A stretch of DNA of 49,628 nt. Origin: a virus. The first letter of the stretch is position 1, and each line of letters opens with the position of its first letter. Shown here piece after piece: positions 1 through 49,628 of this stretch. Made by a program: the position numbers and the translations under genes. The stretch is from positions 1 to 49,628 of the IMG/VR virus record IMGVR_UViG_3300046474_000104; one strand, 5' to 3'. A model generated the notes under the pieces. The model saw nothing but the letters and a program-made list of their open reading frames with translations, made no database searches and had not been told where the DNA came from.

Positions 1-33
1 CCTGAACTCACATTGGTTCCTGCGGCGGCGTGA
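1..33 (+). CDS. 3' end of the gene that starts at 48974
   Basis: The last ten codons and the stop (TGA at 31-33) of the 186-residue unknown protein described at 48974-49534. The gene is split only because the circular genome was opened here. In the circle it is followed directly by the promoter at 40-68. Confidence 0.85.
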   Translation, partial: PELTLVPAAA

Positions 34-39
34 TGAGTG

Positions 40-68
40 TTGACGACCTCGTCAGAGTGTCATACGAT
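40..68 (+). promoter_or_regulatory. TTGAC-N6-GTCA promoter for the 105-1499 cassette
   Basis: The -35 TTGACG (40-45) and -10 TACGAT (63-68) are 17 bp apart. The -35 lies within an inverted repeat, TGACG...CGTCA (41-54). This is one of a family of promoters in the genome with the same layout. It sits between the stop codon of the preceding gene at 33 and the next start at 105. Confidence 0.8.
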
Positions 69-104
69 GGGGTCGTCAACTTAATAACGAGTAGGGAGAG
101 TGTC

Positions 105-605
105 ATGGGTCGTGAAGTAAGAATGGTTCGCGCTGATTGGGCTCATCCAACCGATGGTTTTTACGCCAATGGTGAGGTTCGTTACGTGTCTTTATATGAC
201 GGTCGGGACTTCGCCGGGCGGCTCGCCGACTGGGAATCTGAATGTGAAAAATGGAACGCAGGCGAATATCCAAGCTACGCAAGCGATGAAAATAAATCGA
301 TGTCGTACGCTGAGTGGGCGGGTGATCGTCCGGTTAAATCGGACTACATGCCTCAATGGGCCGACGCGGAACGTACACATTTGATGATGTACGAAACAAC
401 GTCCGAAGGTTCGCCGATCAGTCCAGCATTTGAAACACCTGAACAGTTGGCGCGTTGGTTGGCTGATAATGGTGCGAGTTCGTTCGGTGACAGTACCGCC
501 AGTTACGAAGCGTGGTTACGTGTAGCTCGCGGTGGGTATGCACCGTCTGCGGTCATCATCAATGGTGGTGAAATGCAAAGTGGTGTTGAGGGTCTGACAC
601 CATGA
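105..605 (+). CDS. Unknown phage protein, 166 aa, first gene of plus cassette
   Basis: The start at 105 is chosen because GGGAGAG stands 5-6 bases upstream and because an earlier in-frame start would lie upstream of the promoter. The protein is soluble, acidic and rich in Trp and Tyr, with no membrane segment or known catalytic motif. Its stop overlaps the next start (ATGA), so it leads a tightly coupled six-gene operon of small proteins opposing the structural genes. I do not recognise the family. The position suggests an accessory, host-directed role, which is inference only. Confidence 0.75.
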   Translation: MGREVRMVRADWAHPTDGFYANGEVRYVSLYDGRDFAGRLADWESECEKWNAGEYPSYASDENKSMSYAEWAGDRPVKSDYMPQWADAERTHLMMYETTSEGSPISPAFETPEQLARWLADNGASSFGDSTASYEAWLRVARGGYAPSAVIINGGEMQSGVEGLTP

Positions 606-739
606 CTTACTACGACGAAGGTTGGAACGCATTTATTAACGGTGACGCGTTCAACGCCACGGCGGCGTTTGACTGGCGCAGCGGTTGGAAAGACGCTGAA
701 CTCGCGACCAAAAAGTATGGCGTTCAGAGGTCTATCTGA
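602..739 (+). CDS. RMF/CrpP-like miniprotein, 45 aa
   Basis: The residue pattern G-W-x-A-F-x-x-G, then N, W-R-x-G-W and D-A matches the ribosome modulation factor/CrpP family (Gly-Tyr/Trp-x-Ala, Asn-Pro/Ala, Trp-x-x-Gly-Trp-x-x-Ala). RMF dimerises and inactivates 70S ribosomes, and CrpP-like relatives are common on Pseudomonas plasmids and phages. The Pro of the usual NP is absent here. It is coupled by ATGA to the genes before and after. A second, more canonical relative lies at 39665-39790. Confidence 0.6.
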   Translation: MTYYDEGWNAFINGDAFNATAAFDWRSGWKDAELATKKYGVQRSI

Positions 740-918
740 TGACCAACGCGACCATAACGTTCAAGGGTGCCAGTCGTGCGACGCTGTCAAAGATCGCACG
801 TGACGCGCTCCAGGCTGTCGGGTTCGTGTGCAGCGATATGTTCTACAACGACGCACATCAGAACGAGAGTTTCGTCGTGCAGAATCCACGTAAAACCGAG
901 AAGGAGTTGGGGCGATGA
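739..918 (+). CDS. Unknown small protein, 59 aa
   Basis: The TGATG overlap with the preceding stop fixes the start at 739, and the stop overlaps the next start at 915. The protein is small and mixed alpha/beta in composition, with one cysteine and a basic C-terminus. No family is recognised. Translational coupling on both sides supports that it is real. Confidence 0.6.
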   Translation: MTNATITFKGASRATLSKIARDALQAVGFVCSDMFYNDAHQNESFVVQNPRKTEKELGR

Positions 919-1190
919 TGACCGCCAGGGAGTGTTTCAAGCTCGCGTATGGTGCGACCCGTCTGGCGTGGAACGCTGACACTCGTATCGGGTGGGTCGG
1001 CCCGCAAGCGATTACCCGGGCCGTTGAGTATGCAGCGTGTGAGCGGGGCGACCCGTTGGCGCGTCATTTCCCGGGTCGTATCTTGCGGATACTCGAATAT
1101 AAGCGTGACCGTATCGCCCTTCCCTGGGTGTATCAATCATACAACTGCCGCTGCGTTGTAAGACCAATCGAGGTGAGTGATGAAATGTGA
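915..1190 (+). CDS. Unknown protein, 91 aa
   Basis: It starts at a double ATG (915 or 918) overlapping the previous stop, with AAGGAG about 9 bases upstream. The sequence is basic and aromatic with several Arg residues and two Cys separated by one residue near the end. No known domain is seen. It overlaps the next gene's start. Confidence 0.6.
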   Translation: MMTARECFKLAYGATRLAWNADTRIGWVGPQAITRAVEYAACERGDPLARHFPGRILRILEYKRDRIALPWVYQSYNCRCVVRPIEVSDEM

Positions 1191-1371
1191 GAACTGTGGC
1201 GAGGATGCATGGCGCGAAGACTGCGACGTCGGCGTCGGGATCATTTACGGTCCGTGGGGATGTTCTTGTGGTTGGTCGGAAGATCCACGCTATAACGTCC
1301 TTGACGGTCCCAAAACTACCGATCTCGGCGGGACCATCGATCAATGGGGCGGTATTACACCGAAACAGTGA
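1180..1371 (+). CDS. Small zinc-ribbon-like protein, 63 aa
   Basis: The N-terminus has C-x-x-C (residues 3-6) and, about 22 residues on, C-x-C-G-W, which is a plausible zinc site. The start at 1180 has GAGGTGA a few bases upstream. It overlaps the stop of the preceding gene and its own stop overlaps the next ATG at 1371. The fold suggests nucleic-acid or protein binding; the function is unknown. Confidence 0.6.
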   Translation: MKCENCGEDAWREDCDVGVGIIYGPWGCSCGWSEDPRYNVLDGPKTTDLGGTIDQWGGITPKQ

Positions 1372-1499
1372 TGAACCACATTCGTAAATGTCTGGAATAC
1401 GCCCGACGCGCCAAATCAGAAGGGAACGTCGGGTTGCATCGGTTTTATCTTCATAAGGCTCGACAGTACGTCGGGTTCTACCGTATCACACCGCAATAG
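1371..1499 (+). CDS. Unknown basic miniprotein, 42 aa
   Basis: It is coupled to the upstream gene by TGATG. The protein is strongly basic (many Arg, Lys and His), predicted helical, and has no membrane segment. It is the last gene of the cassette and converges with the connector gene, overlapping it by 14 bp (1486-1499). Confidence 0.55.
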
Positions 1500-1899
1500 C
1501 GCCCATCCCCGCACGATGACGCAGGCGATAGAACTGCTGACCGTACACTGTAAAGGTCAGCCAGTCGTCGCCCACGTCCATCATTTTCGGCACGCGATAC
1601 GCGATAGCCTCATCACCTACCGACTTGCTGGCAACGTTCAACCGTGCCTCAGAGTTAGGATCGGCGGTCACACCGGCAGTACCGTAGTTCGTGCTGAGCC
1701 AGTGCGCAGCGAAGTAGAACATGCCACGACGCTTGAAGTTGTGGCACTCGTCCTCGTACGCACCCCAACGACTTGAACCCGTCTCCGCGTCAGCCTCACA
1801 CAGCGCGCAACTGATCAGGGTGTCAGGCCATTTGACCGGGTCGGTGAACGCCTGGAACTCAGCCCGAAAGCTGTCAATCATTGCTTGGGTGATGATCAT
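1486..1899 (-). CDS. Head-tail connector, DUF4054-like
   Basis: This 137-residue protein has the size and feel of the DUF4054 neck proteins: an N-terminal helix with F-x-x-E-F, then Ala/Cys-rich helices, then W-G-A-Y. It lies at the downstream end of the head block. The start overlaps the stop of the 1896-2480 gene (ATGA). The role is joining the portal vertex to the tail. The family is assigned by memory of pattern and synteny. Confidence 0.65.
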
Positions 1900-2480
1900 G
1901 ATGTGTAGTCCGTGTTAGGGAAATCGGGGTCACCCTCGTACCAAGTCAGATACGACGTGACACGCTGTACCGCGCCCGAATCGTTCGTGATCCGCTGTAG
2001 GTACGTGGTGTTAGGGCGTAGTACTCGCTCAATACCGGTGACAGAATAGGTGCTGAGGCTCGAGTTACCTTGACCCGCTGAACCCACATCGAATGTCGGG
2101 GCGCCAAACTCCGTACCGACCGCTGTTACCGTCGTACCTGATCGGATAACCACGCCGCCGACTACCGGATCCTTATCGTTCAGGTTGAAATACGGGACGA
2201 TTGTACCACCGCTGTGCGTAGGTGCGCGATAGACACGCGTGGTGATGCTGGTCCCGTTGAACTTCACGATGCGACTTTTGATGATGACGGGGAGGGGACC
2301 GGTGATGAAAATCGTATCAATGTTCGTACCATCAGCGAGCGCGGCGGTGTTACTGGCGACCTCGTACTGAACACCTTTCTTCACGTTTACCGACGTGTAG
2401 TCCTGAGACGTGAGTGCACGCAATCCGTTGGTAATGCGCAGGAACATTGCGTCCAGCGATAGTACATCTTTGAAGGCCAT
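1896..2480 (-). CDS. Structural protein, head/neck region, 194 aa
   Basis: The start at 2480 is preferred because AGGGG lies 6-7 bases upstream; a longer frame up to 2531 lacks such a site. The sequence is beta-rich with many Thr, Val and Gly, like a virion surface or neck protein, and has no catalytic motif. It sits between the capsid genes and the DUF4054-like connector, so a minor head or adaptor role is likely. The exact family is not recognised. Confidence 0.65.
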
Positions 2481-2538
2481 GGCGTGGTCCCCTGTCAAGT
2501 TCAACACAGGATAGCATGACAGACGGCACACAGTAAGA

Positions 2539-2570
2539 AGCCCCGTTTTGCACGCTCAGGTGTCGGGGCT
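2539..2570 (-). terminator. Hairpin between head genes, weak terminator candidate
   Basis: AGCCCCG (2539-2545) and CGGGGCT (2564-2570) pair across an 18-base loop in the 193-bp gap between two minus-strand head genes. There is no good T run after it, so termination would be partial at best. An RNA processing or attenuation site is equally possible. Confidence 0.3.
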
Positions 2571-2673
2571 GTGTTGTAGGTCTCGGAAGGTTTAGAGACG
2601 CTCCGAGTCGTCTTGTAGCACCGGAGATTTGAGCATCGTTGAGAGGCTTACCGGTTTGGCGCTGGTTGTACGT

Positions 2674-2976
2674 TTACGAGTTCGCTTTGTCAATCTCGGA
2701 CTGGATGCGAGCAGCGTCCCATTTTTTATCGACCTTGATACCGAGTAACATCGCTTCGTCGCGCAGGGAATCCACATCATCGGACTCAGCCGGGGTCATG
2801 CGAGTCAGGTCGCCAGTATTGAGCAGGTTTTTGACGAAGTCGGACTTAGTTAGGTGGTCCGGGATATCTACGGACGGATTATCCCCTGGCTTTATGTCGT
2901 AGAACTCGGTGTACCCACCCTCGGTCATCGGCGCGTTAATGGTGATCAATCTGCGGGAGTTATTTCTCAGGAGCAT
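2674..2976 (-). CDS. Small head protein with HeH/LEM-like C-terminus, 100 aa
   Basis: The C-terminal half (D-x-L-R-x-x-A-x-x-L-G-I-K...W-D...I-x-x-E-I) resembles the helix-extended-loop-helix/LEM-like fold often appended to small phage structural proteins. The N-terminal half (R-R-L-I-T-I-N) looks like a beta segment. It is the first gene after the capsid/endonuclease interruption and has its own minus-strand promoter (3011-3039). The role in the head is unknown. Confidence 0.65.
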   Translation of the reverse strand: MLLRNNSRRLITINAPMTEGGYTEFYDIKPGDNPSVDIPDHLTKSDFVKNLLNTGDLTRMTPAESDDVDSLRDEAMLLGIKVDKKWDAARIQSEIDKANS

Positions 2977-3010
2977 GCTCGTTTACCTATTGAGTGAGGA
3001 AAGTGGGACC

Positions 3011-3039
3011 ATTGTCGACCGACTTGACGAATTGGTCAA
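3011..3039 (-). promoter_or_regulatory. Minus-strand member of the TTGAC-N6-GTCA promoters
   Basis: Read on the minus strand, TTGACC (3039-3034) is followed after 17 bp by GACAAT (3016-3011). It uses the same palindrome as the plus-strand promoter at 3024-3052, so one operator serves two promoters. It would drive the head genes from 2976 downward. The GACAAT box and the following bases resemble those of the terminase promoter at 13034-13062. Confidence 0.7.
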
Positions 3040-3052
3040 TAGCAGATACGAT
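3024..3052 (+). promoter_or_regulatory. Plus-strand TTGAC-N6-GTCA promoter for the endonuclease gene
   Basis: TTGACG (3024-3029), 17-bp spacer, TACGAT (3047-3052). The palindrome is complete here (TTGAC...GTCAA). The next gene is the GIY-YIG gene at 3138. Confidence 0.75.
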
Positions 3053-3137
3053 CCAGGCGTGGATAGGAGGCATCCGATAAGGCGTTTAGTCAACGCTTTC
3101 CACAACCCCTTCGACTACCTTCTGACCGAGGTTCAGC

Positions 3138-4064
3138 ATGACCCGTAGGATTCCTCAAGATGTGCGCGAACGACAACTCAAAGAGCTTGCCGAGGTTGAC
3201 GGTTATACGTTTGTCGGATGGGTTGAGGGATACCGCGGTACACGTAGTCAGATCATCATGCGGTGCACCGAACACGGCGATTGGGTGTCGAACGTAAACG
3301 CATTTATAGACGCATCGAAACGTTGTCTATCCTGCAGTGGCAAGCAACACATCCCCCAAGACGTACGAGAACGACAACTCCGAGAACTTGCCGAGGCTGA
3401 CGGTTATACGTTTGTTGGGTGGGTCGACGGTTATAAGAATGCCTATAGTAAGGCAATCATGACGTGTGCGGATCATGGTCAATGGTCTGTAGCTATAGGT
3501 CACTTCATAAGCAACAAAAGTAGATGTCCAGTATGTGGGAACATCACCAGTGGTGACCACCAAAGAATACCAATCGATGTGCGAGAAAAGCAGTTAACCA
3601 CATTGGCGGAAATCGATGGGTATACTTTCGTCGGATGGGATGGTGTTTATTCAGGATCCAGGAGCCGAATGATAATGAAATGTCCCGAACATGGTGAGTG
3701 GTCAACGACAGTCACCATGTTTATTCACGGCGGTAACCGCTGCGCATCGTGCGCCGCCTGCGGATACCAGTCGTCGCTCGCCGGAACATTGTATGCGCTT
3801 CTATCCGAATGCAAGTCATTGGTTAAAATCGGAATAACCAACAAACCGTCACAACGTCATAATCAATTGACTAATGCCACACCTTTCAATTTTTCCGCCT
3901 ACAGGCAACTCCATTGCGAAGACGGTGCGGTCCCACCAATGTTGGAACGTATGTTTCACGATGAATTCCCGTCAGCCAATCTACGTGGCTTCGACGGCGC
4001 TACTGAATGGCGCCAAATGTCTCCGGACGTCACCACTTGGCTTGACCTTTTGGGCGCTCAATAA
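3138..4064 (+). CDS. GIY-YIG homing-endonuclease-like protein with three zinc repeats
   Basis: The 308 residues contain three tandem repeats of about 62 residues (roughly 5-66, 72-133, 145-206). Each runs R-E-R-Q-L...D-G-Y-T-F-V-G-W...C-x-x-H-G-x-W...C-x-x-C, a DUF723-like putative zinc module. A GIY-YIG domain of the T5orf172 type follows (217-308), with L-Y-A-L-L, V-K-I-G-I-T, R-H, an acidic E-x-x-F-H and G-F-D-G-A-T-E-W. Such free-standing genes cut DNA and spread into alleles lacking them. It opposes the capsid operon, has its own promoter, and is closely related to the gene at 43852-44778, sharing even its 5' leader. Confidence 0.85.
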   Translation: MTRRIPQDVRERQLKELAEVDGYTFVGWVEGYRGTRSQIIMRCTEHGDWVSNVNAFIDASKRCLSCSGKQHIPQDVRERQLRELAEADGYTFVGWVDGYKNAYSKAIMTCADHGQWSVAIGHFISNKSRCPVCGNITSGDHQRIPIDVREKQLTTLAEIDGYTFVGWDGVYSGSRSRMIMKCPEHGEWSTTVTMFIHGGNRCASCAACGYQSSLAGTLYALLSECKSLVKIGITNKPSQRHNQLTNATPFNFSAYRQLHCEDGAVPPMLERMFHDEFPSANLRGFDGATEWRQMSPDVTTWLDLLGAQ

Positions 4065-4084
4065 AAAACCCCGCCGAAGCGGGG
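4062..4084 (-). terminator. Intrinsic terminator after the capsid gene
   Basis: On the minus strand a CCCCGC/GCGGGG stem (4084-4079 with 4074-4069) with a TTCG tetraloop is followed by six T residues. It lies 17 bp past the capsid stop codon. On the plus strand it overlaps the end of the endonuclease gene but lacks a T run. Confidence 0.85.
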
Positions 4085-4101
4085 CTTATCAAGCATTTAC
4101 T

Positions 4102-5133
4102 CTAGATCGAATCGCGATAAGCCGCGCTGAAAAGGTATCTCACTTCAACCCCCGAAGTTTTATATTCGGCGGGTACGAACACGTTCAGGCCGCGCATCTG
4201 CGGAGCCAGGGCGCGCCATGGGATAGGATTTACCATGCCCAGGTTCTCGTCGTTGAGTTCGTACGCCATCATCCGGTCTTTGGAACCGTTCGACACGCCA
4301 CCGGCGGCGAGTTGTGCGGCGGACAGTTGCAGACGTGGAACCACGCGCAGTTCACGACCGGTCAGGTTCTTGTACAAGTTGTTACGCAGGAAGAACTCCA
4401 ACACGGTGGTGTCGGTACCGGTTTCCATACGCTTGCTGGAGATGAACGCGTAACGCGCCGAATCCATAACCAGTACGTTCGGTACGTGAACGTTGGCCGA
4501 GTTGATCCACACCTTAGTCAACAGGGTGTTCATGTCCTGAACGATCTGGTTACCAGTAGTGGCGGCGTTGTACCAGTCGACAGTCGACGAATCGAGCTGA
4601 ACGTTGGCGTTGTTGAACAGGCCGGTCATGTTGCGAGCGGCGTCACCGAAGTAAGCCACGCGCTGGATGTGTTCCTGCGAACCACGGAACGCAGCCTGAG
4701 CCTTGGTGGTGTCCAGCGGGATGCGCAGTTGTTGCGACTTGCGCAGCTCGTCCAGGCTGTAATCGTAGCTGTTACCAGCGTAACCGATTGGCACCGAGGT
4801 TTTGTTCGCGGCGATGGCAACGTTCGGCAGGTCGTCGGCGCTGGAGCCGATAAACTTACCGACAGTCACTGCGTCGTAGGAGATGTAGTCCCACGAATCG
4901 GCCCATTCCGGGATGTTGGTGTTGACCGGGATCAGTTCGGCGAAGGTGATGGCGGTGTATTTCGCTTGGTAAATCTTAGCTTCAAGATTCGCCAGCTGCG
5001 AAATGTAGAACGCCAGACCGTCATCCACGGTTGGGAGACCGTCGGTGAACGTCACTTGGTGACCTTTGGCGAGACCGTTGCGTTCAGCGTATGCATCGGC
5101 TACGGCTACAGAAATCTTAGTGCGCTGAGTCAT
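4102..5133 (-). CDS. Major capsid protein, DUF2184-like
   Basis: This 343-residue protein has an Ala-rich N-terminal helix region, then a long HK97-like shell sequence with the motif S-Y-D-A-V-T-V-G-K and a C-terminal E-V-R-Y-L-F segment, typical of DUF2184 capsids. It is the product directly downstream of the cement and protease genes and is followed by a strong terminator, as expected for the most abundant virion protein. The start is 2 bp after the cement stop, with GGGGG upstream. It is expected to form hexamers and pentamers of the icosahedral head. Confidence 0.85.
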   Translation of the reverse strand: MTQRTKISVAVADAYAERNGLAKGHQVTFTDGLPTVDDGLAFYISQLANLEAKIYQAKYTAITFAELIPVNTNIPEWADSWDYISYDAVTVGKFIGSSADDLPNVAIAANKTSVPIGYAGNSYDYSLDELRKSQQLRIPLDTTKAQAAFRGSQEHIQRVAYFGDAARNMTGLFNNANVQLDSSTVDWYNAATTGNQIVQDMNTLLTKVWINSANVHVPNVLVMDSARYAFISSKRMETGTDTTVLEFFLRNNLYKNLTGRELRVVPRLQLSAAQLAAGGVSNGSKDRMMAYELNDENLGMVNPIPWRALAPQMRGLNVFVPAEYKTSGVEVRYLFSAAYRDSI

Positions 5134-5135
5134 GA

Positions 5136-5633
5136 TCAGCCCCCGATGTTCAGAGAAATTTTAGCCAGCGCACCGGCACCCGCCGAACTGGTCCATTTTG
5201 CATCTGGTACGAGTACCGCCAGAGTACCAGCAGCACCGACAACGTTGGTGAACTTGCCTTGGTTGGTACCAGTACCGTCACCGACGATCAGGTAAACCGG
5301 TTGGTCTTTGGTCACTGCGACGAACGCGGTCACCCAGATCTCGCCCGAGGTCACAACGGTCATGTCGTACTTCGCGACTGCGCCGACGACATCGGTAGCG
5401 GTGTAGGCGCGGTTCAGCTCACGCTTGATGACGCCGACGAAGTTCGCAGCGGTGGATGCAACGACCGGCACTTTCGCACCGTCGTCGCCGTCGGTCACAA
5501 CGCCAGTACCGTAAGGGATGTTCACGGTGCCTTTGTTCAGCTTCGACACGCTGTTGAGCAGTTGGAAACCAGTGGCAACCATACCCGCATACGCGACGCC
5601 GTGGTTAATCGCATTGCCGCCTTGTACGCTCAT
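5136..5633 (-). CDS. Capsid decoration / structural cement protein
   Basis: The 165 residues are beta-rich and Gly/Val/Thr-rich, with an N-terminal G-G-N-A-I-N-H-G segment and no cysteine. This fits the cement proteins (Gp24-like) that stabilise DUF2184-type heads and are encoded between protease and capsid. Its start overlaps the protease stop (ATGA). It would sit on the outer capsid surface. Family assignment rests on size, composition and synteny. Confidence 0.7.
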   Translation of the reverse strand: MSVQGGNAINHGVAYAGMVATGFQLLNSVSKLNKGTVNIPYGTGVVTDGDDGAKVPVVASTAANFVGVIKRELNRAYTATDVVGAVAKYDMTVVTSGEIWVTAFVAVTKDQPVYLIVGDGTGTNQGKFTNVVGAAGTLAVLVPDAKWTSSAGAGALAKISLNIGG

Positions 5634-6781
5634 TGCTGCGCTCCTTTCCAGGCGTTGGCCTGAGATTCTTTGTAGGTGTTGTACGCGTCGACGGTTGGTG
5701 TGGCTTTGTCAGCGGTGGACTTGCCCGACGCATCTTTGGCCAGTGCAAGCAACTGACTCAGAACGGTCGCGGTGTCACCAGTAACAGTTGTCGTGTCACC
5801 CTTTACTGGTTCGGACGGCTCGGCTTCAGCAGCCATGTCGAACGATGCCTGGATGTACGCCGGGGACTTCGCAGCCCAGTCAACGGATGGACGCTTGACA
5901 AGCAGTGCAGCGCGCATCACTTCGGTCGGGTCGACGCTATCGCAGGTGAACGCATCGCCAGCCACTTTACGAGCGGTGGTGTTCAGCGCACCCAGAGCGG
6001 CCACACGGGTTTTAATCGCGTCGTCGCTGCCCAGTGCCAGAGCGGCGGTCAGTTTCTCGGCGTTACCGTCGGCAGTCGCTTGAGCTTTCTCGGCGGCGGC
6101 TTCAGCAGTGGTTGCGCGCAGGGTCAGTCGGTCGAACGCGTCGGCGACTACCTGAGCGCTTGTAGGGTCAGCGACATCGACGCTTCGCCCGCTATCAAGT
6201 GTAATGAATACAGACATAGTGATGCCTCTGGTTGGGTTGTTATCGAACAGCTTTACGGATGGACCCCCGCGAGCCCTGTCTACCAGGGCGACGTGGTTAA
6301 TCTTGATATCGCTTTGAACGTAGTCATATGGTTCGCCGTCGGCAGTCATACCGGGCGCTTCGGTGTACACAGCGGTATAACCGACGCTGAGTTCACACTT
6401 GCCCATGTTCAGAGCGTTGATGGCCGCTTTATCTTTGACGATCAGGTCGCATTGAACGAAATCGCCGTCGCGTCGACCAACGCCACGCACCACACCAGCG
6501 GAAACCTTTTTAAAGTTCTCACTGTTGACGAGGCCGTCAGGGTGGTTTACAGTGACGTCAACGCCATCGAATGAGGCGAGCGATTCATCTTTGAACACTT
6601 CTTCAGCAGGACGGTACACGCGGATGATGCGATTCGGATCGCCAGGAAGGCCCAGTTCACGAGCGAGATATTCTTGAATGCCAGTACGTGCGACGTTACC
6701 CGGAACGCGCAGAAATCCCTCGTCGGTGTATTCACGACGAGTGACGCGATAGCTTGATCTGTCACAAACGATGATCGGCAT
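5630..6781 (-). CDS. DUF2213-like prohead protease fused to scaffold
   Basis: The N-terminal ~175 residues have the DUF2213 pattern: R-x-Y..., F-D-G-V-D-V-T-V-N-H-P, V-G-R-R-D-G, E-L-S-V-G-Y and I-N-H-V-A-L-V. The His and Ser are likely catalytic. The C-terminal ~200 residues are Ala-rich and predicted coiled coil, as in a scaffold processed during maturation. The start at 6781 (ATG) is preferred over an upstream TTG. At 383 residues the length suits a protease-scaffold fusion. It precedes the cement and capsid genes in the standard order. Confidence 0.8.
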   Translation of the reverse strand: MPIIVCDRSSYRVTRREYTDEGFLRVPGNVARTGIQEYLARELGLPGDPNRIIRVYRPAEEVFKDESLASFDGVDVTVNHPDGLVNSENFKKVSAGVVRGVGRRDGDFVQCDLIVKDKAAINALNMGKCELSVGYTAVYTEAPGMTADGEPYDYVQSDIKINHVALVDRARGGPSVKLFDNNPTRGITMSVFITLDSGRSVDVADPTSAQVVADAFDRLTLRATTAEAAAEKAQATADGNAEKLTAALALGSDDAIKTRVAALGALNTTARKVAGDAFTCDSVDPTEVMRAALLVKRPSVDWAAKSPAYIQASFDMAAEAEPSEPVKGDTTTVTGDTATVLSQLLALAKDASGKSTADKATPTVDAYNTYKESQANAWKGAQQ

Positions 6782-6841
6782 TAACTGATCCACATGACCC
6801 AATGCGGGCAATCATAACCGTTAACAATGAATGAGGCAAAT

Positions 6842-7327
6842 ATGAACCGATCCGACGCGTTGCAATATGTGGTCGACCATTTGGACGACTGGAATTTATT
6901 AACCATTGGTCCGCTCCTTCTCGGTTCAGAGGGCGTGCAGTTCTGTTACCACGCCAATGGTGAACTGACTGGGTGGCCGTTAGCAAGTGAGTGGCGGATC
7001 AACCGTGACGAGTGGTTGGAAGCTCGCATGTCGATACCACTACCAGTCGCCCCAACACCACGCATCGCTGCTCACGAGTTCCTAGAGCGTGGCGTCAAGC
7101 ACATGCGTGACAGGGCGGTGCAACGTGACAGTGATGCGGGTGAACGGTCGATGGCTCGCGCTGTGGCGGCGTTCAACGCCCAGGAAGGGACGAACCTTAC
7201 CGAAGCGCAAGGGTGGCGATTCATGATCCAACTCAAGTACGCCCGGGCGGTGAATGGCGTGTTCGTGGCGGATGATTACGAGGACATGTGCGCGTATGCG
7301 GGACTGGCGGGGGAGGCTGCACAATGA
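6842..7327 (+). CDS. DUF6378-like phage protein, 161 aa
   Basis: The C-terminal ~95 residues (E-R...R-D-S-x-x-G-E-R-S-M-A...F-N...L-T-E...G-W-x-F-M-x-x-L-K-x-A-R...D-D-Y-x-D...A-Y-A) match the phage domain I know as DUF6378, of unknown function. The N-terminal 60 residues (a Trp/Leu-rich segment and G-E-L-T-G-W) are a separate small domain. The start at 6842 is chosen for GAGG six bases upstream. It opposes the head operon between the protease and MuF genes. No promoter of the common family is visible upstream. Confidence 0.7.
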   Translation: MNRSDALQYVVDHLDDWNLLTIGPLLLGSEGVQFCYHANGELTGWPLASEWRINRDEWLEARMSIPLPVAPTPRIAAHEFLERGVKHMRDRAVQRDSDAGERSMARAVAAFNAQEGTNLTEAQGWRFMIQLKYARAVNGVFVADDYEDMCAYAGLAGEAAQ

Positions 7328-7806
7328 GTGACATTCTGACGTTCACCAGCGATTCGGCACCCGACGATGACGAGTACGAATCGCCAAACGGGTCAAAGTG
7401 GATCGTTGCTGTTGATACCACGGGCTTCGTGACCATCCTCCAAGCGCCAAACATTCACTATTCGTTCTTTGACTGCGGCGCGTGCGCTGAAGATATTGGT
7501 CTACCGTCCGAGGTTTGTGACACTGAAGCGGGCGTATATGAGTGGACGTGTAATTACTCGCAGTCTATCGATTGGGAATCGGGACATGCTGACGGCGGCG
7601 AGTTCGATGTGATCGCCAAGAAACTGCTGTTCAGTCCCGAAAACGATATCGAGAAAACAGTCCGCAAACAAATCGCCGATGCACTTCGGTCGTCTGCTTT
7701 CATGTTCTGCAATGTCAATCCCGAAGACGTGGTTACGGTCATCGAATTCGGGCCCGGTACACTCACGGAGTGTCTGACCCGTAAGTCCGCTCACCGACCC
7801 TCCTGA
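7324..7806 (+). CDS. Unknown acidic protein, 160 aa
   Basis: It starts at an ATG overlapping the previous stop. The protein is acidic with six cysteines, including C-x-x-C near residue 50, and two regions of alternating Trp/aromatic residues. No family is recognised. It is the second gene of a two-gene plus cassette and converges with the MuF gene, overlapping it by 16 bp. Confidence 0.65.
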   Translation: MSDILTFTSDSAPDDDEYESPNGSKWIVAVDTTGFVTILQAPNIHYSFFDCGACAEDIGLPSEVCDTEAGVYEWTCNYSQSIDWESGHADGGEFDVIAKKLLFSPENDIEKTVRKQIADALRSSAFMFCNVNPEDVVTVIEFGPGTLTECLTRKSAHRPS

Positions 7807-8567
7807 AACGCTTTAACCTTCGAGTCCGGGACGGCTACCGCAACACAGCGGCACTGGTAGTCCGATCCTGGCTGTAGGGGTTCACCCTTGTCACTCAGCG
7901 GTAAATCGTCCCACCGGTACACACCCTTCCCATAGTCGGTCACCTTGTCCGCGATCTCACGGTGGCGATGGCGCACGCGCTGATCGTGACTGTCGACCCA
8001 ACGGAAGTACATAAAGCCCGCTGCGGTCTGCTTACGCTTGTTCAATTCCCCCTGAACCTTCGCCTGTTGATCTCGTGCAATCATTTTCGCCCGACGCGAC
8101 GTAACGCCGAATTGCTGTGACAACGCCTTCTCGATATACGACGGTCGCATACCGGCGCGCATGTTCGTCATGACTATGTTCTGCACCTGTTCCAGATATT
8201 GCGCAGGGATCGACGTGATGAGCATGGCGTTCTGGAACGTCGCGGCTTCCAGATAGTCACGCGCCTGTTGCGAGTTGCTGAACACGTCGATACCGACCGA
8301 CCGTCGCCCGCGACTGTTAACGCTGACCTGGGTGCGTACGAACTCCGACGCGATTGATTCAGCGGCCTGACGTGCGGGAGGGGATAGCCATTTACCGATG
8401 AGGAACTGTAACGCCCTGGCAATCGTGTCGGCCCAACCGTCGAGCGTGGGTGTCGAGTCCTGAACGTATTCGGGCGCGTACTGTTTCACGAGCGGAACGA
8501 TCACCTCGTCGATGTCACGTTTGACTGCTCGGGCGATTCGTTGGAGTGCTGCGTTATATCGAACCAT
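7791..8567 (-). CDS. MuF-like head morphogenesis protein
   Basis: The 258 residues end in a phage Mu F-like domain: F-R-W-x-D-S-x-D-x-R-V-R-x-x-H, D-L-P-L, then P-G-S-D-Y-Q-C-R-C. The N-terminal half is helical. MuF proteins bind the portal and act in head assembly; some are ejected with the DNA. The order portal, MuF, protease is conventional. The start codon lies only 4 bp from the -35 box of the divergent promoter at 8571. Confidence 0.85.
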   Translation of the reverse strand: MVRYNAALQRIARAVKRDIDEVIVPLVKQYAPEYVQDSTPTLDGWADTIARALQFLIGKWLSPPARQAAESIASEFVRTQVSVNSRGRRSVGIDVFSNSQQARDYLEAATFQNAMLITSIPAQYLEQVQNIVMTNMRAGMRPSYIEKALSQQFGVTSRRAKMIARDQQAKVQGELNKRKQTAAGFMYFRWVDSHDQRVRHRHREIADKVTDYGKGVYRWDDLPLSDKGEPLQPGSDYQCRCVAVAVPDSKVKAFQEGR

Positions 8568-8570
8568 GTA

Positions 8571-8599
8571 TTGACGAGTCCGTCAGATAGCGTTACAGT
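8571..8599 (+). promoter_or_regulatory. TTGAC-N6-GTCA promoter for gene 8635
   Basis: TTGACG (8571-8576), 17-bp spacer, TACAGT (8594-8599), with the inverted repeat TGACG...CGTCA. It lies between the MuF start and the plus-strand gene. Confidence 0.8.
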
Positions 8600-8634
8600 T
8601 GGCTCACATTAACACAACGGTACGGAGTAACGAC

Positions 8635-9276
8635 ATGGTTGACTGGAGTAAGGCGCCCGAATGGGCAATCGCGTACACAACGGATGGTGCATGGTTGGGT
8701 GAAAATGGTTACAACTTTCTCGAGCGGGGTGGCGATATTCCATGTCACCCATTCGTCAAGGAAGGCCACTCGCTGGAAAGCTTCGTGATTTACGAACATC
8801 GCGGTGCGCCGGGTATCACACTACGCGACGCTGTCGACCCAGCCACCCCAACACTCGAAACGATGCTGACCGAATGGCGCGACCTTGAAGCGCGTGCCCA
8901 GGCTGCACAAGCGGAAGCCGACGCGCTGTTTGAACACGCTGGTCAATGCCACGGTGAGATCGTTGTGCGGCTCGCTGAACTCGGTTGGGGTGCACCACGG
9001 GGTCCAATGGTTCAGGGTGAGCCGGTTGTGACGTTGGATACACCGTTGGACATTACTGACTGGCGTAACTTACGTCCGGGCGACATCATTGAATGCCTTC
9101 CCAATGATGGTTATTGGGAAGGTTGGATAGTCGGAACCGAAGCGGTGGTCCTCGACGTCGAACTCCGTGATTATGAGGGTGATCTACCCATCAAAGCCGG
9201 CATTGAGGGAGCTGAGGGTAGATACTCGTGGGGTAATGAATTCCGTTTCATCAGCCGCCCATCAACACAGCCATAG
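8635..9276 (+). CDS. Unknown phage protein with coiled coil, 213 aa
   Basis: The start at 8635 has GGAGTA 7 bases upstream and lies 35 bp after the promoter; an upstream TTG would fall inside the promoter. The N-terminal D-W-S-x-A-P-x-W-A resembles a leader seen in several small phage proteins. Residues ~75-120 are predicted coiled coil, and the C-terminal part (L-R-P-G-D-I-I-E...W-E-G-W) looks like an SH3-type barrel. It is a single-gene insertion opposing the portal gene, overlapping the portal 3' end by 26 bp. Confidence 0.7.
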   Translation: MVDWSKAPEWAIAYTTDGAWLGENGYNFLERGGDIPCHPFVKEGHSLESFVIYEHRGAPGITLRDAVDPATPTLETMLTEWRDLEARAQAAQAEADALFEHAGQCHGEIVVRLAELGWGAPRGPMVQGEPVVTLDTPLDITDWRNLRPGDIIECLPNDGYWEGWIVGTEAVVLDVELRDYEGDLPIKAGIEGAEGRYSWGNEFRFISRPSTQP

Positions 9277-10642
9277 CCGAGTCGTGTGATACACCGTCGC
9301 GGGTCATGGCGGTGTAAGCACTCATGAACGCGTCAGTCGATAACGCTGGCGCCTTCTCTTCAACGACCGGTTCGGCTGGCATGTTCGGCTCTTCCAACCC
9401 TTCCAGTTCCTCGATGTCCTCGTCGTTGAACTGATACGCCTCTTCAGACTGGAGACGGCGCTGAATCTGACTCACCTGAACCACACCGGCATCGAGATAC
9501 GCGATATCTGTATCAGCGCGTGACTTCGCGGCTGTCGCCATCGCCACGGTATCGGGCTGGTCGAGCGGGTTCCAGACGTAGTTGTAATCCTCCGGCCAGT
9601 ACCCCAGCGCCGAACGTACCAACACCTGATCGAGTGAGCGTAGGCCCGGGTCGAGCTGCGTCAATTGCTTAGAGCGGATCGAATTCTTGTAGTTGGTGTT
9701 ATCACCTTCACCGGTGGCGTTCAAACCCTTAGCGGACGTACCGAACAGGCGAGTGACCGGGATATCGGCAGCACCACTGATCCACGTCATCAGGGTTTCA
9801 AGTACTGGAGCAACCCCGGCGAGGTCCAGGGTCTTACGGTCGTACGTCTCGTCACCGTCGAGCAACGCCATCTGCACGAGTGACTTCATCTGACTGAACA
9901 GGGTGTAACGGTCGATAATCGCCGAGTCCTGATCGCTCGCCAGCTCATCGCTCAAGCCCACACGGGTAATCACATCGACGTTCGCTTCCTGCATCAGCTC
10001 AGCGATACCGTCTTTACTCGCGACAATGTCCATGATGTCTTCGAGACACTTACGCAGCTCCGAGTCGCCCCAGCCTTGCGTTTGTGCACGTTGACGGCGT
10101 GGCAGCTTGGCGCCCATGAAACGCGCAAAGTGTGACCAGTGAACCTGTTGCCCGCCACCGTTGATGGTGTAGAACTCTGGTTCGAGGTAATTACTGGCGA
10201 GTACGTTCCAGGTGTTGAGTGTCATCGCTTGCATGTCGAAGCGGTCGAACACGATCACACGTTGTAGGCTGCCCTTGCGCACGAGGTTCAGGTTGAGCGG
10301 TTTGGTCAAGTCCTGACCGGTGATCATGAGAATACCGCCACCACCGTACAGACGTGCCCAGCTCAGCGCCTCGTTACAGTCCATCGGGATGTGGAGTCGA
10401 TCCTCTTCGGCGCGGATCTCGTCAGCACCGTCACACTTGATCGTGCGCCATTCACGTGTCATGTCCTCGGCGGGAATGTCCACGATTTGACGGGCGAGCC
10501 ACGACGACTGATAGGCCGCGTCCCACTGTGCCCAGGCGTTGAGCAGGGCATAGCTAAACTGGTTGTGCGAACGTTTCGCCTTTGCGGTGCCGAGACCGGA
10601 AGCGACGTTCACGAGTCCGTCGGTAGTGGCTGGTAAAGTCAT
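9251..10642 (-). CDS. Portal protein, DUF1073-like
   Basis: This 463-residue protein has the hallmarks of DUF1073 portals: Y-x-x-S-W-L-A-R-Q-I-V-D-I-P-A-E-D-M-T-R-E-W near the N-terminus, A-R-L-Y-G-G-G-G-I, and P-V-T-R-L-F-G in the C-terminal half. It forms the dodecameric ring through which DNA enters. The gene follows the large terminase in the usual order, separated from it by one inserted plus-strand gene. Confidence 0.88.
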   Translation of the reverse strand: MTLPATTDGLVNVASGLGTAKAKRSHNQFSYALLNAWAQWDAAYQSSWLARQIVDIPAEDMTREWRTIKCDGADEIRAEEDRLHIPMDCNEALSWARLYGGGGILMITGQDLTKPLNLNLVRKGSLQRVIVFDRFDMQAMTLNTWNVLASNYLEPEFYTINGGGQQVHWSHFARFMGAKLPRRQRAQTQGWGDSELRKCLEDIMDIVASKDGIAELMQEANVDVITRVGLSDELASDQDSAIIDRYTLFSQMKSLVQMALLDGDETYDRKTLDLAGVAPVLETLMTWISGAADIPVTRLFGTSAKGLNATGEGDNTNYKNSIRSKQLTQLDPGLRSLDQVLVRSALGYWPEDYNYVWNPLDQPDTVAMATAAKSRADTDIAYLDAGVVQVSQIQRRLQSEEAYQFNDEDIEELEGLEEPNMPAEPVVEEKAPALSTDAFMSAYTAMTRDGVSHDSAMAVLMGG

Positions 10643-10643
10643 G

Positions 10644-10672
10644 TTGACAAGCCCGTCATAGTGTCATATGCT
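10644..10672 (+). promoter_or_regulatory. TTGAC-N6-GTCA promoter for gene 10711
   Basis: TTGACA (10644-10649), 17-bp spacer, TATGCT (10667-10672). The -35 lies 1 bp outside the portal start codon on the other strand, so a bound regulator could affect both genes. Confidence 0.78.
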
Positions 10673-10710
10673 CCAGTGTATCTTAAACGTGGCACAGAGG
10701 GGAAATAGGT

Positions 10711-10920
10711 ATGAATTGGGAAGACATGCAGGTTGGTCAACAGGTTAGGTTCGTGAAATTTACCGGTACGCCGGGAACTTTGAATTATCACGATCATTGG
10801 GCTTTCACACCTGGGGGTGTGTACCACGTCGTGGACAGGAATGGTTGTGTAGGTCCGGCCGACGACGAAGGTGACGTACCCAACGAAAACTGGGGTTTCG
10901 AGTTCGAAATCAACTCATAA
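10711..10920 (+). CDS. Small SH3-like barrel protein, 69 aa
   Basis: The ATG at 10711 has a GAGGGG motif about 8 bases upstream. The sequence V-G-Q-Q-V-R-F...P-G-G-V-Y-H-V-V-D suggests a compact beta barrel. The function is unknown. It is a one-gene cassette between the portal and large terminase genes, on the opposite strand, and overlaps the terminase 3' end by 6 bp. Confidence 0.65.
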   Translation: MNWEDMQVGQQVRFVKFTGTPGTLNYHDHWAFTPGGVYHVVDRNGCVGPADDEGDVPNENWGFEFEINS

Positions 10921-12372
10921 CATATCCCCCACCGCGACCCGGTTGTTGTGAAGCATCTGAGAGATGGCGTCACACATCGGGTCGATCATGTCATCGTGAG
11001 CGTGCGTATCGTCAGCGGTGAACGCCTCACATTCCGTAATGAAATCGTGCACCCAGGGTGCGTCGGCGGGGATCTTCACGTACCCGGCTTCGATGTAACC
11101 CTGTACGTCCATCACACGCGTCAGCTTGTTTGAGGCTGGACCGCGTGGTATCGGGCGTACGGGGATCTTCGGCTTGATCACTTTCTGAATCTTCTGAATC
11201 AGTTCCGTACCTGACGACTTGTCCTCGACGGCCATGAATCGCAGGCGACCCGTGTGTGACGTCCTGTGCTTGTTCCAGAAGTCAGGGATACGCACCTCAA
11301 GCTCATACGCCTGGAACTTCTCACGCAGCACGTCGAGCAGGTATAGATACCCGTCATCGCCCAACCCCCAGCACTCGGCGACCTGATAGTCGTTATGCTG
11401 TTTCGCCTTCTGTGCGGTGTCGACGAATACGGCTCGCCACTTCAGCGGCGGTACGACGGTGTAACGTCCGAACCATTCGCCGCGCAGGATGCCGCCACCG
11501 AGCGGGGAGGGGCGTTGCTGCATCTGACTGGCGAACATGTACGAGTTCTTCGCCTTCATCGCCCTGAGCGCGTCCAGGGAGTGTTTCGAAGGCCACAATG
11601 CCGACTCGTGGTCGGTACCCTCATCGACGATTGCGCTCAGTACGAGATGACGGAATTTGTATTCACTGTCGCGCAGCAGCATCCCGCAAAAATCGTCTTC
11701 GTGAATCCGCTGCATGATCACGATGCACGGCGTCTTCGTGGAGTTGAAACGTGACTTGATCGTTTCGTCCCACCGACGGTTCACGGCCTTACGCATCGGA
11801 TCGGAGTAGGCGTCGTCGGGCTTGAGTGGGTCGTCGATGATGATCGCGCCGCCGAACCCGTTGTCACCCTCAAAGTCGTCGATCTTGCCCGCACCGAAGC
11901 CCGTGATAGGCCCACCAGCGGACGTTGCGTAGAACACACCGCCTTGCTCAGTCGCCCACGCCTTCTTGCTGTCCTTGTTCGACTTGATGGTCAGCTCGGG
12001 CCACAACTGAGCGAACTCAGCGGACTTCATGATCGTCTTGACCGTTTCGGAGTTATCCAGCGCCAGGATGTCAGCGTACGACAGGTGGATGAACTCACAC
12101 TTGGCGTTCTTCACGTAACACCACGCCACGAACATTTTCACCGCCAACTCGGTTTTCGAGTAGCGGGGCGGCATGTTGATGATCAGGTGGGTGGTGCGAC
12201 CCTCGTACACGTCCATCAACGCATCACAGATGACGTGATGGTGTTCGCTCAGTACGAATTTCGAACCCTTGACGACCTTGAAGAAGTACCGAACGAAGTA
12301 TTCGAAACTTTCCTCACAGGCCAGTCGGAGAAGAGTTGCGTCAGTAGCGTTGAGTTTATTAAAACGACTCAT
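10915..12372 (-). CDS. terL: Terminase large subunit
   Basis: The 485 residues contain an ATPase with a Walker A-like M-P-P-R-Y-S-K-T-E (67-75) and a Walker B A-I-I-I-D-D (176-181). A nuclease domain follows, with acidic residues at D318 (V-D-T-A), E383/D384 and H-D-D-M-I-D (459-464). TerL powers DNA packaging and cuts the concatemer. It overlaps the small subunit gene by 14 bp. The type fits headful or similar packaging, but the end type cannot be read from this protein alone. Confidence 0.93.
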   Translation of the reverse strand: MSRFNKLNATDATLLRLACEESFEYFVRYFFKVVKGSKFVLSEHHHVICDALMDVYEGRTTHLIINMPPRYSKTELAVKMFVAWCYVKNAKCEFIHLSYADILALDNSETVKTIMKSAEFAQLWPELTIKSNKDSKKAWATEQGGVFYATSAGGPITGFGAGKIDDFEGDNGFGGAIIIDDPLKPDDAYSDPMRKAVNRRWDETIKSRFNSTKTPCIVIMQRIHEDDFCGMLLRDSEYKFRHLVLSAIVDEGTDHESALWPSKHSLDALRAMKAKNSYMFASQMQQRPSPLGGGILRGEWFGRYTVVPPLKWRAVFVDTAQKAKQHNDYQVAECWGLGDDGYLYLLDVLREKFQAYELEVRIPDFWNKHRTSHTGRLRFMAVEDKSSGTELIQKIQKVIKPKIPVRPIPRGPASNKLTRVMDVQGYIEAGYVKIPADAPWVHDFITECEAFTADDTHAHDDMIDPMCDAISQMLHNNRVAVGDML

Positions 12373-13003
12373 TGAACGCTTTCTTAAAATCGAGGACTTG
12401 TTGGGGAGTTACGTTAGTTGCAACTGCACCAGTCACTTCAACTTGTTGGGGTTTATTATAACCTTGGAGTTCGGCAATCTGTTTCATTGCAGCGATCTGA
12501 CTATGGGTTTTAATTTTCAACCCGTCTTTACCAGCGGTAAGTTCGCTGATTAGTGCAGTACCTGCGCCAGTCATATCAGAAGTATCTTTGAAAGCCCAAC
12601 CAGCTTGCGCAACAACTTCACCCGTTTCTTCGTCGATGAGTGGGTTGTTATGCAGCGAGATAACATCGTCGATCTTGGTACGAGCGATAGAACTTAAACG
12701 CTCTAACATTTCCTCACGGGACATTACCGAACTTGCAAGTTTCGCAGCGCTCGATTCGATAAGTTCCGAACGGAAAGATTTGACGAAGGCGTCAACCATA
12801 CGATTGCTTACGATCTGACTGGCCGACCGATCCATCGCATTTTCCGTCTTCGCCTTACCACCAGCACGACGATACGCCTCACGCTGCGACAACCCTTCGA
12901 GTACCCCAAGCGCCACACCTTGCTGCAAACGAGTCAGGGCGTGGAATGCCGAGACCTGTCCGTCGCTCAGTTCGATGGTGCGGTTGTCGATGGTGATCAG
13001 CAT
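12359..13003 (-). CDS. terS: Terminase small subunit
   Basis: This 214-residue protein has an N-terminal helix-turn-helix (Q-G-V-A...G-L-S-Q-R-E-A-Y-R-R-A-G-G), a helical middle, and the A-R-T-K-I-D-D-V-I-S motif typical of small terminases. It recognises the packaging start site. The ATG at 13003 is chosen because the promoter at 13034-13062 would initiate near 13027, downstream of the longer frame's start. It overlaps terL by 14 bp. Confidence 0.85.
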   Translation of the reverse strand: MLITIDNRTIELSDGQVSAFHALTRLQQGVALGVLEGLSQREAYRRAGGKAKTENAMDRSASQIVSNRMVDAFVKSFRSELIESSAAKLASSVMSREEMLERLSSIARTKIDDVISLHNNPLIDEETGEVVAQAGWAFKDTSDMTGAGTALISELTAGKDGLKIKTHSQIAAMKQIAELQGYNKPQQVEVTGAVATNVTPQQVLDFKKAFNESF

Positions 13004-13033
13004 TGCGGAAAGCCTTGCGGTTGAGGTCACACG

Positions 13034-13062
13034 ATTGTCGCCGCCGCTGACAGGCGAGTCAA
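13034..13062 (-). promoter_or_regulatory. TTGAC-N6-GTCA promoter for the terminase operon
   Basis: On the minus strand TTGACT (13062-13057), 17-bp spacer, GACAAT (13039-13034). It shares the GACAAT box with the head-gene promoter at 3011-3039. The flank of the palindrome is more degenerate than in the cassette promoters. Confidence 0.7.
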
Positions 13063-13150
13063 TCTCAACGGGTCGTTACCCCGATAATCTGATCCGGGGT
13101 ATTTATCGGGGTATGTCGTAAGTCCTTGTATTTACTACTAATATATATTT

Positions 13151-13346
13151 TATACCCCGATACCCTTAATAAATAATATTAGTAGTAGAGTAGTAATGTA
13201 TATGAGAATACATATCATTATATATAATATCGTATGGCTGAAGAGTGAGATCGATACGGGGTATTCGGGTAAACCCGCTACAGGCCACGTAATCCGTGGC
13301 TTCCAGGCTACCCCGGATAGTTTGCGAGTTCCGGGGTACGGGGTAT
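13151..13346. repeat. Duplicated CGGGGTA-rich control element, copy A
   Basis: Three blocks are shared exactly, or with one change, with 48517-48704: 13151-13182 (32 bp identical), 13242-13272 (31 bp, one difference) and 13309-13346 (38 bp identical). Blocks 2 and 3 are separated by 36 bp in both copies. CGGGGTA/TACCCCG words recur in both orientations here and in the flanks (13074-13115, 13346-13360). A small hairpin (CCACG/CGTGG) lies between blocks 2 and 3. The element is upstream of the terminase operon. The 550-bp region 13004-13559 holds no credible gene. Confidence 0.85.
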
Positions 13347-13365
13347 ACCGGGGTACGAAATAAAT

Positions 13366-13535
13366 CATTTTTGAGCGAGATAATTTATTTTTAATTTTAT
13401 TTCACCCGAAAATGAGCCAAAAATAAATTACTGAAAATTAACTGACGTCGAGATAATTATAAATCGATTAAATTTTAACCAGATGTCAACCAAAAATAAT
13501 TAAAAGTCGACAGCGATAAATTACTGGAAATTAAA
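13366..13535. other. AT-rich noncoding tract
   Basis: This tract is much richer in A and T than its neighbours, with repeated words such as AAATAAATTACTG/GATAAATTACTGG and runs of AAAATAA. No ORF with a ribosome site is present. Together with the iteron-like element beside it, it could be a DNA-unwinding region. Confidence 0.5.
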
Positions 13536-13553
13536 AAACCCGCCGAAGCGGGT
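13533..13553 (-). terminator. Intrinsic terminator after gene 13560
   Basis: On the minus strand the ACCCGC/GCGGGT stem with a TTCG loop (13553-13538) is followed by six T residues. It ends the early minus-strand operon just before the noncoding region. Confidence 0.85.
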
Positions 13554-13559
13554 CGTGTG

Positions 13560-13853
13560 TCACTGCCTGGATCGTCTCTTTCGACACGATTTGCACCACG
13601 CACCACACCCTGAAGCGCGGTCGTCGTCCGTCCAATACGACTCAAGCTCACGGGCTGTCCCACACAGGTTGCAGCGCTTCGCCAGGATTCCCCCGATGCT
13701 GATCATCTGCCCCGACATGAATAAGTCCACATCGGTCGGTGGTAGTGCCTGACGGATAGTTTCACGGCGCACACCATATAACATCGCGACACGTCGGCGA
13801 GACCCGAGTCGATACATATGGAACTGAAGTTCTGATTTAGTGGCTGTTAACAT
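13560..13853 (-). CDS. HTH and zinc-finger protein, 97 aa
   Basis: Residues ~15-40 (R-R-R-V-A-M-L-Y-G-V-R-R-E-T-I-R-Q-A-L) look like a helix-turn-helix. The C-terminal part has C-x-x-C-G (C61/C64 region) and a second C-x-x-C near the end, a treble-clef-like zinc site. It is very basic at the C-terminus and likely binds DNA. It overlaps the preceding gene by 17 bp and is the last gene before a strong terminator. Confidence 0.7.
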   Translation of the reverse strand: MLTATKSELQFHMYRLGSRRRVAMLYGVRRETIRQALPPTDVDLFMSGQMISIGGILAKRCNLCGTARELESYWTDDDRASGCGAWCKSCRKRRSRQ

Positions 13854-14142
13854 AGCGCTGCAACTTCCCAGGTTCGATACCCATTATACGACCCAACTCT
13901 TTCCAAGTTGCCCCGGCTTCCTTAAGTCGTTTCATCCGTGTCAGTTGATATGCGCTCAGCAACTTGGAATCGTACACTGTAGTCGTCTGGTAACGCTTGC
14001 ACTGGTTGTAACCGACCGCACCCAGCGCAGACCGCACTAGATACACTGTGGACTTACAGCGAGTCGCCACAGTGTGCCAAGGGAGCCCCGACTCACGTAG
14101 TTCAATCGCCCGGTCCGTATCGATCTCGATGAGACTAGTCAC
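13837..14142 (-). CDS. Putative HTH DNA-binding protein, 101 aa
   Basis: Two helix-turn-helix-like segments are visible: A-I-E-L-R-E-S-G-L-P-W-H-T-V-A at the N-terminus and L-K-E-A-G-A-T-W-K-E-L-G-R-I-M-G near the C-terminus. It overlaps the preceding LysM-like gene by 4 bp. With the next gene it forms a small regulatory pair. No specific family is recognised. Confidence 0.68.
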   Translation of the reverse strand: MTSLIEIDTDRAIELRESGLPWHTVATRCKSTVYLVRSALGAVGYNQCKRYQTTTVYDSKLLSAYQLTRMKRLKEAGATWKELGRIMGIEPGKLQRYVNSH

Positions 14143-14891
14143 AGCACACCAGCCAGCGCCAGGAGCGCATCAATCGTAACGACGTGAGCCGCGTGCAAGT
14201 CAGCCCGTTTAAGGTAATGCTTTACGTCACTGTGACGCAGTCCCGAGTCCTCGGCATACGACTTCAGGTTCGTCACAGCGTTGGCGTGATACGCCCGCAG
14301 ACCCCACAGGTGTTCAATCAGTTCAGGGCTCATTTCTTGCAGATAGGCTTCGCCGCTCTCCACTTCTTGACGCTCAGGCAACACCGATACCGGCGCGGGC
14401 TGCGAGGCGCGTGGTATCAGGATTGCAGAACCAACAGGGTAATAATCAGACGGCCCCATGTCGGGATGCTCTAATGCGTTGGCGTCACGAATTTCAATCC
14501 AGCGCTTCTCATCCTTGAGCTGTCGAGCCGCCATTCCAGCAAGGCTTTCGGCGGGCTGGGTGATGTAGGTTTTATACCCACCATTCAGCCGCTCGATTTC
14601 GGCCGTCAGCCGCTCGATGGCGGCTTTAGCTGTTTCCAGTTCAGCTTGTGCAATCGCCACATCAGCGGCGCACTTCACTGCGTTGAAATCCGGGACTGCA
14701 TAGCCGGCCATGCGGTGCTCAAGCATCAGCCAAACGAAGTTATATTCGGGCCAGTCTTTCTCGACCACGACGCAATCCACGCGGGCTCCATCGAATTTTT
14801 CCAGCATTGTTGGAACTAGCGTCCATTGCTGGTCATTCAGCTTTTTGTATTTGATAACCGCGTAACGATCTTCGCGTTCGAATTCACTCAT
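14139..14891 (-). CDS. LysM-like domain protein with coiled coil, 250 aa
   Basis: The start at 14891 overlaps the stop of the upstream gene. Residues ~75-100 form an Ala/Glu/Leu coiled coil. Residues ~105-165 resemble a LysM fold (Y-K-T-Y-I-T-Q-P-A-E-S-L-A...R-W-x-E-I-R-D-A-N...Y-P-V-G-S-A-I-L-I-P). LysM binds peptidoglycan or serves as a multimerisation module, yet no signal peptide is present, so an intracellular scaffold role is possible. It belongs to a run of coupled accessory genes. Confidence 0.65.
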   Translation of the reverse strand: MSEFEREDRYAVIKYKKLNDQQWTLVPTMLEKFDGARVDCVVVEKDWPEYNFVWLMLEHRMAGYAVPDFNAVKCAADVAIAQAELETAKAAIERLTAEIERLNGGYKTYITQPAESLAGMAARQLKDEKRWIEIRDANALEHPDMGPSDYYPVGSAILIPRASQPAPVSVLPERQEVESGEAYLQEMSPELIEHLWGLRAYHANAVTNLKSYAEDSGLRHSDVKHYLKRADLHAAHVVTIDALLALAGVL

Positions 14892-15498
14892 GGCCGAGTA
14901 CCTTTTTGACAGAGTTGTGCCACTCATCGCTTGCGCCGTTAGCCATGCCACGAGCCTGACCAAGCAACATGATAAGTTCGGTGATGGTGGCTTGCAGTTC
15001 GTTGGCGTGATTTTTCCAGTATCCGCCTGAGTCATTCCAGCCGTTGCAATATTGAGTTGCGCTGGCGCCGGGATTGCCTGAGAAATCATAATGCAGATGT
15101 TGTTTTACAGGTCGCTCCCATGCGTCAAAGGCGCCGGGGATATAGCCTTCCATGTTTGGGGTTGGCTTATTCCAGGCCTGTTCAATTTTATGCCGTGCTT
15201 TGGATAATTCAGCTTGCAGTTCGGCGAGTTCGGGCGGGGCGGTCCAGTTCATACGGCGATCCCATAACGGACCTTGGCACCGCGCATAGGTTGGTGCATC
15301 TACAACCTTCCAGCCTTCTGGGCCATGGATGCTATTCCATTGGACCTCATAGATGGGCTGGCGCTCGACGACAGGGGCGGCGTATCCGGCGTCAAGCACG
15401 GCTTCTGCAAGTGAGTACAGCGAGCTGCACGGGACCACTTGCATGATGTCGTGCAGCGACTTTACAGCGGTGTGGCGTGCTTCAATTTTACTGCTCAT
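14884..15498 (-). CDS. Unknown phage protein, 204 aa
   Basis: The protein has an N-terminal helical part, an aromatic middle, a predicted coiled coil (A-E-L-Q-A-E-L-S-K-A) around residues 90-105, and a Trp/Asn/Gly-rich patch. No known fold. It overlaps both neighbours by a few bases and resembles accessory genes found in temperate-phage early regions, a vague comparison. Confidence 0.6.
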   Translation of the reverse strand: MSSKIEARHTAVKSLHDIMQVVPCSSLYSLAEAVLDAGYAAPVVERQPIYEVQWNSIHGPEGWKVVDAPTYARCQGPLWDRRMNWTAPPELAELQAELSKARHKIEQAWNKPTPNMEGYIPGAFDAWERPVKQHLHYDFSGNPGASATQYCNGWNDSGGYWKNHANELQATITELIMLLGQARGMANGASDEWHNSVKKVLGHE

Positions 15499-15983
15499 TC
15501 GCTTGCTCCCGATTCGGTGGGCTTGGTCAGTGCGTTTATCGACTTGACCACATTCAGAATGTGCTGCGCCTGAACTTCCATGGTCTGGTCGGATTTGTTT
15601 TGCTGGCAGGTAGAGTCAGAGTCAGCCTGCTGCCAATAAACCTGGCCAAGCGAAAACGACCGTCGAAGAGCACTTTCAACCATGGCGACGATTTCAGCAT
15701 TGCAGGCCGCATTCCGCTGCTCGGTGGCTGCCAGGCGCTGTTGCAGACCGTGTGACACAGCCACTTGAGCATCATGCTGCTTGCAATTGCTCTCGGCCAG
15801 CTCACGGCGCCACTCCGATTGCTCGGTTACTTCGGCCAGCTCTTCCCGCAGCGCAGACAGTTGCGCTTGGACAGCATCGAAACATTGCTCGGCGACGTAG
15901 CGAGCCCCATTTACATTGTCGAGTACTCGAGTACTCGGGTAGCCATTGGTGTCGACAAACCGGTATCTCTTCACTTCACTCAT
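15495..15983 (-). CDS. Coiled-coil protein, 162 aa
   Basis: The start has a strong GGAGG 8-9 bases upstream. After a short beta region (K-R-Y-R-F-V-D-T-N-G-Y-P) most of the protein is predicted helical coiled coil (residues ~30-115) with several cysteines. It is the first gene of a coupled string 15983-13560. The function is unknown. Confidence 0.65.
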   Translation of the reverse strand: MSEVKRYRFVDTNGYPSTRVLDNVNGARYVAEQCFDAVQAQLSALREELAEVTEQSEWRRELAESNCKQHDAQVAVSHGLQQRLAATEQRNAACNAEIVAMVESALRRSFSLGQVYWQQADSDSTCQQNKSDQTMEVQAQHILNVVKSINALTKPTESGASE

Positions 15984-16005
15984 TTTTCAAACCTCCGATA
16001 GTCCG

Positions 16006-16086
16006 TTATGAAACAGGCGGCACGTCAGCGCTGCCGCGATTATTGATGCCACGCACCACCATGCCAACCAGCTCAACGTCCACCAT
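16006..16086 (-). CDS. Possible 26-residue ORF or gene remnant
   Basis: A short frame starting at an ATG that overlaps the end of the 16073-16291 gene encodes a hydrophobic-then-polar peptide (V-E-L-V-G-M-V-V-R-G-I-N-N-R-G). It looks more like the tail of a larger protein than random sequence. The ribosome site is too close to the ATG. It may be a relic of a deleted gene. Confidence 0.3.
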   Translation of the reverse strand: MVDVELVGMVVRGINNRGSADVPPVS

Positions 16087-16291
16087 CCTCGACAGGCATA
16101 TACGACACTTCAAACGTCAGGAATGAACCGTCCTCGAAGTAATAGACGTGACGCGTAGAGTTGTGCGGGCAGTCACGACGCGTAAATGATGTCACGGCTG
16201 CCCGGTGTGGGTCACTCGACCGACGAATACACTGTGCGATGTTCAGGTGTGGGGCAGGGGATGCGGTGTTCTGACGGCGGTCGGTGGACAT
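16073..16291 (-). CDS. Unknown small protein, 72 aa
   Basis: The start at 16291 has GGAGCG 7-8 bases upstream. The composition is basic and His-rich, with C-terminal H-V-Y-Y-F-E-D-G-S-F-L-T-F-E-V-S-Y that looks like a beta hairpin. It is alone behind the promoter at 16321-16349. No family recognised. Confidence 0.55.
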   Translation of the reverse strand: MSTDRRQNTASPAPHLNIAQCIRRSSDPHRAAVTSFTRRDCPHNSTRHVYYFEDGSFLTFEVSYMPVEDGGR

Positions 16292-16320
16292 GTCGTGTCG
16301 CTCCAATTGTTGATGTGATA

Positions 16321-16349
16321 ATTATTATCCCTAATGACGACACCGTCAA
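16321..16349 (-). promoter_or_regulatory. TTGAC-N6-GTCA promoter for gene 16291
   Basis: On the minus strand TTGACG (16349-16344), 17-bp spacer, AATAAT (16326-16321). Confidence 0.75.
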
Positions 16350-16360
16350 TACTCGGGTAA

Positions 16361-16380
16361 ATAAAAAGCCCCGAAGGGCT
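16361..16380 (-). terminator. Intrinsic terminator
   Basis: AGCCC/GGGCT with a TTCG loop (16380-16367 on the minus strand) followed by TTTTTAT. It lies 4 bp past the stop of the 16385 gene and 12 bp before the next promoter, cleanly separating two units. Confidence 0.85.
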
Positions 16381-16384
16381 TGGA

Positions 16385-16723
16385 TCACCGACGAGCGGTT
16401 TTAAACTGTAACGCCAGTTCACCCAGGCGACGAACGTCAGCCTTACTCGGACCGTTGTAATAGGTCGTACACCCAGCATCGGCCATACGCTGCACCTCGG
16501 CGTTCTGGAGCAACGCTGTATCCCGCGATGCCTGACACTCGACAGACTGCCCACCGACGTTCATACCGACCGCCTGTACCGTCACCAGACACACCTCAGC
16601 AATCGCCAGGGTTTGCCGTGTGAGTTCCCCGACGCGAGTACCGTCACAATCCGTGGCACCGGCAGCGCCAGCCGCTAGCATGAGTGCGAGCCCCATCACA
16701 ACACCATTACCTGTCTTGCACAT
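16385..16723 (-). CDS. Exported small protein, 112 aa, with alternative 140-aa form
   Basis: From the ATG at 16723 (GAGGA upstream) the protein has a signal peptide: basic start, hydrophobic core V-V-M-G-L-A-L-M-L-A-A-G-A-A-G-A, then mature C-D-G. The mature part carries several cysteines and helices, so a periplasmic location is likely. The same frame is open to an ATG at 16807 that also has GAGGA upstream. That start adds 28 residues with a C-x-x-C zinc ribbon (Y-H-C-H-A-C-G-F-Q-W) and would mask the signal. Two products from one frame are possible. Confidence 0.6.
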   Translation of the reverse strand: MCKTGNGVVMGLALMLAAGAAGATDCDGTRVGELTRQTLAIAEVCLVTVQAVGMNVGGQSVECQASRDTALLQNAEVQRMADAGCTTYYNGPSKADVRRLGELALQFKTARR

Positions 16724-16836
16724 TGGTCGATCCTCGTCGTCTATATCCCATTGGAAGCCACACGCGTGGCAGTGGTACTGATCGCCATACCGGCGCGCCT
16801 TACACATGGTCGTCAGTCCTCAGTAGTTGGTACTGG

Positions 16837-16858
16837 CAAAGCCCCAGTTAAGGGGCTT
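16837..16858 (-). terminator. Probable intrinsic terminator
   Basis: AAGCCCC/GGGGCTT (16858-16852 with 16845-16839) pairs with a 6-base loop; only TTTGCC follows, so efficiency may be moderate. It lies after the 16876-17061 gene. Confidence 0.6.
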
Positions 16859-16875
16859 GAGGCAAGCGGGGTTGG

Positions 16876-17061
16876 TTAGCTGCGCTCTTCGACGAACCTG
16901 ATGGCCGCCTGAAAGCTGCGAATTTTCACATCGTTGTAGATGGTGCCTTGCGTGCTGCTCTGTACTGGGTCGCGTACAGTGACTACGTCATTGGCGTAAG
17001 AGCATTCGTAGCTGTTGCGTTTCAGAAGATTTTCAATGCTGATGGATTCTTGTGCGTTCAT
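16876..17061 (-). CDS. Unknown small protein, 61 aa
   Basis: The start at 17061 has GGAGCA 8 bases upstream and lies 28 bp from the promoter's TSS region. It has an S-I-E-N-L-L-K-R-N-S-Y helix, then beta-like V-V-T-V-R-D, and ends A-A-I-R-F-V-E-E-R. No family recognised. It is the only gene between a family promoter and a terminator. Confidence 0.6.
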   Translation of the reverse strand: MNAQESISIENLLKRNSYECSYANDVVTVRDPVQSSTQGTIYNDVKIRSFQAAIRFVEERS

Positions 17062-17092
17062 CGCGTCTTGCTCCGTTGTTCGTTTCGATGGG

Positions 17093-17290
17093 TTAATCAT
17101 CTCGCGAACTGACGGACTCGTCAATAACTGTTTTACGGTCCTGACGATTCGACCCGACCAACGGTAATTGCCCGTCCGATAAATGCCAGGGGATCTCGGT
17201 TTTACAGTCGGGACATTGCTTCATATTCAGCGAGCTATACCGTATCAGATCGGTACACCCGCACTGGGGACACGATGTGTGTTGGGTCAC
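17093..17290 (-). CDS. Zinc-ribbon miniprotein, 65 aa
   Basis: A GTG start overlaps the previous stop (GTGA). C-P-x-C-G-C at the N-terminus and C-P-D-C-K about 17 residues later form a zinc ribbon like those of TFIIB or Mu Com-type proteins. The 3' end of the gene carries the promoter for the next unit. Confidence 0.65.
   Translation of the reverse strand: MTQHTSCPQCGCTDLIRYSSLNMKQCPDCKTEIPWHLSDGQLPLVGSNRQDRKTVIDESVSSRDD
17096..17124 (-). promoter_or_regulatory. TTGAC-N6-GTCA promoter for gene 17061
   Basis: On the minus strand TTGACG (17124-17119), 17-bp spacer, GATGAT (17101-17096). It lies within the last codons of the upstream zinc-ribbon gene. Confidence 0.78.
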
Positions 17291-17460
17291 GCGTAAGGCT
17301 CCTCGTCCATATCCAGATGTCGATCACAGCGCGGGCAATGGCTGTCGCATCGCGCTATATCGTATCGACTGACTTTGTTCCAGCAGTGGACGCACTTCAC
17401 GATCTCACCGTGCTGCTCGTCCATGAAACTCATTTGATTCAGATCATCGCTGTTATTCAT
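17287..17460 (-). CDS. Zinc-ribbon miniprotein, 57 aa
   Basis: The ATG at 17460 overlaps the upstream stop (ATGA) with AGGA upstream. C-x-x-C (K-C-V-H-C) and C-x-x-C (H-C-P-R-C) are separated by about 17 residues, giving a two-knuckle zinc site. It is acidic at both ends. Function unknown. Confidence 0.65.
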   Translation of the reverse strand: MNNSDDLNQMSFMDEQHGEIVKCVHCWNKVSRYDIARCDSHCPRCDRHLDMDEEPYA

Positions 17461-17669
17461 TCGCGCCAATCCTTCCTGTTAGGGTTGTAGTTACATTGTC
17501 CCGATCCCTGACGGTGGATGAACCAATACCCATCGCAGTTACACCGCACCTGGGAGTTCATCCACGCATCGAGTCGATACTCGCCGCCACACTTGCAACG
17601 GCGAGACGTCGGCCACCGCGCCAGAGCCTTACGGGCGTCACACTTGCAACATCTGGCGTGGGTGCTCAT
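17457..17669 (-). CDS. Cysteine-rich zinc protein, 70 aa
   Basis: From the ATG at 17669, which overlaps the stop of the small membrane gene, the protein has C-C-x-C, C-x-C-G-G and C-x-C-D-G motifs, i.e. up to two zinc sites, and a basic tail (N-R-K-D-W-R-E). It is part of a chain of four cysteine-rich miniproteins in this operon. Confidence 0.6.
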   Translation of the reverse strand: MSTHARCCKCDARKALARWPTSRRCKCGGEYRLDAWMNSQVRCNCDGYWFIHRQGSGQCNYNPNRKDWRE

Positions 17670-17764
17670 ACCGCCGACTTGACCAGCCAGCAGAATTGCA
17701 CAAATGCGACACCCCATCCCAAGCCACATAGCAGATACAGGACTTCCGTCTCGGTCGTGTTCAT
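17666..17764 (-). CDS. Single-pass membrane miniprotein, 32 aa
   Basis: A very short gene coupled on both sides by ATGA overlaps. After eight polar residues there is one hydrophobic segment (L-Y-L-L-C-G-L-G-W-G-V-A-F-V-Q-F), then K-S. It would sit in the inner membrane. Coupling is the main evidence that it is real. Confidence 0.5.
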   Translation of the reverse strand: MNTTETEVLYLLCGLGWGVAFVQFCWLVKSAV

Positions 17765-18117
17765 TTGAGCCTCCCACACTGCACGTAGTGAAGAACCTGA
17801 CGCACGAGTTCACGATCAATACCGAGCCCCGCGAGCGGCTCATGCTGTGACATCAGTTCAGCGCAACGCTCACGCATCAGTCGCAGTTCAACATTAATCG
17901 ATGCTGCGTTGCTCTCAGCGCGAGCCAGTTTCGTTTCGGTCTGACGGTGTAGGTAGTTGCCGAAGTCGTTCGGCTGACTCAGTGCTTCAATCGCCCGGGC
18001 CGCATCGGCACAGATCGCCGTGAACGGTCGCCCAGGCATACGTGGTGCAGTACCCGATACGTACGGTACCGATTCCCGTTTCAGTTCGTTGAGAAGTTTT
18101 ACGTGTGCGTCGATCAT
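17761..18117 (-). CDS. Unknown helical protein, 118 aa
   Basis: Mostly helical by composition, with a Leu/Ala/Glu-rich central stretch (E-T-K-L-A-R-A-E-S-N) that could be a coiled coil. It overlaps both neighbours by 4 bp (ATGA). No family recognised. Confidence 0.6.
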   Translation of the reverse strand: MIDAHVKLLNELKRESVPYVSGTAPRMPGRPFTAICADAARAIEALSQPNDFGNYLHRQTETKLARAESNAASINVELRLMRERCAELMSQHEPLAGLGIDRELVRQVLHYVQCGRLK

Positions 18118-18365
18118 GGTGTCACTCCCTGCGCCGTCAACGCGGCGATGTCTTCTAATAATTTACGTTTGAAAGCCACGCCGTACTCGCTCCCACAGAT
18201 GAGCGACTGACAGCGCTTCAACACGTCACGGACTTCATCCTCTCGCACCAGTGGCTCAGCTTTAACGTCGATCCACCCGTGACCGAATGGCGGTGGTTGG
18301 TGATTCCACAGCAGCGCCACCTGACCCGGGTTGCGACACGTGTAAATGTATGCGATGGGTTTCAT
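18114..18365 (-). CDS. Unknown small protein, 83 aa
   Basis: The N-terminus (M-K-P-I-A-Y-I-Y, then W, then P-P) matches a short module seen in small phage accessory proteins that begin with a beta strand and P-L-Y/W residues. The C-terminal half is helical. It is coupled to the next gene by ATGA. Confidence 0.6.
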   Translation of the reverse strand: MKPIAYIYTCRNPGQVALLWNHQPPPFGHGWIDVKAEPLVREDEVRDVLKRCQSLICGSEYGVAFKRKLLEDIAALTAQGVTP

Positions 18366-18366
18366 G

Positions 18367-18510
18367 TCACACTCCCATCAGCAGTAACACCATCCCAACC
18401 CACCCGACGAGCGCAACGGTGCGCATCACGTTGAGTCGAGCCTGGAGGATATCCACGGTGGTTTCAGCCGCCCGTGCCCGGTTGTACCAAATCGCTGCGA
18501 GCTGTTTCAT
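18367..18510 (-). CDS. Single-pass membrane miniprotein, 47 aa
   Basis: An amphipathic N-terminal helix (A-A-I-W-Y-N-R-A-R-A-A-E) is followed by one C-terminal hydrophobic segment (V-A-L-V-G-W-V-G-M-V-L-L-L-M). The protein ends right after it, so it is tail-anchored. It lies between two genes of the operon with 1-5 bp gaps. Confidence 0.5.
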   Translation of the reverse strand: MKQLAAIWYNRARAAETTVDILQARLNVMRTVALVGWVGMVLLLMGV

Positions 18511-18515
18511 GGTCA

Positions 18516-18701
18516 TCACCACTCACCACGAGTGCCAGACTCGCCCATACGCATCGTGTGGTCGGTCCAGTCACCTTCGCAACCGCATTTACAGTGGCGA
18601 ATTGTCGGGTCGATAAACCGTTTACCTTCTTCGATTTTGCGAACTTGACCACCCTTTTGCTCGAAAGCCGCCATCGCCGCCGCTAATTGTTCTTTGCTCA
18701 T
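18516..18701 (-). CDS. Small cysteine-containing protein, 61 aa
   Basis: The start at 18701 has GGGAGCG upstream. An Ala-rich N-terminal helix is followed by R-K-I-E-E-G-K-R-F and a C-x-C-G-C cluster (residues ~38-42). It is the first gene behind the promoter at 18740-18768 and leads the operon that continues to 17093. Confidence 0.6.
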   Translation of the reverse strand: MSKEQLAAAMAAFEQKGGQVRKIEEGKRFIDPTIRHCKCGCEGDWTDHTMRMGESGTRGEW

Positions 18702-18739
18702 CGCTCCCGCTCCCACGTGTGTTTATTGATGTCATGACC

Positions 18740-18768
18740 AGTATTAGCCATCCTGACGAGTCCGTCAA
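18740..18768 (-). promoter_or_regulatory. TTGAC-N6-GTCA promoter for the 18701-17093 operon
   Basis: On the minus strand TTGACG (18768-18763), 17-bp spacer, AATACT (18745-18740); a 16-bp spacing would give TAATAC. Confidence 0.78.
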
Positions 18769-18777
18769 TACCCCGGG

Positions 18778-18805
18778 AATAAAAAGCCCGCGTAGGAAGC
18801 GGGCC
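18778..18805 (-). terminator. Intrinsic terminator after the primase-helicase gene
   Basis: On the minus strand GCCCGC/GCGGGC pair around a 7-base loop and are followed by TTTTTATT. It lies about 30 bp past the primase stop and 10 bp before the next promoter. Confidence 0.85.
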
Positions 18806-18834
18806 GGTATCACAGGGAACACTGACGTGTGTTG

Positions 18835-21234
18835 CTATCCTACCACCGCCTGACTCAACGCCGCAATCGCCACGGGGTCACCCTGCGCCGCCTCGTAATG
18901 ACGTACCACTTCAGCACCCCCAACCAGATTGGCGTGGATATGACCCTGGCGGATGTATAGGCGTGGCTTGCCGTTATCCATGAGGATGTGATTATTGACG
19001 CGACCATCTTTAAGCGCCGGGTGCCAGTCATAGCCGATGGACTTCATCAGGTCGCGACGTTTGCGTGGGGCGATGGCACGGCCCATGCGCAGCCGTTCGA
19101 TGAGTGCATCGAGTGCCATGCTTGACACCCAGCCGCCCGCGAACCCAGCGCGACCTTCCTCGATGCACTCCATTACCTCTTGTTCGACTGCGCCCAAGCT
19201 TGCCTCGACCGCTTCACCGGTGGTACTGGTGTATGGGGCGCGCTGACAACCCAACGTGGGATTGAACTCCACAGGGATCGCGTAGGTGCTGAGAAAATGC
19301 GCCACGTGGGCGTACCCATCACCACGCAGCCAATCGTACAGGTCGGGGAAATAGTTACCGCCCATACCGTCCCGGGTAATGTCGCCGACCTCTTGCTGAG
19401 CTGTGAACATCACACAGAACCGTCTATCGTTGAGGGTCTTTTTAATGGCGTTGCGGTGGTTACTATTGAAGATAAAATTTGCACAGTTTGCCATCATTAC
19501 CTGATCTTGTTGCATGGCACGTTTCGCCAGTCGATCACCCGTAATCATGGGTTTGAGCACTTCTAAAACTTCGACCTTCGAGTCAGGAACATAGATATCC
19601 TCGACTCCTACAAATATTGACCCGAATAGCCACGAGTTGAATTTCTCGCTGATCTCACTCGCCGGTGGCAAGTGGGTGTAACGCTGGCCGACGGCGTACG
19701 CGACGCAGCGGGTGATCAAGGTCTTACCGTTACCCTCGCAACCCTGGAACAACGGTGCCCATTGGAACTTGTGACCCGGATATTGCACGATAGCGGCGGC
19801 GTAACTCAGGGCAATTTGCCGGTCACGTTCGTTCGGCAGGATCTTGGCGAGATGTACCATGAACCGCGACACGTCGCCCGGAACCTTTCGCACGTTCACC
19901 GGTACATACGTGTTCACCATCCGCCGACCCTCGTCGTCGATGATCGCCCCAGGTGGGTGGCGTGGATCAAATACAGACCCGTCAACCTTGGGGAACATCA
20001 CACCCTGGTTCTCAGTGAACGCTTCGAACGCCTTTTTGGTCGTCTTTTCGCCCGTGTCGTCCAGGCTGAATGTGTAGCCGCCGAACATCGAGTTGAATTG
20101 TTCCGCCTTGAGCATCGTTCCGTTCGGGGTGAAGATACGGTGAGCATCGGCCACGTACACGCAGCCACGGAAGTGATCGACTACCTGGGTAATCGGCAGA
20201 AACTGGAATCCGGCACGGATGACCGGATCGACCACCGACGCCACAGGGGTCATTTCGATAGGTTTACCGACGCTGTACCACGACGTTTGGCGCCCCACAG
20301 CACGTGGAATCGTGCGGCGGATCAGGTATTCCGGGCGCTTGGTCCACTTGGCGCGTTTCAAGCCTGACATATGCATCAAGCGCAGAATTCGTTCGCAGTT
20401 GTTGCCGGTGTAGAATGCAAGGTGTTGAGCGAGGGCGAGGTCAGCCGCCGATGCGTCGTACTGCTCACCGCCCTGATCAGGTGGAAAAAATTCCAGCAGC
20501 TTATCGGCGTCAGCGGTCCACAGATCCCGGAAACTCGCCCTGGCGCCGAACTGGCTTGCGACTGATTCGGCTTTGAGCGCTTTCTCGATCAGTCGGGTAT
20601 CGTCCTCAATCGGATAACTACCCTCACAATGTGTTGTCGTCCACTCGCTACCGCCGACCGTCTCGGACGGGTCGAGTTTGAGCCACTTCTCGACGATATG
20701 ATCAAGCGCCGGTTGGTGAGTCGATGAACCCGCGTCACCCGTTGCACCGTTACCAGTCAGCGCGATGAACCGCTCGGTGCGGTACAGGTCGAACAGATCC
20801 GACTTGGAACCGGTGACAGGATCTTTCGCCTTGCACGCGTGGTCATCAATACCGACCCGTGGCGCACCACTGCCGATGATGTGGAGCCCCGACCCGGACT
20901 GTGACACCTCGACGGCGGCACCTGCGAATAATTGACACAGTTCGACCGCAATGGGTGACCATGTCGAGCCTGACAGGCAGTTATCGATATCAATAAAGAA
21001 AAATGGGTCGTCGTCGGTCAGTACGAAACCCACACCCCACGACTCACCCAGGGCGGCGGCGGCGGCGCAAGCAACGTCAGGGGTAACCCAGTGTGTGGAG
21101 TCGTGAGCGTTGATAACTTTACCGGACGTGTTACACGGCTGTTTGAGGGTCTTCGCGCCGTTTGGAATCAGGTGATACAGAATAAATTGGGCGTAGGAGG
21201 CCATGGCCCCCAGCGCGGGAGGTAATACTTGCAT
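18835..21234 (-). CDS. PrimPol-SF3 helicase replication protein, 799 aa
   Basis: The N-terminal ~300 residues are an archaeo-eukaryotic primase/PrimPol-like domain: F-F-F-I-D-I-D-N puts the metal-binding Asp pair at 82 and 84, and S-G-S-G-L-H (112-118) carries the conserved His. The C-terminal half is a D5/SF3 helicase with Walker A G-C-E-G-N-G-K-T (498-505) and downstream N-S-N-H-R. It should prime and unwind at the fork. It lies on the strand opposite the DNA polymerase. The start at 21234 is likely; an ATG ten codons in is possible. Confidence 0.88.
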   Translation of the reverse strand: MQVLPPALGAMASYAQFILYHLIPNGAKTLKQPCNTSGKVINAHDSTHWVTPDVACAAAAALGESWGVGFVLTDDDPFFFIDIDNCLSGSTWSPIAVELCQLFAGAAVEVSQSGSGLHIIGSGAPRVGIDDHACKAKDPVTGSKSDLFDLYRTERFIALTGNGATGDAGSSTHQPALDHIVEKWLKLDPSETVGGSEWTTTHCEGSYPIEDDTRLIEKALKAESVASQFGARASFRDLWTADADKLLEFFPPDQGGEQYDASAADLALAQHLAFYTGNNCERILRLMHMSGLKRAKWTKRPEYLIRRTIPRAVGRQTSWYSVGKPIEMTPVASVVDPVIRAGFQFLPITQVVDHFRGCVYVADAHRIFTPNGTMLKAEQFNSMFGGYTFSLDDTGEKTTKKAFEAFTENQGVMFPKVDGSVFDPRHPPGAIIDDEGRRMVNTYVPVNVRKVPGDVSRFMVHLAKILPNERDRQIALSYAAAIVQYPGHKFQWAPLFQGCEGNGKTLITRCVAYAVGQRYTHLPPASEISEKFNSWLFGSIFVGVEDIYVPDSKVEVLEVLKPMITGDRLAKRAMQQDQVMMANCANFIFNSNHRNAIKKTLNDRRFCVMFTAQQEVGDITRDGMGGNYFPDLYDWLRGDGYAHVAHFLSTYAIPVEFNPTLGCQRAPYTSTTGEAVEASLGAVEQEVMECIEEGRAGFAGGWVSSMALDALIERLRMGRAIAPRKRRDLMKSIGYDWHPALKDGRVNNHILMDNGKPRLYIRQGHIHANLVGGAEVVRHYEAAQGDPVAIAALSQAVVG

Positions 21235-21269
21235 AATTATGTGCCCTGTTTGAGTGTGACGTGCGTGAA

Positions 21270-21554
21270 TCAGAGCAACGTTTGCAGCGCTCGAACTCGC
21301 AACGGCTTAGGTGCTTTCATCGCCACAGGGTCACACTCGGCCATCCCCGCCGCCAAGATGTCAAGCTGTTCTGACTCAATGGCGCGCTTCATGATGGCGG
21401 CTTTAAGGTCGTCCATTTTCCCGTAGTGGAGGTTCACAGTACCACCCGCCACACCTGCACGCTCGGCAATCATGTCACGGCGTAATGCTCTGTAGCCACC
21501 CTCGCACGCCAGGGTGAACGCTGCGTCGAGGATCTTGTCTTTCAAATGACTCAT
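21270..21554 (-). CDS. Mini TetR-type regulator, 94 aa
   Basis: Residues 5-50 are a clear TetR/AcrR N-terminal domain: I-L-D-A-A, G-G-Y, I-A-E-R-A-G-V-A-G-G-T-V-N-L-H-Y-G, K-M-D-D-L-K-A-A. Only about 40 more residues follow, whereas TetR proteins are usually near 200, so the ligand domain is missing. It should bind a short palindrome. Its own promoter (21592-21620) has the TGAC-N6-GTCA palindrome found across the genome, so autoregulation and control of the whole family is a reasonable inference. Confidence 0.85.
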   Translation of the reverse strand: MSHLKDKILDAAFTLACEGGYRALRRDMIAERAGVAGGTVNLHYGKMDDLKAAIMKRAIESEQLDILAAGMAECDPVAMKAPKPLRVRALQTLL

Positions 21555-21591
21555 ATGTGTGTCCCACTCTTAATATATTGGCATTGGCGAC

Positions 21592-21620
21592 AGTGTGTCA
21601 CTCGCTGACCGGCGCGTCAA
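21592..21620 (-). promoter_or_regulatory. TTGAC-N6-GTCA promoter for the TetR-like gene
   Basis: On the minus strand TTGACG (21620-21615), 17-bp spacer, CACACT (21597-21592), a weak -10. It overlaps the stop of the nuclease gene above it. Confidence 0.65.
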
Positions 21621-22096
21621 TCGAATGAGCCCGGTCCGGTGCAGAATTTCCAGTCAGCCCCGAAGCGCATGAGCAACTGACCACATGCAAGCTGCGCCAC
21701 TTCCCGATCCGTACCGGCGTAAGTCCACCCGGGTTTCTTGATCTCACGCCCGACGAACTGACCGATAACCAGCCCCACGTGGGATTGAGTGATCATCACC
21801 GGGTTGATACCCACAAGGTCGGGCGACTTCAGCTTCTTGTTCATCTGCGCCGAATCGTTGATCAGACCGTAACGAATGACGCGCCCCGTCTCGTCCTTAC
21901 AGGCACCCACATTGTTCCTGAAGAGACGCATGCCGAGCTGACTCGCTTCCATGCGTACCGCCGCCTGCACCGCCGCCTCACTCCCAGGCTTAGCGGTCAA
22001 TGATTCCGGGTCGGTATTGATCCCCCACATGTCGTACAGTTCGGCGAGCGCTGCGTGACTCACCCCGTGTTTCACTGCCCAGGCGACGAGGCTCAT
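21617..22096 (-). CDS. PD-(D/E)XK nuclease, VRR-NUC-like
   Basis: The 159 residues contain R-L-F-R-N-N-V-G, then S-P-D-L-V-G (Asp93) and G-R-E-I-K-K-P-G-W (Glu118, Lys120), the D...E-x-K core of a VRR-NUC/Holliday-junction-resolvase-type nuclease. C-terminal residues F-C-T-G-P are typical of phage relatives. It could resolve branched replication intermediates. It is coupled to the membrane miniprotein and helicase upstream. Confidence 0.75.
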   Translation of the reverse strand: MSLVAWAVKHGVSHAALAELYDMWGINTDPESLTAKPGSEAAVQAAVRMEASQLGMRLFRNNVGACKDETGRVIRYGLINDSAQMNKKLKSPDLVGINPVMITQSHVGLVIGQFVGREIKKPGWTYAGTDREVAQLACGQLLMRFGADWKFCTGPGSFD

Positions 22097-22209
22097 TGGC
22101 CCACCGCCATCATCATGTGAATCAATCCATCAAGTACATCCGGGTTACCCGCACACAGTACGATCCACAATGTAATAAACCCGAAAAACCACTTATCGCC
22201 GCTGCTCAT
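22093..22209 (-). CDS. Single-pass membrane miniprotein, 38 aa
   Basis: It overlaps the helicase stop and the nuclease start (ATGA on both sides). One hydrophobic segment (F-F-G-F-I-T-L-W-I-V-L-C-A) follows a short polar start. Function unknown. Confidence 0.5.
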   Translation of the reverse strand: MSSGDKWFFGFITLWIVLCAGNPDVLDGLIHMMMAVGQ

Positions 22210-23864
22210 CGTCTAATACTCCCGTTGATTCGTTCAATTAATGCCGTCATGTCGGCGGCTTTCCACGTTTGCGCGGTCCAGAGGTCAACCCCGAACACGC
22301 TGAAGAATTTGCGCATAATTTCCCGGTCACTGAGCCCCGCCGCCCGTTCGTACCCCCCCCATACCGCCTCAGCCTCGCGCAACTGCGCCACGACTTCCTG
22401 AGTCGCCACGAGGCGTTTCACGTTACCCAGTACCCCCAGCTGTGGACATCCTTGCGCGACCAACTGGTTACGGTAATCCTCGGGCGCCATATCCACACGG
22501 GCGATAGCTGCACGCATCGTCGCGAGCGTAGCGGCGTCCAGTTCGTACAGGTCACCGTCGACTTGTTCGGGGCCAGTGCGTAAAGCTGGTGCGGGTATCG
22601 GTTCCCCGCACTCGGGGCACGCATCACGAAACCGTTCGAATACCGCCGTACACGTCAGACATACGCGAATCGTTGACACTTCACTCGATGAGCTGCGACG
22701 TTCCCGACGTTCAAGCGACCACTCACGCGGGGCGTCTGGTAAACCGTGGCGCAGTACATTGTTCACCGCGTCGATGATGATTGCGTGGGTCTTACCTTCC
22801 ATCAGGCGCAACGCCCTACCGAACATTTGGACGTACAGACCGTAGCTCTGTGTCGGACGTGCGAACAACACCACCTCGACGGCGGGAATGTCCACGCCTT
22901 CACCGATCAACGAATCGTTGACGATCATTAGGATCTTGCCGGACTTGAGGTCGCGAATCGATTGCACCCGCTCCTCATCACTGTTACGGCCTGACAATGC
23001 CATCGCGGGAACACCCCGGGTTCGGAACTGTTCGGCAACTTCCTCGGCGGTGTCGATGCCCACCGTAAACGTAATCCCACGCTTACCTGGGCAAATTTTC
23101 AGATAATGATCAACGATGTCGCCGACGATATGCGACCGGTGAATCTCTTCTTTAAGTTCCCTATCCTGGAAATCCCCTGTGGTTTTACTGACCTTCACAC
23201 GGGTCAAGTCGAGATCAGTTTTCGGGCAGTAAATCTTATACTTGCTGAGAAACCCATCCTCGATGAGATCCCCCATCTGTGGACCGAGAACAATCGTATC
23301 GGCGTAACCGTCGTTCGTGCGACCCAACCCTTTACCGTCGGCACGTAACAGCGTAGCGGTCGGACCAAGGCCATACGCACCAGCATCATCAAGAGGTGTG
23401 AGGATATTCCCCCAGGTTTTCGACTGTTTCGTCGCGTGATGAAATTCATCTTGTATGACGGTCAGGCGTTTACCGTAAGCGACGAAGCGTGCAATGTCGG
23501 CGGGGCGCATAGACTGTACCGAACCGACAAACACTTTCGCGGTGGCGGGTTCGTAGAATGACCGCCCATAATTTTCCATGTGTAGGCGATTGGCAAACCG
23601 CACGGTGTTCTTCGCCGCGATGATCCCGTGACGAAGTTCATACCTGGCGAGCGTGTCGCTAAGCTGCGTGATCAACTCCTGACGATGTGCCAGGATCAAT
23701 ACGTACTGACCGCGGGCGACCTCACGACGGGCGACCTCACACAGCGTCACCGACTTACCAGACCCCGTGGGCATCACCAGCGCCACGAAGCGGTTGCCGG
23801 CATCCCACTCGGTATAGATGTTGTCGATTGCCTCGAGCTGATACGGGCGCAAGGCGACGGTCAT
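22206..23864 (-). CDS. SF2 DNA/RNA helicase
   Basis: The 552 residues contain Walker A P-T-G-S-G-K-S (32-38), a DEAH-type box written D-E-F-H (139-142), P-T-A-T-L-L (motif III-like), I-G-E-G-V-D-I-P (motif V) and Q-M-F-G-R-A-L-R (346-353, motif VI). A C-x-x-C...C-x-x-C zinc ribbon lies near 403-420. It resembles SSL2/UvsW-like phage helicases that act in replication restart or branch migration. It is coupled to small genes on both sides. Confidence 0.9.
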   Translation of the reverse strand: MTVALRPYQLEAIDNIYTEWDAGNRFVALVMPTGSGKSVTLCEVARREVARGQYVLILAHRQELITQLSDTLARYELRHGIIAAKNTVRFANRLHMENYGRSFYEPATAKVFVGSVQSMRPADIARFVAYGKRLTVIQDEFHHATKQSKTWGNILTPLDDAGAYGLGPTATLLRADGKGLGRTNDGYADTIVLGPQMGDLIEDGFLSKYKIYCPKTDLDLTRVKVSKTTGDFQDRELKEEIHRSHIVGDIVDHYLKICPGKRGITFTVGIDTAEEVAEQFRTRGVPAMALSGRNSDEERVQSIRDLKSGKILMIVNDSLIGEGVDIPAVEVVLFARPTQSYGLYVQMFGRALRLMEGKTHAIIIDAVNNVLRHGLPDAPREWSLERRERRSSSSEVSTIRVCLTCTAVFERFRDACPECGEPIPAPALRTGPEQVDGDLYELDAATLATMRAAIARVDMAPEDYRNQLVAQGCPQLGVLGNVKRLVATQEVVAQLREAEAVWGGYERAAGLSDREIMRKFFSVFGVDLWTAQTWKAADMTALIERINGSIRR

Positions 23865-24010
23865 GACCGATACGCTCGCTCGACATTGATGATGTGCGCC
23901 GTTGGGTATTCCTCCGCTGCAATCTTTCGTGCTTCGTCTTCATTTTCAGCTCGAACGGCAATCGTCTCGCAATGAGTAGTGAAGTGGACAGTCACCTGAT
24001 AGAACCTCAT
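23861..24010 (-). CDS. Unknown small protein, 49 aa
   Basis: The gene is coupled to both neighbours by ATGA. It reads R-F-Y-Q-V-T-V-H-F as a beta strand, then A-E-N-E-D-E-A-R-K-I-A-A-E-E as a helix: a compact beta-alpha-beta unit like those found in many small phage proteins. Function unknown. Confidence 0.55.
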   Translation of the reverse strand: MRFYQVTVHFTTHCETIAVRAENEDEARKIAAEEYPTAHIINVERAYRS

Positions 24011-24195
24011 ATCCCGTCACCCCGCTTAACAGCATCGACCGTGACCGTAACCGACTCATCCGAGCGAGAAACAACACGTGGTGTCCCGAAGTTATACCCA
24101 CCGGACAGCTCACCCATCAGGCGTTCCAGTACGGTCGTCCAGGGTGTGGCGCGTGGGCCGGTGTATTGGATTTGCAGCGGTCTAACTGATGTCAT
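24007..24195 (-). CDS. Unknown small protein, 62 aa
   Basis: The ATG at 24195 has GGAGGGT immediately upstream and overlaps the previous stop. The sequence is Thr/Val/Arg-rich with a C-terminal beta stretch (S-V-T-V-T-V-D). No family recognised. Confidence 0.55.
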   Translation of the reverse strand: MTSVRPLQIQYTGPRATPWTTVLERLMGELSGGYNFGTPRVVSRSDESVTVTVDAVKRGDGI

Positions 24196-24431
24196 ACACC
24201 CTCCGAAACGATTATCTCGACATTCTTTACGAGCTGCCAAAGGGTGTTATTCGACATGCGTCGATCAGACCGTACAATCCCGTCACGTTCCATTTTGTCC
24301 AGCTCGCGACGAATGGCTTTCGAGTCTGCATGACCCTTGATATGAAACTTAAACCACCACGTTGCGAACCACCCTCGTGATGATCGTTTATCGTCGCTCA
24401 TGTACTCGATAATTTCTTCACGCATTCCCAT
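24192..24431 (-). CDS. Winged-helix-like protein, 79 aa
   Basis: Helix-turn-helix-like organisation: M-R-E-E-I-I-E-Y-M, then K-A-I-R-R-E-L-D-K-M-E-R-D-G-I-V-R-S-D, the last looking like a wing of a small replication or regulatory DNA-binding protein. AGGGGA precedes the start. It heads the minus-strand helicase operon and is divergent from the 24513 gene across a perfect palindrome. Confidence 0.65.
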   Translation of the reverse strand: MGMREEIIEYMSDDKRSSRGWFATWWFKFHIKGHADSKAIRRELDKMERDGIVRSDRRMSNNTLWQLVKNVEIIVSEGV

Positions 24432-24449
24432 TTTTATTCCCCTGATGTG

Positions 24450-24478
24450 TTGACGACGTCGTCATACTCGCATAGGAT
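24450..24478 (+). promoter_or_regulatory. TTGAC-N6-GTCA promoter for the plus replication operon
   Basis: TTGACG (24450-24455), 17-bp spacer, TAGGAT (24473-24478). The operator core TGACGACGTCGTCA (24451-24464) is a perfect 14-bp palindrome, the most symmetric copy in the genome. It lies in the divergent gap between 24431 (minus) and 24513 (plus). Confidence 0.82.
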
Positions 24479-24512
24479 TGCCCCACATTCAACCAACGCA
24501 GGAAAATAAAAC

Positions 24513-25451
24513 ATGCATATCAGTATCGACAACGAAACCAACCCGATGGAAATGCACCACATCGCCGTAGCGCTTCAACGTATCGCCGCCGAACGTGGTT
24601 ACGTCGCTCAGGTACAGCAGGAATTCCCCGTTGGTGTCGACGTGAGTCAAGCGGAAGCTGAAACGGCAGTGTCCATGATTCGCGAATCGGCGCTGCACAC
24701 CCATAGTGTTGCCGTGGTGGAAGTACCACCAGTTACTGTGTCGGTGGACGAACCTGTACGTGCCCCGGCTGATATGACCGACGCGGAACATTTCCAATCG
24801 TGTATCGATGCGGGAACCGTAATCATCACCTCATCAGTCACCACCGACGCGAACCTCGACGTCAACGGTCTGCCGTGGGACGCACGTATCCACGCTGGCA
24901 GCCGTGAGCGCAACACCGACGGTTCGTGGCGTGTGCGTCGTAAGCCGAAAACCGTTGAACAGGACGAGTGGGACGCCACACTGGCACGTGTGGCCGCTGA
25001 GCTGACCGACCTGATGGCGATTCCCGTCTCGCCCGGTGCTGTGGCTGACGCGGCGGCTGAGACCCGTAAGATGATCGAATCACTCGGCGATACACTGGTC
25101 GAACCGCTCAGTGACGCTGAAGTCGATGCGTTCGTGGAAATCGTCCAGGGTGTTACCGAACCGGTCGTCGTAGCGCCGCCAGTAACCATTGCACCACCTG
25201 TAGTCGTCCCACCGGTTACTGCTGTGGCACCGCCGATCACTGTCGATAAACCAGCAATCGAAACGTTCGCTCAATTAATGAGCTGGCTCACCAGTCGCAC
25301 CCCGAAAGACGAAGCGGCGAAACCAGCGATGGTGACTCGTGTTAACGAGATCTTGGCGGCGAACGGCCTGACCACTCTGCAACAACTGGGTCAGCGTGCC
25401 GATCTGATTCCACAGGTTCTGGTGCAATTTATCGAAGCGTTTGGGGAGTAA
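24513..25451 (+). CDS. Early protein with WDARIH motif and Pro-Val linker, 312 aa
   Basis: Residues ~116-145 carry N-G-L-P-W-D-A-R-I-H...D-G-S-W-R-V-R-R, a motif found in many phage early proteins. The same motif is in the C-terminus of this phage's DNA polymerase. Before it is an acidic helical region. After it is a Pro/Val-rich linker (~225-255) and a C-terminal helical domain. It heads the plus replication operon. A role as adaptor or ssDNA/replisome partner is inference. Confidence 0.7.
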   Translation: MHISIDNETNPMEMHHIAVALQRIAAERGYVAQVQQEFPVGVDVSQAEAETAVSMIRESALHTHSVAVVEVPPVTVSVDEPVRAPADMTDAEHFQSCIDAGTVIITSSVTTDANLDVNGLPWDARIHAGSRERNTDGSWRVRRKPKTVEQDEWDATLARVAAELTDLMAIPVSPGAVADAAAETRKMIESLGDTLVEPLSDAEVDAFVEIVQGVTEPVVVAPPVTIAPPVVVPPVTAVAPPITVDKPAIETFAQLMSWLTSRTPKDEAAKPAMVTRVNEILAANGLTTLQQLGQRADLIPQVLVQFIEAFGE

Positions 25452-25456
25452 GGGTT

Positions 25457-25765
25457 ATGGGTGATAATGAGCCGTTACCGTGTGGAACGTCTGTTCAATG
25501 GTTGTCGGAGGACTACGGGTGGTTGGGTGGTACGGTTGTCGGTTACGATAATTCCGTGACAATTGTTCGTCATAACGACGGGTACAAGGGGTGTCACGCT
25601 CATGAGTTGAGACTTCCCCCGACGGCCGAGCAAATCGCAGCAGCGGAACGCAACCGAACATGCGACCATATTTACGGGATCATCACCCGTGTCAAACGCG
25701 AAGGTAATCGCAGCGATATGGCTGAAGCGATTTATGATGCCGGGTATCGGAAGGTGCAACCATGA
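25457..25765 (+). CDS. Small SH3-like protein, 102 aa
   Basis: The N-terminal half (G-T-S-V-Q-W...G-W-L-G-G-T-V-V-G-Y-D-N-S-V-T-I-V) looks like an SH3-type barrel and the C-terminal half is helical. A ribosome site AAGGG precedes the ATG. It is coupled to the next gene by an ATG overlap at 25762. Confidence 0.6.
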   Translation: MGDNEPLPCGTSVQWLSEDYGWLGGTVVGYDNSVTIVRHNDGYKGCHAHELRLPPTAEQIAAAERNRTCDHIYGIITRVKREGNRSDMAEAIYDAGYRKVQP

Positions 25766-26922
25766 TCCTCCCACTCGTTCACGATTCCAACGACTGGATG
25801 CGTTGCCTCGGCAGCGCGCAAGCCCGAGCCGCCTACCCGGGCGTACCGTCTGAACCATCCGAGTCGAAGCTTGAGGGTCGCGCCTGTCACGAAGCCAGTC
25901 AGCAACTACTCGAACGCTGGCGCAAGGGTGGTGTGCTGGACTTTTCCGGCATCGTCGGGAGCCTGAGTAAAGACGGCATCGTGATCACCCAGGAACTGTT
26001 CGACGCGGCGTACGAATACGTCAACGACGTAGCGAAGTATTGCGATTTCAACTTCCTGACCAATGAGGTGCGCGTCGAACAACGTGTCGATCTGAGTCGC
26101 TGGTTACCGGGTTGGTACTGCATCCCCGACGCCTACGTGTACGACGTGTCGAACAACGTGCTGACCGTGTGGGATGCGAAGTTCGGTCACACCATCGTTG
26201 ATGTGTTTGAAAACTGGCAACTGCTCATCGGAGCGTTCGGGATCATCCAGGCGCTCGACATTACCGAGCCGGTACGTCAGGCAGTCAAGCTGGATCTGCG
26301 CGTCGTCCAACCGCGTGGGTTCACCAGCGACGGAACGATTCGTAAATGGTTCGTTACCGCCGACGCGGTTGGGAAATACTGGAATGAATTACACCGTGCG
26401 TTACCCCTGGTGACGGGTGAGTCGCCGCCGACCAAGTTCGGGACGCAGTGTAAAAACTGTTCCGCGCGGGCGAATTGCGACACGCTGTTACGGGTCAGTT
26501 ACGAAGGTATCGACTTCGCCGGATCGCTTCAAACCCACACGCTTACGGGGCACAACCTCGGTGTGGACTTGAAGTTATTGCGACGTGCCGCAAAGGCCAT
26601 CGAGTACCGTCTGAGCGGCCTGGAAGAACAGGCGATTCATGAGCTGAGCAACGGTGGGCTCGTGTCGTATTTCAGCACCGAGCGCGGTAAGGGTCGTGAG
26701 CGTTGGAAGAAAGACGTCCCACACGCCGAAGTGATCATGATGGGCGACTTACTGGGCGTGGATATTCGCAAACCTGTCGAGATGGATACACCGGCACAAG
26801 TTCGTAAAAAAGGTATTGACGAATCCGTCATAACTGAATACAGTGAGACACCAATGACCGCACTGAAGCTGGTCGAGGTCGACGGCGCCAAGATCCGTCA
26901 GATATTCAACACACAAGGGTAA
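25762..26922 (+). CDS. DUF2800-like Cas4-type exonuclease
   Basis: The 386 residues hold a PD-(D/E)XK core: E-G-R-A-C-H-E (38-44), a conserved Asp in C-I-P-D (123), and V-W-D-A-K-F-G (Asp138, Lys140). Cysteines C230, C233 and C239 could hold an Fe-S or zinc site as in Cas4/AddB nucleases. The family commonly pairs with the DUF2815 protein encoded next. It likely resects DNA for recombination. The last codons contain the promoter at 26816. Confidence 0.82.
   Translation: MILPLVHDSNDWMRCLGSAQARAAYPGVPSEPSESKLEGRACHEASQQLLERWRKGGVLDFSGIVGSLSKDGIVITQELFDAAYEYVNDVAKYCDFNFLTNEVRVEQRVDLSRWLPGWYCIPDAYVYDVSNNVLTVWDAKFGHTIVDVFENWQLLIGAFGIIQALDITEPVRQAVKLDLRVVQPRGFTSDGTIRKWFVTADAVGKYWNELHRALPLVTGESPPTKFGTQCKNCSARANCDTLLRVSYEGIDFAGSLQTHTLTGHNLGVDLKLLRRAAKAIEYRLSGLEEQAIHELSNGGLVSYFSTERGKGRERWKKDVPHAEVIMMGDLLGVDIRKPVEMDTPAQVRKKGIDESVITEYSETPMTALKLVEVDGAKIRQIFNTQG
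26816..26844 (+). promoter_or_regulatory. TTGAC-N6-GTCA promoter inside the DUF2800 gene
   Basis: TTGACG (26816-26821), 17-bp spacer, TACAGT (26839-26844). It lies within coding sequence about 84 bp before the ssDNA-binding protein gene, which could thus be expressed separately. Confidence 0.75.
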
Positions 26923-26927
26923 ATAGC

Positions 26928-27755
26928 ATGACTGTTAAATACACCCCGTTTAAAGCACGTCTGGTTATGGGCTCCCCGTTCGAACTGAAAGTGACCGACC
27001 ACGAGGGTAAGCCTCAGCCGGACGAAGGTAAACATCACTGGTTCATGGGTTTCGCGGTGCCGAAGGGTCCAACCTGGGACGCGATATGGTCCACCATGTA
27101 CAACGAGGCAGCGGGCGATTCGAAGTGCACTGCCGCGCTCTGTGGTCAGGCCGGTTTCAACTGGAAAATTGAAGATTGTGACGCCCCGGAAGATCCTCAG
27201 AAGTTGGGCACCGAATCGCGTCCAGCCGGTCACTGGTTGATCAAGTTCACACGCTACAAGGCGATGGGTCCGGTGACGCTGATCGACGGTAACAAGCAAC
27301 CGATCCTGAACAAATCCGCCGTCAAAAAGGGCGACTGGTTCTGGGTCGTTGCATCGACCAAGTTTAACGGTGCTGCAACCGTGAAGACCAACGCCGGGAT
27401 GTACCAGAACATCGAAGGTCTGATGTTCGCCGAACTGGGTATCGAGATCGTGAGTGAAGGCGCGTTCAACGCCGACGTCGAGTTCGCCGGTATCCAGGGT
27501 GGCGTAGTCGTAAACGGTGGTACGAGTCAAGAAGGTGCACCGGTCGCAGCTAAGCCGCCAGTGACGCACACCCCACCACCTGTCGTTGCTGCCGCTGTTA
27601 CACCGCCGCCACCGGCTCACGATCTGGTAACCCCGCCTCCTGTCGTCATCCAGAAGTTCGAGTACAACGGCAACGTGCTAACCAAAGCTGAATGGCTGGC
27701 AATGCCGGGTTGGTCTGAAGACATGGTCAACCAACACTGCAAACTCGTAGCATAA
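26928..27755 (+). CDS. DUF2815-like ssDNA-binding protein
   Basis: The first ~190 residues have the OB-fold pattern of DUF2815 SSBs: F-K-A-R-L...H-W-F-M-G-F-A-V-P-K-G, W-D-A-I-W, and K-K-G-D-W-F-W-V. A Pro/Val-rich linker (~205-240) leads to a C-terminal module (N-G-N-V-L-T-K-A-E-W-L-A-M-P-G-W). It should coat ssDNA in replication and recombination. It starts 5 bp after the nuclease gene and ends before a terminator. Confidence 0.82.
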   Translation: MTVKYTPFKARLVMGSPFELKVTDHEGKPQPDEGKHHWFMGFAVPKGPTWDAIWSTMYNEAAGDSKCTAALCGQAGFNWKIEDCDAPEDPQKLGTESRPAGHWLIKFTRYKAMGPVTLIDGNKQPILNKSAVKKGDWFWVVASTKFNGAATVKTNAGMYQNIEGLMFAELGIEIVSEGAFNADVEFAGIQGGVVVNGGTSQEGAPVAAKPPVTHTPPPVVAAAVTPPPPAHDLVTPPPVVIQKFEYNGNVLTKAEWLAMPGWSEDMVNQHCKLVA

Positions 27756-27765
27756 CCATCCGACT

Positions 27766-27787
27766 GGCCCGGTGACACGGGCCTTTC
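27766..27787 (+). terminator. Intrinsic terminator after the SSB gene
   Basis: GGCCCG/CGGGCC stem (27766-27771 with 27778-27783), 6-base loop, then TTTC. The T run is short. Confidence 0.65.
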
Positions 27788-27809
27788 ACTCAGTCAGGGA
27801 GTAACAACC

Positions 27810-28190
27810 GTGTCGAAATCATTCATTGTTCACCTTGCACACGACGTCGTGCTGTGGATGGCGTTGTACCTCGTATTCACAGGTGCTGCACCATACGCTG
27901 CGTTTGCTGAAAATCTCGTATCGTTTTACGGTGTTTTTCTTTTCGTTCTCGGCATCGTGGGAATTTTCGCGATCAAGCACGCTGCGCAAAAAACAATCGA
28001 CGACGGTGAATACGAACCTCGTTCGAAACTCCGCACCACTTACGCTAACGTCACAACTTTTGTCGAGGTGATAGTTGTTGCAGCTTTCGGTTGGTATTGG
28101 GTGACCGCTGGTTTCGTACTGGGTTGGTTGGCGGTAACGTCGTACCGCGCAGAAGTGAAACGTCTGTTCGAACTGAAAGAGGTGGTGTAA
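27810..28190 (+). CDS. Multi-pass membrane protein, 126 aa
   Basis: The GTG start at 27810 has AGGGAG upstream. Four hydrophobic segments are visible (~8-30, 38-56, 85-99, 102-112), with charged loops between and a basic-acidic C-terminus. No family recognised. It may modify the inner membrane or exclude other phages, which is a guess. Its stop touches the next start. Confidence 0.65.
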   Translation: MSKSFIVHLAHDVVLWMALYLVFTGAAPYAAFAENLVSFYGVFLFVLGIVGIFAIKHAAQKTIDDGEYEPRSKLRTTYANVTTFVEVIVVAAFGWYWVTAGFVLGWLAVTSYRAEVKRLFELKEVV

Positions 28191-28501
28191 TGACGACCGA
28201 AACGATTTGCTTTGAAGCTGAGAGCTGCACGGTCAGCACCGGCCGCCACACCAGCAATCTCAGTATCGAGCTTGAGGCTGTCGCCCGTAACGTCGCCGAA
28301 GCGCTGTGTGTCGAGGATCGCCTCTACAATATGGACATGCGCGATATCATCGACGAGGTCGGCGCTACGAAGCTGTTGGACGCATTCGATACTCAGGAAA
28401 TCAGTACGTGGGTTCAGGACACACAAACCGACAGTTACCTGGACTTACTCAACGCCATCGGGCTTGACGCGATTCACGAATATCTGTCACATATCAACTG
28501 A
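28190..28501 (+). CDS. Unknown acidic protein, 103 aa
   Basis: The start overlaps the previous stop (TAATG). The protein is acidic and mostly helical, with two cysteines near the N-terminus. It is followed by a terminator, so it ends a two-gene unit. No family recognised. Confidence 0.6.
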   Translation: MTTETICFEAESCTVSTGRHTSNLSIELEAVARNVAEALCVEDRLYNMDMRDIIDEVGATKLLDAFDTQEISTWVQDTQTDSYLDLLNAIGLDAIHEYLSHIN

Positions 28502-28521
28502 CCAATCTGTCACAATACGCG

Positions 28522-28547
28522 AAGCCCGGCACAGACCGGGCTTTTTC
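28522..28547 (+). terminator. Intrinsic terminator before the polymerase gene
   Basis: AGCCCGG/CCGGGCT stem (28523-28529 with 28536-28542), 6-base loop, then TTTTTC. It lies 15 bp before the DNA polymerase start. Confidence 0.85.
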
Positions 28548-28561
28548 ACACAGGGAGAACG

Positions 28562-30682
28562 ATGATGCGACTGCTTTCACGCTGCGAACCTATCAACGGT
28601 TGCGGTAAGACATACCCCGCCGACCTCGACAAATGCCCCCACTGTGGTACGCCTGAAGCGTTCAGCGTTGCGGAACCACTCGACCCACGGGATTGGGGTT
28701 GGGACGAAGAGACATATCCAAATTTTTACTCGGCTGCATTCATCCACGCCGCCACCGGTTTGGAGCAGATATTCGAAATATCAGACCGCCGGAATGACTC
28801 GGCAGCGCTCATCACGTTCATGCTCGGCCTGGGTCGCAGCGGCGCACGTGGGGTCGGGTTCAACAACTTGGGGTTCGACTACCCCATAGCACACTGGATC
28901 ATCGCCAACCCCCACTGTGACGTCGCTGGGATTTACGCGAAAGCGATGAGCCTGATCAATGCCTTCGACGACGACAAGTTCGGGTCGATGGTTTGGGATG
29001 ATCAACAGGTGTTCGCCCAACTCGACCTGTACAAAATCTGGCACTTCGACAACAACGCCAAACGTACCAGTCTGAAGGCGCTGGAAATCGTCATGCGGTC
29101 GCAAAACGTGATCGACCTCCCATTCCCGGTCGGGACATATCTCACCGACGAACAGAAGGACGTCACGCTGGTGTACAACCGACACGACGTGCGTGAAACA
29201 TTGAAGTTTTACGTCCGATCGCTTCCTGAAATTCATCTGCGTGAAGCGCTGTCGGTGAAGTACGGGCGTAACATGCTGAATTTCAGTAACACCAAAATCG
29301 GTGGGACGATCCTCGTCAGCCAGATGGAAGACGCCGGGATTCAGTGTTATGTACGTGGTCCGAACGGTAAACAACCGCGCCAAACGATCCGCGCAACGAT
29401 CAAACTCGCCGATGTGATTTTCCCGTACGTGAAATTTGGGCGACCTGAATTCACACGGGTGCTGGAATATTTCCAATCGATGTCGATCACCCAAACGAAA
29501 GGTACGTTTGCTGACCTGACGGCGGTGGTTGACGGTTTCACGTTCGTGTTCGGCGTGGGCGGTATCCATGGTTCGATTGAGTCGCAGGTGGTCGTCAGTG
29601 ACGCCGAATATCAAATTATTGACGTCGACGTTACGTCGTTTTATCCGCGTATGGCCATCGTCAACAACATGTACCCCGAACACCTCGGTCCGGAATACTG
29701 CACCATTTACAACAGTATATTCGAACAGCGCCGGACATTCGCAAAAGGTACGCCTGAGAACGCAGCGCTCAAGGAAGCACTGAACGCATCCTACGGAAAC
29801 TCGAACAACGCCTACAGTCCGCTCTATGATCCACAGTACACAATGCAGACGACCATCAATGGTCAATTACTACTGTGCATGCTCGCCGAGCAATTTATGA
29901 AGATACCGGGGCTGTCGATGGTCCAGGCGAACACAGATGGTGTAACCGTACGTTGCCCACGTGGCTATCTGGACCACATGCGCGCTGTGTGTAAATGGTG
30001 GGAAGGCGTGACCGGTCTGGAACTTGAGGAAGCGCTGTACAGTCGCATGATGATCCGCGACGTGAACAACTATATCGCCGAGTACGAGGGCGGCAAGCTC
30101 AAGCGTAAAGGCGCGTACGAGTACAATACTCTGTGGCATCAAGACCCGTCGTCACAAGTGGTCGCCCGTGCGGCTGAAGCGGCGTTGGTGCGCGGCGAAT
30201 CGGTACGTGAGTTCATCACCAACCACCGCGACCCATTCGATTTCATGTGCCGCGCCAAGGTGCCACGGTCGAACTCGCTGCACCTACGCTTCAGGGATTG
30301 GGAGATTGATCAACAGTTGCAGGGGACAACTCGTTACTTCGTCAGCCGCAACGGTGGAACACTCGTGAAGGTCGCGCCGCCGACGGGTGAGCCAGGAACG
30401 TGGAAGCGTAAAGCAAAGCTGACCGACTCGAACTTCAACGCCGTGATGCGTGAGATTGCGGGTCAACCCGGTGAACTCGACAGCGCCGGTACACCGTGGG
30501 ATGCACGAATCCACACAGGCAACCGCAGCAAGCATGACACCCGCGAAACCGGTATATGCAGCGGTTGGCGCGTCACAGAGTGTGCCGATGCGCGTCACTT
30601 CGACTGGTCTGACGTCTGCTGGGAATGGTACATATTAGAAGCCGAAAAACTGGTGAATCCGCTGTTGACGAGTTCGTCATAA
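28562..30682 (+). CDS. Family B DNA polymerase, 706 aa
   Basis: An N-terminal C-x-x-C-G zinc knuckle (around 25-28) precedes a 3'-5' exonuclease with G-F-N-N-L-G-F-D (99-106) and Y-N-R-H-D (205-209). Polymerase motif A is D-V-T-S-F-Y-P (Asp356), motif B is K-x-x-x-N-x-x-Y-G (404-412) and motif C is N-T-D-G (457-460), a variant of D-T-D-S lacking the first Asp. The C-terminus (~643-670) carries a W-D-A-R-I-H module shared with the 24513 protein. AGGGAG precedes a double ATG. Confidence 0.9.
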   Translation: MMRLLSRCEPINGCGKTYPADLDKCPHCGTPEAFSVAEPLDPRDWGWDEETYPNFYSAAFIHAATGLEQIFEISDRRNDSAALITFMLGLGRSGARGVGFNNLGFDYPIAHWIIANPHCDVAGIYAKAMSLINAFDDDKFGSMVWDDQQVFAQLDLYKIWHFDNNAKRTSLKALEIVMRSQNVIDLPFPVGTYLTDEQKDVTLVYNRHDVRETLKFYVRSLPEIHLREALSVKYGRNMLNFSNTKIGGTILVSQMEDAGIQCYVRGPNGKQPRQTIRATIKLADVIFPYVKFGRPEFTRVLEYFQSMSITQTKGTFADLTAVVDGFTFVFGVGGIHGSIESQVVVSDAEYQIIDVDVTSFYPRMAIVNNMYPEHLGPEYCTIYNSIFEQRRTFAKGTPENAALKEALNASYGNSNNAYSPLYDPQYTMQTTINGQLLLCMLAEQFMKIPGLSMVQANTDGVTVRCPRGYLDHMRAVCKWWEGVTGLELEEALYSRMMIRDVNNYIAEYEGGKLKRKGAYEYNTLWHQDPSSQVVARAAEAALVRGESVREFITNHRDPFDFMCRAKVPRSNSLHLRFRDWEIDQQLQGTTRYFVSRNGGTLVKVAPPTGEPGTWKRKAKLTDSNFNAVMREIAGQPGELDSAGTPWDARIHTGNRSKHDTRETGICSGWRVTECADARHFDWSDVCWEWYILEAEKLVNPLLTSSS

Positions 30683-30693
30683 TGGGTGACACT
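30665..30693 (+). promoter_or_regulatory. TTGAC-N6-GTCA promoter for the ParB/PAPS-reductase-like cassette
   Basis: TTGACG (30665-30670), 17-bp spacer, GACACT (30688-30693). It overlaps the end of the polymerase gene. Confidence 0.78.
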
Positions 30694-30718
30694 GGTCCGA
30701 CACAACGGGAGATACACC

Positions 30719-31372
30719 ATGCAAGATTTTGAATACCTCGCAGACCTACCACTTGACGAACGTGTTGCCGAAATTAACCGGTTGCGCGCACTGATCCACG
30801 AGTACAGCCCGTTCAAATCTGAACCGATTGACTTCGTGCGCTGGGTGCCGACTGACAGCGTGTACGCCAACGACTACAACCCGAACAGCGTGGCACCACC
30901 TGAAATGGCATTGCTCGAGCATTCCATCGATCACGACGGGTTCACGCAGCCGGTGGTGGGTTGGCTCGGTGAGGACGACATGTATGAGGTGGTCGACGGG
31001 TTCCACCGTACGACCGTGGCTAAACGTTCAACCAGTGTGATGCTGCGCCTACAGGGTTTCATGCCCATCGTGGCGATCCAGACGAAGAACACCGAACGCA
31101 ATGACCGTGTGGCTTCGACCATCCGCCACAACCGTGCACGTGGTAAACACAACGTCGAGTCGATGTCTGACATCGTGATCGAATTGAAGAAACGTAATTG
31201 GTCTGACGAGCGCGTTGCTAAGGAGCTGGGTATGGACCCGGACGAAGTGCTGCGTCTGTGCCAGGTGTCCGGTCTGGTCGAAGTGTTCGCCGACGAAGAA
31301 TTTTCGACCGCATGGGACGCTGCGATTTTCAGTGACGAGGAACTCGACCAGATTGAAGAGGCGGATCTGTAA
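30719..31372 (+). CDS. ParB/IbrB-like nuclease-fold protein, 217 aa
   Basis: The ATG at 30719 has CGGGAGA upstream. The ParB-like fold is seen as W-V-P-T-D-S-V, N-D-Y-N-P-N, L-x-x-S-I-x-x-D-G-F-T-Q-P-V-V, and V-V-D-G-F-H-R (91-97). A C-terminal helix-turn-helix-like part follows (D-E-R-V-A-K-E-L-G-M-D-P-D-E-V). ParB-like proteins of the IbrB type occur next to PAPS-reductase-like IbrA in E. coli and in phages. The biochemical role is not established. It is the first of three coupled genes. Confidence 0.8.
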   Translation: MQDFEYLADLPLDERVAEINRLRALIHEYSPFKSEPIDFVRWVPTDSVYANDYNPNSVAPPEMALLEHSIDHDGFTQPVVGWLGEDDMYEVVDGFHRTTVAKRSTSVMLRLQGFMPIVAIQTKNTERNDRVASTIRHNRARGKHNVESMSDIVIELKKRNWSDERVAKELGMDPDEVLRLCQVSGLVEVFADEEFSTAWDAAIFSDEELDQIEEADL

Positions 31373-31797
31373 TGGAACGCATCTATCACACGTGGGAAAA
31401 GTGGGAGTGTTATCCCGCTGGATTTTACGACAACAAAGGTCCGGCATGGTTCGGTGATGATGATGGGTGTCAGGAAATGTATCGGGCGTTACTCGTCGAC
31501 ACTGTTTTGTTCCGCGACATCCTGAGTAAGATCATCATCGAGTGGAAATACTCGTGTGAACACTACCTGACGAACCCGAACATGAACCGGATCGCGTGGC
31601 TCGGTCAGGCCGCAGCGGCTTACGCGTTTCGCATCCCGTCGCGTTACCGGGGCGGTTACAACCTGTTGACCGAACAACAGCAGCAAGTCGCCGATCAGAT
31701 CGCCCTGGATGCACTCAACGAGTGGTTAGTGGCGAATGGCGGTGAACCGCTGGCGCCGGACGAAGCGCAGTCCAAAACCGAAATGAACCTGTACTGA
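31372..31797 (+). CDS. Unknown middle gene of IbrAB-like cassette, 141 aa
   Basis: It starts within the stop of the ParB-like gene (TAATG). A helical protein with W-L-G-Q-A-A-A-A-Y-A-F-R-I-P and R-G-G-Y-N-L-L-T, a pattern typical of small partners encoded beside phage PAPS-reductase-like genes. No catalytic motif is seen. Eight bases separate it from the next gene. Confidence 0.7.
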   Translation: MERIYHTWEKWECYPAGFYDNKGPAWFGDDDGCQEMYRALLVDTVLFRDILSKIIIEWKYSCEHYLTNPNMNRIAWLGQAAAAYAFRIPSRYRGGYNLLTEQQQQVADQIALDALNEWLVANGGEPLAPDEAQSKTEMNLY

Positions 31798-31804
31798 GGT
31801 CACA

Positions 31805-33013
31805 ATGGAACTTAAAAAATACCTGGACATCAACGTCCTGACCGCCGCCCGTGAGCGGATCGCGTACACGTTCGATCACTTTGAAAACATTTTCATCAGC
31901 TTCAGCGGTGGTAAAGACTCATCGGTCATGTTCCATCTGGTGATGGACGAGGCGATCAAGCGTAACCGGGTGGTCGGCGTGATGTTGATCGACTTCGAGG
32001 CGCAGTACAAACGCACATCGGAACACGCAGATGAAATGTTCGAGCGTTACGCCGATAACATCGACCTGCATTGGATCTGTTTACCGATCAAACTGCGCAA
32101 CGCATCGAGCAACTTCGAACCCGTGTGGACTTGCTGGGACCCTGAGCGTAAGGCCGACTGGGTTCGCCCGATGCCGACGCGCCCTGGCGTAATCAGTGAC
32201 CCGGCGCAACTTCCTTGGTTCCAACCAAACATGGAGTTCGAGGAGTTTATCGTTCTGTTCGCCGAGTGGTACGGTGGCGACAAACCCACTGCGGCATTCG
32301 TGGGTATCCGTTGCGATGAAAGTTTGAACCGTTTCCGGACGATTGCCATTTTCAACAAGGGTACTCACGGCGGGAACCGTTGGACGACTGAAGTGATGAA
32401 AGACGTTTATAACGTGTACCCGATTTACGACTGGCGCACTCAGGACATCTGGATCTATCACGCCAAGAATCCCGACCGCGAACACAACGTCATTTACGAC
32501 CTGATGCATCAGGCGGGTGTCAAGCCGTCACAGCAGCGCCTGTGCCAGCCGTACGGCGATGATCAGCGTCGCGGCCTGTGGCTTTACCATATCCTCGAAC
32601 CCGAGACGTGGTATCGCGTTGTCGCCCGCGTGAACGGTGCCAATAGTGCGGCGCTGTACGTCCAGGAGACGGGAAACATCATGGGGTACAACAAGATCAC
32701 GCTGCCCGAGGGTCACACTTACAAGTCGTTCTGCAACCTGTTACTCGCGACCATGCCGAAGGTGACCCGGGAACACTTCATCCCACGATTCAAAGTGTTC
32801 CTACGTGGATGGAAGGGGCGTGGGTATGTGGATGGTATTCCGGACTTCGCACCCAAGGTACTCGAGGACAAGCAATGGGCGCCAAGCTGGCGCCGACTAT
32901 GTAAGGTGCTGTTGCGCAATGATTGGTGGTGCAAGGGGTTGGGTATGACACAGCCGAAGTCTGAGGCGTACGGGCGATACCTCGTCATGCGCAAAGAGAA
33001 GAAAGGTCGGTAA
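31805..33013 (+). CDS. PAPS reductase / IbrA-like PP-loop protein, 402 aa
   Basis: The PP-loop S-G-G-K-D-S-S (34-40) marks the ATP-pyrophosphatase fold of CysH, DndC and DUF3440 IbrA-like proteins. Other conserved-looking parts are D-F-E-A-Q-Y, C-W-D-P-E, Y-P-I-Y-D-W-R-T-Q-D-I-W and Q-Q-R-L-C-Q-P-Y. CysH-type sulfate reduction is unlikely in a phage; sulfur or other nucleophile activation for nucleic-acid modification, or anti-defence, is suggested by analogy with DndC, and is inference. Confidence 0.82.
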   Translation: MELKKYLDINVLTAARERIAYTFDHFENIFISFSGGKDSSVMFHLVMDEAIKRNRVVGVMLIDFEAQYKRTSEHADEMFERYADNIDLHWICLPIKLRNASSNFEPVWTCWDPERKADWVRPMPTRPGVISDPAQLPWFQPNMEFEEFIVLFAEWYGGDKPTAAFVGIRCDESLNRFRTIAIFNKGTHGGNRWTTEVMKDVYNVYPIYDWRTQDIWIYHAKNPDREHNVIYDLMHQAGVKPSQQRLCQPYGDDQRRGLWLYHILEPETWYRVVARVNGANSAALYVQETGNIMGYNKITLPEGHTYKSFCNLLLATMPKVTREHFIPRFKVFLRGWKGRGYVDGIPDFAPKVLEDKQWAPSWRRLCKVLLRNDWWCKGLGMTQPKSEAYGRYLVMRKEKKGR

Positions 33014-33014
33014 A

Positions 33015-33290
33015 TTAACCCACGCTGCGCAATGTAGCCTCGGCACTATTCGAGGCTTTTTCACGTCTGAGCTGTTCCTCGAGTATCGCCTCACGCAATG
33101 CAGACTCTCGCGCCTCTTGGCGCATTTTGCGTACGTGCATCACGATGAGGGTGATCGACAGGATGATACCGACAACGGTTGCCAGTTTACCGATCTCGCT
33201 CGGGATCAGGTTTAACCACGTCGACAGGCCGGTCACTGTCGTGCTTGCGGATACCACGTAGCTGGTTGGTTGAGAGTCGAGAATGCTCAT
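33015..33290 (-). CDS. Holin-like or spanin-like membrane protein, 91 aa
   Basis: One transmembrane segment (~34-52, L-A-T-V-V-G-I-I-L-S-I-T-L-I-V-M) is followed by a long charged helix (R-K-M-R-Q-E-A-R-E-S-A...L-E-E-Q-L-R-R-E-K). This layout fits a small single-pass holin or a lysis accessory protein. Its start overlaps the stop of the 33287-33757 gene, and its first third overlaps the 33187-33384 gene in another frame. Confidence 0.6.
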   Translation of the reverse strand: MSILDSQPTSYVVSASTTVTGLSTWLNLIPSEIGKLATVVGIILSITLIVMHVRKMRQEARESALREAILEEQLRREKASNSAEATLRSVG

Positions 33291-33384
33291 ACTTGCGGAT
33301 CGCTCTGATGACTAACACGAAGGCTTGGATCAGCATTGTGCAGACCCCCAGGACGTAACCTGTCAGCTCCACCATTTCCCACAT
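33187..33384 (-). CDS. Overlapping small membrane protein, 65 aa
   Basis: The ATG at 33384 has a strong AGGAAGG site 5-6 bases upstream. One hydrophobic segment (G-Y-V-L-G-V-C-T-M-L-I-Q-A-F-V-L-V-I) is followed by a basic tail. The gene spans the junction of two other genes: about 98 bp overlaps the end of the upstream membrane gene and 104 bp the start of the downstream one. It may be a holin/antiholin-type partner, or the authentic frame if the upstream frame is shorter in vivo. Confidence 0.5.
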   Translation of the reverse strand: MWEMVELTGYVLGVCTMLIQAFVLVIRAIRKYEHSRLSTNQLRGIRKHDSDRPVDVVKPDPERDR

Positions 33385-33757
33385 TTGAGCCTTCCTGATC
33401 CGCAAGGGTGATGACTACCCCGATGTACAGGGCGATAAACAGCGCGTCGTAAATTGTCGAGGGTTGATACATCTCGTACATCGCCAACCCGACGACATTA
33501 AGAGACATTGATACAGCGCTGAGGATCATCAACCGTACTGCCAGTTTATCGATGGTTACGAAAAATGATAGCAGTATGATAGCAAGCGAATCAGTTAAAG
33601 CGGCGCACACGTAATACCATTCGTCGCTGAGTAAGCCGCCGAACAATGTGAACGCAAGGGTGGGTGTAGCGAACAGGAAAGCTGTTTTACGCCGTGCTGC
33701 CGACGGTTGACACCATGCAAAGATGCCTATCACGCACAGCAGCACGGAAACAATCAT
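33287..33757 (-). CDS. Four-pass membrane protein, 156 aa
   Basis: Hydrophobic segments lie near residues 1-16, 25-41, 48-70 and 75-92, with a fifth weak one near 103-118. The last ~35 residues are polar and Gly-rich and overlap the 33187-33384 gene, which suggests that the functional part ends near residue 120. It is coupled to the small basic gene before it (ATGA). A lysis or membrane accessory role is inferred from place. Confidence 0.6.
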   Translation of the reverse strand: MIVSVLLCVIGIFAWCQPSAARRKTAFLFATPTLAFTLFGGLLSDEWYYVCAALTDSLAIILLSFFVTIDKLAVRLMILSAVSMSLNVVGLAMYEMYQPSTIYDALFIALYIGVVITLADQEGSNVGNGGADRLRPGGLHNADPSLRVSHQSDPQV

Positions 33758-33876
33758 TTCTTGGTGCGACCTTTACCGCCCGCGTCACCGGTACCGGTGC
33801 TGGTCGAGGCCGGTTTGCTGCGTCCTACGCCACCAGCATCTTTAGACGGTTTCTTGTCGGCTACTTTAGGTTTCAT
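33754..33876 (-). CDS. Lys/Gly/Ser-rich miniprotein, 40 aa
   Basis: A very basic, low-complexity peptide (K-P-K...K-K-P-S-K-D-A-G-G, S-T-S-T-G-T-G, G-G-K-G-R-T-K-K) that ends with the stop overlapping the next start. It is probably disordered and nucleic-acid binding. Its divergent position opposite the holin gene makes it the first gene of the minus lysis-region operon. Confidence 0.5.
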   Translation of the reverse strand: MKPKVADKKPSKDAGGVGRSKPASTSTGTGDAGGKGRTKK

Positions 33877-33929
33877 GAATGACTTCCAGTATGATAAGTG
33901 CTTGACATTCTATACACGAGGTACCGGTT

Positions 33930-34151
33930 ATGCAATTAATCCCACAATGGCGGGTCTGGTATAAGCGCTGGAGTACGTGGTTACTGATCCTGTTGGGCGG
34001 TATCAACCTGAACGATGTGATGCAGTGGTTACCCTCCATGCAGCAGTATATGGACCCGAACGTGTATCGCTACACGATGATCGGTCTGTCTATGGCGACG
34101 TTCGTGGCTATTCAGGTTCGTCAACACTCCGTATCGGGGCCGAAGGTATGA
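33930..34151 (+). CDS. Holin, 73 aa
   Basis: Two hydrophobic segments (~13-25 W-S-T-W-L-L-I-L-L-G-G-I and ~48-62 T-M-I-G-L-S-M-A-T-F-V-A-I) with a charged start resemble the DUF7940-type phage holins of Pseudomonas phages. It directly precedes the endolysin (ATGA overlap), the standard lysis order. It would permeabilise the inner membrane at lysis time. GAGGT precedes the ATG. Confidence 0.75.
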   Translation: MQLIPQWRVWYKRWSTWLLILLGGINLNDVMQWLPSMQQYMDPNVYRYTMIGLSMATFVAIQVRQHSVSGPKV

Positions 34152-34603
34152 CAAATCTCGTGGCGTTCCTCGACACCATCGCGTACAGCGAAGGGACCGA
34201 CAAGCCCGGTCAACCGACAAAGGATCGCGGGTATGATGTGTTGGTGGGTGGTGGGTTGTTCACCGGTTACGCCGATCACCCTCGCAAGTTGATCGATTTA
34301 CCGCGCCTCGGTATCAAGTCCACGGCGGCGGGGCGCTATCAGATCCTGGCGCGGTACTATGACGTGTACAAAGCGCAACTTGGCTTACCGGATTTCTCCC
34401 CGACGAGTCAGGACAAGATCGCCGTACAGTTGATCCGCGAATGCAAGGCGCTGGACGACATCGACACGGGGCGTATCACCGAAGCATTGCGTAAGTGTCG
34501 GTCACGTTGGGCATCGCTCCCGGGTGCCGGGTACGGTCAGCATGAACATAAGGTCGATACATTGATTGCAGTGTTCAAACGTCGCGGTGGGGTGATCGTA
34601 TGA
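34148..34603 (+). CDS. Endolysin, lambda R-like transglycosylase
   Basis: The 151 residues start F-L-D-T-I-A-Y-S-E-G-T (catalytic Glu15) and contain G-R-Y-Q-I-L in S-T-A-A-G-R-Y-Q, then A-V-Q-L-I. This is the pattern of lambda-type lytic transglycosylases (GH104). No signal peptide is present, so it needs the holin to reach the murein. It overlaps both the holin and the i-spanin genes by 4 bp. Confidence 0.88.
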   Translation: MTNLVAFLDTIAYSEGTDKPGQPTKDRGYDVLVGGGLFTGYADHPRKLIDLPRLGIKSTAAGRYQILARYYDVYKAQLGLPDFSPTSQDKIAVQLIRECKALDDIDTGRITEALRKCRSRWASLPGAGYGQHEHKVDTLIAVFKRRGGVIV

Positions 34604-34854
34604 GCCTGACAGCGATCATCATGGCGGTGGTGGGACTGATCGGGGCGTTACTCGGGGCACTCGTAATGCGACCCATCGCACGCTCGGGCGGTATCACCCA
34701 GGGCGTCGAACAGGCGTCACAAATCCAACAAGTCGAACAGGCAAAAGCGACGGTACAAGCCGTCAAGGAACGTGTACATGTCGAGGTCACAGTGGCTACT
34801 GATTCTGATGCTGAGCTTGACGCAAGGCTGTCAAAGCACAATCGTACCAATTGA
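34600..34854 (+). CDS. i-spanin (Rz-like)
   Basis: The 84 residues have an N-terminal transmembrane anchor (A-I-I-M-A-V-V-G-L-I-G-A-L-L-G-A-L-V-M) and a periplasmic helical domain with Q-A-S-Q-I-Q-Q-V-E-Q-A-K. It pairs with the overlapping lipoprotein gene below to fuse inner and outer membranes in the last step of lysis. Confidence 0.78.
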   Translation: MSLTAIIMAVVGLIGALLGALVMRPIARSGGITQGVEQASQIQQVEQAKATVQAVKERVHVEVTVATDSDAELDARLSKHNRTN

Positions 34855-34978
34855 TACGGCGTGTAGCTGGGTGAAGCCGATCACCACATCGGCGGCAGAT
34901 CGGAAAGTTATGAGCCGCCAACTCAAGGAACAAGTGGCGGCTCATAACGATTTATACGACGTCAGGTGCGGTGGCTGA
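34778..34978 (+). CDS. o-spanin (Rz1-like lipoprotein)
   Basis: It lies in another frame, starting inside the i-spanin gene and running 124 bp beyond it. The signal peptide (R-S-Q-W-L-L-I-L-M-L-S) ends in a lipobox L-T-Q-G-C, so Cys would be lipidated and sent to the outer membrane. The mature part is 48 residues. Its 3' half holds a perfect inverted repeat (34907-34948). The gene end overlaps the convergent tail-fibre assembly gene. Confidence 0.78.
   Translation: MSRSQWLLILMLSLTQGCQSTIVPIDTACSWVKPITTSAADRKVMSRQLKEQVAAHNDLYDVRCGG
34907..34948. repeat. Perfect 14-bp inverted repeat between convergent operons
   Basis: GTTATGAGCCGCCA (34907-34920) and its exact reverse complement (34935-34948) flank a 14-base loop. 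It lies within the o-spanin gene, just before the end of the minus-strand tail operon. Such a stem would form in transcripts of both strands and could slow or stop converging polymerases, although no T run follows. Confidence 0.8.
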
Positions 34979-35440
34979 GACAGTCAAGTCCATACCCTCG
35001 GTCGGCTGAACAGGCCACTCTACTTCGGGCGGCCACCCGGCTTGGCTGGTCACCCGACCGAGCAGGATTGCGTAGTTCTTCCATTTGGTCAGCTGCGTTT
35101 TCCGCTGAGGGAATTCGATTTGCTCTTCCGGAGTAGCTGCGAATTCCTCCAAGCCTTCGACGCCGACGTTATCGATCGCGTCCTGAAGTGTTGCGATCCG
35201 ATTGGTTAGAGCGGATTTCTGAGCAGTTGCAAGCTGCGTAAGCGCCTGAAGTTTTGCGCTCTGCGTGATCAGAACATCTGCCGGGGTTGGCTCGGCAATC
35301 GGAAGTGGTACTCCGCCATCCGCCAGCCATTGCAGATATACCTGATAGTCCATATTTTCTGGATCTGCCGGGATCGCCGCATTGTCAAAAAGTCGAATTA
35401 TGCTTGTGCTGTTGGTTAGCTGATACATGTAAGCACCCAT
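34952..35440 (-). CDS. Tail fibre assembly protein
   Basis: The 162 residues match the Caudo_TAP chaperone style: an N-terminal Y-Q-L-T-N-S-T-S-I-I-R segment, D-Y-Q-V-Y-L-Q-W-L-A-D-G-G-V-P, a helical middle and a C-terminal W-P-x-x-P-x-x-P stretch. It is encoded directly after the tail fibre, the usual place, 2 bp away. It helps fibre trimers fold. Confidence 0.82.
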   Translation of the reverse strand: MGAYMYQLTNSTSIIRLFDNAAIPADPENMDYQVYLQWLADGGVPLPIAEPTPADVLITQSAKLQALTQLATAQKSALTNRIATLQDAIDNVGVEGLEEFAATPEEQIEFPQRKTQLTKWKNYAILLGRVTSQAGWPPEVEWPVQPTEGMDLTVSATAPDVV

Positions 35441-35442
35441 TA

Positions 35443-36447
35443 TTAAATATCTGCTGAAAGCAGAATTTTTGAAGTTGCGCCGATGTAATATCCGGCAACT
35501 GCACCAGCAGTGTTGGAGCCAACCGACCCAGAGTCGAAAGTTACAATATTGCCTTGCGATAGAAGATTAGATGGGGTTAGAGCCGCAGTCGTTGTGGTGC
35601 TAGTTATTTGAACTGCTGACCCTGTTCCAATATCGTTTAGCGTCGGTGTTGCTCGCAGAGGAACCGGCGTGTACATGGTAATAGCAAATACAACAGTGCT
35701 TGTTGCCATTTTCCCCCAGCCGATAACCTGGGCCGCGCCACCCCCTACAACAAATGCATAGCGTTGACATAGCGCGAGTTCGATTGGTCTAGGTCTTACC
35801 TCTGTAGCTGTTGGTACAGTGCCCAGCTCAACTTGAAATTTGTCAAATGCGCCAACCAGAACGAAAGTTGCATTCGTATTTGCAGGTAGTGAGAACGTTC
35901 CTCCATTGGCCACGGCCACCGCGTTTACAGTCAGTGTTCCCGCGCCAGTCCATGATGCGACGTATGTTCCGCCTACAACGTTAATTGATTCAACGACCTG
36001 TTCCAGGCCGCCAGCCGGAGCGACAATAGAGAATCCGATCCCGGACGCCGAAAACGTTAGGTTTTGACCTGATGTCCGAACCTTCCAGCGGTCTATCGTC
36101 AGCTGGTTAGCTACCGTTGTCGCGGTACCGCTTACGTACCCGCGCTGGTTTACATTGAACATCCCGTTGTGAATGATGTTTCGGAAACAACCCGCCTTCT
36201 GGGTGAGCGACAAGAGCGCAGTGTAATACTGGGAAGCACCCACGGCGTCCACGTTGCCATTCGCCGTGAGCCCGGCTGCACTCAGCAACGATGAGAAATA
36301 GCCGTCCCAATCATTCGCCCAGTCCTGTTCAATATAAGAACCGTCAAGTGACCCAGGGGCGGTGCGGTTCTTAAATGCACCCTGAGGGTGACCGGGTGAC
36401 GGTGCAGTCCATCGCCCAGGATATCGTGCGTCACGTTGTAAAGCCAT
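35443..36447 (-). CDS. Tail fibre / receptor-binding protein, 334 aa
   Basis: The N-terminal ~110 residues (A-L-S-L-T-Q-K) fit a baseplate-attached fibre head. The rest, from F-N-V-N-Q-R-G onward, is beta-rich with L-T-I-D-R-W-K and is typical of phage fibre tips. Codon use becomes more AT-rich than in the neighbours, a sign of exchange of host-range modules. It follows the DUF2612-like baseplate gene. Confidence 0.8.
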   Translation of the reverse strand: MALQRDARYPGRWTAPSPGHPQGAFKNRTAPGSLDGSYIEQDWANDWDGYFSSLLSAAGLTANGNVDAVGASQYYTALLSLTQKAGCFRNIIHNGMFNVNQRGYVSGTATTVANQLTIDRWKVRTSGQNLTFSASGIGFSIVAPAGGLEQVVESINVVGGTYVASWTGAGTLTVNAVAVANGGTFSLPANTNATFVLVGAFDKFQVELGTVPTATEVRPRPIELALCQRYAFVVGGGAAQVIGWGKMATSTVVFAITMYTPVPLRATPTLNDIGTGSAVQITSTTTTAALTPSNLLSQGNIVTFDSGSVGSNTAGAVAGYYIGATSKILLSADI

Positions 36448-36450
36448 TTG

Positions 36451-37092
36451 TCAAACTCCTACATAACCGTGGAATTGTGCGTCAGTGTCACCGAATTCGG
36501 CATCAACGTCGCCAAATTCCGAGGGGATGTAACTATCGAGGAAGCCGTTAAACCGAACACCCTGTGGTTTCGGGATCAATTTCGCGTTGAGTAACGCCCA
36601 TCGTTCCAGATCGCTAATGTTACCTTGAAATTCGATACCGAACGACATGTCCTCGCCGTCGATCACTCGTACCACATCGGCACCAGGAATGAGAAATGTC
36701 ACGCCATTGAGGATTGACTCGATTGTCGCGTCACTGTTGTTCTTCACGATCTTGGCACGAATAACCAGACGAAAAAACTCGTCCGACATTTGCGAGTCAG
36801 TACCAATACTCAATGCGCTGAATATTGCATCGACATCGCCGAACTCAGCATCGACATCGCCGAATTGGCTTACCGTCAACGGCGTGTTTGCCAAAAAATT
36901 ACGACTGGCTACAACGATCCGACCGATGATATTTAACTGCTCACCGACGTTATTATCGATATAGTACATGCGCCGAACGGCTTGTGCGGCAAGGTCGATC
37001 TCATCGGCCAGTTCGCGGGTGATCGCGTACCATGCAATGGCTTTCGGCTTATTCCGATACTGTGCGTAAATCCGGTCGGGAATGTTCATCAC
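36451..37092 (-). CDS. DUF2612-like baseplate protein
   Basis: The N-terminal part (I-A-W-Y...L-A-D-E-I-D-L-A-A-Q-A-V-R-R-M-Y-Y-I-D-N-N-V-G-E-Q-L-N-I-I-G) matches DUF2612 (phage baseplate, Mu gp48-like). A short motif F-G-D-V-D-A-E is repeated in tandem near residues 79-92 and again at the C-terminus. It overlaps the gpJ-like gene by 4 bp. It is expected to link baseplate wedge and fibre. Confidence 0.82.
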   Translation of the reverse strand: MMNIPDRIYAQYRNKPKAIAWYAITRELADEIDLAAQAVRRMYYIDNNVGEQLNIIGRIVVASRNFLANTPLTVSQFGDVDAEFGDVDAIFSALSIGTDSQMSDEFFRLVIRAKIVKNNSDATIESILNGVTFLIPGADVVRVIDGEDMSFGIEFQGNISDLERWALLNAKLIPKPQGVRFNGFLDSYIPSEFGDVDAEFGDTDAQFHGYVGV

Positions 37093-38303
37093 ACCACCGT
37101 TGTACTGATGTTACTGGCTGTCCAGCGCGATAACTGGTTGAACGCTATCGCCACATTGGCTGGGCCACCATTGACGGTGAACGACTGTATATAACTGTTG
37201 CCGAATTCGCCGAGCACCTTGTTGATGGGTGTGGTCAGAGTCAAGTACGGCACGCTTTCACCGATGTCGAAACCAGTCTGTTTGAAGCCGTCACCAGCCG
37301 GTACGAGCGTACCCACCGTGAATTCGAGGAATGCCTCGTCGATGAGATCCGCGATATTGGTCGGCAACGTCCCGTCAGTCTTCACGGTAACCGCGACAAT
37401 CATATCCAGATACAACGGTGTGGCCCATCGAATCAATTTGGAGTTGGTCGGGTACTTCGGCGAGATGACGGTGGTGCTTACCGGCGTGCCTGACTGGTTG
37501 AGTAATACGCCAGGATTCTTTTTAATGTAAATCGCCATACCCACATCGGCAATCGCACCGCCGTCAACTATGACCGAGATCGAATGCGCAGGAAGTCCCC
37601 ACGGGTTGTTCACCGGGTCCACAGCGGCACTGTTCGTGTCGTTCTCGTAAATCTTGACGCGGCGAACACCCGACACCGCGAATAGTTCGCCGAGCATTGA
37701 GTCGATCTGGTTATTGCCTGGACGCCCGACAGACGTAGCACGCTCTATACGCAGCGATGCATCGAGTTGTTCATCAGTACCGGGGGTTGCAACGCTGGGG
37801 TTACTGACGCCCGTCCAGCCGCCCACGATATCGACGATGTTGGTGAGTGTCGCGATATCAGCCTGAGTCGGCCCGACGATAGTACAGGTCGCTGTAGTAG
37901 ACGCCGTACCGGCTACGAGGGTCACTGTCTGATCAATGGTCCATCGCGACCCGGTAGTGGTCGACTCAATGCGTTTACCGGCTGGGATGATGGTTCCCGT
38001 CGTACCGGTCAGAGTCACTGCGACATTAGACGGTGTCCCTTCGGAACGAGTCGTACCGGTCAACGCGCAGATGATGTCCAGATCGATACCAACGGCCTTG
38101 TTGGGGTCTTTGGAGTTGTACGCCTGTTGCAGCGTCTCATCCAGCACACCGAACACTTCCGCATCGTGAGCGAGCTTCAGGCCGTCCGGGGTCGAGGGGT
38201 CGAGGTTCCATGCTGGATCGATATCGAGGTAGAGCTGACGTTCCTCATCGAACCAATCATTTTGGATCTTGAGGGCGTACCCCTGCGCCGTGACTTCAGC
38301 CAT
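37089..38303 (-). CDS. Baseplate wedge protein, gpJ/Mu gp47-like
   Basis: The 404 residues have the baseplate J pattern: D-P-x-W-N-L-D-P-S-T-P-D-G, a Thr-rich middle (T-G-T-T-G-T-I-I-P-A-G), A-T-S-V-G-R-P-G-N-N and V-D-G-G-A-I-A. Such proteins form the wedge around the hub in contractile tails. The start overlaps the gp25-like gene's end. Confidence 0.88.
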   Translation of the reverse strand: MAEVTAQGYALKIQNDWFDEERQLYLDIDPAWNLDPSTPDGLKLAHDAEVFGVLDETLQQAYNSKDPNKAVGIDLDIICALTGTTRSEGTPSNVAVTLTGTTGTIIPAGKRIESTTTGSRWTIDQTVTLVAGTASTTATCTIVGPTQADIATLTNIVDIVGGWTGVSNPSVATPGTDEQLDASLRIERATSVGRPGNNQIDSMLGELFAVSGVRRVKIYENDTNSAAVDPVNNPWGLPAHSISVIVDGGAIADVGMAIYIKKNPGVLLNQSGTPVSTTVISPKYPTNSKLIRWATPLYLDMIVAVTVKTDGTLPTNIADLIDEAFLEFTVGTLVPAGDGFKQTGFDIGESVPYLTLTTPINKVLGEFGNSYIQSFTVNGGPANVAIAFNQLSRWTASNISTTVV

Positions 38304-38649
38304 TAAAAGTTACCTCATCAACCCCGTAAATGGTGAGTATTCCGGCAGTCACGGTGTACGTGCGGGAATCAATATCAAAATCTGTGTCGAAACTGGTCAG
38401 TCGGATAACCCCAGGGGTCGCGGCAATCCGTACCCGTAGGACCGACTCAGCGATATCCAAACTCGTGAACTTACCGAGGATCTGCTCGTACCATGGCGTA
38501 CCGTCGAGAATGTTTCGAAAGTATTCACCGAGGAACAGCGCGAGACGAGTCTTGACAGTCTGCGCAATTTCTTCACGCCCACCGATGAATTGCAGCTCGC
38601 CGCTGGTCACGATGTCGCCGGTTTCTTCGTCGAGGCGTCGAACGGTCAT
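38296..38649 (-). CDS. gpW/gp25-like baseplate wedge protein
   Basis: The 117 residues contain V-K-T-R-L-A-L-F-L-G-E-Y-F and an E-x-R-V-like arrangement (E-S-V-L-R-V-R-I) with a beta C-terminus, as in T4 gp25/P2 W. It attaches the first sheath ring to the baseplate. It overlaps the spike gene by 4 bp. Confidence 0.8.
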   Translation of the reverse strand: MTVRRLDEETGDIVTSGELQFIGGREEIAQTVKTRLALFLGEYFRNILDGTPWYEQILGKFTSLDIAESVLRVRIAATPGVIRLTSFDTDFDIDSRTYTVTAGILTIYGVDEVTFNG

Positions 38650-39311
38650 GGCGTCGGTGTCCCTGAGGTGGCCGTACCAGCAGTGACACCAGTATGGCGG
38701 TGAGTCTTGAGTCGGATCGCACCGGCCACTACATCATTCGTTGTGGTCACGAGGGCCGAAGTATCGATTGTAACACCGTTAATGTTCACGACGCCCGACG
38801 CATCCACACGGATAAATCCAGCGCCATTTTCCCATGACATCGACCCGTCGTTCTTCAACCACATGAACTGTGTCCCGGTCAAGTTACTCATGCGTATTCC
38901 ATTGTTCTGGAACGCCGGGAGCGCGTTGGGAATTGATCGGAACCCGGGCAGAAAGAATGCATCCTGGGGATCGTGGAAACGACCGATAGGGTTTGCAGCA
39001 ATGCCGCCCGTCTGTAGCCACCCGTCGACGCATCGCTGGCTGAACAGGATGTCGCCCTCATCGCCTGGGTCGATCTGGTACTCAAGATGATACGCGCCAC
39101 CCGGGAAGTATACGGGTGTCTCAATGATCGCTGGCGGGTCGAACGTTGCGCCGCTCAAGTCCACACGGGTTATACCAATCTGCACTTGAGCGAGTTGTGT
39201 CACGGGATCGAACGCGAGAATGTGACCCGGCACCGAGGTGGCGACACCTTTCATCATTTCCCGAAATGCTTCCCGTAGCATTTGTGGCTGCTGTGCCCGC
39301 GTATGCGCCAT
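38646..39311 (-). CDS. Membrane-piercing tail spike, Gp138-like
   Basis: The N-terminal OB-like part (G-H-I-L-A-F-D-P-V-T-Q-L-A-Q-V-Q) and Y-Q-I-D-P-G-D-E-G-D-I-L-F match Gp138 spikes. The C-terminus ends with repeated V-N-I-N-G-V-T-I and a His motif (K-T-H-R-H-T-G), the iron-binding tip. It is the central spike that crosses the outer membrane. It is the first baseplate gene behind the inserted plus cassette. Confidence 0.85.
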   Translation of the reverse strand: MAHTRAQQPQMLREAFREMMKGVATSVPGHILAFDPVTQLAQVQIGITRVDLSGATFDPPAIIETPVYFPGGAYHLEYQIDPGDEGDILFSQRCVDGWLQTGGIAANPIGRFHDPQDAFFLPGFRSIPNALPAFQNNGIRMSNLTGTQFMWLKNDGSMSWENGAGFIRVDASGVVNINGVTIDTSALVTTTNDVVAGAIRLKTHRHTGVTAGTATSGTPTP

Positions 39312-39338
39312 GTGTCGACCCCATTAAATATGGACATG

Positions 39339-39367
39339 ATAATACATTGACGATGCTTGACAGTCAC
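39339..39367 (-). promoter_or_regulatory. Minus-strand promoter for spike-baseplate operon
   Basis: On the minus strand GTGACT (39367-39362), 17-bp spacer, TATTAT (39344-39339), about 28 bp before the spike start. The -10 is close to consensus. It shares DNA with a plus-strand family promoter at 39357-39385. Confidence 0.55.
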
Positions 39368-39385
39368 GTCATTAAATGCGACTGT
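39357..39385 (+). promoter_or_regulatory. Orphan TTGAC-N6-GTCA promoter
   Basis: TTGACA (39357-39362), 17-bp spacer, GACTGT (39380-39385), a weak -10. No gene follows it before a terminator at 39414-39434, so its product would be an RNA of about 40 nt. Confidence 0.45.
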
Positions 39386-39413
39386 GCAACCTCCCTGCTT
39401 GTGTTGATGTGTT

Positions 39414-39434
39414 GCCCGGTTCGCCGGGCTTTTT
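39414..39434 (+). terminator. Intrinsic terminator upstream of plus cassette
   Basis: GCCCGG/CCGGGC stem (39414-39419 with 39424-39429), TTCG-type loop, then five T residues. It reads on the plus strand only, although no plus-strand gene precedes it. Confidence 0.8.
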
Positions 39435-39446
39435 AATCGGTAGGGA

Positions 39447-39475
39447 TTGACGAACTCGTCAGACTGTACGACACT
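39447..39475 (+). promoter_or_regulatory. TTGAC-N6-GTCA promoter for the 39504-40128 cassette
   Basis: TTGACG (39447-39452), 17-bp spacer, GACACT (39470-39475), directly after the terminator. Confidence 0.8.
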
Positions 39476-39503
39476 GGTGACACACAGACGGGAGATTAAA
39501 TTA

Positions 39504-39668
39504 ATGACGCTCTACGCGATGTATCTGATACTTACATTCGGTGGTAGTTCCACGTCCACCGTCATAATTCCAGTCGCCGATATGGTACGTTGCATCACAG
39601 CCGGTGAGAAAGCTGTAAGGGACGGTGAGCGGGTCAGTTTCATATGCGTTGAGGGTGTACGACCATGA
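39504..39668 (+). CDS. Small membrane-associated protein, 54 aa
   Basis: The ATG at 39504 has GGGAGA 8-9 bases upstream. A hydrophobic start (L-Y-A-M-Y-L-I-L-T-F-G-G) could be a signal or anchor segment; the rest (S-T-V-I-I-P-V-A-D-M-V-R-C...V-S-F-I-C-V-E-G-V) is beta-like with two cysteines, like small exported phage proteins. It leads a four-gene cassette. Confidence 0.6.
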   Translation: MTLYAMYLILTFGGSSTSTVIIPVADMVRCITAGEKAVRDGERVSFICVEGVRP

Positions 39669-39790
39669 CACCATTCGAGCAAGGTTACGCGGCGTTCCTG
39701 GCTGGCAAGCCGAAGGACGTCAACCCATTCGGTGATACCGCACCGTGGTCAGCGAATGGGTGGACTCGGGCGCGGAGGGATCGGAAATGA
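39665..39790 (+). CDS. RMF/CrpP-like miniprotein, 41 aa
   Basis: F-E-Q-G-Y-A-A-F-L-A-G, then N-P-F and W-x-x-N-G-W-x-x-A-R give the full ribosome modulation factor/CrpP signature, including the N-P that the copy at 602-739 lacks. It overlaps both neighbours by 4 bp. Ribosome hibernation or modulation during infection is the natural guess from the family. Confidence 0.72.
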   Translation: MTPFEQGYAAFLAGKPKDVNPFGDTAPWSANGWTRARRDRK

Positions 39791-39924
39791 GACGCACATT
39801 CGCTACACGACTGTACACCTTTCAGGAATTGATGAACCGTCTCGATAGTGACTATTGGTACGTTCACCACCACGGTCGGGACCAATACACATTCGTGCCG
39901 ATGTCGCAGACGGGGAGGGGTTAG
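39787..39924 (+). CDS. Unknown miniprotein, 45 aa
   Basis: Coupled to the RMF-like gene (ATGA). It is basic and Tyr/His-rich: L-Y-T-F-Q-E-L-M, then D-S-D-Y-W-Y-V-H-H-H-G. No family recognised. Confidence 0.55.
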   Translation: MRRTFATRLYTFQELMNRLDSDYWYVHHHGRDQYTFVPMSQTGRG

Positions 39925-39927
39925 GCG

Positions 39928-40128
39928 ATGACAGCTCTTACACCGATGGATCGTCGCTCACGTGCACTATGGCAAGATGCAGCGGCGCGTAAACGTGAGT
40001 GGTATGCCAAACCGGGGTTCATGTTTAAACGCAGTTCAAGCGTCGTTGCCGACGTGAAGTTTGGTCACGGTGCGTTAATACTATTCGCTCGACGTGGTGA
40101 CACTTTCGACCCTCACTGGTGGTCTTAA
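39928..40128 (+). CDS. Unknown basic protein, 66 aa
   Basis: It starts 3 bp after the previous stop with GAGGGG upstream. Very basic (many Arg) with an N-terminal helix and a C-terminal beta-like part (G-A-L-I-L-F-A-R-R-G-D). Last gene of the cassette; converges with the hub gene, overlapping it by 4 bp. Confidence 0.6.
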   Translation: MTALTPMDRRSRALWQDAAARKREWYAKPGFMFKRSSSVVADVKFGHGALILFARRGDTFDPHWWS

Positions 40129-41549
40129 CGTGCAAACTGTTGCCCGCGCATCAGCGATGTATTCACGCGGGCAACTGCCTCACCCCGAGTAATCTCGTCA
40201 TCCCGATTCACGTCCAACCCTGCGTTCTCAGCGTACTCACGCGCATACGTACCAACCTTCGTCCACATCACGTAAGAGTCCGGACGACCCATCGCCACCG
40301 GCCATAGTACGGCCATGTAGCAATCCCCCAGGTTCGTGATACGGCTCGCATACTGCGCGAAATACTTCTCGACGTAATCCAATTGCTGAACAGCAGTCAT
40401 TCGTCGCAACGCGGTCGTTGTCGTACCAAGTCCGCGCGCTGTGGCTTCAAGGAACTGGATCAGGCCCGTCGCTGAGCTGCTAGGATTGCTAGCGGTTGGG
40501 TCGAATGAATAGCCCGTCTCGAATCCCATCACAGCCATCAACCAGTCGGGATTGATGTTCAGGTTGCTACCCATCTGACGAACGCGAACACGGAACGCTT
40601 GATCGACCCGAGCGCCCCACACCAGTACACCAGTCGTAGTCACTGAGTTCGGTACGGCGCCAGCAGGTGGCGCGATAGCACCCTCACGAATCCCGTCGAT
40701 CTCGGTAGACCACAGATTGCCGTGACTATCCCCGCGATGACGCAATGCGAAAATGTTGTAATCACCGTTAGCCGTGGCGTCCCCACCGAGTTCGGTGAAG
40801 TACAGGTTGCCGGTGTTGTACGTAGTGAACTCACTCTGAATTGTGATACGCCCGTTGACCCTAAAGTATGGGTTCATTTTCACGCTGACGAACACGCCCA
40901 ACCCATCTGGGCCACGAGTCAACTCGGGGATACCTTGCATACCGGTGAACTGGTTGATGAGTGTCGGCGATACGGTGCGTGGGAATGTGCGACGGGTCAC
41001 GATCAGACGACCACGCTCCTGCACCCACTCAAACCCGTACGCGTAACCAAGGTTGAACAGGATGGTGGGGATGTCACCGTTGGTGTTGTATCCGCTCACG
41101 AGCAGCGGTGAATCATTGAATTGGCTCTCGTCGATGTCCAGTTGTATGGGCCAGGAGCGCGCCAGATCACGCAAGACGTCGACGATCTTTGTTCCGCGAC
41201 CGTATGACCCCTGAGCTGACCCACGATCCTTAACGGGGTCACCCGACTTACAGATAAGACGAGTGATGACTTCAGTCGATCCTGGGTCACGTTCGCGAAG
41301 GATGTTAGTCACGTAACCGATGAAAATCGTGTCGTTCGCATCCTCGAAACCCGCCCGGAATACAATCGATGAACCCTGTTGAATGTCGGTCGGCTTTACC
41401 AAGTTGGTGAGCCTGATGTCGGCAAGCGACAACGCATCACCCGGGCTAATCTGGATATCGAATTGCACGCGGAACATCCGGAACCCCGTCTGGGGTGATA
41501 TGTACGGTTGACCGTTGATGTCCATCGACCACGTGCGACCGTTACTCAT
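40125..41549 (-). CDS. Tail hub protein with lytic transglycosylase domain
   Basis: Residues 1-290 resemble a gpD/gp27-type hub (T-W-S-M-D-I-N-G, V-Q-F-D-I-Q-I-S-P-G-D-A, then mixed beta). Residues ~315-430 form an SLT-type muramidase with W-L-M-A-V-M-G-F-E-T (Glu344) and A-T-G-L-I-Q-F. A C-terminal D-V-N-R-D-D-E-I-T part looks like a calcium-binding or dockerin-like loop. It would digest peptidoglycan during DNA entry. The start at 41549 overlaps the upstream stop. Confidence 0.82.
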   Translation of the reverse strand: MSNGRTWSMDINGQPYISPQTGFRMFRVQFDIQISPGDALSLADIRLTNLVKPTDIQQGSSIVFRAGFEDANDTIFIGYVTNILRERDPGSTEVITRLICKSGDPVKDRGSAQGSYGRGTKIVDVLRDLARSWPIQLDIDESQFNDSPLLVSGYNTNGDIPTILFNLGYAYGFEWVQERGRLIVTRRTFPRTVSPTLINQFTGMQGIPELTRGPDGLGVFVSVKMNPYFRVNGRITIQSEFTTYNTGNLYFTELGGDATANGDYNIFALRHRGDSHGNLWSTEIDGIREGAIAPPAGAVPNSVTTTGVLVWGARVDQAFRVRVRQMGSNLNINPDWLMAVMGFETGYSFDPTASNPSSSATGLIQFLEATARGLGTTTTALRRMTAVQQLDYVEKYFAQYASRITNLGDCYMAVLWPVAMGRPDSYVMWTKVGTYAREYAENAGLDVNRDDEITRGEAVARVNTSLMRGQQFAR

Positions 41550-41842
41550 TCGGTCACCCACACGAGATGATTCGCAATGCCGAGGTTATCCAGTGTCACA
41601 GGGTCACCCACGAATACGAGTATCCCGATATTTGCGCGGTAGTTGGCGATCACATCGCACCCTGGCTCGAGCATCGCACCGCGTACCAGTGGTGAACCAT
41701 CTCGGTACAGATTCATCGACCATGCAGGATTGTCAAGATACGAAACGTAATCCAATTCAAAGTTGATCAAGTTCGCACCGAGCTGGATCGAAAACCGCTG
41801 ATGCGCGTTGGTCGAGCCGCTGAGGATCGGGATTTCAACCAT
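41546..41842 (-). CDS. Baseplate plug protein
   Basis: This 98-residue protein has the pattern of the phage plug family (Pam3 gp18-like): R-F-S-I-Q-L-G-A, F-E-L-D-Y, W-S-M-N-L-Y-R-D-G, and G-x-x-V. It closes the end of the tail tube. It overlaps both hub gene and Dit-like gene ends. Confidence 0.75.
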   Translation of the reverse strand: MVEIPILSGSTNAHQRFSIQLGANLINFELDYVSYLDNPAWSMNLYRDGSPLVRGAMLEPGCDVIANYRANIGILVFVGDPVTLDNLGIANHLVWVTE

Positions 41843-42498
41843 TAGAAAATACTCTCAAGGACAGCATCGACCTGCGCAGTGACAGCAGCCTTCGTGTCTG
41901 CAATCATCTTCTGACCGCGATTAATCGCCCTGGTGATCGCTGACTTCGACGGATCACCGTCACGCAGCTCAGCGGGTGTCGGGGGACCGACAAACGCGAT
42001 ACGTTCGAGCGTGATCAACTCTTGTAGGTCGGCGACGAATATCAACCCGTTCTCGTTGCTTGGGTCTTTGGTGCGCGACAGTCGGGTAATCACCATGTTG
42101 CGCAGCGTGATGTCGCCCGCGTCGATGTCGAACGGATCACCCGATTGCATCAACACGATGAGGAATTGTAATGTCGTACTCGCCCGTGTCTCATCGCTAC
42201 CCGCCAAAAACCCAGCCGACAAACCGGCGATACTGGCGATCAGTGGGTTATTTGTCAGGTTCGACAGTGCACCACCCAGGAAGTCGGTCAACTGTATCTT
42301 CAGAGGGTTGTTACTCACTGCGCCGATCATCGACCATTTGAATGGCTGCAAGATCCGGTGATCGGATACACGCACACCCGATTCAATCGGATACGTCGTC
42401 ACTTCCACCGTGGCTTCGAACGTGTCTTCGAGCACAGCATCGAATGAATAACCCGCGATGGTCGGCGCCTGTTTGGTGAAGAGTTGAACAATACTCAC
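41842..42498 (-). CDS. Dit-like baseplate protein
   Basis: The N-terminal ~150 residues (G-Y-S-F-D-A-V-L-E-D-T-F-E-A, V-S-D-H-R-I-L-Q-P) match the Dit-like phage tail N-terminal domain, with an Ala/Gly insertion. The C-terminus is helical. It connects tube and baseplate. It lies directly after the tape measure gene. Confidence 0.78.
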   Translation of the reverse strand: MSIVQLFTKQAPTIAGYSFDAVLEDTFEATVEVTTYPIESGVRVSDHRILQPFKWSMIGAVSNNPLKIQLTDFLGGALSNLTNNPLIASIAGLSAGFLAGSDETRASTTLQFLIVLMQSGDPFDIDAGDITLRNMVITRLSRTKDPSNENGLIFVADLQELITLERIAFVGPPTPAELRDGDPSKSAITRAINRGQKMIADTKAAVTAQVDAVLESIF

Positions 42499-42501
42499 GG
42501 G

Positions 42502-43845
42502 TTACCTCGACGTCGAAGAGCGGACGTCGTCGATTGTACTGTAATTGGCACGCTCTGTAACTTCGGTGACTCGGGCGTCGATTGCCTGACCATCAAGCGT
42601 GACGTTCAAGTTCACATTGTTGGAGACGTTGACCTTCGCCGCTTGGATCGCTTTCACCAACGCGTCATTGTCTTCCTCGGTGCGAGGTGTCACGTCTTTA
42701 TACGGGCTCGGCATAGCATCGGGTGTGTACGACGATTGGTCGGGTAGCTGCTGCTTATCGTGCCACGATGGGGTATTTGACGGTGACGTCTCGGTATTGA
42801 ACAACCAGTCAGAGAAATCGACGAGTTTACCAAGACCCATGTTGCGAGCGCCTTGGTCCACATTTTGTTCAAACGACTTCAGACCGGGGAAATGTGTTTC
42901 GAGGGTATCGAACGTCACGTCGGTGGCTAGTGTTGCACCCCCGACGATCATGCCCGCTGTACCAGCCTTGGACACCGCACCGCCGAGAGTTTTCAATCCG
43001 AGTTTCGAGGTCAGTGCACCGAGTGCCGTCGCCAATGCACCGCCGCCGAGCGCAACTGTCGATCCTGGATTCTCAGCGACCGTATCGATCACACCCGAGA
43101 TATCGTCACGATGTTTCTCGACGAACTGGTTCGCCCAGGTTGACAGATCGATCAATCCGGGAAGTGTTTTCTCGGTCAGCTCGTTCGTAATACCAGTCAT
43201 ACGCAGACCAAACTCGGCCATCTGGTCGCTGAGCTTTCGCGAATTATCGGTGAGCTGTGTGATCGTACCCGTCAAGTCCTGAGAGCGTTGCACCAACGCT
43301 TCGAACTGCTGACTACCGCCACTGAGCGCTTTCATCGTGGCATCGGATAGACCGAGCGACTGTTGAACAGACTGACGTTGGTTGTTGTTCAGTTTCGGAA
43401 GTTGATCCGACAGCTCCGACAGAAACCCCTCGGCGGTCGACTTGTTCGTCAGGTTGGAAATATCCACCCCGGCGACCGCGAGTTCCGAGAACGGACCAAT
43501 CTCACCTTTGACTTGTAGGTTGGTGAGCGCTTCCTCGATTCCACGTACTTCGGTCAGGGCAGCAGCCGCATCGCCGCCCATGAGCTTCATAGCACCGCCC
43601 AGGTTCGACACGAACTGCTTATTCGTGTTCAGGTTCTGTGTGGCGAGAGAGAGTTGGTCGACGCGTTGGGCGGTACTGACAGCGGCACCGGCTACACCAG
43701 CGAACACGCCGAGGATGGCGGCGCTGATACCGAGGGCGGACGTTTTAACGCCTTGCATCCCTCGTTCAATTTCGCGGGTACCTTTGTCCCATTCGTCGAG
43801 TTGCCACCCAATACCCACCATAAACGAAGTGAGAACGTTTGCCAT
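42502..43845 (-). CDS. Tail tape measure protein, 447 aa
   Basis: It has a helical N-terminus, an Ala/Gly hydrophobic segment (G-I-S-A-A-I-L-G-V-F-A-G-V-A-G) at ~40-55 and another near 270-320, and long Gln/Ser helices. This layout is typical of tape measures. At 447 residues it predicts a short tail. It lies between the chaperone/endonuclease region and the Dit-like gene. Confidence 0.82.
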   Translation of the reverse strand: MANVLTSFMVGIGWQLDEWDKGTREIERGMQGVKTSALGISAAILGVFAGVAGAAVSTAQRVDQLSLATQNLNTNKQFVSNLGGAMKLMGGDAAAALTEVRGIEEALTNLQVKGEIGPFSELAVAGVDISNLTNKSTAEGFLSELSDQLPKLNNNQRQSVQQSLGLSDATMKALSGGSQQFEALVQRSQDLTGTITQLTDNSRKLSDQMAEFGLRMTGITNELTEKTLPGLIDLSTWANQFVEKHRDDISGVIDTVAENPGSTVALGGGALATALGALTSKLGLKTLGGAVSKAGTAGMIVGGATLATDVTFDTLETHFPGLKSFEQNVDQGARNMGLGKLVDFSDWLFNTETSPSNTPSWHDKQQLPDQSSYTPDAMPSPYKDVTPRTEEDNDALVKAIQAAKVNVSNNVNLNVTLDGQAIDARVTEVTERANYSTIDDVRSSTSR

Positions 43846-43851
43846 TTGCGT

Positions 43852-44778
43852 TTACCCGCTCAGTAGGTCAAACCATGTATTGACGTCATCATGCCACAAT
43901 CGCCATTCGGTTGCACCGTCGAAGCCACGTAGGCCTGCCGAGGGGAATTCATCATGGAACATTTGCTCCAGCATTGGTGGAATAGTTCCATCGTCACAAT
44001 GGATTTCGCGATGTACTGAGAATTTGAATGGTGTTTCTCGTTTAAGATCGACGTGGCGTTGTTTAGGTATGTTACTGATTCCGATCTTAACCATTGATTC
44101 GCAGTCGGATAATAATGCGTAAAGCGTGCCGGGTTTTGATGGGCGATAACCTGTAACCGCACAGGATGGGCAACGACTACTGGCGTGGACAAAGCTGCTT
44201 ACACTCGGATACCAATCACCATGTGTGAGGCAATTAATAATAATTTTACTCCATACACCCATGTAATCATCGACCCATCCAACAAATACGTACCCGTCCG
44301 CCTCGGCAAGCTCTTTAATCTGTCGTTCTCGTGCATCTGGGGATATTGACTGTCGATCATCACGGCAGCCCGGACATCCGCCATACCCATTGACGAAGTA
44401 ACACATATCCCTGTGCCAATCACCATGAATAGCACATTGTATGATTATTCTACTTTCAGCACTCCTGTACCCATCAACCCACCCAACAAATGTATAACCA
44501 TTGGCAGTTGCTAATTCCGTCAGTTGTTTTTCCCGCGCGTCTCGGGGATTTCGGTTTAATGTACGATTTCGGTCATAGGAACATTTTGCACATCTGGTTC
44601 CACCATGGAGAAAAGCGTTGATAGCCGCATGCCATGACCCATGTTCGGGACAGTTGATAACCATCCTACTTTTACTACCCTTGTAACCGTCGACCCACCC
44701 AACAAACGAGTAACCGTCAGCCTCGGCAAGCTCTCGGAGTTGTCGTTCTCGTACGTCCTGGGGGATTTTTGTAGCCAT
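43852..44778 (-). CDS. GIY-YIG homing-endonuclease-like protein, second copy
   Basis: A 308-residue paralogue of the product of 3138-4064, equal in length and layout: three zinc repeats (C-x-x-H-G...C-x-x-C) and a T5orf172-type GIY-YIG domain (L-Y-A-L-L, V-K-I-G-I-S, R-H-V-D-L, G-F-D-G-A-T-E-W). Here it lies on the same strand as the tail genes, between chaperone and tape measure, with a 6-bp gap to the latter. The 22-bp leader (44783-44804) is identical to that of the other copy (3113-3134). Confidence 0.85.
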   Translation of the reverse strand: MATKIPQDVRERQLRELAEADGYSFVGWVDGYKGSKSRMVINCPEHGSWHAAINAFLHGGTRCAKCSYDRNRTLNRNPRDAREKQLTELATANGYTFVGWVDGYRSAESRIIIQCAIHGDWHRDMCYFVNGYGGCPGCRDDRQSISPDARERQIKELAEADGYVFVGWVDDYMGVWSKIIINCLTHGDWYPSVSSFVHASSRCPSCAVTGYRPSKPGTLYALLSDCESMVKIGISNIPKQRHVDLKRETPFKFSVHREIHCDDGTIPPMLEQMFHDEFPSAGLRGFDGATEWRLWHDDVNTWFDLLSG

Positions 44779-44870
44779 TTCAGAACCTCGGTCAGAAGGT
44801 AGTCAGAGGGAGTGCGGAAACCAGTGACTAGCTGGCGTTCGGAAGCGATCCTATCCGCACGGATATTCTA

Positions 44871-45104
44871 CTATGTCGGAGTTATCTGCGCCACCCTGAC
44901 GGCGACAAGTTCCTGAATGGTCACATTAAACCGTTCGACGTCGGCCAACGAGTAGGTTCCATCGTTAAGCTGCGCCCAGGTGCATAGAGGGGGGCAGACA
45001 CCATCTACCCCCGTACATGGGCGCATCAGATACCAGTTGACTATACTGTCGCGTTTACCGGGGCTGGCGGCCGCATTGCGTCGTCGATGGCGCTTTGCAG
45101 CCAT
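44871..45104 (-). CDS. Tail assembly chaperone, frameshifted part or second gene
   Basis: This 77-residue frame overlaps the end of the preceding chaperone gene by 64 bp in the -1 frame. It begins with basic R-H-R-R-R-N and ends in V-T-I-Q-E-L-V-A-V-R-V. In contractile-tail phages a -1 frameshift here makes a gpG-gpGT-like pair of chaperones. A T5 run at 45113-45109 in the overlap upstream of its ATG is the best slip site. It may also be translated from its own ATG. Confidence 0.6.
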   Translation of the reverse strand: MAAKRHRRRNAAASPGKRDSIVNWYLMRPCTGVDGVCPPLCTWAQLNDGTYSLADVERFNVTIQELVAVRVAQITPT

Positions 45105-45448
45105 GAGGAAAAATCCCCAAGATTGAACACCAGTAGTTTCGCCAATAGGGTGTTGTATTCGACCATTCGACCCGAGAAATCATCGACCGTCACCGGGATT
45201 GTCGTACTGGCGATGAACACCTGATTCATTAGGATCTCAGCAATTTTCGTTTTCGCACCGTACTGCATAGTCATAAACATGGTTACGACTATGTGCTCAT
45301 CAATGGTCTTACCAATCTTTGCCGCGACGGCTGCGCGACCAATCAGGTCACCCGACAACATGCTCAACAGCTCGTCCTGTTTCACAGCGCTGGCCTGCGC
45401 GGCGTTGAACGTCCGCGCACCAACGGTGAATGCTTTGACTTGACTCAT
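45041..45448 (-). CDS. Tail assembly chaperone
   Basis: The 135 residues are mostly helical, with E-L-L-S-M-L-S-G-D-L, I-G-R-A-A-V-A-A-K and L-V-F-N-L-G-D-F-S. Place between the tube gene and the tape measure is where the chaperones that protect the tape measure are encoded. It starts 3 bp after the tube gene's stop codon and overlaps the 44871 frame at its end. Confidence 0.7.
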   Translation of the reverse strand: MSQVKAFTVGARTFNAAQASAVKQDELLSMLSGDLIGRAAVAAKIGKTIDEHIVVTMFMTMQYGAKTKIAEILMNQVFIASTTIPVTVDDFSGRMVEYNTLLAKLLVFNLGDFSSWLQSAIDDAMRPPAPVNATV

Positions 45449-45451
45449 TGA

Positions 45452-45859
45452 TTAACCCCGGCTCGCCGTCCAGTTGTTGAATTCGAACATGAACTGATCG
45501 TCATTGATGGTCATACCACCGCGACCACGCTCGCCGTCGTTCACCATCACGCCTTCGATACCGAGAGCAACCTCAAGGGTACCGATCTGCGTATAGGTCA
45601 GCGTGATGTTGGCGTTCGACGTGTGGAGGCCTTGCAAGTACGCCGAGTCGGGCGAACCCGGGTTGAGGTACAGGCTCACCGCACGCCCCGGGTTGATCCG
45701 GTTGAGGCGAATGGCGTTGCCGCCCTGGCCGCGCCGAAGCGCCGCCTTCGGATCGATTGGGGCGTCGGTGTACGGTGTTGCAGTCTCGCCCCAATCTTTG
45801 ATCTGACGACCGTTGACGGTGACGACACAGAGGTCAGTGCTAAAGTTACTCAGAGACAT
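45452..45859 (-). CDS. Tail tube protein, DUF3277-like
   Basis: The 135 residues show the DUF3277 pattern: V-N-G-R-Q-I-K-D-W-G-E, P-K-A-A-L-R-R-G-Q-G-G-N-A, R-A-V-S-L-Y-L-N-P-G-S-P-D, and F-M-F-E-F-N-N. It forms the inner tube of the contractile tail. It is encoded right after the sheath, the standard order. Confidence 0.88.
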   Translation of the reverse strand: MSLSNFSTDLCVVTVNGRQIKDWGETATPYTDAPIDPKAALRRGQGGNAIRLNRINPGRAVSLYLNPGSPDSAYLQGLHTSNANITLTYTQIGTLEVALGIEGVMVNDGERGRGGMTINDDQFMFEFNNWTASRG

Positions 45860-45871
45860 TTGCGGTCACCC

Positions 45872-47011
45872 TTAGTAGACGTCGATATTGACTTGGACGG
45901 CGTGAATAGCGCCAGCGCGGAACACACGGATGCGGATCGGTGCGGATTTGCGTGCGTCACGATCAGCATCAGACAGAGTCAAAATGTCTTCCGGTTTGGT
46001 CAGGATCTCGAAACCGATGGTGTACGCGTCCAGACCATTGTCCGGGTTGGTGTAATTGCGCGGACCGAGGTACCCGTTACTGACGAACTGCTGACACACA
46101 CGGCGAGCCGCACCAATCAACACAGCTTGACCGACTGGGGTTTGTGCCAGTTTGGTCGGCTGACCGGCGAGAGTGTTGTAAAGCGTAGTGGTCATGACGT
46201 TAATGAAGGCGTCGAGGTTCACCACATCGTCGATGTATTCACCGTATGTACTGTGCGTGAAGGTGTTGATCCACCGACCCTGATCCACCGACCCTTGGTT
46301 ATCCACAACGGTATAGAACACGGCTTTGTTAGTCGCCAGCAGCATATTCGCGTACGACGTCGAATCGATGTCTTCAGCGGTCACACCTGGGGACTTTTTG
46401 AACTCGCCAGTGATAGTCGAGTTGTCAGCCGAATAGTTTACGGCTGCGAAGTGCTTGGCCAATGCGTTACCCGAGTAAGCATCGGTCGCATGGGTCGGCG
46501 TGAACACGTGGCGGTAACCAGCAGTCGTCAGGGTCTTGGCGATGTTACCAACAGCGTTCGTACGGATTGCAGTTGCAGCAGCGCCCGTCTGGTTGTTGAT
46601 GAACATGCTGCCGTTGGCTTCGCACCAGATAGCGATAGTGGTGACAGTTGCACCAACGGCATAAACCGGGGCGGTGACCATCGTCCAGTACCACCACAAC
46701 TTGGTGCGTGCCTTGGTCAATGTCACGGAGAAGTCGGCGTCGGCCAGGGCAGTCGCATACACGTAAACTTGGCGAGTCGCTGGGGTGCTACCCAACCAAC
46801 GGTTTGCGGCCTTGTACGTTTCAGTGGTGGTTGCGAAATCGACCGCCAAATCCTTCAAGCTGAAATAAGTACGATACGTATCGGCGGTGAAACCGACCGG
46901 GAGTTCGGTGTTCGGGGCGAACAGCATCGCGCTTGCGAAGTTAGCTGTCCCGAGCCCAGCCGGACGAATTGTCGTGTTGATCTGAATAATCGAACTTGCT
47001 GGGTAGCTCAT
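45872..47011 (-). CDS. Tail sheath protein, DUF3383-like
   Basis: The 379 residues begin S-S-I-I-Q-I-N-T-T-I-R and include Y-F-S-L-K-D-L-A-V-D-F and A-A-N-R-W-L-G-S-T-P, as in DUF3383 sheaths. The C-terminus carries beta-like I-R-I-R-V-F-R-A-G-A-I-H-A-V-Q. Its presence shows the phage is a myovirus. GGAG precedes the start at 47011. Confidence 0.9.
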   Translation of the reverse strand: MSYPASSIIQINTTIRPAGLGTANFASAMLFAPNTELPVGFTADTYRTYFSLKDLAVDFATTTETYKAANRWLGSTPATRQVYVYATALADADFSVTLTKARTKLWWYWTMVTAPVYAVGATVTTIAIWCEANGSMFINNQTGAAATAIRTNAVGNIAKTLTTAGYRHVFTPTHATDAYSGNALAKHFAAVNYSADNSTITGEFKKSPGVTAEDIDSTSYANMLLATNKAVFYTVVDNQGSVDQGRWINTFTHSTYGEYIDDVVNLDAFINVMTTTLYNTLAGQPTKLAQTPVGQAVLIGAARRVCQQFVSNGYLGPRNYTNPDNGLDAYTIGFEILTKPEDILTLSDADRDARKSAPIRIRVFRAGAIHAVQVNIDVY

Positions 47012-47051
47012 TTGCTAACTCCGAGAAGGTGTGTAATCCCGCGAGAGTCTA

Positions 47052-47573
47052 TCACGGTACGTTGATCGTCTCTAGTACCGCGCCGTCTTCGTTTTCGACG
47101 ATGATACTGGCGCTGAGAATGTTGTTGATATCGTTGATATTCGACACCTCGTAACCGAGGCGAATCGAGATCTGTGCGCGCTGTTCCCAGTTGACCGACT
47201 GCAATGCTGTGAGGTTGTTGGCGGCGGACGTACCGAGCCACCGTACCTTCGCCTTGAACAGATCAATCGACACGTCAGGGCGCTTGTTGCACTCCTTGAG
47301 ACGTTCGACCCGGGCCATTGCGTCACCCCGGTAGAAATTCACACTCGCTGTGGCGATGACCTGGGCACGTACGTCGACCGTCACGAGGTTACCCGGTGTG
47401 TTGACCGGTATCAAATGAGCCTGTCCACGCTGGTCGATGCTTTGGCGTGGTCGGATCGATGCGTACTCACCCGTAGGCGATTTGGCGTTCTGATCCGCCA
47501 GGATGCACTCAGGGACACCCGTCACGGTCATGATGATCGGTCGAAGAATGGCGAAGAGTTGCTCATTGGTCAT
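47052..47573 (-). CDS. Neck/tail-terminator-like protein
   Basis: The 173 residues resemble phage neck terminators (LIC_12616-like): an N-terminal helix (L-F-A-I-L-R-P-I-I), then V-T-V-D-V-R-A-Q-V-I-A-T-A, and R-A-Q-I-S-I-R-L-G-Y. They cap the tail tube. It overlaps the next-upstream gene by 11 bp. Confidence 0.72.
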   Translation of the reverse strand: MTNEQLFAILRPIIMTVTGVPECILADQNAKSPTGEYASIRPRQSIDQRGQAHLIPVNTPGNLVTVDVRAQVIATASVNFYRGDAMARVERLKECNKRPDVSIDLFKAKVRWLGTSAANNLTALQSVNWEQRAQISIRLGYEVSNINDINNILSASIIVENEDGAVLETINVP

Positions 47574-47919
47574 CGATACGACTCACGATAATTTTGCAGT
47601 AGTTGCGCCAGTACCGGTTGTCGCACTTGTGCGCTTTCCACGTCTGACCGATGAAACTCCACGTTCCCGTCTGGTCGATCAGTTGCATGTTACCCGCGTT
47701 CACGTAGATGCGTCGGGCGTCAACGATCCGTTCACCGCCTTGTTGCAGAAAGTCGAGTTCGCGCTCACTGGCCGGCTGGATGTTCACGGTGTAATCGGAT
47801 GTGGTGGTCGAGCCAGGGACAAATATCCCGTCGACGTAGCCGCCGCCAGTCATCGCTGTACGAGTCGCAGGGACCGATACGAATACCGCGTCGATGTGGC
47901 CGATCATATCTAACGACAA
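47563..47919 (-). CDS. Head-tail joining protein, 118 aa
   Basis: A beta-rich small protein with S-D-Y-T-V-N-I-Q-P-A, then D-F-L-Q-Q-G-G-E-R and W-S-F-I-G-Q-T-W-K. The place between the gp10-like and terminator-like genes suggests a neck or stopper protein. No precise family recognised. Confidence 0.65.
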   Translation of the reverse strand: MSLDMIGHIDAVFVSVPATRTAMTGGGYVDGIFVPGSTTTSDYTVNIQPASERELDFLQQGGERIVDARRIYVNAGNMQLIDQTGTWSFIGQTWKAHKCDNRYWRNYCKIIVSRIDDQ

Positions 47920-47920
47920 G

Positions 47921-48403
47921 TTACAACCCCTCTGTCGGTTTTTCGTCGGTGACTGTGGACGTGACAGAGGCGCGCATTCTGCCGGTGTCGATAAGGGGGT
48001 TATCCGATCCCTTCTTGGCGATTGTATACGGTGCGTTCGGCGGTGTCTTTAGGTCCGTGATGTACTGCTGAGTCGCCCCCGCCGCCAGGATACCGACACC
48101 CTCGATCACAGTGTCAAGGTTTGCACCTTTGCCGATCTGGTCGCGGACGTAATCGATCACATCGATAGTGCCCGATTGTACCCCTACGTCGAGCCAGGGG
48201 CGTGCGGGAATCTTAGGGGGTCCATCAGTACCGAAGTGCTGAAGCGCGCCGAGTTCAGCCTCGGTCATCTGTTCACCTTCGACTTTTCCAGCATCCTCAT
48301 GAATCCCGACGAGCGCGTACTTGCCTCCGCGAAACTTTTTCAGTTCCGTTTTCAGCGTGTCGACGGCCCGTTGGAAATCAACGGTTTTCAGTGAGATAGC
48401 CAT
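47921..48403 (-). CDS. Neck/tail-completion protein, 160 aa
   Basis: The pattern K-Y-A-L-V-G-I-H-E...A-E-L-G-A-L-Q-H-F-G...I-P-A-R-P-W-L...D-T-G-R-M-R-A-S is that of HK97 gp10/Mu-type tail-completion proteins. It leads the tail block. No convincing ribosome site precedes the ATG, and the -10 of the candidate promoter is 7 bp upstream, so a leaderless mRNA is possible. Confidence 0.75.
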   Translation of the reverse strand: MAISLKTVDFQRAVDTLKTELKKFRGGKYALVGIHEDAGKVEGEQMTEAELGALQHFGTDGPPKIPARPWLDVGVQSGTIDVIDYVRDQIGKGANLDTVIEGVGILAAGATQQYITDLKTPPNAPYTIAKKGSDNPLIDTGRMRASVTSTVTDEKPTEGL

Positions 48404-48410
48404 GAGTCGG

Positions 48411-48437
48411 ATAATACCACAATGGTTGTCGTGACAA
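48411..48437 (-). promoter_or_regulatory. Candidate promoter for the tail operon
   Basis: On the minus strand an extended -10 (TGG-TATTAT, 48416-48411) follows TTGTCA (48437-48432) with a short 15-bp spacer. The predicted start is at or next to the ATG at 48403. It lies downstream of the copy B element, which may supply activation. Confidence 0.45.
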
Positions 48438-48516
48438 TCCTTACCCCGGTAATTCTATACGGGGTAGACATTCGGGGTATCGCTGAGAGTGCCGGAATAG
48501 ACACCTCCTTTTATTC

Positions 48517-48704
48517 TATACCCCGATACCCTTAATAAATAATATTAGAATAGGAATGATACATATGTAATACAGTAACAGTATATAGCCAGCGGCGTGA
48601 GAGTGAGATCGATGCGGGGTATTCGGGTAACACCCCTCAAACCCGCGAGCTAGAGCGCTAGAATCGTACCCCGGATAGTTTGCGAGTTCCGGGGTACGGG
48701 GTAT
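48517..48704. repeat. Duplicated CGGGGTA-rich control element, copy B
   Basis: Blocks 48517-48548, 48600-48630 and 48667-48704 match copy A (13151-13182, 13242-13272, 13309-13346) exactly or with one change. The intervals are 51 and 36 bp (59 and 36 in copy A); interval sequences differ, but both have a hairpin-like stretch in the second interval. TACCCCG/CGGGGTA words also occur at 48445-48480. Both copies have the same orientation and lie upstream of a minus-strand structural operon. The 570-bp region 48404-48973 holds no credible gene. Confidence 0.85.
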
Positions 48705-48868
48705 GGTTTCAGCACCGGTAAGCCTGGAAAAGACATCCTGTGACCGTAGTGCGCTATTTAGTCACGCATCGACTCGTCGGTCACCTTCATTTCCGTGACC
48801 AGAAAATTACACTGGACGTTTCGTGACTATATTTAGCAGCCTGGTCATTCCCCATCCGACGAACGGCT

Positions 48869-48897
48869 TTGACGAACCCGTCATTTGAGTCATACTT
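48869..48897 (+). promoter_or_regulatory. TTGAC-N6-GTCA promoter for gene 48974
   Basis: TTGACG (48869-48874), 17-bp spacer, ATACTT (48892-48897); CATACT at 16 bp is an alternative -10. It drives the first gene of the cassette that crosses the window ends. Confidence 0.72.
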
Positions 48898-48973
48898 ACA
48901 TTGCCGCACAGACATGATAACGACGGCGCTACAAACGCATGGACGCTACCCAATCCAAATTGAGGTAGTGAAA

Positions 48974-49534
48974 ATGAACACATTAGCAGCGGACTTCATC
49001 AAGATTGCCAACAAAGCGAAAGGCGTAGAAAGCGCCGCAAACGGTATGTTCTCGACGCTCAAGTCTGAGGATGTGAAAGACCTGAACCACTTCAACGAGA
49101 AGGTCAGGGACGCGTTCCAGGCCAACGGGTGGAGTCAGACGGCGGGACGCCCCGCAGCGGGCTCTAAAGAGAAGCCAGCCCCCGACGCAGTGAAACTCTA
49201 CGTGTCAACTTTCCGAGCCGCCTATCGCCTGAAGCTTGACGTACTGTCGTTCGAGACGGTCGGGGCGATGCGCACCACCATCCGCGAGATACGTCAGGCC
49301 ACGCACCAGCGCAAGCTTGCCGAGCCGCCAGCACCGTCGCGCCCTGAGATGGAAGGTGTGGATGTCAAAGGCCCTGACAGCCTCATAGGCGCCCTGTGGC
49401 ACGACGCGATGCTACTGGCTGAGAAGATCCCCACCGACCACCAGCAGGAGATGGAACGTGAGGTGCGCATGGTGATGCAGAGGTTCCTGCGGTTCGCACC
49501 ACCTGAACTCACATTGGTTCCTGCGGCGGCGTGA
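48974..49534 (+). CDS. Unknown helical protein, 186 aa
   Basis: The ATG at 48974 has GAGGTAG 7-8 bases upstream; a longer frame starts inside the promoter and is rejected. The sequence is helical and basic with a Pro/Ala/Lys linker (G-R-P-A-A-G-S-K-E-K-P) near residue 60, ending E-L-T-L-V-P-A-A-A. No family recognised. In the circle its stop lies just before the promoter at 40-68. It might be a DNA-binding or host-directed protein. Confidence 0.68.
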   Translation: MNTLAADFIKIANKAKGVESAANGMFSTLKSEDVKDLNHFNEKVRDAFQANGWSQTAGRPAAGSKEKPAPDAVKLYVSTFRAAYRLKLDVLSFETVGAMRTTIREIRQATHQRKLAEPPAPSRPEMEGVDVKGPDSLIGALWHDAMLLAEKIPTDHQQEMEREVRMVMQRFLRFAPPELTLVPAAA

Positions 49535-49540
49535 TGAGTG

Positions 49541-49569
49541 TTGACGACCTCGTCAGAGTGTCATACGAT
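49541..49569 (+). promoter_or_regulatory. Repeat of the promoter at 40-68
   Basis: The same TTGACG...TACGAT promoter as at 40-68, present twice only because the window overlaps itself. Confidence 0.8.
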
Positions 49570-49605
49570 GGGGTCGTCAACTTAATAACGAGTAGGGAGA
49601 GTGTC

Positions 49606-49628
49606 ATGGGTCGTGAAGTAAGAATGGT
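49606..49628 (+). CDS. 5' end of the gene at 105-605
   Basis: The first seven codons of the 166-residue cassette protein, cut by the window end. The full gene is at 105-605. Confidence 0.85.

Follow-up and report, generated by a model that had tools for sequence, protein, structure and literature searches.

What is the role of a repeat-rich element that occurs twice in a phage genome, each time in front of a block of virion genes? We addressed this question in a stretch of 49,628 nt (hereafter, the window), which is a whole IMG/VR record; its ends repeat 127 bases, giving a genome of about 49,501 bp that is circular as assembled. The two copies, A and B, are 14.1 kb apart. Our best reading is that the element is a DNA control region at the boundary between early and late genes. 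Each copy probably controls the adjacent late operon and would be activated by an early-made phage protein that binds its iterons.

Two copies of a symmetric iteron element share blocks and spacing

The first-pass annotation of this DNA described three blocks of 32, 31, and 38 bp conserved between the two copies, and exact coordinates confirmed them (Table 1). Block 1 matches exactly over 32 bp, block 2 over 31 bp with one mismatch (14 + 16 exact), and block 3 exactly over 38 bp (13309-13346 and 48667-48704). The 36-bp spacing between blocks 2 and 3, reported to be constant despite differing bases, is indeed equal in both copies; the distance between blocks 1 and 2 varies (59 bp in copy A versus 51 bp in copy B). 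The start point given for the element, however, left out an extra conserved block, here block 0, and both copies begin earlier. With block 0 included, copy B extends over about 48441-48704. Block 0 is located on the side of the element nearer the late gene and is built of three words: TACCCCG, 11 nt, CGGGGTA, 5-6 nt, CGGGGTA.

The recurrence of CGGGGTA/TACCCCG words also held up. The whole window contains 21, compared to a mean of 5.2 and a largest count of 11 in 100 shuffles. Nine are in copy A (13077-13355), eight in copy B (48442-48703), and four are scattered elsewhere in the window. The result is a symmetric element of ∼280 bp with an AT-rich centre, in which the offsets between words are kept: 18-19 and then 12-13 bp in block 0, 8-9 bp in block 1, and 50-52 bp from block 2 to block 3. 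The tandem GGGTA pair of block 1, with its offset of 8-9, is found in nearly all relatives. An offset of 50-52 bp, about five helical turns, across a spacer of free sequence points to proteins bound on one face of the DNA.

Table 1. Positions of the element, its neighbors, and the candidate binding proteins in the window
Feature	Position	Strand	Details
terS, first gene of head operon	12359..13004	-	phrog_51, PF03592
Predicted late promoter, copy A	13034..13062	-	-35 TTGACT 13057-13062, 17 nt, -10 GACAAT 13034-13039
Copy A block 0	13077..13113		iterons 13077-13083(-), 13095-13101(+), 13107-13113(+)
Copy A block 1	13151..13182		tandem TACCCCGATACCC (offset 8) in AT-rich DNA, flanked by TACTACTA/TAGTAGTA arms
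AT-rich centre, copy A	13183..13241		from sequence
Copy A block 2	13242..13272		iteron 13257-13263(+)
Copy A spacer, free sequence, 36 bp	13273..13308		iteron-to-iteron offset 52 bp
Copy A block 3	13309..13355		iterons 13309-13315(-), 13332-13338(+), 13339-13345(+), 13349-13355(+)
Intrinsic terminator of early minus-strand gene right of copy A	13537..13554	-	
NrS-1-type primase-helicase	18835..21234	-	candidate initiator if the element is an origin; alternative candidate binder
94-aa protein with TetR_N helix-turn-helix	21273..21554	-	PF00440; candidate iteron binder
Neck/tail-completion gene, first gene of tail operon	47921..48403	-	phrog_222
Predicted late promoter, copy B	48411..48437	-	TTGTCA 48432-48437, 15 nt, extended -10 TGG-TATTAT 48411-48419
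Copy B block 0	48442..48479		iterons 48442-48448(-), 48460-48466(+), 48473-48479(+)
Copy B block 1	48517..48548		shared with copy A
Copy B block 2	48600..48630		iteron 48615-48621(+)
Copy B block 3	48667..48704		iterons 48667-48673(-), 48690-48696(+), 48697-48703(+)
Predicted early promoter of divergent gene right of copy B	48869..48896	+	TTGACG-16-CATACT

Both copies are located immediately ahead of late operons

Downstream of copy A come terS, terL, the portal gene, and the head genes; downstream of copy B come the neck and tail genes. The two late operons are on the minus strand, with terS and the neck gene as their first genes, so the earlier observation that the copies share one orientation and precede minus-strand virion operons stands. 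The gene to the right of copy B is a divergent plus-strand gene. On the right of copy A, a terminator (13554-13537) lies between an early gene and the element, and terS therefore needs a promoter between this terminator and 13030. Given that copy A occupies the interval between terminator and terS, and that the gap between terS and the divergent gene is 410 bp in Klebsiella phage JD001, a late promoter is expected in or beside the element.

The position of copy A next to terS had raised the idea of a pac site, the target of the small terminase subunit. In favor of this idea, headful packaging has been reported for the TerL group of these phages (PMC10269795), and the first base of some records falls within copy A. 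However, a record start inside copy A can be a convention, and copy B, with the same build, is located 14 kb away before the neck gene and without terS alongside. A pac site thus fits poorly, and we consider it very unlikely.

Other features of the window were recorded along the way. The DNA between copy A and the early terminator (13358-13537) is AT rich and contains repeats (ATAAATTACTGAAAATTAA and others). The early plus-strand operon encodes a ParB-like protein (30686-31372, +) and includes a PAPS-reductase-like gene (31805-33013, +). Positions 2619-2655 (-) match the Rfam abiF RNA with 47.9 bits (gathering threshold, 37), with no AbiF-type protein recognised alongside.

The element keeps its place among related phages

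Phages that carry the element are small, lytic, contractile-tailed phages (myophages). An exact 30-bp core was found in 14 stretches on 13 IMG/VR contigs, one of them with both copies, and was absent from all GTDB (bacterial) genome contigs searched. JD001 has the element before terS and before the neck gene, and its two copies are 96% identical. With JD001 as the query, we found 160 places in 71 phage records (Klebsiella Jedunavirus), about two copies each; third copies in some records were ruled out, since each third place checked was copy A divided by the ends of the record. Copies before both terS and the neck gene are present in the window, JD001, KpV52, KpV79, KsaM-C1, Edwardsiella phage MSW-3, and the IMG/VR contigs G005 to G007. 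In Shewanella phage SppYZU01, CKB-S1, SFCi1, and PD0307, the single late block begins with one main cluster, made of words particular to each phage (for example, GGTGCAC in SFCi1 and GGGGCAC in CKB-S1). No such words were found ahead of terS in PhiPLPE. CP-T1 and CASP1 were at first read as free of the element, a reading that we rejected: CP-T1 has nested inverted repeats of its own at the same place before terS (L035:17320-17830), a 26-bp pair spanning 286 bp, nearly the extent of copy A, and a 20-bp pair spanning 119 bp. A 17-bp inverted pair occurs in G007. The first-pass annotation had named blocks that were missing from relatives, or that did not front their late operons, as evidence against its idea; in every relative examined that has the element, it fronts late operons.

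Could the element be a mobile or merely duplicated repeat with no function? In several lineages, the copies within one genome are more alike than the copies of different genera, and for the window, G005, and G007, copy A matches its partner copy B better than it matches the copy A of any other genus. In every two-copy genome, however, the element sits at these two sites, and its conservation is found mainly at the iterons and in the promoter spacing. No repeat of this kind was found elsewhere in the window. We regard a functionless repeat as extremely improbable; the likeness of copies A and B would fit either concerted change or coadaptation to one protein.

Predicted late promoters lie at a fixed distance from the outermost iteron

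In several lineages, the best late-promoter candidate, located in the DNA that separates block 0 from the gene, has an extended -10 (TGn followed by TAAAAT, GATAAT, TATTAT, TATCAT, or GACAAT), and the spacing between this late-strand -10 and the outermost word is fixed. Measured from 5' base to 5' base, the distance is 32 bp in Jedunavirus copies A and B and in copy B of the window, the IMG/VR contig G003, and the Erwinia phage, 30 bp in SppYZU01, and 33 and 34 bp in copies A and B of KsaM-C1, respectively. These spacings hold despite differing leader sequences. A TGn extended -10 at +30 to +34 was present in 7 of 9 representative leaders versus 0 of 20,000 shuffles, although the true strength of this comparison is lower, because we picked the range after inspecting the data and because the leaders of Jedunavirus copies A and B start with the same bases. 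An offset scan gave a single peak, at the same distance. At a spacing of 30-34 bp, the word would be centred near -41 of the predicted late start.

In the window, the score of the copy B promoter was reached in 0 of 60 shuffles; its start is predicted at about 48404, which puts the outermost iteron between about -38 and -44. The copy A promoter has 9 of 12 consensus matches and no extended -10, and alone it scores no better than shuffles. Its predicted start is near 13027, with the terS ATG at 13004 and the outermost iteron centred near -53. Relatives of copy A of the window have TTGAC(T/C)-17-GACAAT; in these, the -35 lies 10-11 or 20-21 bp below the word, and the two classes of distance from word to -10, 33-34 and 43-44 bp, differ by one helical turn. 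There is no TG at the -10 of G005 copy B and no clear -10 at the distance in G007 copy B, and no late promoter was pinned down in MSW-3, PD0307, CKB-S1, or SFCi1. The annotators of KpV52 and KpV79 likewise predicted late-strand promoters within the element. A late promoter within block 1 (tandem GGGTA plus a TATA-like run) was rejected; its -10 is not common to all lineages. The copy B promoter, if right, would put the start of the neck mRNA at or next to the ATG (window 48401-48419), making it leaderless; the neck gene has no preceding Shine-Dalgarno sequence, and an Erwinia phage relative appears to be alike.

The first-pass annotation left a choice between protein binding and RNA structure. 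Can the element be an RNA structure in the late leader, such as a nut/put-type antitermination site or a riboregulator? Inverted iteron pairs can form hairpins (for example, TACCCCGGA...TTCCGGGGTA), and put and nut sites are also duplicated ahead of two operons. However, the predicted late starts are located between the element and the gene, which would place the element outside the late transcript, and the spacing is kept while the spacer sequence is free. With the element predicted to sit upstream of that transcript, a constant spacing across variable bases is better explained by a DNA-bound protein than by RNA structure; the protein half of the earlier proposal is thus the part we retain. 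A search of Rfam returned no family match to the element. We judge an RNA leader to be a highly unlikely explanation.

Predicted early promoters face outward on the far side of the element in most lineages

On the side away from the late gene, a TTGAC begins 15-17 bp past the last iteron-like word in Jedunavirus, KsaM-C1, G005, G006, the Erwinia phage, and CKB-S1. This early-side hexamer is near consensus in most lineages, often beyond the expectation from shuffles. The predicted promoter of the divergent gene right of copy B does not by its score alone rise above shuffles, and the early arm is absent from copy A of the window. We had considered the divergent gene as the reason for block 3 and dropped this idea, as copy A of the window keeps block 3 without an early gene. 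Several GTGAC/GTCAC words occur between copy B and the divergent early promoter (window 48735-48860), and also in L001 and L004; perhaps they are a second set of operators.

A proposed mechanism for late-operon control

From the architecture of the element, its position, its regular spacings, and its pairing within genomes, we infer binding, activation, timing, and looping as follows. A phage DNA-binding protein, made early, would recognise the CGGGGTA iterons. Bound at the outermost iteron, beside the -35 zone or one helical turn above it, the protein would bring the host RNA polymerase to a late promoter that is weak by itself, either with an extended -10 and a poor -35 or with a poor -10. 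Cooperation or looping by the same protein may be made possible by the inner iterons, which flank the AT-rich centre in helical register. With a strong outward early promoter on the far side in most relatives, the element could act as a divergent early/late switch. Two late operons would call for two copies, kept alike through serving one protein. A late activator site had been the first guess for this locus, and the position before the late operons and the fixed-distance late promoter make it the best-supported reading, with activation itself inferred.

Which protein might bind the iterons? One candidate is the TetR_N protein, which was found in 97 phage records, in 7 of 7 IMG/VR contigs tested, and in every two-copy genome examined for it. 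It is also present in PhiPLPE, which is without such words, and its presence is therefore no proof of iteron binding. A comparison of its recognition helix with the iteron sequence gave no clear correspondence across the lineages compared. The PD0307 paper treated its homologue as an antibiotic-resistance auxiliary gene (PMC10132091); its conservation beside replication genes suggests instead that it is a phage regulator.

The element offers exact sites for study: two promoters, one word, and one or two candidate proteins. Across genera, its architecture persists although the recognition word changes, and this would allow the study of coordinated change in regulator and site. The phages that carry it include many Klebsiella phage isolates studied for phage therapy.

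A possible role in replication

A symmetric element of ∼280 bp with an AT-rich centre exceeds the needs of a simple activator site. Are the copies instead paired replication origins, of the SPP1 oriL/oriR or P4 ori/crr type? The AT-rich centre would then be melted by an initiator bound to the iterons, for which the NrS-1-type primase-helicase is a candidate. As in replication origins, and as the first-pass annotation pointed out, the iterons adjoin an AT-rich region. They surround it with dyad symmetry, and CP-T1 and G007 have inverted repeats. The early operon that includes the primase gene borders the element in PD0307, CKB-S1, and SFCi1. The two origins of SPP1 are separated by about 13 kb and consist of repeats and an AT-rich unwinding element; oriR, along with moron genes, splits the late block of that phage (PMC6316719). 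The distance between copies A and B and the interruption of the late block by copy B parallel this arrangement. On the other hand, GC-skew extremes are located near the early divergent promoter and 3-4 kb short of copy A in most of 11 genomes, and none is found at copy B, although GC skew is a weak proxy for origins because gene strand dominates it. An origin alone would also have no need for a fixed distance to a late -10. We consider an origin role the main rival to late-operon control, unlikely but deserving of weight, and the two roles are compatible and can coexist.

A combined form, in which each of the two copies is an origin with divergent early and late promoters and a single protein bound to the iterons initiates replication and also turns on the late promoters, also seems to us rather unlikely. 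If it were true, late expression would follow genome copying, and the iteron word and the protein would change together across genera.

Comparison with known systems

Among the open papers searched, we found no description of the element or of the mode of late-gene switching in these myophages; on that coverage, its novelty is provisional. Comeau 2012 lists other repeats and not this element, and a keyword search of the papers on HHU1, KpV79, MMNM, PD0307, and the Bordetella avium phage found it unmentioned.

Four known arrangements resemble the element in part. The SV40-type origin is flanked by early and late promoters; the likeness, an analogy only, is that of a symmetric, repeat-rich region with early and late promoters pointing outward on its two sides, whereas here there is no kinship, two copies are present, and the origin role is putative. 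P4 has ori and crr with the alpha primase-helicase, and the likeness consists of two iteron-bearing sites per genome and a primase-helicase as candidate binder; in contrast, the primase here is NrS-1-like, and its binding to the sites is putative. With SPP1 oriL/oriR the window shares two like elements of repeats and AT-rich DNA, one of which sits within the late block alongside moron genes, but here a late promoter is located at a fixed distance, skew gives no support, and the initiator is only a candidate. Lambda CII, P2 Ogr, and Mu C act at class II activator-dependent sigma-70 phage promoters. The element differs from these in its many iterons in two orientations, its 280-bp symmetric extent with an AT-rich centre, a binder that is only a candidate, and the opposed early promoter of most relatives. 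It resembles them in that the putative activator site falls on or beside the -35 zone of a promoter whose -35 is weak and, as we propose here, in several operons being served by one phage activator.
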